Positions 1 to 40,746 of a stretch of DNA of 40,746 bases are shown here, one piece after another. Position 1 is the first letter of the stretch; the number at the start of each line of letters is the position of its first letter. Made by a program: the position numbers and the translations under genes. Where the stretch lies: the NCBI GenBank assembly GCA_017453865.1, contig JAFTEC010000018.1:1-40746 (forward strand). Direction: 5' to 3'. Origin of the DNA: Lachnospiraceae bacterium. GTDB lineage: Bacteria > Bacillota > Clostridia > Lachnospirales > Lachnospiraceae. Under the pieces are notes generated by a model that ran no database searches, had not been told where the DNA came from, and saw only the letters and a list, made by a program, of their open reading frames with translations.

Positions 1-1
1 A

Positions 2-35
2 AAGTGAACCCACGGCAAATCGAAGTGAACCCACG
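2..35. repeat. Two direct 13-bp repeats at the left edge
   Basis: AAGTGAACCCACG occurs at 2-14 and again at 23-35, a period of 21 bp. Closely spaced direct copies of this kind are found at the ends of some insertion sequences, for example the IS21 family, so this may be the outer end of an element lying to the left of the window. No transposase is visible and the other end is out of view, so the mobile-element reading is only a possibility. Confidence 0.45.
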
Positions 36-120
36 CCGGGGCGCAAGTAGTATTTTGCCCGATAAAAAACTACGTTTTGACTACGATTCACGGCCAAGCT
101 TTGCCACACTTTGTCAGGCT

Positions 121-149
121 TTGCCATTTGGCCCGATTTTCTGTAAAAT
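121..149 (+). promoter_or_regulatory. Sigma-A-type promoter for the tyrosine phosphatase gene
   Basis: TTGCCA (121-126), a 17-bp spacer and TAAAAT (144-149) match the vegetative promoter pattern. Transcription would begin near 156, leaving a leader of about 64 nt. The leader contains the perfect 12-bp palindrome CTGAAGCTTCAG at 152-163. Confidence 0.5.
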
Positions 150-219
150 GACTGAAGCTTCAGCAGCCTGGCAAACTGGCGCAAACTTAGAGCTTTTGAT
201 GCAGTTTTGGAGGTAAGAA

Positions 220-681
220 ATGCCTATAAAAGTATTATTCATCTGCCACGGCAATATCTGCAGGTCGGTTTCTGCGGAGTATATCTTTAATGAGCTGATA
301 CGGGAAAGAAAAGCGGAGGCAGACTACATAGTGGATTCTGCAGCCACCTCGACGGAGGAAATCGGGAACCCCATATATCCGCCTATGGAGAGGGCGTTAC
401 GGAATCATAATATCCCCATAGGGAAGCACAGGGCGAGACAGGTCAGGCGGAGCGACTATGAAAAATTTGACCTGATCATCGCCATGGACGAAGAGAATAT
501 GTATTATCTCGGCAGGATCTTAGGTGAGGATACGGAGGGGAAGATACATTACCTTATGGAGTATACGGACGATCCCCACGCGAAGATCGAAGATCCCTGG
601 TATACCAGGGATTTTGAAAAAGCCTATCAGGATATCAGGCAGGGCTGCGAAGGGCTGCTAAAGGAAAAAATCGAAAAATAA
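220..681 (+). CDS. Low-molecular-weight protein tyrosine phosphatase
   Basis: The 153-residue protein fits the low-molecular-weight phosphatase family, which removes phosphate from tyrosine (sometimes arginine) residues in the cytoplasm. The phosphate-binding loop CHGNICRS starts at the nucleophile Cys9 and ends at Arg15-Ser16. The general acid lies in the DPWY motif at Asp125. Length and motif spacing are normal for the family. The start is set by GGAGGT at 209-214, five bases before the ATG. The gene converges on the CotH gene with only four bases between the stop codons. In Firmicutes such phosphatases often act with polysaccharide tyrosine kinases, but no kinase is present here, so the substrate is unknown. 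Confidence 0.92.
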   Translation: MPIKVLFICHGNICRSVSAEYIFNELIRERKAEADYIVDSAATSTEEIGNPIYPPMERALRNHNIPIGKHRARQVRRSDYEKFDLIIAMDEENMYYLGRILGEDTEGKIHYLMEYTDDPHAKIEDPWYTRDFEKAYQDIRQGCEGLLKEKIEK

Positions 682-685
682 GTAC

Positions 686-2956
686 TTAAGAGCTGCAGGC
701 TTCCTCCACAAAGGGGATGATATAGTCACGGCGTTCACGAAGATATTTCCGGATACTCTCTATATCTCCGTCAAAATCCCTTATGGTATATCTTTCGCCA
801 AAGTAGCGGCTAAAGTCACTCTCTATGTAGGGCCTTATTTCCGCGGCGTAGCGGTCCAGCTTTTCTATTGCAGACTCCGGCTCAAAGACAGTAGACGCTA
901 TTTCCTTAAATCTTTTAAGGAAGCGCTTCTTAAAGTCGGGATTTTGCATTAGCTTTGAGAAGAGCTCATCCGGACGGTAGTTCTTTGTTCCTTTCAGGGC
1001 CTTACTAATGGTATTTACGCTGACCGCACCGTAGTCGAGATTTGAATTGTTATCAAAGTTTAACCATCTCCAGCGGCCGTCGGCGAAGCTGTTACTTTTA
1101 TCCTTATCCCTTGTACGCCAGAAGGCTACGTTGATATTCGGCCAGTCCATGCCCTCATCTATATAGATCCTTGCGGCATAGAAGTCAATAAGGCTCTCCA
1201 TATCCGCCATTTCCTGAAACCTCTCATAATCGGTGCCGGCAGTAAAATCGGCATTCATTATGAAGTGCCTGAGATCACCGTAGAGCTCGTCATCCTCGGG
1301 GATACCCTTACTAAGGAGGCTGTTTTTCACCATAACCACCTTATCCGGATCAACATCAAAATACCCTCCGATAAAGTCCTCATCCATTTTTTCACTGAAC
1401 CTGTATATTCCCCAGAATTCACCGTCTATAAATAGGGAGGCGGGGGAGGTGAAGGAGAGTGAAGCAAATGAAAGCTCCGATGTGATATCGGAAATAAATG
1501 CATCCCGGACAAGGGAAAGCTCATCCTGTCCGCCCGCAAAGAGGGTAAGTCTTGAATAATCCTTATTAAAAACATCCTTATCTATTACCCGGGAGCCGTA
1601 ATAATTCCTGCCGTAGAGATTCAGGCTTTTTTTCGGGAAATTACAGGTCCTGTGGCCCTTGACCCGTATCCCCAGGGTCCCGGATGAAGAAAGCTTATGC
1701 TCCTTATCAAAGAGAGTAAGAAAAGCCTCCCTTTCCCATGCACTGCCTCTAAATGTATAATTACTCCCGATAAATTCATCCATTTTGACGTCAGCGATCA
1801 TAACACTGCCGTCTGTCGGAATTTCGGGGTTTTCTTCGAGAAAGCGGAGGGCGTTTTCACTTTCCGAAAGCCGTTTCTTAAAGCTTTCAACTCCATTTTT
1901 CCCGATAACATAGATCCCCTTTTCAAAGTCAAATAGGTTTGAAGGGTCGGTTATAAGGGATATCATATCTATGCCTTTGAAGTTAGCTGCCACGGATTCC
2001 GGAAAGAAGGTGCGGCTCACGGTTTCTGATCTGTTCCCATTCTTATCAAAGACCGCAGCCCTTATAACGTTACATTTAAGGACCGGAGATAAGGGAATCG
2101 AAAACTTATAGTTGATATAGGGGAGAAGATCAACGGACACATCACTTAATGCGGAGTAGACATTTTCCTCTGAGCTTCTGTCATAGATCCTTATGGGCTT
2201 TTCGTATTTAAGAGAAGAAGGAGTCGGCTCAGAGCCGTCAAAAGTGTAATAGATATCACCCTCCTCTGAGGAAATCGAAAGGTAAAATTCCGAATCATAT
2301 AAGCCGCTTTCCCTTGAAAACCGAGGTTCATCAAGAGATGGATAGGTAACAGCGGAGCTCTTTGAATTTGATGAAAGCGGCGTGGGAGTACGCCTTAAAA
2401 TATCGCCTGTTCCATCGGGTACTCTTGCCAGAGTGGTATCGTATTTCAAAGGAATAAGTTGAAAGCTGTCAACCGGATACTCATTTTTTGAGGAAAGGTA
2501 GAGGGTCTCATTCTTACTGAGCTTAAAGGAGGTATGGAGACCGTTATCCCTTACAGGGACAGCTTTTCCATTCATTATGAAGCTGTCAAGGGAAAAGCTC
2601 TCATCCTGATCCGGCTCTTTATCTAAAGTACCGTCAAAAAAAACGGTAAGATAGCCATTCGTCGGAACAACAGTTCCTTCGGGGAAGAACCATTTATCCC
2701 GCTTTGAAGAAGAGTCGGAAAGATACCAGCCTGAAATATTTATATCCTTCCCTCCCTTATTGTAGAGCTCCGCCCAGTCCGGATGAGCGCCGTTTTCATC
2801 ATAGAGGCAGGAAAGGTTATATAAACAGACCTCGTTTATCGTTATGTCCTTTATATCCGAAGAACCTGCCGTTGATGCTGCGTAGGCGATGATCGCGGTA
2901 ACCAATGCAAAAAGCAGGCACAAAAACAGTTCAAAATGTCTCTTTATGCTTCTCAT
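686..2956 (-). CDS. Secreted CotH-family protein with lamin-tail and chitobiase C-terminal-like domains
   Basis: The 756-residue protein begins with a basic stretch and a hydrophobic segment (about residues 8-28), a signal peptide or anchor. A lamin-tail-type beta domain follows (about 38-150, with DWAELYN and ISGWYLSD), then a chitobiase/hexosaminidase C-terminal-like domain (about 210-320, with YYTFDGSEPT). A CotH kinase-like domain fills about 380-750 (GIRVKGHRTCNFPKKSL, GIYRFSEKMDEDF). CotH of Bacillus spores is an atypical protein kinase. Here the usual Asp-x-Asp metal motif reads FDNNSN near residue 633, so activity is doubtful. It is probably an extracellular, wall- or glycan-associated protein. 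A promoter-like sequence ends eight bases before the ATG and there is no ribosome binding site. A second CotH protein lies at 30521-32143. Confidence 0.85.
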   Translation of the reverse strand: MRSIKRHFELFLCLLFALVTAIIAYAASTAGSSDIKDITINEVCLYNLSCLYDENGAHPDWAELYNKGGKDINISGWYLSDSSSKRDKWFFPEGTVVPTNGYLTVFFDGTLDKEPDQDESFSLDSFIMNGKAVPVRDNGLHTSFKLSKNETLYLSSKNEYPVDSFQLIPLKYDTTLARVPDGTGDILRRTPTPLSSNSKSSAVTYPSLDEPRFSRESGLYDSEFYLSISSEEGDIYYTFDGSEPTPSSLKYEKPIRIYDRSSEENVYSALSDVSVDLLPYINYKFSIPLSPVLKCNVIRAAVFDKNGNRSETVSRTFFPESVAANFKGIDMISLITDPSNLFDFEKGIYVIGKNGVESFKKRLSESENALRFLEENPEIPTDGSVMIADVKMDEFIGSNYTFRGSAWEREAFLTLFDKEHKLSSSGTLGIRVKGHRTCNFPKKSLNLYGRNYYGSRVIDKDVFNKDYSRLTLFAGGQDELSLVRDAFISDITSELSFASLSFTSPASLFIDGEFWGIYRFSEKMDEDFIGGYFDVDPDKVVMVKNSLLSKGIPEDDELYGDLRHFIMNADFTAGTDYERFQEMADMESLIDFYAARIYIDEGMDWPNINVAFWRTRDKDKSNSFADGRWRWLNFDNNSNLDYGAVSVNTISKALKGTKNYRPDELFSKLMQNPDFKKRFLKRFKEIASTVFEPESAIEKLDRYAAEIRPYIESDFSRYFGERYTIRDFDGDIESIRKYLRERRDYIIPFVEEACSS

Positions 2957-2964
2957 TTGTACAA

Positions 2965-2993
2965 ATGATACGATATCAAAAATGCTTTTTCAA
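2965..2993 (-). promoter_or_regulatory. Sigma-A-type promoter immediately upstream of the CotH gene
   Basis: On the minus strand TTGAAA (2993-2988), a 17-bp spacer and TATCAT (2970-2965) fit the vegetative consensus. Only eight bases separate the -10 box from the ATG at 2956, so the predicted transcript starts at or within a base or two of the start codon. Confidence 0.5.
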
Positions 2994-3005
2994 GAATATC
3001 CTGAT

Positions 3006-3034
3006 TTTACAATTATTTATGCCTATGGTAAAAT
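3006..3034 (+). promoter_or_regulatory. Sigma-A-type promoter with extended -10 for the zinc-finger/polA operon
   Basis: TTTACA (3006-3011), a 17-bp spacer and TAAAAT (3029-3034) preceded by TGG form a good extended -10 promoter. It would give a leader of about 19 nt before the ATG at 3060. It is the likely promoter for both the small zinc-finger gene and polA. Confidence 0.6.
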
Positions 3035-3059
3035 TTCGTGGATTGTGCGGGTGTAGGTT

Positions 3060-3404
3060 ATGGCAAAGGAAAAGGAAAAAATAAGCTGTAAGGATGTGGA
3101 AAACTTCCTCCAGCCATATCTGGAGGACCGGCTCAATAATAAGGACTGCTTTAAGCTCCTTAATCACCTTAAGGACTGCGAGGAGTGCATGGATGAGCTG
3201 GAGATCCGCTATCTACTCCACGAGGGTTTGAAAAGACTGGAAGACGGACATGACTTCAATCTTAAATCCGAGCTGGAAGAAAGGCTTTATCACTCAGAGC
3301 AGCATATCCTTATGATAGACAGGATAAAGACGACCCTGATCCTTTTTGGCGCAGCCCTTGTGATACTTGGGCTTGTACAGCTTGTTTTTGTAATTATAGG
3401 TTGA
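3060..3404 (+). CDS. Small zinc-finger (zf-HC2/anti-sigma-like) membrane protein
   Basis: The 114-residue protein has an N-terminal Cys (residue 10) and then the motif HLKDCEEC, which is the H-x3-C-x2-C pattern of zinc-binding anti-sigma factors (zf-HC2). The C-terminal 25 residues form one membrane segment, giving the cytoplasmic zinc domain plus anchor layout of that family. No ECF sigma factor gene is adjacent, so an anti-sigma role is only inferred. The gene ends in TGA overlapping the possible TTG start of the polA frame and shares its promoter at 3006-3034. The match is to the motif and layout only. Confidence 0.7.
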   Translation: MAKEKEKISCKDVENFLQPYLEDRLNNKDCFKLLNHLKDCEECMDELEIRYLLHEGLKRLEDGHDFNLKSELEERLYHSEQHILMIDRIKTTLILFGAALVILGLVQLVFVIIG

Positions 3405-3409
3405 TCAAA

Positions 3410-5950
3410 ATGAAAAAGCTTCTTTTAATAGACGGCCATTCAATGATAAACCGGGCCTTCTACGGTGTCCCGGATCTCACAAATTCAGAAGGCATACATA
3501 CCGGAGCCATTTTCGGATTTCTAAATATCATCCAAAGGGTAATTTCAGACGAAGCTCCGGATCATTTTGCCGTGGCGTTCGATACCTCTGCTCCGACCTT
3601 CAGGCATAAGATGTACGAAGCCTATAAGGGCACCAGAAAGCCTATGCCGGAAGAATTACGTTCCCAGGTCCCGATTCTTCAGTCGCTTTTACGGGATATG
3701 GATGTGCCCGTTCTTATAAAAGAAGGGATCGAAGCCGACGACATACTCGGAACCATTGCCGCCAAATGGGAGAAAAAAGGCTATGAGGTAAGCATTGTGT
3801 CGGGAGACAGGGATCTTCTGCAGCTTGTTACCGCTCATACAAAGCTTATCCTTCCGCGTACCGTCAAGGGAGAAACCGAGATAAAGGAGTTTTACCCCGA
3901 GGACGTAAAGCGGGAATATATGGTGGAGCCAAAGGGGATAATCGAGCTTAAGGCGCTGATGGGGGACAGCAGCGACAATATCCCCGGGGTTCCGAAGATC
4001 GGTGAAAAGACCGCTACTGAGCTTATCACTGAATACGGAAATATCGAAAACCTTAAGAACCATATCGATGATGTAAAGAAGAAAAGCATAAGAGAATCCT
4101 TAAAAGAGAATTTCGATCTTGCCATCCTATCAAAAAAGCTAGCAACCATTGATACAAACTCGGATATAGAGCTTGACGAGGAAGCCGCAGAATTTGATAC
4201 CCTCTGGAAAGAAAGCGCCTATGAGACCGTAAAGAAGCTTGAATTAAAGAGCTTTTTAAGTAAATTCGGTGATATGGCCTCTAAGGACAGGGAGGAGGCT
4301 TTAAGCGGGTTCAGTGAGGAAACGGATCTCGGTGAGGTGGAGCGCATCTTTTCAGAGATCAGGAGGGCTGAGATCATCGGCTTTTCCGTGGAAACAGATC
4401 CGGAAAGCCGTGAGATCACGGCATTAGCCCTGAAATCCGCTGATTACGCCGTTATCATACCGGTTAACGGCTTCGTTTCACCTATGTACCTTAAAGCCCA
4501 TATCAGATCCCTTATAGAAGATGGAATGGGCTCGCTATATACGGTTAAGTCAAAGGAGCTCTATAAATATGTGCTTAATAAATATTCGGACCGGCTCCTT
4601 GATATCGAGATCCTTGAGTATCTCCTTGATCCCTTAAGGAATGGTTACGATACGCCTGAGGATATCAAGGAAGGAGCCCTTCTTGCCTATAACAGGGGTC
4701 CGGCTCTTTTTGAATCCATAAAAAAAGACGGGATGGAGGAGCTCTGTAAGGATATCGAAATGCCCCTGACATACGCTCTTGCACTTATGGAAAATGAGGG
4801 TGTACGTGTAAAAAAAGAGGAGCTTAATTCCTACAGCCGTAATCTCGGAGACAGGTTAAAGCTCCTTGAAGGCAGTATTTATAAGGGCGCGGGAGAGGAA
4901 TTCAATATAAACTCCCCGAAGCAGCTTGGGGTAATCCTTTTTGAAAAGCTGAAGATCGAGGGCGCAAAGAAAACAAAGACCGGATATTCGACATCAGCGG
5001 ATGTCCTTGAAAAGCTTGCCCCGAAATATCCCTTTGTAAGGGAAATACTGGAGTACCGGACCTATTCAAAGCTTAAGGCTACCTATGCTGACGGACTTCA
5101 GCCCTTTATAAGGGAGGACGGGCGTATCCACTCCACCTTCAATCAGACCGTCACCGCCACGGGCCGCATAAGCTCTGCCGACCCGAACCTTCAGAATATT
5201 CCTGTTCGCACGGCTCTCGGCCGTGAATTCAGGAAGGTCTTTATCCCGAAGGAGGGCTTTTCGTTTATCGACGCGGACTACAGCCAGATAGAGCTTCGTA
5301 TCCTTGCTTCACTTTCAGGGGATAAAAAGCTTATAGAAGCCTACAATGAGGGAAAGGATATACATGCGATAACCGCCTCTCAGGTATTTAATGTGCCCTT
5401 GGAGGAGGTCACACCGGATCTCAGAAGGAACGCAAAGGCCGTGAATTTCGGTATTATCTACGGTATCAGCTCCTTCGGTCTTTCCCAGGACCTGTCCATT
5501 TCAAGGACCGAGGCAAAGGAATATATTGACAGATACTTTGAGACCTATCCCGATGTAAAGAGCTTCCTTGACGGCCTTATCGAATCCGCCCGGAAAAGGG
5601 GCTATGCCCTGACCTATTTCGGGAGAAGAAGGCCGGTGCCCGAGTTAAAAAGCTCCAACTTTATGCAGCGCTCCTTCGGAGAAAGGGTTGCAATGAACGC
5701 CCCCATACAGGGAACCGCGGCGGATATCATAAAGATCGCCATGGTGAACGTTGAGAGGGCTCTTGAAAATGAGGGTCTTTCATCAAGGCTTATCCTCCAG
5801 GTCCACGACGAGCTTTTGATAGAAACCGCAGCCGGTGAAGAGGAAGCCGTTAAGGAGATACTTGAAAGAGAGATGACAGGGGCAGCAGCGTTCCCCGTTC
5901 CGCTGATAGTAGACATCAATTCGGGAATGAATTGGGATGAGGCACATTAA
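3410..5950 (+). CDS. polA: DNA polymerase I
   Basis: This is a full-length family A polymerase (846 residues) that fills gaps and removes RNA primers. The N-terminal 5'-3' exonuclease domain (about 1-290) has IDGHSMINRAFYG and GDSSDNIPGVPKIGEKT. The middle domain is a remnant 3'-5' exonuclease: the FDTETD motif of E. coli reads FSVETD here, so the first catalytic aspartate is replaced by serine and proofreading is probably absent, as in Bacillus and Taq Pol I. The polymerase domain has motif A (DYSQIELRILAS), motif B (RRNAKAVNFGIIYG) and motif C (VHDEL). The ATG at 3410 is preferred because MKKLLLIDGHS is the usual N-terminus; a TTG three codons earlier overlaps the preceding stop codon. coaE follows after a structured gap. 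Confidence 0.97.
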   Translation: MKKLLLIDGHSMINRAFYGVPDLTNSEGIHTGAIFGFLNIIQRVISDEAPDHFAVAFDTSAPTFRHKMYEAYKGTRKPMPEELRSQVPILQSLLRDMDVPVLIKEGIEADDILGTIAAKWEKKGYEVSIVSGDRDLLQLVTAHTKLILPRTVKGETEIKEFYPEDVKREYMVEPKGIIELKALMGDSSDNIPGVPKIGEKTATELITEYGNIENLKNHIDDVKKKSIRESLKENFDLAILSKKLATIDTNSDIELDEEAAEFDTLWKESAYETVKKLELKSFLSKFGDMASKDREEALSGFSEETDLGEVERIFSEIRRAEIIGFSVETDPESREITALALKSADYAVIIPVNGFVSPMYLKAHIRSLIEDGMGSLYTVKSKELYKYVLNKYSDRLLDIEILEYLLDPLRNGYDTPEDIKEGALLAYNRGPALFESIKKDGMEELCKDIEMPLTYALALMENEGVRVKKEELNSYSRNLGDRLKLLEGSIYKGAGEEFNINSPKQLGVILFEKLKIEGAKKTKTGYSTSADVLEKLAPKYPFVREILEYRTYSKLKATYADGLQPFIREDGRIHSTFNQTVTATGRISSADPNLQNIPVRTALGREFRKVFIPKEGFSFIDADYSQIELRILASLSGDKKLIEAYNEGKDIHAITASQVFNVPLEEVTPDLRRNAKAVNFGIIYGISSFGLSQDLSISRTEAKEYIDRYFETYPDVKSFLDGLIESARKRGYALTYFGRRRPVPELKSSNFMQRSFGERVAMNAPIQGTAADIIKIAMVNVERALENEGLSSRLILQVHDELLIETAAGEEEAVKEILEREMTGAAAFPVPLIVDINSGMNWDEAH

Positions 5951-5952
5951 TT

Positions 5953-5978
5953 GCAGTAGTTCGTTTTTGAACTACTGC
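5953..5978. repeat. Perfect 10-bp hairpin after polA
   Basis: GCAGTAGTTC (5953-5962) and its exact complement (5969-5978) enclose a six-base loop, GTTTTT. No T-run follows, so it is not a canonical terminator on either strand. It sits directly before the structured element at 5981-6022. Confidence 0.7.
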
Positions 5979-5980
5979 AC

Positions 5981-6022
5981 GCGACGTCCGCTCTGCGAAG
6001 CAGACCTTAAATCGGACGGCGC
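5981..6022. repeat. Structured intergenic element, copy A
   Basis: An outer stem GCGACGTCCG / CGGACGGCGC (5981-5990 with 6013-6022, one A-G mismatch) encloses an inner hairpin TCTGC-GAA-GCAGA (5992-6004) and then the unpaired CCTTAAAT. Copies B (15837-15871) and C (23197-23240) have the same architecture with different stem sequences. Function is unknown. Confidence 0.55.
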
Positions 6023-6051
6023 TCCTTGATCGAACTGGAAGAGGGAAAATT

Positions 6052-6651
6052 TTGTTATTCATAGGCATCACCGGCGGTGTCGGTGCGGGAAAATCCGAGA
6101 TATTAAAGCACCTTAAAAAAAATCCGCGCTTTCTTGTGGAGGAAGCGGATGAGATAGCGAGAAGCTTCTATATAAAGGGAAGCCGGATCTATGACAAGCT
6201 TATCTCAACACTCGGGGAAGAGGTTAAGGCCCCGGACGGCAGCATAGATAAAAAGAAGATGGCTTCTATGATCTTTAATGACGAAAAAAAGAAAAATGCC
6301 GTTAACAGCCTTATCCACCCCGCGGTCAGGGAATATGTGATCGAAAAGAAGCGGGAAGCGGAGCTCTCCGGAAGCTATGACATATATTTTTTGGAGGCAG
6401 CCCTTTTAATTGAGTGCGGATATGATAAAATATGCGATGAACTATGGTATATTTATGCAGAGCCTTCGGTCAGAAGGGAGCGGCTTAAAAGGGCAAGGGG
6501 CTACTCCGATGAAAAGACCGGCAGTATTATAAAAAACCAGCTTCCCGACGGGGAATACAGGAAATACTGCGCCCACATCATTGATAATTCCGGTGGGCTT
6601 GAAGGCAGCTTAAGAGAAATTGACAGGATAATCAGTGGATATTCGTGTTGA
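6052..6651 (+). CDS. coaE: Dephospho-CoA kinase
   Basis: The 199-residue protein catalyses the last step of coenzyme A synthesis, ATP-dependent 3'-phosphorylation of dephospho-CoA. The P-loop GITGGVGAGKS is at residues 4-14, followed by family features around VEEADEIA, the HPAVREY region and FLEAALLIECG. Length is normal. The start is a TTG: AGAGGGA lies at 6039-6045, about six bases upstream, and the P-loop would be too close to any later start. Its 3' end overlaps the longest possible reading frame of the FtsA-like gene. Confidence 0.93.
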   Translation: MLFIGITGGVGAGKSEILKHLKKNPRFLVEEADEIARSFYIKGSRIYDKLISTLGEEVKAPDGSIDKKKMASMIFNDEKKKNAVNSLIHPAVREYVIEKKREAELSGSYDIYFLEAALLIECGYDKICDELWYIYAEPSVRRERLKRARGYSDEKTGSIIKNQLPDGEYRKYCAHIIDNSGGLEGSLREIDRIISGYSC

Positions 6652-6718
6652 AGGACGGCGGGCAGGAAAGGCTCTCGCCAAAATGAACAGAACAGTAACA
6701 GGGAAGGGCAGACGAAGC

Positions 6719-9061
6719 ATGCAGAGTGTTAAAAAAAGCAATGAGCCGCTTGTATTCGGACTTGATATAGGTACCAGATCCATAGTCGGTACCGTGGGCT
6801 ATTATCAGGATAAACAGTTTCACGTTATAGCTCTTGAAAAGGTGGAGCATGAGGACAGGGTCATGCTGGACGGCCAGATCCATGATATCGCCGGCGTGGC
6901 TGCAGAGATCAGGACCGTAAAGAAGTGGCTGGAGGATGATATAGGGCAGCCCCTTACGGATGTATGTATCGCTGCCGCCGGACGTGTGCTCCGTACCGTG
7001 ACCACCCATGTGGAGCAGGATCTCGGAGAGGACAGGGATGTGACTGCAGAGGATATCTATTCCCTGGAGGTTCTCGGAGCCCAGCAGGCCTATGCTGATT
7101 TTATCAAGAATAATGACCTTCGTATCCATTTTTACTGTGTCGGCTACACGGTTGAAAGGTATTTCCTTAATCAGTACCCAATGAGTAACCTTGAAAGCCA
7201 TAAGGGTCATAATATCGGTGCTGATATGATCGCGACCTTCCTTCCCGACGAGGTCGTGGACGGTCTCTATAAGGCAGTTGAGGCCGCAGGTCTCCATGTT
7301 GCGAATCTTACGCTGGAGCCCATTGCCGCAATGGAGGTTGCGATTCCGAAGTCCTACAGGATGCTGAATATTGCCCTTGTCGATGTGGGTGCGGGAACCA
7401 GCGATATCTGCATAACAAGGGATGAAGCCATAATTGCTTACGGCATGATACCAAGTGCCGGAGACGAGATCACCGAATGTATCGCGAAGTCCCTTCTTAC
7501 CGACTTTAATGAGGCAGAGGAGATAAAGAAGCAGATAGGGGACAAGGGAATAGTAAAATACCACGATATAATGGGCATAGAGACGAAGGCTGATCAGGAC
7601 AAGCTGGAGCTTATCGTTAAGCCCACGATCGAGATCATGACCCGTGAGATCTCCGATAAGATAAAAAAGCTTAACGGGGGAAAGCCCGTAAGCGCTGTTT
7701 TTGTTGTGGGCGGCGGCGGAAAGGTGCCCCTTTTCTGTAAGCTCCTTGCCCGTGAAATGGGACTTATGGAGGAGAGAGTAGCAGTAAGGGGTGAAGAGGT
7801 ATTAAAGAGTGTTGACTTCCAGGTCAAGGACATAAACATAGATTCCCTCCTTGTTACACCCGTCGGCATCTGCCTGAACTTCTACAGCTCAAAGAATAAC
7901 TTTGTTTTCGTTACCTTTAACGGAGAACAGATAAAGCTCTATGACAATTCGAACCTAAGGGTATCCGATGCCGCCATGCAGTCGGGCTTCAGCAATGCGG
8001 ATCTTTTCCCGAAGCACGGCCCCGATATTTCCTTTACCGTGAACGGAAGGAGCCAGCTTCGCCGCGGAAGCATAGGTGAGGCTGCGGAGATCCTGCTTAA
8101 CGGTACATCCGTATCCCTTGGTGAAAAGATAAAGGGCGGAGACCTTATAGAGGTGACACCGTCCACCGCGGGCACAGCAGCCGTCGTTACAATTGACAGG
8201 CTGCCGGAGTTCGGGGAAAAGATCACGGTCAATGTAAACGGTAAGCCCGTAATGCTTCCGAAGTTTGCCTCTGTTAACGGTGAGCTCCAGAGCGGCTATT
8301 ATGAGATACAGGATGGCGACAGGATCGAAATGCTGAAATATTATACCGTTCAGCAGATCCTTGAATTTATGGATGTGAATCTCGAGGAGGGCACGGAGAT
8401 CTACGTTAACCGTGAGATCGCTTCTCCGATAACCGAGGTATATGACAATTTCAATGTGGACTGGACCTTTGCGGAGGAGGAGTTCCATGACGGAAGCCTC
8501 GCAGACCTTAAGGCACAGAAAGCTGACGGGGCGGATTCCGGGGAGAACGGCTCAGCAGGCAGCATAGAGGAATTAAAGAGAAAGATATCCGGCCGTACAG
8601 GTGAGGAGGGTCCGGTTCTTGATGATGACGGAAATCCCATACCTGAGGTGAGTACCTCGAATCCCTTCTCTGCAATGGTCGGCGGAGGCTTTAACAGCTC
8701 CTCCGCGGTTGACATCATAGGAAACCCGATACACGGGGCGAGGGTCAACGGCGGTACCATAGGAGACGGACCCGGCATCACAAAGGACAATATAGATGAT
8801 AAGGGAAAGAGCGATGATAAGAAAGAGACTCCCGGAAGCACGGCAGGGGACGGCATAATCGTTTCATACAACGGACAGCCTCTTAAGCTTAGTGGCAAGA
8901 ACAGCTTTATTTACGTTGATATTTTTAATTTCGTGGACTTTGACCTTTCCGCACCCAAGGGGAAGAGCGTTGAAACGCTGCTTAACGGGAGGCCCGCGCA
9001 GTACACGGAACCCATAAAGAGCGGAGACAGGATAGAGGTCCGCTGGAAGGGTGAATTATAA
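6719..9061 (+). CDS. Large FtsA-like actin-fold ATPase with C-terminal beta-grasp-like repeats
   Basis: About 780 residues from this start. The first half is an FtsA/MreB/Hsp70-type actin fold with phosphate-1 (FGLDIGTRSIVGTVGY), phosphate-2 (LVDVGAGTSDICI) and adenosine motifs (VFVVGGGGKVPLF). Canonical FtsA is about 420 residues; the extra C-terminal half repeats a pattern of NG, about 12 residues, then GDxIEV: LNGTSVSLGEKIKGGDLIEV, VNGELQSGYYEIQDGDRIEM and, at the very end, LNGRPAQYTEPIKSGDRIEV. These resemble beta-grasp (TGS/ThiS-like) domains and are separated by a low-complexity linker. Starts at 6635 (GTG, overlapping coaE) and 6683 (ATG) are also possible; 6719 has GGGAAGGG ten bases upstream and lies closest to the conserved domain. 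A division or envelope role is inferred from the fold only. Confidence 0.85.
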   Translation: MQSVKKSNEPLVFGLDIGTRSIVGTVGYYQDKQFHVIALEKVEHEDRVMLDGQIHDIAGVAAEIRTVKKWLEDDIGQPLTDVCIAAAGRVLRTVTTHVEQDLGEDRDVTAEDIYSLEVLGAQQAYADFIKNNDLRIHFYCVGYTVERYFLNQYPMSNLESHKGHNIGADMIATFLPDEVVDGLYKAVEAAGLHVANLTLEPIAAMEVAIPKSYRMLNIALVDVGAGTSDICITRDEAIIAYGMIPSAGDEITECIAKSLLTDFNEAEEIKKQIGDKGIVKYHDIMGIETKADQDKLELIVKPTIEIMTREISDKIKKLNGGKPVSAVFVVGGGGKVPLFCKLLAREMGLMEERVAVRGEEVLKSVDFQVKDINIDSLLVTPVGICLNFYSSKNNFVFVTFNGEQIKLYDNSNLRVSDAAMQSGFSNADLFPKHGPDISFTVNGRSQLRRGSIGEAAEILLNGTSVSLGEKIKGGDLIEVTPSTAGTAAVVTIDRLPEFGEKITVNVNGKPVMLPKFASVNGELQSGYYEIQDGDRIEMLKYYTVQQILEFMDVNLEEGTEIYVNREIASPITEVYDNFNVDWTFAEEEFHDGSLADLKAQKADGADSGENGSAGSIEELKRKISGRTGEEGPVLDDDGNPIPEVSTSNPFSAMVGGGFNSSSAVDIIGNPIHGARVNGGTIGDGPGITKDNIDDKGKSDDKKETPGSTAGDGIIVSYNGQPLKLSGKNSFIYVDIFNFVDFDLSAPKGKSVETLLNGRPAQYTEPIKSGDRIEVRWKGEL

Positions 9062-9063
9062 TA

Positions 9064-9888
9064 ATGGTGCTTTACAGCATTGCCTCCGGAAGCTCCGGCA
9101 ACTGTATCTATGTTGGACTGGATAATACAAATCTGCTGATAGATACCGGCATTTCCGCAAGGAGGATAGAGGAGGGGCTTAATTCGATAGATCTTTCCAT
9201 ATCCGATATGGATGCGGTCCTTATAACCCACGAGCACTCCGACCATATCAGCGGTCTGAAGGCCGTTTCAAAGAAGCATCATCTGCCTCTTTATGCCACA
9301 AGAGGTACGATTGAGGAGATCAATAAGAAAAGCCCTGAGATCGATCCTGCTCTTTTCCGCGAGATAAGGTATGATGAGGAATTCACCCTCAAGGATATTC
9401 TGATAGACCCCATCAGGATCTCACATGACGCGGCAGAGCCCGTGTGCTACAGGTTTTATTCCGCAGCCTGCTTTGACAAGGCTCTTCGTGACAGATGTGA
9501 ATCGGCTGCCGTATGTACTGATCTCGGCACCTATGACGATTATATCATTGACAAGCTTTCCGGCGTTTCCTCCATTCTCCTTGAAGCAAATCATGACATC
9601 AAGATGCTGGAAGCGGGTCCCTATCCCTATTATCTTAAAAGGCGTATCCTCGGTGAAAAGGGACACTTAAGCAATGATTCCGCGGGAGAGCTTCTGTCAG
9701 AGCTTTATAATAAGGGGAATCTGAGGTCGGTTCTCTTGGGCCACTTAAGTAAAGAGAATAACTATGCTGCCCTAGCTTTTGAGACGGTTAGGATGCAGCT
9801 TCATTTCCTCTGCGCGGGACAACGCGACCGGAAGCTGGAGCTGAATATCGCCCTCCGGGACGCTCCGGTAAAGCCCATATACGCATAG
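9064..9888 (+). CDS. walJ: MBL-fold hydrolase of the YycJ/WalJ family
   Basis: The 274-residue protein belongs to the metallo-beta-lactamase fold. ASGSSGNCIYV at the N-terminus is typical of the WalJ/YycJ/VicX group, and the metal ligands are in THEHSDHISG (H-x-H-x-D-H), with further ligands likely in ISHDAAEP, CTDLGTY and LLGHLSKENN. Members are proposed exonucleases linked to mismatch repair and, in other Firmicutes, sit in the walRK operon; here the gene is instead two bases behind the FtsA-like gene and is probably cotranscribed with it. Length is typical. Confidence 0.85.
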   Translation: MVLYSIASGSSGNCIYVGLDNTNLLIDTGISARRIEEGLNSIDLSISDMDAVLITHEHSDHISGLKAVSKKHHLPLYATRGTIEEINKKSPEIDPALFREIRYDEEFTLKDILIDPIRISHDAAEPVCYRFYSAACFDKALRDRCESAAVCTDLGTYDDYIIDKLSGVSSILLEANHDIKMLEAGPYPYYLKRRILGEKGHLSNDSAGELLSELYNKGNLRSVLLGHLSKENNYAALAFETVRMQLHFLCAGQRDRKLELNIALRDAPVKPIYA

Positions 9889-9910
9889 AGAAGAATCTTA
9901 TTATAACAGG

Positions 9911-9942
9911 AGCAAGTTTGAAAGAAAACTTTCAAACTTGCT
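9911..9942. repeat. Perfect 14-bp hairpin after walJ
   Basis: AGCAAGTTTGAAAG (9911-9924) pairs with its exact complement at 9929-9942 around the loop AAAA. Only TTTGG follows, so termination would be weak. Confidence 0.7.
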
Positions 9943-9999
9943 TTGGTGCCGCTGAAAAGAAGCGTCACCAAAGGGTCAATGCCGCTCTTAATGGCGGTA
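9941..9999. repeat. Two further intergenic stem-loops before the ACT gene
   Basis: CTTTGGTG (9941-9948) pairs with CACCAAAG (9966-9973) and encloses a weak GCT/AGC inner hairpin. A second hairpin TGCCGCT / GGCGGTA (9980-9986 with 9993-9999, wobble pairs included) has the loop CTTAAT. The layout recalls the structured elements at 5981, 15837 and 23197 but is less clear. Confidence 0.4.
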
Positions 10000-10037
10000 G
10001 CGTTTTAAAAAGATGAAAGGAGCGACATCGACAAAAC

Positions 10038-10310
10038 ATGAAAAAGATCATAATCACAGTTGTCGGACGTGACACAGTCGGCATCATCGCAAAGGTCTGC
10101 ACCTACCTTGCAGCAAATGACATCAATATCCTTGATATTTCCCAGACCATAGTAAGCGGCTTCTTTAATATGATGATGATAGTTGACATCTCTTCCTCCA
10201 GAAAGCCCTTTGATGATGTGCAGCACGAGCTTGACCAGATCGGTGACGAGATCGGAGTCCAGATCAAATGCCAGAGAGAAGAGATCTTCACTGAGATGCA
10301 CAGGATCTGA
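10038..10310 (+). CDS. ACT domain protein, UPF0237 family
   Basis: The 90-residue protein is a single ACT domain: it opens with MKKIIITVVGRDTVGIIAKV, followed by an INILDISQTIV strand and the helix FDDVQHELDQIGDEIGVQIK. ACT domains bind small ligands, usually amino acids, and regulate enzymes. Single-domain UPF0237 proteins are commonly encoded next to UPF0210 proteins, as here (74-bp gap), which suggests the two work together. No experimentally known role is recalled. The ribosome binding site AAGGAG is rather far, about 15 bases, from the ATG. Confidence 0.9.
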   Translation: MKKIIITVVGRDTVGIIAKVCTYLAANDINILDISQTIVSGFFNMMMIVDISSSRKPFDDVQHELDQIGDEIGVQIKCQREEIFTEMHRI

Positions 10311-10323
10311 TTTTATACAGTGT

Positions 10324-10354
10324 TATTCTGAGCGAAGAATAGAATCTTTTTTTT
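10324..10354 (+). terminator. Weak hairpin with T-run between UPF0237 and UPF0210 genes
   Basis: TATTCT (10324-10329) and AGAATA (10336-10341) form a six-base stem around GAGCGA. Five bases later there is a run of eight T (10347-10354). This could be a weak terminator or attenuator, or part of the dispersed repeat at 10331-10346. Confidence 0.3.
10331..10346. repeat. Dispersed intergenic repeat, copy 1
   Basis: AGCGAAGAATAGAATC here and AGCGAAGAAAAGAATC at 15904-15919 differ at one base in 16. Both are intergenic. Confidence 0.4.
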
Positions 10355-10384
10355 ATTCAGCATATTAAAATCAAGGCAGGACAT

Positions 10385-11749
10385 ATGGTAAATATTCATG
10401 AAGTGATCGAAACCAATGATATGATCGAAAAGGAGAACCTGGATGTGAGGACCATCACTCTGGGGATCAGCCTGCTTAGCTGTATTTCTCCCGATCTGAA
10501 GGATTTGAATAAAAATATTTATGACAGGATCACCACTGTTGCAAAAGATCTGGTGAGCGTGGGACGGGATATTGAGAAGGAATTCGGTATCCCCATTGTC
10601 AATAAAAGGATCTCGGTAACTCCCATTGCCCTTATTGGCGGTGCGTCCTGCAGGTCTGAAGAGGATTTTGTAAGTGTTGCAAAGACCCTTGATGATGCGG
10701 CTAAGGCTGTGGGCGTGAATATCATAGGCGGCTATTCCGCCCTGACCGCAAAGGGTATGACCAAAGCAGACGAGCTTCTTATCCGTTCTATACCCGAAGC
10801 ACTGTCCGTTACGGAGCGGGTGTGTTCAAGTGTAGTGGCTGCCTCCACAAAAACCGGCATTAATATGGACTGCGTCCGCCTTATGGGAAGCATCATTAAG
10901 GAGACCGCCGAAAAAACCTCCGACCGTGATTCCGTAGGCTGTTCGAAGCTTGTGGTGCTCTGCAATGCCCCCGACGACAATCCCTTTATGGCAGGAGCTT
11001 TTCACGGTGTTACGGAGGCTGATGCGGTTATCAACGTAGGAGTAAGCGGACCGGGGGTCGTAAAGACCGCCCTTTCAAAGGTCAGGGGAAAGGATTTCTC
11101 CGTTCTCTGTGAGACCATAAAGAAAACAGCCTTCAAGGTAACGAGAGTAGGTCAGCTGGTTGCGGGAGAAGCCTCAAAGAGACTGAATGTCCCCTTCGGC
11201 ATTGTGGATCTCTCCCTTGCGCCCACCCCGGCTATCGGCGATTCCGTTGCGGATATCCTTCAGGAAATAGGCGTGGAATGTACAGGAGCTCCGGGCACTA
11301 CAGCGGCCCTTGCCCTTCTTAACGATCAGGTGAAAAAGGGCGGTGTAATGGCATCAAGCTATGTGGGCGGCCTGTCCGGTGCCTTTATCCCGGTTTCCGA
11401 GGATCAGGGCATGATAAATGCTGTGGAAAAAGGCGCGATCTCCCTTGAAAAGCTGGAAGCCATGACTACAGTCTGCTCCGTAGGTCTTGATATGATCGCG
11501 GTTCCGGGTGATACTCCGGACAGTACGATCTCAGGCATGATCGCAGATGAAATGGCTCTCGGAATGGTCAATCAGAAGACTACCGCAGTCCGGCTGATAC
11601 CCGCCATCGGAAAAAAGACCGGTGACAAGGTGGAATTCGGGGGGCTTTTCGGCTATGCCCCGGTAATGCCTGTAAATCCCTTTGGCTGCGAGGACTTCAT
11701 AAAGCGTAAAGGCCGGATCCCCGCACCCATACACTCTTTTAAGAACTGA
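10385..11749 (+). CDS. PFL-like UPF0210 (DUF711) family protein
   Basis: The 454-residue protein matches the UPF0210 family along its length: [25 protein letters not shown] at the N-terminus (quoted in part by its first residues [12 protein letters not shown]), then [22 protein letters not shown] and the ending in a [10 protein letters not shown] region. The family is structurally related to pyruvate formate-lyase-like folds, but no glycyl radical motif is visible and its reaction is not established. AGGA five bases before the ATG supports this start. The gene follows the ACT protein UPF0237, its usual partner, and the pair is probably one regulatory-plus-effector module. Confidence 0.9.
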
Positions 11750-11779
11750 AGGAGATAAACGCTAAGAAGACCTGTAGCT

Positions 11780-12625
11780 ATGAATTTCTTAAGTATCAAG
11801 GACTTAAATGACCCTGAGCTTGATTTTTTCTCAAAATACTCCGAGGTTCAGCTTTTCAGGATGAATGAGCCGGACCCCGGAGTTTTTGTGGCGGAAAGCG
11901 CCAATGTAGTGATACGCGCCCTGGAAGCGGGCTATGAACCCTTAAAGCTTTTAGTGGAGGATGAAAGGATAGAGACCGAGGCTGCTCCGGTCTTTGAAGC
12001 AATAGCGAGGCTTTACGGTAAGGAGCTTCTTGATTCGATACCTGTTTTTACTGCAAAACGTGAGATAGTAACAGCCCTGACCGGATATAAGCTTGTCCGG
12101 GGTCTCTGGGCTGTATTTAAAAGAAGGGCTCTTACGGATCTCGGATCCTTCCTGAAAGAGAGATCAAGGATAACCCTTCTTTATGATGTCGTAAACCCCA
12201 CAAATGTAGGCGCCATTATCCGTTCCGCAGCGGCTCTTGGTATGGACGGAGCGCTTCTCACCCGGCCTTCCGTTGACCCTCTTACCCGGCGCTCTGCCCG
12301 TGTCAGTATGGGTACGGTCTTTCAGCTTCCATGGACCAGGGTTCAAAAGAACGGGCCGGAGGGAAGTGAGCTTATAGAATTCCTGCATAATGAAGGCTTT
12401 ACCACTGCTGCGATGGCACTTACAAAAGATACCATAAGTATCGATGATCCGGCGCTCAAGGCTGCTTCAAAGCTGGCGGTGGTTCTCGGAACCGAGGGCA
12501 CGGGTCTTCCGGAGGAGGTGATATCCGCCTGCAGCTTTTCTGTTAAGATCCCGATGCATCATGGTGTGGATTCGCTGAACGTAGCTGCCGCAAGCGCAGT
12601 GTGTTTTTATGAGCTATTGAAATGA
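11780..12625 (+). CDS. TrmH/SpoU-family RNA 2'-O-methyltransferase
   Basis: The 281-residue protein has an N-terminal RNA-binding region (about 1-115) and a C-terminal SPOUT knot. The three family motifs are present: NPTNVGAIIRSAAALG (motif 1), VVLGTEGTGLPEEV (motif 2) and IPMHHGVDSLNVAAASAV (motif 3). It should use S-adenosylmethionine to methylate a ribose in rRNA or tRNA; which site cannot be told from sequence. There is no good ribosome binding site close to the ATG; GGAG lies about 27 bases upstream. It converges with tmcAL, 17 bases between the stop codons. Confidence 0.9.
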   Translation: MNFLSIKDLNDPELDFFSKYSEVQLFRMNEPDPGVFVAESANVVIRALEAGYEPLKLLVEDERIETEAAPVFEAIARLYGKELLDSIPVFTAKREIVTALTGYKLVRGLWAVFKRRALTDLGSFLKERSRITLLYDVVNPTNVGAIIRSAAALGMDGALLTRPSVDPLTRRSARVSMGTVFQLPWTRVQKNGPEGSELIEFLHNEGFTTAAMALTKDTISIDDPALKAASKLAVVLGTEGTGLPEEVISACSFSVKIPMHHGVDSLNVAAASAVCFYELLK

Positions 12626-12642
12626 CCGGGTAAAGACCGCTA

Positions 12643-13854
12643 TCATACGATAATTATCTGTCTTTTAATCTCGGGAGGAAGGGGTTTATCCCTTCTTTTT
12701 TTGTAAGACCGAAGGATATTGTAGCTCCGGTCTATGCGTAGATGATTTTCAAGGAAGCTGCTGTCTTCAGCCTTTTCAAGGTAATTGCTAATATCAGAAG
12801 AGTTTCCGAGTATCGTGATCCCTCTCATCCTTAGCTTTAGTTCGGAAAAAAGCGGAGCGGAAGCCTTCCTGAAGCCCAAAAGCCGCAGGTAATCGATATC
12901 GCCTCTCATTTGATCCGGTGATTTGGCAGAATAATCCATATCTAGTGTTAGGTGCAGGAGATGACGGGAAACCGAGGTATAGGTAATGTTTTTTGTTTTG
13001 ATAAGAGAACAGAATTCACTGAAGGATCCTGAAAAATCCCGCTCTCTTATGATCCTGTTCGAAAGATCCCCGGGTACCGAGGCCCTGCGCAGAGAATTAA
13101 AAAGAGCGGGCGAAAGAAGCTTATAGAGAAGAAAGGGGGTCAGTGAGTCCCGGTGCACCGCGCTGCTTAATTTATCGGGATCGGAACCTACAGCGCTGAA
13201 AATCCTCTCCCTAATTGCCTCGGCAGAATAAGAGGCATCCGAGAAGCCTTCGGTATGATAGGGATCTCCGATACGGGGAACGGCAAAGGGCTTTATCGAA
13301 GAAGCGGATCTATTAAGAGCCTTCAGGTATTCGAGAGCCAGAATATTATTGGGCTCACGAAGGACAGCATTAAGAAGCTCCGGGTCGTCACCGGATCCAT
13401 GCGGAAGACAGGCTTTTACCGCCGCTTCTCTTGCGGCCGGAAAGCTGTCCCCCGCTTTCAGCCTGTCCTTAAGGAACGCCCTGTATTCAGGGCTTTCTTC
13501 CGTAAGAACGGAAGCGGCCGGATCAAGGGCTGCCATATTCCCACCCTCGCTTCCGAAAACCAGATCATCAATGCAGAGCTTATTTAGGATAGCGACGGCA
13601 CCGGAAGCAAAGCCCTCCGCGGAAGAGAGGGCAATCCGGGGAGGCAGCTCAAAGACAGCATCAGCGCCGTTTCTTAGGGCCGCATCAGTACGAACACCCA
13701 TATCAAAAACCGCGGGCTCACCGCGCTGAACGAAGTTTCCGCTCATCAGAACGATAATATAGTCCGCATCTGTTTCCTCACGGGCTTTACAGAGTATATA
13801 TTTATGTCCCTTATGAAAGGGATTGAATTCCGCAATGACCGCTGTGATCTTCAT
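12643..13854 (-). CDS. tmcAL: tRNA(Met) cytidine acetate ligase (YlbM family)
   Basis: The 403-residue protein starts MKITAVIAEFNPFHKGH, the N-terminal signature of the YlbM/TmcAL nucleotidyltransferase family, with the HxGH nucleotide-binding motif HKGH and MSGNFVQRGEPA. TmcAL activates acetate with ATP to make N4-acetylcytidine at the wobble position of elongator tRNA(Met). The later region ILALEYLKAL and the C-terminal helical part are as expected. The frame is open up to 13890, but the family N-terminus places the start at 13854. There is no ribosome binding site there; a promoter ends seven bases upstream, so the mRNA may be leaderless. Confidence 0.9.
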   Translation of the reverse strand: MKITAVIAEFNPFHKGHKYILCKAREETDADYIIVLMSGNFVQRGEPAVFDMGVRTDAALRNGADAVFELPPRIALSSAEGFASGAVAILNKLCIDDLVFGSEGGNMAALDPAASVLTEESPEYRAFLKDRLKAGDSFPAAREAAVKACLPHGSGDDPELLNAVLREPNNILALEYLKALNRSASSIKPFAVPRIGDPYHTEGFSDASYSAEAIRERIFSAVGSDPDKLSSAVHRDSLTPFLLYKLLSPALFNSLRRASVPGDLSNRIIRERDFSGSFSEFCSLIKTKNITYTSVSRHLLHLTLDMDYSAKSPDQMRGDIDYLRLLGFRKASAPLFSELKLRMRGITILGNSSDISNYLEKAEDSSFLENHLRIDRSYNILRSYKKRRDKPLPPEIKRQIIIV

Positions 13855-13861
13855 TTTGTTA

Positions 13862-13890
13862 AATATAACCATAGTAACGGCAAAAGTCAA
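13862..13890 (-). promoter_or_regulatory. Sigma-A-type promoter abutting the tmcAL start
   Basis: On the minus strand TTGACT (13890-13885), a 17-bp spacer and TATATT (13867-13862) each match five of six consensus bases. Only seven bases (13861-13855) separate the -10 box from the ATG, which would put the transcription start at the start codon. Confidence 0.55.
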
Positions 13891-13920
13891 AAGGACATTT
13901 AAGCTAATTGCAAATACCCC

Positions 13921-13949
13921 TTTTCATTAGCTCAATGATTTGATAAAAT
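13921..13949 (+). promoter_or_regulatory. Possible sigma-A-type promoter for the chemoreceptor gene
   Basis: TTTTCA (13921-13926), a 17-bp spacer and TAAAAT (13944-13949, preceded by TGA as an extended -10) lie 52 bases before the ATG at 14001. No motility (SigD-type) promoter was recognised. Confidence 0.4.
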
Positions 13950-14000
13950 ATCATCTGATAATAAAAAAAGGCGGTGTTTTACACTGCCCAGGAGGTATTT

Positions 14001-15767
14001 ATGAGGTTAAGGGATGAGGATACCGGAAGAAGGGGTATCCAGGAGAAAAAAGCAGCAAACAACAAGGAATCCGTCAAATATACCGGACTTCCTTCCATCA
14101 AGCACTATGTGCTTATCCTTCTTGCTTTGAGTATGCTCATAGTCTCTGTCATTATGGTTGAGATGGCAGTGGTTTCCTTCTCCAATGAGGAGCAGAGGCT
14201 GGTAAAGAACAACATGAGCGAGATGGCAAATTCCTACGGAACGATGGTTAATTCCCGTTATGAAACCTTCGGGACCATGAGCCGTGGGACAGCCTTTGAT
14301 CTGCTTGACGGGATAAAGATTCCCGGTATTGATTCCAGCTATATCTATCTCGTTGATAAGGATGGGAACATGATGTACCACCCGACTCCCGAAAAAATCG
14401 GTGAGCCCGTGGAAAATGAAGTTGTAAAGGGCTTAAGAGCCCAGATATCGTCGGGTGTCATACCGGAGCCCGGAGTGATAGAGTATACCTTTAAGGGTTC
14501 GAAAAAGCTTGCCGCGTATTATATTACCGAAAAGGGCGGCAATATGATACTTGTTGTCAGTGCGGATAAGAAAGATGTAATGGCTCCGATAAATAATTTC
14601 AGGAGAAACGCCATCATAACCTTTATTCTGTGTGTTGTGATCCTTTCCGTCATTATGTACTTCCTTGTGGGTCTTGTGCTCAAGCCCATAGGGGTTATCG
14701 TTAAGCTTATTGACCGTACGGCGGCACTTGATTTCACACACTATGCCGCAACGGAGTCCATCGTAAAGAAAAGGGATGAAACAGGCCAGATCACACGCTC
14801 CATCGGAAATATGAGAAAGGTCATAAGAGAGATCGTATATCAGCTGGATGAAGCAAGTAGCAGCCTGAACAGTAATGCAAACGACCTGAAGGATACCACG
14901 AATCAGGTTAATATCAATTCCTCAGACAATTCGGCAACAAGCGAAACACTGGCTGCCGGAATGCAGGAGACATCGGCAAATGCTGAAACCATCAACAATA
15001 ATATCGTTGATATCTTTGAAAACGTTCAGAATATCTCCAAGGTGGCTTCCGATTCCGAGGCTTCCGCAGAGGAGATACAGGTTAAGGTTGACAAGCTCTC
15101 AAAGGATGTGCTTAAGGCACAGAGGAATACGCAGGATATCTACAGCTCCGTAAAGGCACAGTCGGAGGAGGCTATCGAAAAGTCAAAGGCAGTTCAGAAG
15201 ATCAATGCCCTTACGGATACCATAAAGTCCATTGCGGATCAGACGAACCTTCTTTCCCTGAATGCCTCCATAGAGGCGGCAAGAGCCGGAGAGTCGGGCC
15301 GCGGCTTTGCGGTTGTGGCTGAGGAGATAGGCTCACTTGCCACCCAGTCGGGCGAGACCGTAGACGGTATTTCAGAGATCGTTGCCGAGGTCAATGATGC
15401 GGTTACCCATATGTCGCAGTGCCTTCAGGAAATGCTTGACTTTATCGATAAGAACGTCATGAGCGACTATGATTCCTTCAGTGAGGTTACCGCCAGCTAT
15501 AATAATGACGCTCATTTCTTCGGCGAAAATATGAGTGACATAAGGACCAGAATACAGGGACTCACCACGACTATCGACGACATCAAGGCAGCTATCTCAG
15601 GTATCAATGAGACCATGGGAGATGCGGCTAACGGTGTAACCGATGTTGCCCAGAGAACCTCCGATGTGGTAAGGCTCACGGAGCATACCAATGATCTGGT
15701 TGACCAGAGCACCACCTATTCGGAGGAGCTCCGTCAGATCGTGGAGAAGTTCAGACTTGGGAACTGA
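14001..15767 (+). CDS. Methyl-accepting chemotaxis protein with extracellular Cache-type sensor
   Basis: The 588-residue receptor has a cytoplasmic basic N-terminus, a membrane segment (about 35-58), an extracellular sensor (about 60-205) with the Cache-like strand pair [15 protein letters not shown], a second membrane segment (about 205-228), a HAMP region starting at [11 protein letters not shown], and a long coiled-coil signalling domain. The hairpin tip that binds CheA and CheW is [20 protein letters not shown] near residues 411-430. It detects a ligand outside the cell and signals to the flagellar chemotaxis kinase; the ligand is unknown. The start is fixed by AGGAGGT at 13990-13996. The gene stands alone and ends at a strong terminator. 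Confidence 0.95.
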
Positions 15768-15789
15768 TAAGCACTAGGCGCTTATATGG

Positions 15790-15821
15790 TATACCGGCGG
15801 AGGAACCGCCGGTATATTTTT
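15790..15821 (+). terminator. Rho-independent terminator of the chemoreceptor gene
   Basis: An 11-bp perfect stem (15790-15800 with 15806-15816, rich in CCGGCGG) has the loop AGGAA and is followed by TTTTT. This is the only fully canonical terminator seen in the window. Confidence 0.85.
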
Positions 15822-15836
15822 GAGCCTATATTTGCG

Positions 15837-15871
15837 GGGCACTGCCGCGCATAGCGCGTCAAATCGTGTCC
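15837..15871. repeat. Structured intergenic element, copy B
   Basis: Outer stem GGGCAC (15837-15842) with GTGTCC (15866-15871, one G-T pair), inner hairpin CGCGC-ATA-GCGCG (15846-15858), then unpaired TCAAATC. The order of parts is the same as in copies A and C. Confidence 0.45.
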
Positions 15872-15896
15872 GAAAAATGTCCACCGGACATTTTTC
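15872..15896. repeat. Perfect 11-bp hairpin before mutS
   Basis: GAAAAATGTCC (15872-15882) and its exact complement (15886-15896) flank the loop ACC. The stem carries its own T-run (ATTTTTC then CTTT), so it could act as a weak bidirectional terminator. Confidence 0.6.
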
Positions 15897-15903
15897 CTTT
15901 CTA

Positions 15904-15919
15904 AGCGAAGAAAAGAATC
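15904..15919. repeat. Dispersed intergenic repeat, copy 2
   Basis: AGCGAAGAAAAGAATC matches 10331-10346 at 15 of 16 bases. Its AGCGAAG can also pair with CTTCGCT at 15941-15947, forming a loose stem just upstream of mutS. Confidence 0.4.
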
Positions 15920-15975
15920 CTTCCTGAGCCGGGTAAGATCCTTCGCTGCCCCGAAGATTGAGATAAGGATACACT

Positions 15976-18657
15976 TTGGATTTCACTGAAATAAAAAAGG
16001 ACAAAAACCTCTCCCCCATGATGGCGCACTATATTTCCATGCGGGAGAAATACGTGGACTGCATTTTATTCTACCGTCTCGGTGATTTTTACGAGATGTT
16101 TTTTGATGATGCGGAGACGGTCTCTAAGGAGCTGGATCTCGCCCTTACCGGAAAGGCCTGCGGACTTCCTGAAAAGGCTCCGATGTGCGGTGTTCCCTTT
16201 CATTCGGTTGACACCTATCTTAACCAGCTTGTAAAGAACGGCTACAAGGTTGCTATCTGCGAGCAGCTTGAAAACCCGAAGGAAGCAAAGGGGATAGTAA
16301 AAAGGGATGTTATAAGGATAGTTACTCCCGGCACGAGCCTTGATGTACAGTCAATGGACGATAAGAATAACAGCTTCCTTATGTCGGTGGTCTACGCCGG
16401 AAGCCGCTTCGGCATATCCGCTGCAGACCTTACCACGGGAAGCTTCAAGCTTACGGAATGCGGGTCTTTTGCTGCCCTTATGGATGAGATCTATAAGATC
16501 AACCCTAAAGAGATAATCTGCAATAAGGAGCTTATGATGACGGGCTTTGATGCTCCAATGCTTCGATCAAAGCTCGGTATCATCGTAAACCAGCTCGAAA
16601 ACTGCTATTTTAACGAGGACAGGGTACGTTCGGAGCTGGAAGGGCATTTCAGGGTAAAGAGCCTTGATGGCCTCGGGCTTGCGGATCTCCCCATAGGCAT
16701 AATGGCTGCCGGAGCCGTCCTTATTTATCTAAAGGAAACGCAGAAAAGCGATCTCGGGAATTTCCTTTCGATACATCCCTATATAAATTCCGATTTTCTT
16801 TTGATCGATTCCTCATCCCGCAGAAATCTCGAGCTCACGGAAACCCTCCGGGACAAGCGCCGGAAGGGCAGTCTTATCTGGGTTCTTGACCACACGAAGA
16901 CCGCCATGGGAGGGAGGAAGCTTAAGACCTCGATAGAGGAGCCCCTTATTGATGTCAACCGTATAAACCTCCGTCTCGATGCGGTGGAAGAGCTTAATCA
17001 AGCTGTCATAGACAGGGATGAGCTGCGGGAATACCTGAGTCCGATCTATGATCTTGAAAGGCTTCTTTGCAAGATAACCTACGGCTCCGCGAATCCAAGG
17101 GATCTTATCATGCTTAAGGGCTCATTTAAGATGCTGCCTCCCGTAAAGAGGCTTACAGAGAATTTTTCATCCCTGTTATTAAAAGAGCTTTCGGAGAAGA
17201 TCGATACCCTTGATGATATCTACGAGCTCATAGAGAGCTCCATAGTTGACGACCCTCCGCTTGCCTTGAAGGATGGTGGCATCATCAAGGATAATTACGA
17301 TAAAAACGTGGATGAGCTCCGGCTTATCCATACGGACGGAAAAAAATGGCTAGCAGAGCTTGAGGAAAAGGAAAGGGAAAAGACCGGGATAAAAAACCTT
17401 AAGATCAAATACAGCAAGGTCTTCGGCTATGCGATCGAGATCACAAATTCCTATCTCGATAAGGTTCCCGGACATTATATCAGGAAGCAGACCCTGACCG
17501 GCGGTGAGCGTTTTATAACCGATGAGCTTAAGGAAATGGAGGATAAGATCTTAAACTCCGCTGACCGCCTTACGGAGCTTGAATACACTATCTTTGACGG
17601 CATAAGGAGGAAGGTGGCGAAAAGTATTTCAAGGATACTTAAGGATGCGGATATAATAGCATCCCTTGATGTGCTGCAATCCCTGTCCTATGCTGCCGAA
17701 CACTATAATTACTGCAGGCCGAGGATAAACGAAAAGGGCTATATCCATGTCAAGGAGGGTCGTCATCCGGTGGTTGAGAGGATGATGGATTCCGATTCCT
17801 TCATCCCTAATGACATAAACTTAGACAACAATAAAAATATGATATCCATCATCACGGGTCCCAATATGGCAGGGAAATCCACCTATATGCGGGAATGTGC
17901 CCTTATTACACTTATGGCACATATAGGGAGCTTTGTTCCCGCAAAGGATGCGGATATCTCGATAGTTGACAGGATCTTTACAAGGGTCGGGGCAAGCGAC
18001 GACCTGTCAAGCGGCCAGTCCACCTTTATGGTGGAAATGAATGAGGTTGCGAATATCCTCCGGAATGCCACGGATAAGTCCCTTCTTATCCTTGACGAGA
18101 TAGGCAGGGGTACCTCCACCTATGACGGGCTTTCCATTGCCTGGGCGGTGATAGAGCATATTGCGGATAAGAATAAGCTTGGTGCCAAAACCCTTTTTGC
18201 AACTCATTATCACGAGCTTACGGAGCTTGAGGGAAAGATCCCGGGCTTAAATAACTACTGCGTTGCGGTTAAGGAAAACGGCAGGGATGTGGTATTTTTA
18301 AGAAAGATAATACGAGGCGGCGCCGACAGATCCTATGGTATCCATGTTGCGCGGCTTGCGGGAGTTCCGGACTCTGTAACGGAGAGAGCGGAGGAGATAG
18401 CAGCAAGCCTTGCGGACAATGATATTACCTATAATCTTGGCAGCATTGCGGATGAAAGCCAGGCAAATATCATCGGGAGCGGCAGGGGAGTAAAGCGTTA
18501 TGATGAGGTTGACTTAAACCAGATGTCCCTATTTGACACCCTTAGCGACAATGACATATTAAAGCAGCTTTCCGAACTGGATCTTAGCCACATGACGCCA
18601 ATGGACGCCCTGAACCACCTCTATAAGCTCCAGAACGACATTAAAAATCGTTGGTGA
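15976..18657 (+). CDS. mutS: DNA mismatch repair protein MutS
   Basis: The 893-residue protein recognises mismatches and, with ATP, recruits MutL. The N-terminal mismatch-binding domain has LFYRLGDFYEMFFDDA (the Phe-x-Glu motif is FYEMF). The ATPase domain has Walker A TGPNMAGKSTYM (about 626-637) and Walker B LLILDEIGRGTSTYDG (about 700-715). A clamp-binding motif, QMSLF, lies near the C-terminus. The start is TTG at 15976, five bases after AAGGAT; no ATG lies between it and the conserved SPMMAHY segment. mutL and miaA follow on the same strand, but a 181-nt inverted repeat intervenes before mutL. Confidence 0.97.
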   Translation: MDFTEIKKDKNLSPMMAHYISMREKYVDCILFYRLGDFYEMFFDDAETVSKELDLALTGKACGLPEKAPMCGVPFHSVDTYLNQLVKNGYKVAICEQLENPKEAKGIVKRDVIRIVTPGTSLDVQSMDDKNNSFLMSVVYAGSRFGISAADLTTGSFKLTECGSFAALMDEIYKINPKEIICNKELMMTGFDAPMLRSKLGIIVNQLENCYFNEDRVRSELEGHFRVKSLDGLGLADLPIGIMAAGAVLIYLKETQKSDLGNFLSIHPYINSDFLLIDSSSRRNLELTETLRDKRRKGSLIWVLDHTKTAMGGRKLKTSIEEPLIDVNRINLRLDAVEELNQAVIDRDELREYLSPIYDLERLLCKITYGSANPRDLIMLKGSFKMLPPVKRLTENFSSLLLKELSEKIDTLDDIYELIESSIVDDPPLALKDGGIIKDNYDKNVDELRLIHTDGKKWLAELEEKEREKTGIKNLKIKYSKVFGYAIEITNSYLDKVPGHYIRKQTLTGGERFITDELKEMEDKILNSADRLTELEYTIFDGIRRKVAKSISRILKDADIIASLDVLQSLSYAAEHYNYCRPRINEKGYIHVKEGRHPVVERMMDSDSFIPNDINLDNNKNMISIITGPNMAGKSTYMRECALITLMAHIGSFVPAKDADISIVDRIFTRVGASDDLSSGQSTFMVEMNEVANILRNATDKSLLILDEIGRGTSTYDGLSIAWAVIEHIADKNKLGAKTLFATHYHELTELEGKIPGLNNYCVAVKENGRDVVFLRKIIRGGADRSYGIHVARLAGVPDSVTERAEEIAASLADNDITYNLGSIADESQANIIGSGRGVKRYDEVDLNQMSLFDTLSDNDILKQLSELDLSHMTPMDALNHLYKLQNDIKNRW

Positions 18658-18667
18658 AACGTCCACC

Positions 18668-18848
18668 ACGGATCCGGCTGACGCTATGTGAGAGCCGGAT
18701 TACGCTCACTGCCTTTGTTTTGTTCCGAAACATTCGGACGGCGCTCCTGCTCAAAAAAAGCGCTTTCGCATCGCGCCGCCGCGTTTCGGCACAAAACTGC
18801 AGTCGTTCGCTATCAATCCGGCCCTCACATAGCGTCAGCCGGATCCGT
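18668..18848. repeat. 181-nt imperfect long inverted repeat between mutS and mutL
   Basis: The outer 34 bases of each arm (18668-18701 and 18815-18848) pair with a single mismatch, including 25 uninterrupted pairs at the ends. Inside, the arms continue to match in blocks (CTGC, GTTTTGT, CCGAAAC, CGG, CGGCGC) down to a 28-nt loop at 18745-18772. It begins 11 bases after the mutS stop and ends 41 bases before the mutL ATG. No target-site duplication is obvious. It may be a MITE-like insertion or a structured RNA; several apparent open frames here are produced by the palindrome. Confidence 0.8.
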
Positions 18849-18889
18849 ACAGGGTTTCCCAAAGCTATTTGTTATTCTACGAGGTAAAC

Positions 18890-20791
18890 ATGATACAGGT
18901 ACTTGACAGTAAAACAATAGATAAGATCGCTGCGGGAGAGGTGATTGAGAGACCAGCCTCCATAGTGAAGGAGCTTCTTGAAAATGCTGTGGATGCAGGC
19001 GCCACAAGGATCTCCGTTGATATAAAAAACGGTGGGATCGACGAGATCAGGGTCAGCGACAACGGCTCCGGTATAGAAAGAAAGGAGGTCCGTACCGCTT
19101 TTCTGCCCCATGCCACCAGCAAATTAAGGAGTATTGAGGATCTTTTTATTCTTAAAAGCTTGGGCTTCAGGGGGGAAGCGCTCCCGAGCATAGCCTCCGT
19201 TTCAAGGGTTAAGCTTTTTACCAAGACCGAAGGTGACAATGTGGGGATAAAATACGTGATCGAGGGCGGCACGGAGCTGTCCTTTGAAGAAGCCGGCGTT
19301 CCGGACGGCAGCACCTTTATCGTAAACGATTTATTTTTCAATACCCCTGCAAGGCGGAAATTCCTGAAAAGCGCTAATACCGAGGCCGGACACATAAGCA
19401 CTCTTGTGGAAGAGACAGCGCTTTCAAACCCGGATATTTCAATTAAATACAGTATCAGCGGATCAAACAGGCTCTATACAAGCGGAAACGGAGACCTGAA
19501 GGAGGTCATATACCGTATTTTCGGGCGGGAGATAAGTGAATCCCTTCTCCCCCTTAAGGCATCCTCCGGAGATATGATACTTACAGGTTTTATTTCAAAG
19601 CCGATCATTGCCCGCAGCAGCAGGGCAATGGAAAACTATTTCGTAAATAGCCGTTATGTAAAGGATAACATCATTTCAAAGGCAATAGAGGACGGTTATG
19701 CGGGCTTCCTTATGCAGCATAAATTCCCGTTTACGGTCCTTATGCTTCAGCTCCCCTCTGAAAACGTGGATATCAACGTTCATCCGAGAAAAATGGAGAT
19801 AAAGCTTTCAGACGGATCCGCAGTATATGAGTTCATAAGAAAGGCTGTCAGGGACACTCTTTCAAACCGCGAATTCATAAACGATTTTGACTTTGAAAAA
19901 GAGAAAAGCCCTAAGGAGAGGGATACCGAAGCTCCGGCAAAAGCCCCGGAGCCCTTTGAAGCAGTGAATGCGGTCACATACACAGAAAACAGTGAGAAGC
20001 CGCTTTCCTTATTTAAGGAGGAGACCGTTTATGATGCGGGAACAAGCGCTCAGATAATTCCAAAGAAGAGGGAGGACGAGCGTCCTTCCCCTGTTTCCCC
20101 GGATACGATCGATGGGACAGAGGCGGCACCGCTTGAAAAGCCCTTTTTTGATGACGGAGTAAAGGGTTCGCAGCTCGATCTTTTCGAGGAAAAGATCCTT
20201 TCCCGCGATGCTTCAAAGGAATTTAAGATCGTGGGACAGATCTTTGAAACCTACTGGATAATAGAGTTTAGGGACGAAATGCTTTTGATAGACCAGCATG
20301 CGGCCCATGAAAAGGTAAATTACGAGAGCTTCCTTAAGCAGTTCAGGGTGAGATCCGTCATAACCCAGAACCTTAATCCTCCGATCGTAATGACCTTAAG
20401 CGGTGAGCAGAGGTCGGTACTTAATAGGTTTTTACCGAGATTCACCGAGATGGGCTTTGAGATAGAGCCCTTCGGCGGAAATGATTTTGCGATAAGGACT
20501 GTGCCCTATAATCTCTATGGCTTAAATGACAGCGAGGTTATGACTGCATTGCTTGACGAGCTTTCAGCAGGGATAAGGGATGAGGATATCAGCATTATCC
20601 ACGATAAGATAGCCTCCATGTCCTGTAAGGCAGCCATTAAGGGGAATACAGCAATAAGCTTAAATGAGGCTGAGGCACTGATAGAACAGCTCCTTTCCTG
20701 TAAGGATCCCTATAACTGCCCCCATGGCAGGCCAACGATCATCAAGATGTCAAAGAAGGAGCTTGAAAAGAAGTTTAAGCGGGTATTATGA
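18890..20791 (+). CDS. mutL: DNA mismatch repair protein MutL
   Basis: The 633-residue protein couples MutS to strand removal. The GHKL ATPase N-terminus has IDKIAAGEVIERPAS, DNGSGI, HATSK and GFRGEAL. The linker (about 340-450) is acidic and contains the clamp-binding motif QLDLF. The C-terminal domain has the endonuclease motif DQHAAHEKVNYE (about 468) and CPHGRP, so it should be a nicking MutL, as expected where MutH is absent. The ATG at 18890 follows GAGGT at 18881-18885; an in-frame TTG at 18869 lacks support. Its TGA overlaps the miaA ATG (ATGA). Confidence 0.97.
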   Translation: MIQVLDSKTIDKIAAGEVIERPASIVKELLENAVDAGATRISVDIKNGGIDEIRVSDNGSGIERKEVRTAFLPHATSKLRSIEDLFILKSLGFRGEALPSIASVSRVKLFTKTEGDNVGIKYVIEGGTELSFEEAGVPDGSTFIVNDLFFNTPARRKFLKSANTEAGHISTLVEETALSNPDISIKYSISGSNRLYTSGNGDLKEVIYRIFGREISESLLPLKASSGDMILTGFISKPIIARSSRAMENYFVNSRYVKDNIISKAIEDGYAGFLMQHKFPFTVLMLQLPSENVDINVHPRKMEIKLSDGSAVYEFIRKAVRDTLSNREFINDFDFEKEKSPKERDTEAPAKAPEPFEAVNAVTYTENSEKPLSLFKEETVYDAGTSAQIIPKKREDERPSPVSPDTIDGTEAAPLEKPFFDDGVKGSQLDLFEEKILSRDASKEFKIVGQIFETYWIIEFRDEMLLIDQHAAHEKVNYESFLKQFRVRSVITQNLNPPIVMTLSGEQRSVLNRFLPRFTEMGFEIEPFGGNDFAIRTVPYNLYGLNDSEVMTALLDELSAGIRDEDISIIHDKIASMSCKAAIKGNTAISLNEAEALIEQLLSCKDPYNCPHGRPTIIKMSKKELEKKFKRVL

Positions 20792-21714
20792 TGAAGGACA
20801 GGCGTCTTACGGTCCTCGCTGGACCGACAGCCGTGGGAAAGACCGAGCTTTCCATTAAGCTTGCGAAAAGGCTTAACGCTGAGATAATCTCCGCGGATTC
20901 TATACAGGTTTATAAGCATATGGATATCGGCTCTGCAAAGATAAGCGTATCCGAAATACAGGGAGTTCCCCATCACCTTATCGACTGTCTGGAGCCTACG
21001 GAAGGCTTTGACGTAGCGCTTTTTGTCTCCCTTGCAAAGGCCGCCATAGGGGATATCCGCTCACGGGGAAGGCTTCCGTTAATAGTTGGCGGAACCGGCT
21101 TTTATCTTCATGCCCTGATCTATGATAATGATTTTTCCGACGGTGCTTCTGACCCTAAATACAGGGCAAAGCTTGAAAGGGAGGCTCTTGACCCCGCTAA
21201 TAACCTCTACGAAAGACTCCGTCTTATCGATCCCGCTTCCTGCGACGCGATCCCTCCGGGCAATATGAAGAGAGTTATCAGGGCTCTGGAATACCACCAT
21301 GTGACAGGGGAGCGTATCTCCGAGCACAATAAAAAAGAGCGGGAAAAGAAATCTCCCTATGATCTAAGGTTTTTTGTCCTGACCCTCCCCCGTGACATAC
21401 TCTATGAACGTATAAACAGAAGAGTTGATATCATGGTGGAAAAGGGACTTTTTGAGGAAACGAAGAAGCTTATCGATCTGGGTGTAAAACCCGAAATGAC
21501 ATCTATGCAGGGCCTTGGCTACAAACAGGCCTATCTCTATCTCACGGGCGCCTGCACAAGAGATGAAGCAATCGACGCAATAAAGAAGGAGACCCGCCAC
21601 TTCGCAAAGCGGCAGCTTACATGGTTTCGAAAGGAAAAGGAAGCCGTTTTTATCGACAAGAGCTGCTTTTCCTCGGATGATGAAATCATAGATTATATTC
21701 TTTCTGATTGCTGA
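20788..21714 (+). CDS. miaA: tRNA dimethylallyltransferase
   Basis: The 308-residue protein adds a dimethylallyl group to A37 of tRNAs that read codons starting with U. The P-loop is AGPTAVGKTELS (residues 11-22), followed by the family motifs ISADSIQVYKHMDIGSAK, VPHHLID, LIVGGTGFY and, near the C-terminus, RHFAKRQLTWFRK. The start overlaps the mutL stop by four bases, so translation is probably coupled. The position after mutSL is common in Clostridia. Confidence 0.96.
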   Translation: MMKDRRLTVLAGPTAVGKTELSIKLAKRLNAEIISADSIQVYKHMDIGSAKISVSEIQGVPHHLIDCLEPTEGFDVALFVSLAKAAIGDIRSRGRLPLIVGGTGFYLHALIYDNDFSDGASDPKYRAKLEREALDPANNLYERLRLIDPASCDAIPPGNMKRVIRALEYHHVTGERISEHNKKEREKKSPYDLRFFVLTLPRDILYERINRRVDIMVEKGLFEETKKLIDLGVKPEMTSMQGLGYKQAYLYLTGACTRDEAIDAIKKETRHFAKRQLTWFRKEKEAVFIDKSCFSSDDEIIDYILSDC

Positions 21715-21730
21715 CTGATAAAGTCTGCCG

Positions 21731-21772
21731 GGCAGGAAGTGTATCCGGTGCGCATCGGATACACTTCCTGCC
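21731..21772. repeat. Perfect 17-bp hairpin after miaA
   Basis: Positions 21731-21747 pair perfectly with 21756-21772 around an eight-base loop, GTGCGCAT. The sequence just after it is ATAAGCC, with only a short ATTTTTG further on, so termination by a T-run is not evident. It is probably the boundary structure of the mutSL-miaA operon. Confidence 0.7.
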
Positions 21773-21814
21773 ATAAGCCGCCATTTTTGAAATTAATAAA
21801 ACAAGGAGATTGAA

Positions 21815-23122
21815 ATGAGCACTAAAGAAATGTACAGATCCCTCGGTATCAGGGAAGAGATATATGAACTCGGGGAAAAGATCCTGCAGGAGCTTAAGCC
21901 GAGATTTGATAAAATAGACGAAACCGCCGAATATAACCAGCTAAAAATAATCGATGCATTCCATAGGGAAAGGGTGAGTGAAGCCTGCTTATACGGCACA
22001 AAGGGATATGGCTATAATGATCTGGGAAGAGATACATTGGAAAGGGTATATGCCGATGTATTTAAGACCGAGGACGCACTGGTTCGTCCGCAGATAACCT
22101 GCGGGACCCATGCCCTCTCTCTGGCACTTTTTTCAAATCTGCGGCCCGGAGACGAGCTTTTAAGTGCTGCCGGAAAGCCCTATGACACCCTGGAGGAGGT
22201 GATCGGTATAAGGGACAGCCGGGGGAGCTTAAAGGAATACGGAATAAGCTACGCCCAGGCCGACTTAAAGACTGACGGAAGCTTTGACTTTGAAGCGATA
22301 AGGGAAAAGATAAATGAGAGAACAAGACTTGTTACCATACAGCGTTCAAAGGGCTACCAGACCAGACGATCCTTCGGTGTTAAAGACATTGCGGAGGCAA
22401 TAAGCTTTATAAGATCAGTGAAGAAGGATGTGAGGATCATGGTAGATAACTGCTACGGGGAATTCGTGGAAAGAGAGGAGCCCTCGGAATACGGTGCCGA
22501 TATGGTGGTCGGCTCTCTAATAAAGAATCCCGGGGGAGGTCTCGCTCCGATTGGCGGCTATATCTGCGGCACAAAGGAATGTGTGGAGAATGCGGCATAC
22601 CGTTTAACATCTCCGGGACTCGGGAAGGAGGTCGGAGCATCCTTAGGTGTACTGCCGGAATTCTATCAGGGACTCTTTCTTTCCCCTGTCGTCACTGCGG
22701 CAGCCCTGAAGGGAGCAATATTTGCCGCAAATATTTATGAGAGGCTGGGCTATGACGTACTTCCAAACGGAAAGGAGGAGCGCCATGACATAATCCAGGC
22801 CGTGGCCTTTAATGATCCGAAGGCTCTTATTTCCTTCTGCAAGGCTATACAGGCCGCAGCCCCTGTTGACAGCTTCGTGACCCCGGAGCCCTGGGATATG
22901 CCGGGCTATGACAGTGAGGTCATTATGGCAGCCGGAAATTTTGTATCCGGCTCCTCAATAGAATTAAGTGCCGACGGACCGCTAAGACCGCCCTATTCGG
23001 TATATTTTCAGGGAGGTCTGACCTTCCCCCATGTGAAATATGCTATTTTAAATTCTGTTGAATATCTTATGAGGGACAAGGATACGGAAAAGCCCGAAGT
23101 GCTTACGGCATTTCCTTCTTAA
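21815..23122 (+). CDS. Methionine gamma-lyase-like PLP-dependent protein (COG4100)
   Basis: The 435-residue protein belongs to the fold-type I PLP enzyme group annotated as methionine gamma-lyase family or aluminum resistance protein. The PLP-binding lysine is expected in GSLIKNPGGG (Lys237), preceded by the VDNCYGEFVE aspartate segment and ITCGTHALSLALF. The substrate is uncertain; family membership suggests a sulphur amino acid. AGGAG lies eight bases before the ATG. It commonly follows miaA in Clostridia, though a strong hairpin separates them here. Confidence 0.88.
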   Translation: MSTKEMYRSLGIREEIYELGEKILQELKPRFDKIDETAEYNQLKIIDAFHRERVSEACLYGTKGYGYNDLGRDTLERVYADVFKTEDALVRPQITCGTHALSLALFSNLRPGDELLSAAGKPYDTLEEVIGIRDSRGSLKEYGISYAQADLKTDGSFDFEAIREKINERTRLVTIQRSKGYQTRRSFGVKDIAEAISFIRSVKKDVRIMVDNCYGEFVEREEPSEYGADMVVGSLIKNPGGGLAPIGGYICGTKECVENAAYRLTSPGLGKEVGASLGVLPEFYQGLFLSPVVTAAALKGAIFAANIYERLGYDVLPNGKEERHDIIQAVAFNDPKALISFCKAIQAAAPVDSFVTPEPWDMPGYDSEVIMAAGNFVSGSSIELSADGPLRPPYSVYFQGGLTFPHVKYAILNSVEYLMRDKDTEKPEVLTAFPS

Positions 23123-23150
23123 GGAAAAAGCTGCGTAACTATTCAGAACA

Positions 23151-23174
23151 GTCACTTGCGGAACCGCAAGTGAC
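23151..23174. repeat. Perfect hairpin after the PLP enzyme gene
   Basis: GTCACTTGCG (23151-23160) pairs with CGCAAGTGAC (23165-23174) around GAAC. No T-run follows. Confidence 0.65.
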
Positions 23175-23196
23175 GTGTGAAAACCTCGGCATTTTG

Positions 23197-23240
23197 GCAT
23201 TCGGTCTATCGTGCGAAGCGCGATTTAATTGACCGAATGC
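23197..23240. repeat. Structured intergenic element, copy C
   Basis: The outer stem GCATTCGGTC / GACCGAATGC (23197-23206 with 23231-23240) is perfect. It encloses ATCGTGC-GAA-GCGCGAT (23208-23224, one G-T pair) and then unpaired TTAATT. Compared with copy A, nearly every stem base differs while pairing is kept; GCGAAGC at the hairpin tip is shared. Confidence 0.6.
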
Positions 23241-23244
23241 GCTA

Positions 23245-23279
23245 TATCTGTTCAGAAGCCAGAGGGTTCTGAACAGATA
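23245..23279. repeat. 13-bp hairpin overlapping the end of the SGNH-GH5 gene
   Basis: TATCTGTTCAGAA (23245-23257) pairs exactly with 23267-23279 around a nine-base loop. It includes the stop codon of the minus-strand gene. On the minus strand the T-run lies before, not after, the stem, so it is not a standard terminator, though it may mark the 3' end of the operon. Confidence 0.6.
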
Positions 23280-25318
23280 AAAAAGCTGCAGAGCTCCGGG
23301 TACAAGGGCTCCCCTGTCGTCCGGTCAAATAAAGCATATTCGGATTCGTCACCGTCATCCCACCAGATACAGGGAATGCTTCTTCCGTTCATGCTTTCCA
23401 AATAATACCTGCACCATTCCCTGCGGTCATTTTCATGCTCTCCTTTGGCAATACAGGCAAATTCCGTGACTATTACAGGAAGTCCGGTTCTTGTCTCAAA
23501 TTCCGTAAGATTGTGTCTAAGATCAGCTATTTCCCTGACATCCTCCGCTCTGTCCATCCTCCAGCTGTTTTTTTCCGTGGTCTGCACAAAATCATAGGGC
23601 AGATATGCATGGACTCCGATGATCAGATGCGTGTCCGAGGGTATCTTTATATCGGACAGGATTTTTTCGCTTGAACCCGTGTGATAGCCTCCGATTATGA
23701 GATAGCGTTCCCCGTTCTTTCCTCCGGAGCTTCTCACCGCATCAATGAAGGAGCGGTTCAGCACGTAAAGGCAGAAGGAGGTGTCCTCATTTCCGTCGCC
23801 CCATTCAATTTCGGTATCATAGAGCCTTGGCTCATTCAGGCCTTCAAAGATGAGCTTCTTATCATAATCCCTGAATTCATATGCGATCTGCTTCCATATA
23901 CGGGACAGTCTGTATGCGTTTTTGTCAAGATCTTCATATCCCGGATACAGGGCTTTATCATGATGCATGTCAAGAATGATATACATTCCTTTTCCGTATG
24001 CATAATGAACTACCTGCTTGACCCTGCCGAGCCAGACCGCACTCAGCTTACCGGCTTCGTCCGTATGTATGTCCCAGGTAACAGGTATCCTTAATAAGGA
24101 GATACCGGATTCCTTAAGTCCGTCAATGTATTTTTCGGTAATGGACGGATTTCCCCAGAAGGTTTCAATATCCAGTTCGTTAAAGTCGGAGCCGTCCGTC
24201 GGATAAGAATCAAGTGTATTCCCGATATTGATACCGTTCGGAAGCTCCTTGACAAATTTCATCGTCTCCTTTTTTTCTTTGGTATCTTTCCCGGGAAGGA
24301 AGGAGAAGGGCATCCATCCCTCCTTGAAGCCGTCAAAATACCCAAGCTCATCCATTTTATCAAAGATAAGCCTTCCGAGGACCTCATAGCCGTCCTTTGT
24401 AAGATGCACCTGATCCGAAAGAAGAGAGGGCGGAACGCTCACGCTGTCCATCGCATTAAGATCCTCCTCCTTATAAAGGAGACCGGCGGAATCCAGGCCA
24501 TGAAAAGCAAGGAAGGAACGGAGACTTATAAAATGCTCTTTATAATGCCTGTACATCATTTGATCATAGCCGTCAAGCCACTCGGCTTTGCCGTTATACA
24601 TCCCCACCACCACATATTTTCCGCCTGCTCCGGCGCTGCGGTATCTGATAACTGCATCCGTCTGTTCGATCAGCTCCTCATAGGATGAGAAGCCGCCGTT
24701 TGTTCCCATGAATATGATCGGGATATGATCAAGACAGAGCCTTGCGGATGCGGGAATAAGCTTACTTCCCTTAGGCACCGAAGAAGGCTCCCCGGGAGCG
24801 GTCCGTCTGAAGGAATATATGCCTTCCTTTGATCCCGGAAATTTATTTTCAAGGGTTCCCTCTATCCCGTTCAAGGTGCAGGAATTAAATCCTGAATCCA
24901 TATACATTAAAGGGACCAGGCGTCTTCCGGTTTTGTCCTCAAGCTCTATCTCCACAGGGGAAGTGTCTTCAGGAAGAAGGACATCCTTTGAAAGAAAAAG
25001 GGGTTCAGCCCCGCTTCTTGCCGTAATGGTTGCGGAATCCTCGCCGGATGCACCGAAATTCACGACATCGGTATTACAGTAATTTTCCTGTATCAGTCTT
25101 TTCAGTGTGTCGGCATAGGGAGCAGGATTACTGTCCGGTATGTATCCTGCCGTAAGCGAATCCCCGAAGCACACGATCCCGGGAAGGAGCTGCCTTTCCC
25201 TATCCTTCTTAAGAAGGTTAAAGACATAGACGCTCCCTGAAACAAGCGCAGCAAGAACAATAAGCACTATGAATAATAAGAGAAAATATAGGTTGACCTG
25301 TCTTTTTCTGTACATCAC
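23252..25318 (-). CDS. Membrane-anchored SGNH esterase-GH5 glucanase fusion
   Basis: The 688-residue protein has one membrane anchor (about 10-34), then an SGNH hydrolase domain and a glycoside hydrolase family 5 domain. SGNH blocks are complete: GDS (Ser54), MGTNGG (Asn207), and DQVHL (Asp302, His305). GH5 spans about 355-680, with the acid/base Glu496 in GLNEP and the nucleophile Glu619 in VTEF; INIGNTLD and LRIPVTWD are typical of cellulases. It should act outside the membrane, removing esters and cutting beta-1,4-glucan, the counterpart of BcsZ/CcsZ in cellulose operons. It overlaps the synthase stop by four bases (GTGATG; the ATG at 25315 is an alternative start). Substrates are inferred from the neighbours. 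Confidence 0.88.
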   Translation of the reverse strand: MMYRKRQVNLYFLLLFIVLIVLAALVSGSVYVFNLLKKDRERQLLPGIVCFGDSLTAGYIPDSNPAPYADTLKRLIQENYCNTDVVNFGASGEDSATITARSGAEPLFLSKDVLLPEDTSPVEIELEDKTGRRLVPLMYMDSGFNSCTLNGIEGTLENKFPGSKEGIYSFRRTAPGEPSSVPKGSKLIPASARLCLDHIPIIFMGTNGGFSSYEELIEQTDAVIRYRSAGAGGKYVVVGMYNGKAEWLDGYDQMMYRHYKEHFISLRSFLAFHGLDSAGLLYKEEDLNAMDSVSVPPSLLSDQVHLTKDGYEVLGRLIFDKMDELGYFDGFKEGWMPFSFLPGKDTKEKKETMKFVKELPNGINIGNTLDSYPTDGSDFNELDIETFWGNPSITEKYIDGLKESGISLLRIPVTWDIHTDEAGKLSAVWLGRVKQVVHYAYGKGMYIILDMHHDKALYPGYEDLDKNAYRLSRIWKQIAYEFRDYDKKLIFEGLNEPRLYDTEIEWGDGNEDTSFCLYVLNRSFIDAVRSSGGKNGERYLIIGGYHTGSSEKILSDIKIPSDTHLIIGVHAYLPYDFVQTTEKNSWRMDRAEDVREIADLRHNLTEFETRTGLPVIVTEFACIAKGEHENDRREWCRYYLESMNGRSIPCIWWDDGDESEYALFDRTTGEPLYPELCSFFICSEPSGF

Positions 25319-27630
25319 ACGAGATCCATTTCATTAAAATAGTTTTTTGCTGCTATTTTCTGCATCATTCTTTCCTGTTTTTCAAGCTCATCCCTTTTTT
25401 CATGGGCTTTTTTCGAAACGGTTACAAGCCATTCCATAAGCCTTAGGTAAAGCGCTCTGTCGGCAACTATATCATAGATATTCAGTACCCTGTAAAGGTG
25501 ATGGTCCTTTCCGATCTCCCTTTCGTACAAAAGCTCAAGGGTCAGGTCTTCAAAGATACTGAGCCTAATCCTCTTTTCGGGATCAGGGATAACAACACTT
25601 AAGAATTCATAATTAAAATCCAGTACATGCATCTTCCTGCCTTTAGAGAAAGAGTCAAGACCGATATCTATTCTCGCAAATTTTCTTTTCTGGTAAAAGG
25701 GGATATCCACTCTTTTTTTGGTATTTATGAGAAGATCGTCAAAGCTTCCGACATCCGCCTTTATCTCGGAGGGGAGCATCGGGATACGGTCATAGAGAAG
25801 CTCAAGATAGGTATCATAGTATCCCATATAATCATTTATCTTTATCGAATAGCCCCAGCCCATCTTCTTTTCGGATACATAAACAACCTCTCCCCTTAAG
25901 GATACGCTGTACATATCGTTACTCACATCCACTGTTACGACATCACCCAGCATATAAGGCTTATTGAGGATAACAGCCATCCCTTCCTCGGACAGGTCCA
26001 TTGTTTTTCCCTGAACGGTTAAGTCCGAATCATGAACCGTGCAGTCTGTCACAATGGGGAATCTTTCAAATTTCCGGTTTGCAGCCCTGCCTGTAGTAAA
26101 AAATACGGACATAACAAGAAGGAAGAGATTATTTAATAGCCAGAAGAGGATCACTATCGGAGAAAAGGAATTGCTCTGAAACATTATAAGAATGCAGCGG
26201 ACTACCCCGATAAGCGACAGTATTATCAGCGTAAGGAAGGGCAGCATATAAATAAATTCCACCTGTCCCCTGCTATCGTCGCTTTTATCCGTGACCTTGA
26301 ATTTATTCAGGGTTATCCCGAAGGACTCCAGTAAAACAGGTATCAGCATATAGGGAAAAAGAATGGTTTCGTATATGCCGGTCCACTTTGAATTACGCAC
26401 ATGCTCACTCAGCATGCTGAGACTGATATTACTGGAGATATACATCGGAAGCCAGAAAATCAGGATCTCGGGGAGGGTACACTTAAAGACCATGAAATTA
26501 AAGGTGCCGTAAAGTATCGGCGACAGGATATAAATGAGTCTTTTTACCGGTGCATACCAATAATAAACAGAAGCCCAATAATTCATTTTCTGGGAAAAGG
26601 ACATTTTCCGGCTCCTGAATATATGCATTTTTCTGCCCGTTGCTATAACGCCTCTCGCCCAGCGGACACGCTGCTGTATCAGATTCGGAAGATCCGTGGG
26701 TGAAAGTCCGCTTGCCAGGGGTCTGCCGAGTCCAAGGGTCACATAACCCGCCTGCTGTATAAGAATACCGGTCGCAAAGTCTTCGGTGATCGCCCCGGTA
26801 TAAAAGCCTCCTATCTCTTCAAGGGCTTCCCTGCTTATTATGGTATTGGAGCCGCCGTAGATCACGCTGTTATTTCTGGTCCTCGCAACCTGAATATCTC
26901 TGTAGAAATAGTCCTGCTCATTCGGGATCCTTCCCTCGGAAAAAAGATTATACTGGAAGAGGTCAGGATTATAAAAGGCCTGTGGTGTCTGGATATAGCC
27001 GAGCTTGATCCTGTCCTGCTCCTTCCTTCCCCTGTTCCTTCTTTCGGCATCCACAATATAAGGCATGGTTTCCATAAGGAAACAGCTCTGAACGATCATG
27101 TCGGCGTCCAGAGTCAAAATGTAGGGGGAGCTGCTGTGCTTAAGAGCGTTATTTAAATTTCCTGCCTTTGCGCCTTTGTTGTCAGGGCGATCCAGATAAT
27201 TCACGCCCATACTTTCGGCAAGGGAACGTACCTCACTTCTCCTGTTATCGTCACAGACATAAATATGTACCTTTGAGGGATCGGGGTAGTTAAGGTGCTT
27301 GCATCCGTTTATGGTCTTATATAGGAGAGACGGCTCCTCCGAATAGGTTGCTATGAAAACATCCACATCCGGATACTCCTCGGGCCGTATGTCTTCAGGC
27401 TTCTTATAGGGGCGGATATTATACATATTTGCATAATGCACAAAAGCCTCCACCATACCGAGAGCCTCAACGAAAAACAGGAAAAAGCCTGCAAGTATGG
27501 AGATCATCCCGTACTCGAAGGGAATAGTGAAGAACAGCCTCCACATGAGATACATCAAGGTGAAGAAGGTGTTGATCACGAACCATATTTTACTTCTTAA
27601 ATCATGTAAAAGGAGCCTTATATTTTTCAC
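25315..27630 (-). CDS. bcsA: Cellulose synthase catalytic subunit, BcsA-type, with PilZ
   Basis: The 771-residue GT2 enzyme polymerises UDP-glucose and threads the glucan through its own membrane helices. Two N-terminal helices are followed by the GT domain with Asp127-Asp128, DAD (175-177), TED (282-284) and Q-x-x-RW at Gln320-Trp324, then about five further helices. A PilZ domain follows with R-x3-R (Arg519, Arg523) and D-x-S-x-x-G (545-550), so it should be activated by cyclic di-GMP. A second stretch (about 648-720) repeats RKFAR but lacks the D-x-S-x-x-G half. No BcsB gene is present, as expected for a single-membrane cell. The GTG start overlaps the previous stop (GTGA) and has AAGGG upstream. 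The product could be another beta-glucan. Confidence 0.88.
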   Translation of the reverse strand: MKNIRLLLHDLRSKIWFVINTFFTLMYLMWRLFFTIPFEYGMISILAGFFLFFVEALGMVEAFVHYANMYNIRPYKKPEDIRPEEYPDVDVFIATYSEEPSLLYKTINGCKHLNYPDPSKVHIYVCDDNRRSEVRSLAESMGVNYLDRPDNKGAKAGNLNNALKHSSSPYILTLDADMIVQSCFLMETMPYIVDAERRNRGRKEQDRIKLGYIQTPQAFYNPDLFQYNLFSEGRIPNEQDYFYRDIQVARTRNNSVIYGGSNTIISREALEEIGGFYTGAITEDFATGILIQQAGYVTLGLGRPLASGLSPTDLPNLIQQRVRWARGVIATGRKMHIFRSRKMSFSQKMNYWASVYYWYAPVKRLIYILSPILYGTFNFMVFKCTLPEILIFWLPMYISSNISLSMLSEHVRNSKWTGIYETILFPYMLIPVLLESFGITLNKFKVTDKSDDSRGQVEFIYMLPFLTLIILSLIGVVRCILIMFQSNSFSPIVILFWLLNNLFLLVMSVFFTTGRAANRKFERFPIVTDCTVHDSDLTVQGKTMDLSEEGMAVILNKPYMLGDVVTVDVSNDMYSVSLRGEVVYVSEKKMGWGYSIKINDYMGYYDTYLELLYDRIPMLPSEIKADVGSFDDLLINTKKRVDIPFYQKRKFARIDIGLDSFSKGRKMHVLDFNYEFLSVVIPDPEKRIRLSIFEDLTLELLYEREIGKDHHLYRVLNIYDIVADRALYLRLMEWLVTVSKKAHEKRDELEKQERMMQKIAAKNYFNEMDLV

Positions 27631-28844
27631 TTTTCACCCTTAAAAAAATTAAATGCGGCGTCCTCAATATTGTAAGGATATACTTCCACAATGATATAAT
27701 CGAATCTGTTTTCTTTTACGTAGCTTTCTATATCAATGGCATCGGATTCCTCAAGGGACCACATGGCATCTATACGGGAGCAAAGGGGCGAGAAAAAGCA
27801 TATAACAGGGGAAAAATAGGAGTCTCTTATCATAAACAGCTTTATTCCGTCAGGCTTGTCTTTATTTATGATGCTCTCATAGATACGGAGCTCATTTAGA
27901 TATAAGGAATACTGGGAACCGCTGTACAGATCATTCCTGTTATCAAGAGCATCCCTGTTGATAAAGGTTTCTTCAAAGCTTCCTGCGAGTCGTATCTTTC
28001 TTCCGTCATTTGTCATGCTTTCCCTGGCAAAGCGGCCCTTGAATTTCGGCCAGTACGCGGTGAAATCATCCACCCCGGAAAAAACCGCTCCGGTCTTCCT
28101 GCCCATCGAACCGAGCATGCCGCCCTTATAGGTAATTTCCTCGTAGCTTTTATTGTGATCCGTATAGTATCCCTCCGGATCCAGAGTAAGACCGTACTCC
28201 TCATTCATTTTGTCCTTAAGAAGCTTTGCGGAATAAAAGGCCGCAGGGACGGTCCAGTGGTGATCCGTCCGGAAAAAGGTGTGAGAGTAGTCAAGCTCGC
28301 TATTGGGAAAGCTGTTTCTTAGGTCAAGGGTGGTGATACCGAACTGATTGGCATAGAAAAGCAATTCGTCAACCACACTGTCCGGGTCATTTGGAGAAAG
28401 ACCGGTGCGGAGACTGACATATTTTTTATTATATTTTGAGGGGGTCACGACCAGCATAACCTTCGTCCCGTATTTTTCCACATAGTCCTGCATCCTCCTT
28501 AATCGAAGGGCATTCTCCCTGTAGTCATCGCTGCGGTTTCTGTAGAAGCTGGAATAATGCAGTGCCCCGGACTCATCCTTTATACTTGTGAAATTATTGA
28601 ATTCCCTTTTATCAAGGAGTACCTGTATGAAGCCGTAGAGCTCAATAAAGTTCATACGGAATAGCATATTTGAATTTATGGAGCTCTCAAGCTTTGCCGT
28701 ATCCGGAATACCGTTATTTAAAGCAACCCTTACATTTGATAAAAGGCCGGCCGGATTATTCATAAGATTGAATCCGGCATAGGTATAGATCATAAGGAGA
28801 AATATTACCGCAAAGAGCTTTTTTCTGAAAAAATAATCCTTCAT
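27627..28844 (-). CDS. DHHW-family AlgJ/DltD-like protein of polysaccharide O-acetylation
   Basis: The 405-residue protein has one N-terminal membrane segment (about 8-27) and an extracellular SGNH-like domain. FFRTDHHWTVPAAF carries the DHHW motif that names the family and corresponds to the Asp-His pair of AlgJ/AlgX; the Ser is probably in FMIRDSYFSP. Such proteins pass acetyl groups from an MBOAT partner to a secreted polysaccharide. The open frame continues 38 codons upstream into the MBOAT gene, but MKDYFFRKKL at 28844, with GAGGGAT upstream, is the likely start, 11 bases after the MBOAT stop. It corresponds in position to CcsI/AlgJ-type proteins of acetylated cellulose or alginate operons. 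Confidence 0.8.
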   Translation of the reverse strand: MKDYFFRKKLFAVIFLLMIYTYAGFNLMNNPAGLLSNVRVALNNGIPDTAKLESSINSNMLFRMNFIELYGFIQVLLDKREFNNFTSIKDESGALHYSSFYRNRSDDYRENALRLRRMQDYVEKYGTKVMLVVTPSKYNKKYVSLRTGLSPNDPDSVVDELLFYANQFGITTLDLRNSFPNSELDYSHTFFRTDHHWTVPAAFYSAKLLKDKMNEEYGLTLDPEGYYTDHNKSYEEITYKGGMLGSMGRKTGAVFSGVDDFTAYWPKFKGRFARESMTNDGRKIRLAGSFEETFINRDALDNRNDLYSGSQYSLYLNELRIYESIINKDKPDGIKLFMIRDSYFSPVICFFSPLCSRIDAMWSLEESDAIDIESYVKENRFDYIIVEVYPYNIEDAAFNFFKGEK

Positions 28845-28855
28845 GTCCTTATCCC

Positions 28856-30289
28856 TCAGAAATTGAAATATATAAAAGGATTGTAGGTTCCGCTTGCAAG
28901 GTAGCTTACGCTTATAATGAAAACAAGGGTCATAAGGAGCGGATAGAGAAAGGACCATACCCTCGCGGCTCCTCTTTCCGGAGCTTTATAGATCCGCTCA
29001 TTAAAATCCCTGACGACAGGCAGGGAGAAGATGATCCCGAGAAGATAGAAGAACCAGTTCTCCCGTAAAAGCATAAGGGCGGTGGAGCTAAATATACCGT
29101 TCCTGTTTAATGCGATCATATTTAAGAACATGATACCCGACTGATAGAGATCATCCGCACGGAAAACCACCCAAAGGGCATTGACTATCAAAAGGGTATA
29201 AAGGTGCTTTACGAACCTGTTCTTAAGCTTTATCGGTATATCAAAAAAGCGTTCGGCAAGAAGAACAACAAAGTACATAAGTCCCCAGAAGATAAAGGTC
29301 CAGTTTGCTCCGTGCCAGATCCCCGTAAGGAGCCAGACTATAAACATATTTCGCACCATGAAATCCTTATTCTTTACACGGCTTCCCCCGAGAGGAAAAT
29401 AAACGTAATCATGAAACCAGTCCGTTAAGGAGATATGCCAGCGCTTCCAGAATTCACTGACGGAGTCCGCAGCGTAGGGGTAATTGAAATTCTCTCCGAA
29501 TTTGAAGCCGAAGATTAAGCCGAGGCCGATTGCCATATCGGAGTATGCGGAGAAATCATAATATATCTGAAGCGAGTAGGAAATACTTCCAAGCCAGGCA
29601 AGGAGTGCCGGAACGGGATAATTATCGGTTCCGATCGCAGACCATCCGAAAATATTGTCTGCTACGGCGGCAAAGGTATTTGATAAAAGCACCTTCTTTC
29701 CGAGTCCTGCCGTAAACCTGCATACTCCGAGGGCGATCTTATTTAAATCCGACCTCCTGTTCCTTATCTGATCCGCCACCGTATTGTACTGGATTATGGG
29801 ACCGGCGATAAGCTGCGGGAAAAAGGAGATATAAAGCCCCACGTAAAAGGGATTTTCGGGCTTTGTGGTACCCCTGTACACATCCACCACATAGGAAAGT
29901 GCCTGAAAGGTGAAAAAAGAGATCCCTACAGGCAGGGTGATATTTACCTCGGGAACGTCTATTTTCCCGGCACTTCCGATTATATCAAGGACAAAGGCGA
30001 GATATTTGAAAACAAACAAAACCAGGAGATTTACGGCGATATCCAGAACCAGAAAGGCTTTTTTCAGGCTTTTATTCCGGGTAAACGCAACAATATAGCC
30101 GAAGACCGAATTAAATATAATGGAAGAGAGCATTATAAGAACATATACCGGCTCTCCCCAGGCGTAAAAGAAAAGGGATGCCACGAGCAGGAGCAGGTTC
30201 TGCAGAAGCCTTGAAAATGAAAATAAATAATACAGCAGGAAAACTGCAGGGAAAAAATAGAATAAAAAAACTATGCTCGAAAATAACAT
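28856..30289 (-). CDS. AlgI-type MBOAT O-acyltransferase
   Basis: The 477-residue protein is a polytopic membrane-bound O-acyltransferase with about ten hydrophobic segments. The family signatures are FWKRWHISLTDWFHDYVYFP and the catalytic histidine in WHGANWTFIFWG. AlgI and DltB relatives move acyl groups, usually acetyl, across the membrane for transfer to a polymer. Its position between the DHHW protein and the cellulose synthase suggests acetylation of the glucan made by that synthase. The ATG at 30289 directly follows the TAG of the small gene upstream. Confidence 0.92.
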   Translation of the reverse strand: MLFSSIVFLFYFFPAVFLLYYLFSFSRLLQNLLLLVASLFFYAWGEPVYVLIMLSSIIFNSVFGYIVAFTRNKSLKKAFLVLDIAVNLLVLFVFKYLAFVLDIIGSAGKIDVPEVNITLPVGISFFTFQALSYVVDVYRGTTKPENPFYVGLYISFFPQLIAGPIIQYNTVADQIRNRRSDLNKIALGVCRFTAGLGKKVLLSNTFAAVADNIFGWSAIGTDNYPVPALLAWLGSISYSLQIYYDFSAYSDMAIGLGLIFGFKFGENFNYPYAADSVSEFWKRWHISLTDWFHDYVYFPLGGSRVKNKDFMVRNMFIVWLLTGIWHGANWTFIFWGLMYFVVLLAERFFDIPIKLKNRFVKHLYTLLIVNALWVVFRADDLYQSGIMFLNMIALNRNGIFSSTALMLLRENWFFYLLGIIFSLPVVRDFNERIYKAPERGAARVWSFLYPLLMTLVFIISVSYLASGTYNPFIYFNF

Positions 30290-30511
30290 CTACTTCTCTT
30301 TATCCCTTCTGAGACGAAAATACAGGAAAGCCGTAAAGCAGAGCAGCAAAACGAAAAGCAGCCTGAATCCCCATATTCCTGCCGTTGTATTTAAAAATTT
30401 CAGGAAATAATCCCTCGGAGGCACATCCTCCTGCCGCAGTATGATCTCCGTAAAAAGGGCTTCAAAAAAAACCGGATTAAAGAACGGAGGCTTGAAAAAA
30501 GGAAAATTCAT
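30290..30511 (-). CDS. Small single-pass membrane protein of the exopolysaccharide operon
   Basis: A 73-residue frame fills the gap between the CotH and MBOAT genes, with nine bases before it and none after it. The N-terminal 45 residues are rich in Phe and Pro (MNFPFFKPPFFNPVFFEALF), followed by one membrane helix (about 48-66) and a positively charged tail RLRRDKEK. It is not recognised. Tight packing and a sensible membrane topology argue that it is real; the ribosome binding site is weak (GAAGAAG). It may be an assembly or linker subunit, comparable only in size with accessory Bcs proteins. Confidence 0.6.
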   Translation of the reverse strand: MNFPFFKPPFFNPVFFEALFTEIILRQEDVPPRDYFLKFLNTTAGIWGFRLLFVLLLCFTAFLYFRLRRDKEK

Positions 30512-30520
30512 CGGGCTTCT

Positions 30521-32143
30521 TCACTTTCTCTGGTTTATGACCAGGGAGGGCACGGCAAAGACCGCAAAGAGGAGTATCAGGAAATATACATTATACCCTC
30601 CGGGTGAGGTATCAAACCGTGTGCTGTCATAAAGCTCCGTAAGACTCTCCTGAATCACAAGGGAGTGCTTATGGAGGTAATTTCTGATATTATATATCTC
30701 CTGGTCATAATCATCATTCATTCTGTCTATCTCTATGCCGTCGATAAGATAGCCCTGAAGATAATAATTTCCCGGAGAGGGTTCGTCATAATGGACGTAA
30801 TCGGCGGCATACCTGTACCATTCCCTTTTCCTTGCGGATCTTAGACAGGCAACCGTCTCATCAATGATATCGTTGATATGTTCTTCATTAAGAGCCGATT
30901 TACGGAGTGTAACGTATCGGTCCTTAAGAATATTTATAAATTCCCTGTCAAGTACGAGGCGGTCGAAAAGAGGCTTGGTATGGAAGGCTATACTGTCCGT
31001 GTCCATTTCCTCAAGGGAATTATTGTTCATGGCCTGGTCAAAATCCCAGACCGGTCCTATACAGAGCTTACTGCCTGAGTCCTTATACATATAAGTGGAA
31101 TGCTCACCGGCGTCATAATTTCCGAAGAATTCGTTTAACAGGAAATAATCCGCAAAGCTCTTTGTATCTATGAATTTCTTGTACAGCCGGTATTCATTCA
31201 GCCTGTCAGAGTAAAGGATACGCTCCGTTATCGAGTAATCCTTCTCTATATATCTGATAAGAGACTCGGTAAGCTTGGTCTTTCCCGGATATTTTATCCC
31301 GATATACTGGTCGGAGAAGCCGTGCAGCCGCCCGTAGGTACTAAGCATAACGTCAAAATCCGTCTGTCTGTCACGCCTTATTATATAGCTCGTATAATCT
31401 GTTTTTTTCCCTGTTTTTTCTATATTAACGCGTTCCGGTCCGGCATCTATGGACTCTGACAGAAGATAAACGCCGTTATACTTTAGACCGCCGTCGCTCT
31501 TCAAAAGTACCTCACAGTAGCGCACATCCGGGGACAGATCATTTCCGCCAACCTCGGAGCATATCCGGTATGCCAGATAATTACGGATAAGGCTCTTGTC
31601 CGCAAGCGAGCCGTTTAAGATCCAGTCATTTCCTTCTCCCATCCCGAGGATGGATGCGTCATTATTTGTCCCGTCAGGCAGGAAGGTCTTTATCTTGTAC
31701 TGGGGCTTATCGAAGGCCATTGAGGTATGTCCGCGTTTTTTTATCTTTATACCGCTTTCATATATAGGAGTATCAAAGGGTGTACTTTCACCATTTTCAT
31801 TATATATTACGGTCATTTTTCCGAAGGTATAGGGCTCAATATCCTTATCCGATATTTCGATCCCGTTATCGGTAAAATACTTGTATTCCGGTAATTCTCC
31901 GTCGATCTCAAGGATCACGATCGGCAGATTCGTATGGAAGCCACGCTTTACGGAAAAATCCGTACCCACATATTTCAGAGGGTTCTCCGCCGAGCTGTCT
32001 TTTTCCAGTGTTTTATAGCTTCCGGGATTCAGTATCCCGTTATCGGTAAAAAAACGGGGAAAGGAAAGTATGAACAAAAGGGCACAGGCAAGGATCCAAA
32101 GGATCAGAAGCAGTATCCTCCTATTGGGACTTCTCCTCCTCAA
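30521..32143 (-). CDS. CotH-family kinase-like membrane protein
   Basis: The 540-residue protein has an N-terminal membrane segment (about 9-28) and a C-terminal one (about 515-535), with a CotH domain between them on the outer face. Motifs include KIKKRGHTSMAFDKPQYKIK, GVYLLSESIDAG and the metal-binding VWDFDQAMNN, where the Asp-x-Asp pair is intact, unlike the protein at 686-2956. CotH proteins phosphorylate protein in Bacillus spores, but those in VTC/DUF4956 clusters have no known substrate. The start is a TTG overlapping the preceding TGA (TTGA), with AGGAGG about ten bases upstream. Confidence 0.87.
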   Translation of the reverse strand: MRRRSPNRRILLLILWILACALLFILSFPRFFTDNGILNPGSYKTLEKDSSAENPLKYVGTDFSVKRGFHTNLPIVILEIDGELPEYKYFTDNGIEISDKDIEPYTFGKMTVIYNENGESTPFDTPIYESGIKIKKRGHTSMAFDKPQYKIKTFLPDGTNNDASILGMGEGNDWILNGSLADKSLIRNYLAYRICSEVGGNDLSPDVRYCEVLLKSDGGLKYNGVYLLSESIDAGPERVNIEKTGKKTDYTSYIIRRDRQTDFDVMLSTYGRLHGFSDQYIGIKYPGKTKLTESLIRYIEKDYSITERILYSDRLNEYRLYKKFIDTKSFADYFLLNEFFGNYDAGEHSTYMYKDSGSKLCIGPVWDFDQAMNNNSLEEMDTDSIAFHTKPLFDRLVLDREFINILKDRYVTLRKSALNEEHINDIIDETVACLRSARKREWYRYAADYVHYDEPSPGNYYLQGYLIDGIEIDRMNDDYDQEIYNIRNYLHKHSLVIQESLTELYDSTRFDTSPGGYNVYFLILLFAVFAVPSLVINQRK

Positions 32144-32691
32144 ATCAGATCATCCTCCTGACGTACCACATTAAAGCTGTGGAGTCCCTGAATCTCTTTA
32201 AGGCTTTTAAGAAGGGCACCGTTTTTATCCTTTTTATCCAGCAGCTTCCCGGAGACCTCAAATATCATGTCCGCACTGCCGGCATCGATCGACTGGTTCT
32301 TTACCTTCAGCTTTTCCTTTCCCTTAAAAAATGTATCTACAGCATTGTCTATCTTGTCCGCATCGGAGAGATCCGCTTTTATGACTAAGAGGACCCTGTC
32401 GTCATTCTTAATAATTCCGAAAAAGATAAGGAAGATAAAGATTATAAAGGAACCGATACCGGCTATTAAATATTCCGAAACGCCGCAGCATATACCCACT
32501 GCTATACACCAGAAGATATAAGCCGTATCCCTCGAGTCCTTGATGGCGGTACGGAAGCGTACTATCGAAAGCGCTCCGACCATGCCGAGGGAGAGGGCGA
32601 TATTGTTTCCTATCACGTTCATAACCAGTGTCGTGATAAGCGTGAGCATTATAAGGGATACATTGAATTTTTTATTATAAACCCCGCTCAC
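32140..32691 (-). CDS. DUF4956 membrane protein, main reading frame (N-terminus out of frame)
   Basis: The 183-residue frame has the DUF4956 core: NVSLIMLTLITTLVM, GNNIALSLGMVGALSIVRFR and a further hydrophobic region, then a soluble alpha-beta C-terminus. DUF4956 proteins regularly accompany VTC-domain and CotH genes; function unknown. This frame begins at a GTG without a good ribosome binding site and lacks the first membrane helix. That helix (AAAIIAIAIYISYRLSHV) is encoded in this frame upstream of the GTG, while the expected start with AAGGAG lies in another frame at 32819. The gene is therefore probably frameshifted by one base near 32735-32750, or the deposited sequence lost a base there. 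Confidence 0.75.
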   Translation of the reverse strand: MSGVYNKKFNVSLIMLTLITTLVMNVIGNNIALSLGMVGALSIVRFRTAIKDSRDTAYIFWCIAVGICCGVSEYLIAGIGSFIIFIFLIFFGIIKNDDRVLLVIKADLSDADKIDNAVDTFFKGKEKLKVKNQSIDAGSADMIFEVSGKLLDKKDKNGALLKSLKEIQGLHSFNVVRQEDDLI

Positions 32692-32729
32692 ATGGGAAAG
32701 CCTGTAGGATATATATATGGCTATTGCGA

Positions 32730-32819
32730 TTATTGCAGCAGCCAGGAATTAATGAGAATATCCGTTAAGGACAGGGAACCCTGGGCATCGATAAGTGAAT
32801 CGTAAAAGTATTGTTTCAT
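32730..32819 (-). pseudogene. N-terminal fragment of the DUF4956 gene, out of frame
   Basis: ATG at 32819, preceded by AAGGAG, opens a 29-codon frame MKQYFYDSLIDAQGS... ending ILINSWLLQ and TAA. It starts 17 bases after the VTC gene stop. Adding one base near 32740 would join it to the DUF4956 frame just before its first membrane helix, giving a protein of about 226 residues, which is closer to the family size. It may instead be a short leader peptide. Confidence 0.5.
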
Positions 32820-32835
32820 AAATTCAGCTCCTTTT

Positions 32836-33525
32836 TTATATCAGACTTGATGATACCAGTCTCGCACGAATGTATTTTGAATTTGAGATCCTGCTTGCTT
32901 CCGCTTTTTCTATCGCGTCCTTGATGAAGGAAAGAAGGAAGGAATCGTACTTTACCTCCATGGTGATCTGCGAGGGCGGCGCCACGGGATACATGGTAAG
33001 ATCCTTATTGAAAAGATCAAGATCTGCCTCCGTAGCCATAAGATCACGGTCAAAGGTAACCCTGATATCGTTTATATCGTAAATAAACGCATATCGCCTG
33101 TATTCCACTATGGTCTTCGGGATATAGGTGTTTTCGGTCATTTCAAAGTAAAGATATTTACCGAGCTCCCCCTTATCACAGAGAACAGAATAATCACGGT
33201 TCATTAAGCATAAAGCCTCCTCCGCGGAAATAACAAGAGAGCGCTTTCTGCAAAGATCATTGAATTTTTCCTTTAACTCAAGCTTTATGATATCGGATCC
33301 GCCGTAAATACGTAAACGGATTTTTTTACGGTTTTCAAGTCCGTTTATCTTTTCCTTAAAGTCCCTGTTATATACGGAATCAAAATAAAGAGAGCGGATA
33401 CTGTATCCGTCGGATTGTGAATTATGGGAATCCGGCTCCATCACGGCGCCGAGCACCCTTTTTAACCTGCTTACCTTACTGTCCTCCAGAATATATTTTA
33501 GCTCCGAACGCTTTACGTCAAGCAC
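32836..33525 (-). CDS. VTC-domain polyphosphate polymerase-like protein
   Basis: The 229-residue protein is a stand-alone VTC domain of the CYTH/triphosphate tunnel fold. Visible tunnel strands are RSLYFDS, KKIRLRIYG, KLELKEK, VEYRRYAF, VTFDRDL and TMEVKYDSF, supplying the basic and acidic residues that bind triphosphate and metal. Yeast Vtc4 makes polyphosphate with this domain, but bacterial stand-alone members are little studied. It starts with GTG overlapping the upstream stop by eight bases, with GGAGGA about eight bases before. The link to the polysaccharide genes downstream is by operon context only. Confidence 0.85.
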   Translation of the reverse strand: MLDVKRSELKYILEDSKVSRLKRVLGAVMEPDSHNSQSDGYSIRSLYFDSVYNRDFKEKINGLENRKKIRLRIYGGSDIIKLELKEKFNDLCRKRSLVISAEEALCLMNRDYSVLCDKGELGKYLYFEMTENTYIPKTIVEYRRYAFIYDINDIRVTFDRDLMATEADLDLFNKDLTMYPVAPPSQITMEVKYDSFLLSFIKDAIEKAEASRISNSKYIRARLVSSSLI

Positions 33526-34138
33526 CTGAACCGTCCTCCGATCCCTTTATTTCCTCAAGGGGCTTCAGCGAACAAAGATCATTGTAGGTATAAAAGATCC
33601 TGCTGCTTTTCCCTGCCCTAAGCTGGCATATCAATCCCGGAATGAAGAGCAGGAAAAAAAATACAGCGGCTAAAAGCTTACTGTCATATATACAGAAGTA
33701 AAGCGTCGTACTTCCGAAAAAAGCCCCGAGAAAAGCGGAAATAAACACAAGGAATATATCCGAAGCGCTAAGGAGTGATAATAATGAAATTACATGGTTA
33801 ATGATCATACTTACGGCATATATCGCAGCAAATCCAGCGAAGATAAAGATAACAAAAAAATAGAGCTGCATAAGCTTATTGGAGGTCAGACGGGAGGTAA
33901 AAAGTATCCCTACATAGCCGCCGGCCATGCCAGAAATAAGAAAAAGGAGGGTACTTAAGGCCCTTCTTCCTACGAAGCATAGGAGCAGAGAAAAAATCAT
34001 AATTAAGAACAGGGAAAGCAATATCATAAGCTCCTTTGAAAAAAGCCCCTCCGACAATCCGTTCTCAAATGAAGGGAGCCTTAGCAAAAAGCTTCCTTTA
34101 AGCTGATAGGATAATTCAGAAAACACAGCCGCTGTCAA
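33518..34138 (-). CDS. Unrecognised polytopic membrane protein, first gene of the exopolysaccharide operon
   Basis: The protein has about five hydrophobic segments, including a Gly-rich one (LISGMAGGYVGILF) and a Phe-rich one near the end, then a soluble tail of about 35 residues. There is a faint resemblance to DUF4203/TMEM198-like proteins, not enough to name it. Start choice: the frame is open from an ATG at 34180 that has no ribosome binding site, whereas TTG at 34138 follows a strong GGGAGGGGGG run (34145-34154); the TTG is preferred, giving 206 residues. It overlaps the VTC gene by eight bases and lies just behind the operon promoter. Confidence 0.65.
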   Translation of the reverse strand: MTAAVFSELSYQLKGSFLLRLPSFENGLSEGLFSKELMILLSLFLIMIFSLLLCFVGRRALSTLLFLISGMAGGYVGILFTSRLTSNKLMQLYFFVIFIFAGFAAIYAVSMIINHVISLLSLLSASDIFLVFISAFLGAFFGSTTLYFCIYDSKLLAAVFFFLLFIPGLICQLRAGKSSRIFYTYNDLCSLKPLEEIKGSEDGSGA

Positions 34139-34206
34139 GAAATACCCCCCTCCCTGCGTAATACCGCTTTCAAACAGCATAAGGTGTATACATTATACAT
34201 TTTTTT

Positions 34207-34235
34207 ATAATAACACTTTCCGTTTTTTAAGTCAA
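34207..34235 (-). promoter_or_regulatory. Promoter of the exopolysaccharide operon
   Basis: On the minus strand TTGACT (34235-34230), a 17-bp spacer and TATTAT (34212-34207) each match five of six consensus bases. A perfect TATAAT lies further down at 34197-34192 but has no -35 box at the right distance; it could be an alternative start. Confidence 0.6.
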
Positions 34236-34251
34236 AAAGAAATAGTTGCCG

Positions 34252-34280
34252 TTTACTATAACAGAAAATAATGATAAAAT
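34252..34280 (+). promoter_or_regulatory. Sigma-A-type promoter for radC
   Basis: TTTACT (34252-34257), a 17-bp spacer and TAAAAT (34275-34280) preceded by TGA form an extended -10 promoter, divergent from the operon promoter on the other strand. The leader would be about 40 nt. Confidence 0.5.
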
Positions 34281-34327
34281 GATATATCTGTCCTTTGGGG
34301 GAACTCCTTGTAGGCAAAAGGAGTACT

Positions 34328-35023
34328 ATGAGAGACAGGTTAAAGGAATTGCCGGGTAATGAACGGCCTTACGAGAGATGCGAGGAGTACGGGGCGGAAT
34401 ATTTAAGCGACGCCGAGCTTCTGGCGGTAATCCTGCGTAACGGGAGCAGGGATATGAATTCCCTGGAAACAGCAAAGGAGATACTGAAAAAAGCGGGGCC
34501 GGAGGGTTCTGTTGCCGGAATTGAAAGCATAGCGGACAGTGATCTTTTGTCAATTCCCGGTATCGGAAGGGTAAAGCTTATCCTGATAAAATGCCTTACG
34601 GAATATTCAAAGAGGCTCTGGAAGGCAAGATTAAAGGGAAATGTATGCTTTGACCATCCGAAAAAATGCGCAAGGTTTTTTATGGAGGATATGAGGCACC
34701 TCTCTCATGAAGAGGTAAGAGCCGTGCTTCTTGACACAAAGGCAAACCTTATCTCTTCCCATGTGCTTACAAAGGGACTTGCGGACAGGTCGCTTTTAAG
34801 CCCTAGAGAGCTTTTTTCACTGGCATTGAAGAAAAATGCGTCCCAGGTCATCGTTCTTCATAACCACCCGAGCGGCGATCCCAGTCCCAGCTCAGAGGAC
34901 ATCGAGATGACGAAGCTTCTTATAATTGCGGGAAATATCATCGGTGTAAAGCTCACGGACTCTATAATAATAGGGGATGGCACGTACGTCAGCATGAGGG
35001 AGAGATACAGCTCCGAATGGTAA
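34328..35023 (+). CDS. radC: RadC-family JAB/MPN domain protein
   Basis: The 231-residue protein has an N-terminal helix-hairpin-helix (LLSIPGIGRVKLI) and a JAB/MPN domain with the metal motif HNHPSGDPSPSSED (about residue 178). RadC was once tied to DNA repair but its activity is unsettled; the fold suggests a metal-dependent hydrolase. AAGGAG four bases before the ATG at 34328 fixes the start; an 11-codon upstream extension is not supported. Its place before mreB is common in Firmicutes. Confidence 0.93.
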   Translation: MRDRLKELPGNERPYERCEEYGAEYLSDAELLAVILRNGSRDMNSLETAKEILKKAGPEGSVAGIESIADSDLLSIPGIGRVKLILIKCLTEYSKRLWKARLKGNVCFDHPKKCARFFMEDMRHLSHEEVRAVLLDTKANLISSHVLTKGLADRSLLSPRELFSLALKKNASQVIVLHNHPSGDPSPSSEDIEMTKLLIIAGNIIGVKLTDSIIIGDGTYVSMRERYSSEW

Positions 35024-35122
35024 CTGTCGGGAAGACGTTCTGCGGGATCGTTTTTCGAACCCTTTAAGAAATGTGCCTAAGTGTAAGGGACAGAACAGAG
35101 TATTAAGTATAAAGGAGAAAAA

Positions 35123-36145
35123 ATGTCAAACCTACCGGCTTTCGGTATTGATCTTGGTACCGGAAACATCAAGATCTACAATAATTTGGATGGCACCATC
35201 CTTAGAGAAAAAAATATGATCGCCGTTATGAAGAAGGACACCCTTTTAGCCTACGGCGATGATGCCTACGATATGTATGAGAAGGCTCCCGCAAATATCA
35301 GGACCAGCTTTCCCTTGAATAACGGTGTCATAGCGGATATAAAGGATATGCAGACCGTATTAAAGTGCTTCATAACCGACCTCACCGCAAAGCAGAAGTA
35401 TAACGGTGCCGACTTCTTCCTCTCTGTACCGAAGGACATTACCGAGGTGGAGAAAAGAGCCTTCTATGACCTTATAAGCGATGCCAACGTAAAGGCAAAG
35501 CGAATAATGATAGTAGACAAGGCCGTGGCCGACGGACTGGGCCTCAATGTGGACGTAAAGACGAGCCAGGGAATGCTTGTGGTCAATTCCGGCTTTGACA
35601 CAACAGAGATCTCCATACTGTCCCTCGGTGGCATAGTCCTTTCAAAGCTTATAAAGATAGGCGGGAGAAAATTTGATGAAGCCATAATAGGAGCCGTGAG
35701 AAGAGAGTACAGCCTGATAATCGGTGAAAAGACCGCGGAAAAGGTAAAGATACAGCTATCCTCCCCGGACTATGATGATACTGTGCCTCCCGTGGTCTAC
35801 GGAAGGGATATCGAAACCGGACTTCCGGTGGAGAGACAGATCCCTGTGGAGCTTATCGAGAGCGCATTAAACGAGAATATCAATATTATAATCGACAATA
35901 TAAAGGTGATCCTTGAACGCACGCCCCCGGAGCTTGCTGCGGATGTTTACCGCCATGGGATCTACCTTACCGGAGGATCAGCCTCCTTACGGAATTTCGG
36001 AAAACTCATAAATAAGGGCACTAACCTGAAGGTCAATCTGGCCGAGGATCCGGTCAGCACCGTGGCTCTCGGACTTGCCCGTGTTATAAAGGAGGAGCAT
36101 TACCGCTCTGTTGCCTATTCGATAGACGGAATGTCTCCGAGATAA
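35123..36145 (+). CDS. mreB: MreB-family rod-shape protein with altered nucleotide site
   Basis: The 340-residue protein aligns with MreB along its length: phosphate-1 FGIDLGTGNIKIY (residues 7-19), KIGGRKFDEAII and YLTGGSASLRNFGKL. The phosphate-2 loop, normally DIGGGTTE, reads NSGFDTTE (155-162), losing the key aspartate and two glycines; the catalytic EEP segment reads VDK. ATP hydrolysis may therefore be weak or absent. MreB filaments guide side-wall synthesis through MreC, MreD, RodA and PBP2, all encoded next. AAGGAG lies upstream of the ATG. A second, standard mreB elsewhere in the genome is possible. Confidence 0.9.
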   Translation: MSNLPAFGIDLGTGNIKIYNNLDGTILREKNMIAVMKKDTLLAYGDDAYDMYEKAPANIRTSFPLNNGVIADIKDMQTVLKCFITDLTAKQKYNGADFFLSVPKDITEVEKRAFYDLISDANVKAKRIMIVDKAVADGLGLNVDVKTSQGMLVVNSGFDTTEISILSLGGIVLSKLIKIGGRKFDEAIIGAVRREYSLIIGEKTAEKVKIQLSSPDYDDTVPPVVYGRDIETGLPVERQIPVELIESALNENINIIIDNIKVILERTPPELAADVYRHGIYLTGGSASLRNFGKLINKGTNLKVNLAEDPVSTVALGLARVIKEEHYRSVAYSIDGMSPR

Positions 36146-36151
36146 AGAAAT

Positions 36152-37033
36152 ATGCCCAGAGTACACATCAAGCGTCAGAAATTTGTGATGCCGGGCCGTT
36201 ATATCCTGCTCATCATAACCATTCTCTGTATAGCGCTGATGCTCCTCACCTTTTTTACGGATGCTGTGTCAGGACCTCTTTCCTATGTGGCGAATTACAC
36301 CATTGTTCCGGTGGAAAGAGGACTGAATGCCATAGGGGAGCGTTTCAGTCTCAGAGTGGAGGAATGGCAGTCCTTAAAGAATGTCTTAAACGAGAATGAG
36401 GAATTAAAGAAAGAAATACAGGATCTAACCCTTGAAAAGAACCAGCTTATCGCAGACAGGTACGAGCTGCAGGAGCTCCGGGACCTCTACGGACTCGAGG
36501 ACAGGTTCGGGGAATATGACAAGATCGGTGCGAGGATCATCGGAAAGGATCCCGGTAACTGGTTTTCCGTATTCCTTATCGACAAGGGCGAAGCGGACGG
36601 TATAAAAAAGAATATGAACGTGATCGCCGGAGACGGTCTCGTGGGGATCATTACCGAGGTGGGACCTGACTATTCAACGGTCAGGGCTCTTATTGACGAT
36701 GCAAGTAATGTGAGCTCAATGGTTCTTTCCACCTCGGATACGGTTATGGTCACGGGGGATCTGAAGCTTATGGATTCCGGAGAGATCCGCTTTTCACAGC
36801 TTTCAAATCAGGACTCCACCGCAGCGGTGGGGGATGAGATAGTCACCTCCAATATTTCAAACAGGTTCCTTCCGGAGCTTACCGTAGGCTATATAAGCTC
36901 CATCGAAACGGATCCCAATAATCTGACAAGATCCGGTACCCTCACTCCGGCAGTGGATTTTCAGCACTTAAGCACAGTCGTCGTGATAAGGGAGTTAAAG
37001 GTTACCAGCGATCTCGGGGAGGACCAGAGGTGA
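36152..37033 (+). CDS. mreC: Rod shape-determining protein MreC
   Basis: The 293-residue protein has an N-terminal membrane helix (about 17-36), a coiled coil (about 70-110, ENEELKKEIQDLTLEKNQL) and the beta-barrel domain of MreC (IGARIIGKDPGNWFSVFLID, GDGLVGIITEVG, DDASNVSSMV). It links the inner MreB filament to PBP2 outside. It starts six bases after mreB and its stop overlaps mreD (GTGA). Confidence 0.95.
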   Translation: MPRVHIKRQKFVMPGRYILLIITILCIALMLLTFFTDAVSGPLSYVANYTIVPVERGLNAIGERFSLRVEEWQSLKNVLNENEELKKEIQDLTLEKNQLIADRYELQELRDLYGLEDRFGEYDKIGARIIGKDPGNWFSVFLIDKGEADGIKKNMNVIAGDGLVGIITEVGPDYSTVRALIDDASNVSSMVLSTSDTVMVTGDLKLMDSGEIRFSQLSNQDSTAAVGDEIVTSNISNRFLPELTVGYISSIETDPNNLTRSGTLTPAVDFQHLSTVVVIRELKVTSDLGEDQR

Positions 37034-37554
37034 AGAAGAGGATCTTTATGCTGGTTTTAATCTTCATATCCTTCTGCCTGCAGTGTACGCTTTTTAAAGC
37101 CCTGTCCTTGGGAAAGGTGGGTCCGAACCTCCTCCTTATGCTCACCAGTATCTTCGGCTTTACGGGCGGGAAAAAGGACGGAATGTTTGCGGGCTTTTTT
37201 GCCGGACTCTTTACCGACATACTCTACGGAAACGGGCTTATCGGCTTTTTCATGCTGCTATTTGTGTGGGCAGGCTTCGTAAACGGCATGTTCAATACCC
37301 TTTTTTATCCCGAGGATATAAAGCTTCCCCTTATACTTACCACCTTCAGTGACTTTATCGCGGGCTTTCTGACCTATGTTTTTTTGTTCCTTTTAAGGTC
37401 AAGGCTGGATCTTGGTTTCTATACAGTCCATGTGATACTTCCGGAAACTGTCTATACCCTTGTTGTCACCATAATCCTCTATAAGCCCGTGCTGTTTCTG
37501 TCCGGGCTTTTTGATGATGACGCTTCGGGAGAACGGAAGGTGAAGGATGCTTGA
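37030..37554 (+). CDS. mreD: Rod shape-determining protein MreD
   Basis: The 174-residue polytopic membrane protein has about five helices, with FAGFFAGLFTDILYG typical of the family. The GTG start overlaps the mreC stop; the 3' end overlaps the PBP2 gene by eight bases. It completes the MreBCD set. Confidence 0.9.
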   Translation: MKKRIFMLVLIFISFCLQCTLFKALSLGKVGPNLLLMLTSIFGFTGGKKDGMFAGFFAGLFTDILYGNGLIGFFMLLFVWAGFVNGMFNTLFYPEDIKLPLILTTFSDFIAGFLTYVFLFLLRSRLDLGFYTVHVILPETVYTLVVTIILYKPVLFLSGLFDDDASGERKVKDA

Positions 37555-40438
37555 ACAGCTTCGTGACAAGATCGTAGGTGTGATGACCTCCCGCCTTTTC
37601 GTTCTGACGGTTGCGATCTTCATTCTTTTTTCCGTCCTGACCGTAAGGCTTTTCAAGCTGCAGATAATAGAGGGCGAGTCCTACCTTGACAATTTCACCT
37701 TAAAGATCGAAAGGGAGAAGACCATAAAAAGTACCCGGGGCTCCATCTTTGACAGAAACGGGATCTCCCTTGCAAAGGACACTCTTGCCTACTCCGTTAC
37801 GATAGAGGATAATTACGACTCCGGCTCGAAGAAGAATATGGAGATCAATAATACGATAGTGAGCCTTATGGAGATAATAGAGGGTAACGGGGACAAGCTG
37901 ATAAAGGACTTCGGCATAATCCTTGACGGATCCGGAAATTACCAGTTTACAATGGAGGGTACGAGGCAGCAGAGGTTCTTAGCGGATCTCTACGGAAGGA
38001 ACAGTACGGAGGACCTTAAGGCAAGGGAAAAGAATGCATCCCCTGACGACATAATCGATTATCTCTGCTCCGAAAAAAAATTCGGTATCGGGACCTATAC
38101 CCTTAAGGCTGACGGAAGCTATGATTTCACGCCTGAGGTGGGATTTTCAAAGGAGGATCTATTAAAGATAATCACAGTAAGGTATAACCTCAGCCTTAAC
38201 AGCTTCCAGAAGTATATCTCCACCACCGTTGCCACAAATGTTAATGAGAAAACCGTGGCAGAGGTCATGGAGCACAGGGATGAGCTGAGGGGCGTCGATA
38301 TCTCCGAGGATACGATCCGTGAGTATATTGATGACCCGAGCTTTTCACATATTCTCGGCTATACCGGAAAGATAAGTGAGGAAGAGCTTATCGAATTCAA
38401 TAAGGAGTCTGATATCGATGCGGCCCTTGACGCAAGGAATTACGAATTAAATGACTACGTGGGCAAGGCCGGCATAGAGCAGGTAATGGAGCGGAAGCTT
38501 CAGGGGAAAAAGGGCAGACAGACCATCTTCGTAGATAATCTCGGCCGTGTCACGGAGACCGGGGACAAGACCGATCCCGTTGCGGGAAATGACCTTTACC
38601 TGACCATTGATTCAGACCTGCAGAAGGCGGTTTATAAGATACTGGAGCAGAAGATCGCCGGTATCGTCATTTCAAAGATCGTTGATGAAAAGCCGGATGA
38701 TTTCAGTGAGGTAAAGAGCGCTGATATCACGATACCGATAGACAATGTGTATTTTGCGCTTTTTGACAATAATTACTTAAGTATCGACCACCTGTCGGGC
38801 GAAAACGCCGGACCCAATGAAAGGGATGTCTATTCCGCCTTTTCCGCAAAGCAGGACGCAGTTATCAGTCATCTGAGGGAGGAGCTTTTAAACGGGGTCT
38901 TATCCTTTAATGACCAGGTACTGGAGGAGCAGTCCTATGAGGCCTATGTGGTATCCCTTCTGCAGTCCTCAAGGAGAAACGTGCTTTTAAGGGATCTTAT
39001 AGATCAGGATAACGAGGTCTACCTTAAGTGGAAGGACGGCAGCGCCTCATTAAGAGAGTATCTTAAGGAGGCGGTTGCCAAGGGGTGGATCGATCCGACA
39101 AAGATAAATACCGAGGAAAAATACCTGGATTCCGATGAGGTCTATCTTATGCTGGTGGACTATATCTTAGAGGAATTAAAAAACGACAGGGATTTTTCAA
39201 AGAGGATAATAAAATATATGATCCGTCAGGACGAGATCACCGGCTTCCAGATCTGCCACCTTCTTTATGAACAGGGAAAGATAAGGGATGTGGGGAATAA
39301 TCTTAAGGAGCTTGACAGCGGTGAGATCACTCCCTACCGCTTCATGAAAAAGCGTCTGGAGACCCTGGAGATCACTCCCGCGGATCTCGCGCTTGACCCC
39401 TGCTCCGGCTCAAGTGTGGTTACGGACGTCAATACGGGTGAGGTTCTCGCCTGTGTATCATATCCCAGCTTTGACAATTCAAAGCTTGCAAATACGGTCG
39501 ATGCGGAGTATTTCTCTTCCCTGCAGAACGATAAGTCCCTGCCTCTTTACGACTATGCTACACAGCAGAAGACGGCTCCCGGCTCCTCCTTTAAGCCTAT
39601 TTCCTCTGCGGCGGGTCTCGAAGAGGGTGTCATAAATGCCGGAGAAAATATCGACTGTGAAGGTCTTTTTGAAAAGATCACCCCTTCGCCGAAGTGCTGG
39701 ATCTATCCACACGGAACCCACGGCAATCTGGAGATTACCGGCGCCATAGAGAATTCCTGCAACTTCTTCTTTTATGAGGTGGGATACCGACTTGCAAGCC
39801 GCGGCGGGATCTACAATAATGATTACGGTATAAAGAGACTAACTAAATATGTGGATCTTTTCGGCCTCACGGATAAGTCCGGTATCGAGATCACCGAATC
39901 CGAGCCCGATGTCTCCACCCAGGACGTTGTCCGTTCCGCCATCGGACAGGGCAGCCACTCCTATACGACCGTGGGTCTCGCAAGATATGTGAACGCCGTT
40001 GCAAATGAGAAAAGATGCTATAACTTAAGCATCCTTGACAAGCTGACGGATGCAAACGGGAACGTGATCACCGACTACAGCCCTACCGTCAGAAACGAGA
40101 TAAATATGGCCAGCTCCACCTGGAACCTGATACATGAGGGTATGCGGAAGGCTGTGGAGAGCTACGGAGCCTTTGAGGACTTTCCGATGACTGCGGGAGG
40201 AAAGACCGGTACCGCCCAGCAGATAACCACCAGACCGAACCATGCGGTATTTATAGGCTTTGCGCCTTACAATAAGCCGGAGATCTCCGTTGCTACCCGT
40301 ATTGCCTACGGCTACACCTCATCCAATGCGGCGGAGGTCACAAGGGACATTTTCAAGTATTACTTTAAGACAGAGGACAAGGAAGATATAATAAGAGGAG
40401 AGGCAGTACTTCCGGACAGTACCGCCATTTCGGACTGA
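37547..40438 (+). CDS. mrdA: Class B penicillin-binding protein 2 with large insertion
   Basis: The 963-residue transpeptidase partner of RodA has an N-terminal membrane helix (about 17-37), a PBP dimerisation domain, and a transpeptidase domain with SSFK (Ser680-Lys683), SCN (737-739) and KTG (886-888). Classical PBP2 has about 620-720 residues. The excess is mainly an insertion of about 240 residues (about 370-615), largely helical and charged, between the TIDSDLQKAVYKIL segment and DVNTGEVLACVSYP. Similar long PBP2 proteins are recalled from Lachnospiraceae. It overlaps mreD by eight bases, with GAAGG upstream, and rodA by one base (TGATG). Confidence 0.94.
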   Translation: MLEQLRDKIVGVMTSRLFVLTVAIFILFSVLTVRLFKLQIIEGESYLDNFTLKIEREKTIKSTRGSIFDRNGISLAKDTLAYSVTIEDNYDSGSKKNMEINNTIVSLMEIIEGNGDKLIKDFGIILDGSGNYQFTMEGTRQQRFLADLYGRNSTEDLKAREKNASPDDIIDYLCSEKKFGIGTYTLKADGSYDFTPEVGFSKEDLLKIITVRYNLSLNSFQKYISTTVATNVNEKTVAEVMEHRDELRGVDISEDTIREYIDDPSFSHILGYTGKISEEELIEFNKESDIDAALDARNYELNDYVGKAGIEQVMERKLQGKKGRQTIFVDNLGRVTETGDKTDPVAGNDLYLTIDSDLQKAVYKILEQKIAGIVISKIVDEKPDDFSEVKSADITIPIDNVYFALFDNNYLSIDHLSGENAGPNERDVYSAFSAKQDAVISHLREELLNGVLSFNDQVLEEQSYEAYVVSLLQSSRRNVLLRDLIDQDNEVYLKWKDGSASLREYLKEAVAKGWIDPTKINTEEKYLDSDEVYLMLVDYILEELKNDRDFSKRIIKYMIRQDEITGFQICHLLYEQGKIRDVGNNLKELDSGEITPYRFMKKRLETLEITPADLALDPCSGSSVVTDVNTGEVLACVSYPSFDNSKLANTVDAEYFSSLQNDKSLPLYDYATQQKTAPGSSFKPISSAAGLEEGVINAGENIDCEGLFEKITPSPKCWIYPHGTHGNLEITGAIENSCNFFFYEVGYRLASRGGIYNNDYGIKRLTKYVDLFGLTDKSGIEITESEPDVSTQDVVRSAIGQGSHSYTTVGLARYVNAVANEKRCYNLSILDKLTDANGNVITDYSPTVRNEINMASSTWNLIHEGMRKAVESYGAFEDFPMTAGGKTGTAQQITTRPNHAVFIGFAPYNKPEISVATRIAYGYTSSNAAEVTRDIFKYYFKTEDKEDIIRGEAVLPDSTAISD

Positions 40439-40746
40439 TGTTTCCAAAAGCTTATCACATAAAAAACTATGATTTCTTTCTGATACTGTTTTCGGTTATC
40501 ATATCGGTTTACGGTGTGGTGATAATAGGCAGCGCCCGTGAATCCGTGCAGTCCCGTCAGATAGTCGGCCTTATTATCGGGGTCTGCCTTATGATAGTGC
40601 TTTCCCTTGTGGATTACCGCTTCCTCCTTAATTTTTACTGGATCTATTATATTTTGAGCCTGATCCTTCTTTTTTCCGTTCTCTATCTCGGTTCCTCCCA
40701 CGGAGGCGCCACCAGATGGATCACGATCGCGGGTATACAGTTCCAG
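40438..40746 (+). CDS. rodA: RodA/FtsW-family glycosyltransferase, 5' part
   Basis: An open frame starts at the ATG that overlaps the PBP2 stop (TGATG) and runs off the window after 103 codons. The residues MFPKAYHIKNYDFFLILFSV, two or three hydrophobic helices and the SSHGGATRWITIAG loop are characteristic of the SEDS family (GA-RWI). RodA polymerises glycan strands with PBP2 for side-wall growth, which matches its position. The 3' part is outside the window. Confidence 0.93.
   Translation, partial: MFPKAYHIKNYDFFLILFSVIISVYGVVIIGSARESVQSRQIVGLIIGVCLMIVLSLVDYRFLLNFYWIYYILSLILLFSVLYLGSSHGGATRWITIAGIQFQ

What the first reader, a model, noticed from the sequence alone, without database searches (positions are those of the whole stretch)
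23252..34138. Nine-gene operon joining acetylated-cellulose genes to a CotH/VTC/DUF4956 module
Seen: nine minus-strand genes with overlaps or gaps of at most 17 bases, one good promoter at the front and no internal gap. Known: BcsA + GH5 + AlgI/AlgJ-like sets make (acetylated) cellulose in Pseudomonas and in clostridia; VTC + DUF4956 + CotH genes recur together with no assigned function. Inferred: the second module serves the polymer, for example by supplying or sensing polyphosphate, or by phosphorylating a surface protein or the glycan through CotH. Two unrecognised membrane proteins complete the set. I do not know of this combined layout being characterised.
Basis: partly seen in the sequence, partly recalled or inferred. 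Interest (0 to 1): 0.75.

Follow-up and report, generated by a model that had tools for sequence, protein, structure and literature searches.

The report
Sugar-polymer operon with built-in kinase module
This gut bacterium carries one nine-gene set, kept together in many related bacteria, that probably makes an acetylated cellulose-like surface sugar and replaces the usual export-helper protein with a kinase-like protein, together with two phosphate-linked partner genes.

Summary
Nine minus-strand genes (34138-23252) lie with gaps of at most 16 nt. The DUF4956 gene is frameshifted near its start in this assembly but intact in a 98%-identical relative.

The two "halves" are one recurring operon. 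Of 79 named loci found through CotH, 68 carry VTC, DUF4956, CotH and a BcsA-type synthase on one strand, from Lachnospiraceae to Clostridium, Peptostreptococcaceae and Enterococcus. In evenly drawn genomes it is one of several kinds (7 of 42 synthase loci).

New points. CotH here has a second, C-terminal membrane helix (72 of 72 synthase-linked copies, 1 of 9 others). It was never found with CcsB, the two-helix partner of the published clostridial synthase, so it probably fills the BcsB/CcsB slot while keeping kinase residues. The MBOAT carries the acetyl-shuttle motif (60 of 64). DUF4956 resembles MgtC. The first membrane protein is fused to the synthase in one relative. CotH/VTC/DUF4956 were already reported beside Gram-positive pel operons (PMC7112168): a portable exopolysaccharide module.

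What VTC/DUF4956/CotH do chemically remains inference.

The parts
33518..34138 (-). mem1: 206-aa, about 6-helix membrane protein, first gene; longer members in relatives carry an extra N-terminal part, pilin-D1-like in one
   Evidence: 29% identity (E 2e-14) to the N-terminal part of a mem1-BcsA fusion protein in L134; PF16555 in that fusion
32836..33525 (-). VTC-domain (triphosphate-tunnel) protein, no membrane helix, 229 aa
   Evidence: PF09359 E 3.4e-35; matches yeast Vtc4 catalytic domain; tunnel residues invariant in 43 rows
32140..32819 (-). DUF4956 membrane protein (MgtC-like); reading frame broken near its start in this assembly, open ORF 32691-32140
   Evidence: PF16316 E 7.2e-15, MgtC below cut-off; intact in L092; model and MgtC C-terminal-domain match made with L092
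30521..32143 (-). CotH-family kinase-like ectoprotein with one membrane helix at each end, 540 aa
   Evidence: PF08757 E 2.6e-46; helices from residues 6 and 513 by hydropathy; Asp positions invariant in 62 rows
30290..30511 (-). 73-aa one-helix microprotein, conserved between CotH and MBOAT
   Evidence: similar ORFs in 32 of 34 CotH-MBOAT gaps longer than 100 nt (counted by eye)
28856..30289 (-). MBOAT O-acyltransferase (AlgI/DltB/CcsH-like) ending in the acyl-shuttle motif FIYFNF
   Evidence: PF03062 E 4e-32; motif FxYxxF at the C-terminus in 60 of 64
27627..28844 (-). AlgJ/AlgX/DHHW-type SGNH acetyltransferase (CcsI-like)
   Evidence: PF16822 E 4e-14, DHHW just below cut-off
25315..27630 (-). 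BcsA-like glucan synthase, GT2 + PilZ, 771 aa
   Evidence: PF13641, PF07238; TIGR03030 376 bits, below its 699-bit cut-off; TED, QxxRW and PilZ motifs in 68 of 68 named homologues of 700 aa or more
23252..25318 (-). secreted/anchored fusion of a GDSL-type esterase domain and a GH5 endoglucanase, 688 aa
   Evidence: PF00150 E 5.3e-54, PF13472 34.2 bits over a 32.9 cut-off
34207..34235 (-). promoter-like site TTGACT-17-TATTAT
   Evidence: consensus match only, not above chance frequency
23245..23279 (-). hairpin (16-nt arms, 3-nt loop) at the end of the last gene, possible terminator

Best explanation
It is one co-inherited operon for an O-acetylated, cellulose-like beta-glucan in single-membrane bacteria. 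BcsA polymerises and extrudes the chain, probably under c-di-GMP control (PilZ). MBOAT + SGNH acetylate it by an acyl-tyrosine shuttle. GH5 (here with an added GDSL esterase) trims and releases it. CotH, anchored at both ends, stands beside the synthase exit in the place that CcsB takes in the ccsZABHI operon and BcsB in Gram-negatives, and it keeps a kinase active site. VTC and the MgtC-like DUF4956 form its cytosolic/membrane supply or control unit: most likely they couple phosphate/ATP status, or a phosphoryl donor such as polyphosphate, to CotH and the synthase. Shown: gene content, conservation, no co-occurrence of CotH and CcsB, topology by hydropathy, motifs. Inferred: physical contact with BcsA, catalysis by CotH, the role of VTC/DUF4956, the identity of the glucan.
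For: 68 of 79 named CotH loci carry VTC+DUF4956+CotH+BcsA on one strand, with short gaps (VTC-DUF4956 80 of 80 and DUF4956-CotH 77 of 77 pairs at most 150 nt). C-terminal helix on CotH: 72 of 72 copies with a synthase of at least 600 aa within 7 kb, 1 of 9 at VTC-DUF4956 loci without one. In distinct loci with BcsA+MBOAT+AlgJ: CotH alone 62, CcsB alone 4, neither 1, both 0. A CcsB profile finds nothing in 18 of 18 CotH-type genomes, nor a weak hit in the 79 named loci. Kinase Asp/Lys positions invariant in 62 CotH rows, VTC tunnel residues in 43 rows. VTC genes of synthase loci need 3 label changes on a 98-row tree, shuffled mean 32.8. mem1 is fused to BcsA in L134. c-di-GMP-I riboswitch ahead of the VTC gene in Acetobacterium dehalogenans. 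Acyl-shuttle motif in 60 of 64 MBOATs, mechanism shown for PatAB in PMC12148441 (passages).
Against: Named loci were ranked by similarity to CotH from synthase loci (best 80 of 217 relatives), so 68 of 79 overstates the coupling; in evenly drawn genomes only 7 of 42 fetched synthase loci have CotH+VTC+DUF4956 and 29 have neither CotH nor CcsB. CotH and CcsB are not homologous (HHalign probability 0.9%), so the shared slot is analogy. The CcsB profile rests on 5 sequences and may miss distant CcsB. One acetylation-type locus (L060) has neither partner. One non-synthase CotH (L084) also has a C-terminal helix. CotH/VTC/DUF4956 also sit beside pel genes; the one such CotH checked (L086) lacks the helix, so part of the module's role is not specific to BcsA. 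The riboswitch was found in 1 of 44 sources scanned, not in the window. I found no biochemical evidence for a CotH of this kind.
Confidence: 0.55

Rival explanations
1. Regulatory reading: CotH is a protein kinase that tunes the synthase or matrix proteins by phosphorylation, and VTC/DUF4956 report phosphate/ATP status (MgtC-like). CotH is not a structural partner of the synthase. PMC7112168 suggests kinase regulation for pel loci.
Against: Does not explain why CotH in synthase loci, and hardly elsewhere, has a second membrane helix, nor why it and CcsB were not found together. No ATP is expected outside a single-membrane cell (general knowledge). PilZ already offers c-di-GMP control.
Confidence: 0.25
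2. Independent passengers: the VTC/DUF4956/CotH set and the polymer genes share a promoter and c-di-GMP control but act on different surface targets.
For: VTC-DUF4956 stands away from such synthases in most family genomes, often with other secreted proteins (CotH 6, Cthe_2159 5 of 20 next genes scanned); VTC is found in 112 of 150 genomes, BcsA-like synthases in 17 of 150.
Against: Conserved order and spacing across families, a nearly unmixed VTC lineage, the mem1-BcsA fusion, no CotH together with CcsB.
Confidence: 0.12
3. Same machine, different product: the synthase makes a (1,3;1,4)-beta-glucan or another glucan, not cellulose.
For: RiGT2 of Romboutsia ilealis, a PilZ-containing BcsA-like synthase, makes (1,3;1,4)-beta-glucan in yeast (PMC10374906, passages); CBM11, the fold proposed for CcsB, binds mixed-linkage glucan (PMC7710045 section 12). 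The window BcsA scores 376 bits against the 699-bit cut-off of the cellulose-synthase equivalog.
Against: No sequence test here separates the products; GH5 and acetylation genes fit either.
Confidence: 0.3

Closest known systems
Clostridial cellulose synthase operon ccsZABHI (PMC7710045; passages incl. abstract, and part 1 of 2 of section 12 seen)
   Same: GT2+PilZ synthase, GH5, MBOAT, DHHW/SGNH protein; no BcsB or BcsC
   Different: No CcsB match in the window genome; CotH with two membrane helices, VTC, DUF4956, mem1 and a microprotein instead. Clostridium vincentii, listed there as a ccsA bearer, has one synthase match, in a CotH-type locus, and no CcsB match.
Accessory set CotH / poly-phosphate polymerase / DUF4956 / DUF4832 of Gram-positive pel operons (PMC7112168; passages and section 6 seen)
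   Same: CotH, VTC-type polymerase and DUF4956 contiguous with a synthase-dependent exopolysaccharide operon; CotH proposed there to regulate
   Different: Here the polymer genes are BcsA/MBOAT/SGNH/GH5, not pel; no PelG match in the window genome; no DUF4832 among the nine; CotH has an added C-terminal helix
Gram-negative Bcs/Wss acetylated cellulose systems
   Same: BcsA with PilZ, endoglucanase, AlgI/AlgJ-type acetylation
   Different: No BcsB, BcsC or GH8 family hit among the nine genes; single-membrane host
Eukaryotic VTC polyphosphate polymerase-translocase (PMC9911596: start of abstract in a search listing)
   Same: Catalytic tunnel domain aligns with Vtc4 and conserved tunnel residues are kept
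   Different: 229 aa with no membrane helix and no SPX hit; DUF4956 could supply the membrane part (inference)
MgtC family
   Same: DUF4956 has weak MgtC sequence hits and a C-terminal domain of the same fold
   Different: The two scores seen are below the MgtC cut-off; a strongly conserved motif of its own

Membership tests
ccsZABHI clostridial cellulose synthase | BcsA-like GT2 + PilZ synthase | tested here: met
ccsZABHI clostridial cellulose synthase | GH5 glycosidase (CcsZ) | tested here: met
   PF00150 E 5.3e-54
ccsZABHI clostridial cellulose synthase | MBOAT (CcsH) and DHHW protein (CcsI) | tested here: met
   PF03062 and PF16822 over cut-off; DHHW at 23.7 bits, cut-off 25
ccsZABHI clostridial cellulose synthase | CcsB, two-helix CBM11-like partner, always with ccsA | tested here: not met
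   profile A6 (5 sequences) finds no CcsB in the window genome, which is 87.5% complete; none of the nine genes matches
UDP-forming cellulose synthase equivalog (TIGR03030) | score over the curated cut-off | tested here: not met
   376 bits against 699.1
CotH kinase family | PF08757 over cut-off and conserved Asp pair 23 residues apart | tested here: met
   D344 and D367 invariant in 62 rows and aligned, in a weak stretch, with solved CotH 5jd9; that this pair is catalytic in Bacillus CotH is recalled
CotH kinase family | phosphorylates a protein | not testable with these tools
   needs biochemistry
VTC polyphosphate polymerase | triphosphate-tunnel catalytic residues | tested here: met
   R70, R72, E83, K85, K94, R144, R155, E190, K192, S216, K217 invariant in 43 rows; the first seven lie in the stretch aligned to Vtc4; their roles in Vtc4 are recalled
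VTC polyphosphate polymerase | makes polyphosphate from ATP | not testable with these tools
   no test of a bacterial VTC noticed in the listings
MgtC | PF02308 over its cut-off | tested here: not met
   24.3 bits window, 26 bits L092, cut-off 31.4; scores of the other 34 matching members were not shown
MgtC | membrane part plus ferredoxin/ACT-like C-terminal domain | tested here: inconclusive
MBOAT-SGNH acyltransferase pair (PatAB type) | C-terminal FxYxxF acyl shuttle on the MBOAT | tested here: met
   FIYFNF in the window; 60 of 64 named homologues
Gram-positive pel operon | PelG | tested here: not met
   no PelG match in G000

The most novel reading that the evidence does not exclude
A vectorial phosphate-modification machine: VTC makes polyphosphate (or a related donor) on the inner face, DUF4956 helps it across the membrane, and the two-helix CotH, sitting at the synthase exit where ATP is lacking, uses it to phosphorylate the nascent beta-glucan, giving an acetylated, phosphorylated cellulose in Gram-positive bacteria. 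The same module would decorate Pel in streptococci and clostridia.
Probability: 0.12. Interest if true: 0.9.

Novelty: new variant of a known kind. Interest (0 to 1): 0.64.

Why it matters
Gram-positive glucan synthases lack BcsB, and what replaces it is open. The data point to two alternative two-helix partners, CcsB and a kinase-family protein, in otherwise similar operons. Together with the pel association this makes CotH/VTC/DUF4956 a shared module of synthase-made exopolysaccharides across Bacillota, and it turns three families of unclear role into genes with a testable phenotype (glucan output, acetyl and phosphate content). Named species that carry the operon, such as Butyrivibrio hungatei, Acetobacterium dehalogenans and Clostridium vincentii, could be used for it.

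Tried and rejected
Rejected: that every Bacillota BcsA-like synthase has a two-helix ectoprotein next door. In the third class of synthase loci (L063, L066, L178, L179, L185, L190, L191 of the 13 loci printed) the upstream protein's helices are not at both ends (one, in L179, read by eye as a GT2 plus a GtrA-like membrane part), and six of these seven have a polytopic protein downstream (L066 ends at its contig's edge).

Rejected: homology of CotH and CcsB (HHalign probability 0.9%). Rejected: VTC as the only polyphosphate source, since PPK1 is in the window genome and in 129 of 150 family genomes. Rejected: the small protein as a DltX-type shuttle, because the shuttle motif sits on the MBOAT itself.

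My first motif patterns were too strict for CotH (57 of 80) and wrong for the BcsA DxD (0 of 68); one search has the corrected counts (CotH WD[FYL][DN] 80 of 80 and [YTF]DxG 78 of 80; BcsA DAD 65 of 68). One search counted four loci twice in the CotH/CcsB table (66 CotH; L052, L057, L171 and L173 are also L109, L156, L099 and L119); one search gives 62. CotH copies left out of the helix table: 10 of the 82 named copies had no synthase of 600 aa or more within 7 kb of held sequence. Seven of them have the helix (L095, L106, L137 and L160, whose contigs end within 3 kb; L093, L103 and L122, beside cut or short BcsA pieces) and three do not (first copy of L145, L167, L170).

Led nowhere: the Rfam scan found the c-di-GMP-I riboswitch in 1 of 44 sources (window plus 43 of the 79 named loci). 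PDB by sequence has no DUF4956 relative at E<=1. The CotH structure job was never accepted, nor was the plain Foldseek job; the DUF4956 model's membrane part was barely tested by the fold comparison. Papers on VTC in bacteria: no useful hit noticed.
Full report
OBSERVATION. Boundaries: mem1 34138-33518, VTC 33525-32836, DUF4956 32819-32140, CotH 32143-30521, microprotein 30511-30290, MBOAT 30289-28856, SGNH 28844-27627, BcsA 27630-25315, GDSL-GH5 25318-23252. Gaps are at most 16 nt. Pfam confirms VTC, DUF4956, CotH, MBOAT, ALGX, GT2+PilZ and GH5, plus a GDSL domain just over cut-off in front of the GH5. The DUF4956 frame is broken close to its start in this assembly. A second assembly of nearly the same organism (L092, 98.0% over 11,402 aligned positions) has the same nine genes with an intact 226-aa DUF4956, so the break is a local event or an assembly error. 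Promoter- and terminator-like sites are not more frequent than in shuffles; the front promoter is plausible only.

CONSERVATION. A genome-contig scan with three CotH sequences from synthase loci (A1) gave 79 named loci, the best 80 of 217 relatives. Gene maps (phmmer E<=1e-4) show CotH in 79, DUF4956 in 74, VTC in 73, BcsA in 73, AlgJ-like in 65, MBOAT in 64, GH5 in 44, mem1 in 37, a metallo-beta-lactamase-fold protein in 19, CcsB in none (a CcsB profile at E<=0.001 also finds none). Many loci are cut by contig ends. 68 of 79 hold VTC, DUF4956, CotH and BcsA on one strand. Spacing is operon-like: VTC-DUF4956 80 of 80 and DUF4956-CotH 77 of 77 pairs at most 150 nt apart, AlgJ-BcsA 42 of 42. Hosts include Butyrivibrio hungatei, Oribacterium, Blautia schinkii, Acetobacterium dehalogenans, Clostridium vincentii, C. 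lacusfryxellense, Proteocatella sphenisci, Asaccharospora irregularis and an Enterococcus (titles). A smaller form, VTC-DUF4956-CotH-BcsA-GH5 without acetylation genes, occurs in 8 loci.

UNBIASED VIEW. The scan was ranked by CotH similarity and so favours this layout. In 150 evenly drawn family genomes VTC occurs in 112, DUF4956 in 108, BcsA-like synthases in 17; VTC lies within 10 kb of the synthase in 4 of 19 synthase matches (G000, G086, G100, G107; read from the tables). Over 42 synthase loci fetched from the family and order draws (17 and 25; the window itself not counted), 7 have CotH+VTC+DUF4956, 5 CcsB, 1 a CotH only, 29 neither. Five of the 7 are loci that the named scan found too. 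A same-genus genome (G079) has VTC but no such synthase. So the operon is one of several kinds, patchily distributed.

COTH IN THE CCSB SLOT. In ccsZABHI the partner of the synthase is CcsB, an ectoprotein with a helix near each end, said to occur always with ccsA (PMC7710045, section 12 part 1). CotH in the window has the same topology by hydropathy (helices from residues 6 and 513 of 540). The C-terminal helix is present in 72 of 72 named CotH copies with a synthase of at least 600 aa within 7 kb. Ten other named copies, without such a synthase in the held stretch, were left out: 7 with the helix (4 at contig ends, 3 beside cut or short BcsA pieces) and 3 without it. In 9 CotH copies at VTC-DUF4956 loci without such a synthase the helix is present in 1 (L084) (Fisher 2.8e-10, rows not independent). 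Those nine are the CotH found among 23 VTC loci that I chose for fetching (3, 20); six are confirmed by Pfam, three by my own profile; one (L087) has a shorter 529-aa BcsA-like protein nearby. In distinct loci with BcsA, MBOAT and AlgJ, 62 have CotH without CcsB, 4 CcsB without CotH, 1 neither (L060), none both (Fisher 6.5e-6; 60 of the 62 come from the CotH-ranked scan). A CcsB profile searched genome-wide found CcsB in the 5 genomes it was built from and in 0 of 18 CotH-type genomes, nor in G127; distant CcsB could escape it. Clostridium vincentii, named as a ccsA bearer in that paper, has a single synthase match at E<=1e-50, in a CotH-type locus; I could not see what its figure shows as ccsB there. 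On a synthase tree of 79 rows the partner label changes 5 times in all; CcsB-type synthases L054 and L055 branch next to a 41-row clade of 36 CotH-type and 5 other rows (quick method, midpoint root). CotH and CcsB are not homologous. The simplest reading is exchange of one kind of partner for another.

ACTIVE SITES. In 62 aligned CotH proteins (window plus 61 of 77 named candidates) K146, R187, N337, E338, D344, D367 and D369 are invariant; D344/D367 align, in a weak stretch, with the Asp pair of the solved Bacillus CotH (5jd9), which I recall to be catalytic. In 43 VTC proteins (window plus 42 of 68) the tunnel residues are invariant and the profile matches yeast Vtc4 (E 1.5e-7). BcsA keeps TED, QxxRW and the PilZ motif in 68 of 68. 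The MBOAT ends in FIYFNF; FxYxxF is C-terminal in 60 of 64, the motif whose Tyr is auto-acetylated in PatA (PMC12148441, passages). This supports O-acetylation of the polymer.

REGULATION AND LINEAGE. A c-di-GMP-I riboswitch ends 292 nt ahead of the VTC ORF in A. dehalogenans (L094), the only one in 44 sources scanned. VTC genes of synthase loci (51 rows, thinned) against others (47 rows) need only 3 label changes on a 98-row tree (shuffled mean 32.8; quick method, many branches weak), so this VTC has probably travelled with the synthase for long.

LITERATURE. CotH, a poly-phosphate polymerase, DUF4956 and DUF4832 are reported contiguous with pelDEADAFG in streptococci and clostridia, with kinase regulation suggested (PMC7112168, passages and section 6). 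In my 150 genomes 10 of 31 PelG matches have a listed VTC or DUF4956 within 4.4 kb (by eye; a lower bound, as two lists are cut). So the module is shared by two synthase-dependent polymers. I found no paper joining it to BcsA-type synthases: searches DUF4956+VTC (0), CotH+cellulose synthase (1 paper, another context), DUF4956 alone (3 papers, of which I read into one), also the listings. Only open-licence PMC text was searched.

MECHANISM. Most likely: an acetylated beta-glucan machine, probably under c-di-GMP control, in which CotH is the extracytoplasmic partner of the synthase and VTC/DUF4956 feed or gate it. Contact, catalysis and phosphate flow are inference. PPK1 is also present in the genome, which argues for a dedicated rather than a housekeeping role of VTC. 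In the bolder reading CotH phosphorylates the emerging glucan with a donor supplied by VTC/DUF4956.

Noticed in passing
window 686-2956, minus strand: A second CotH-family protein in the window (756 aa; PF08757 E 1.8e-32 with a lamin-tail domain and chitobiase-type C-terminal repeats), about 20 kb from the operon.
   Followed up: partly
G000:C10:28467-30353 (L058): The same genome holds a second, orphan BcsA-like synthase (ORF of 1094 aa) with neither CotH nor CcsB nearby.
   Followed up: partly
G000:C46:6736-7900 (L069): A second VTC-DUF4956 pair in the same genome, with no synthase in the 18 kb held.
   Followed up: partly
L133, Clostridium vincentii: Listed in PMC7710045 among ccsA bearers, for which ccsB is said always to be present, but the only synthase match here lies in a CotH/VTC/DUF4956 locus and no CcsB match was found.
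   Followed up: yes
window 30511-30290 and gaps between CotH and MBOAT in named loci: Microprotein family without a Pfam match over cut-off in the window copy (mostly 52-106 aa, one helix, segment like YFL..L..P...W.IR).
   Followed up: partly
L094:5848-7920: VTC with a long, by eye coiled-coil-like, N-terminal extension (690 aa) behind a c-di-GMP-I riboswitch; two DUF4956 copies flank a mem1 in this locus.
   Followed up: no
L064, L065, L193, L194, L087, L145: A second synthase type (about 470-580 aa) with GH5 and a very large surface protein, or with a one-helix CotH plus VTC/DUF4956 (L087, first cluster of L145).
   Followed up: no
L076, L079, L088, L089, L091: Outside synthase loci VTC-DUF4956 is often followed by a Cthe_2159 carbohydrate-binding protein (5 of 20 next genes; CotH in 6 of 20).
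   Followed up: partly
L053:9562-11177: CotH split into two ORFs in G100, a frame break in one relative.
   Followed up: no
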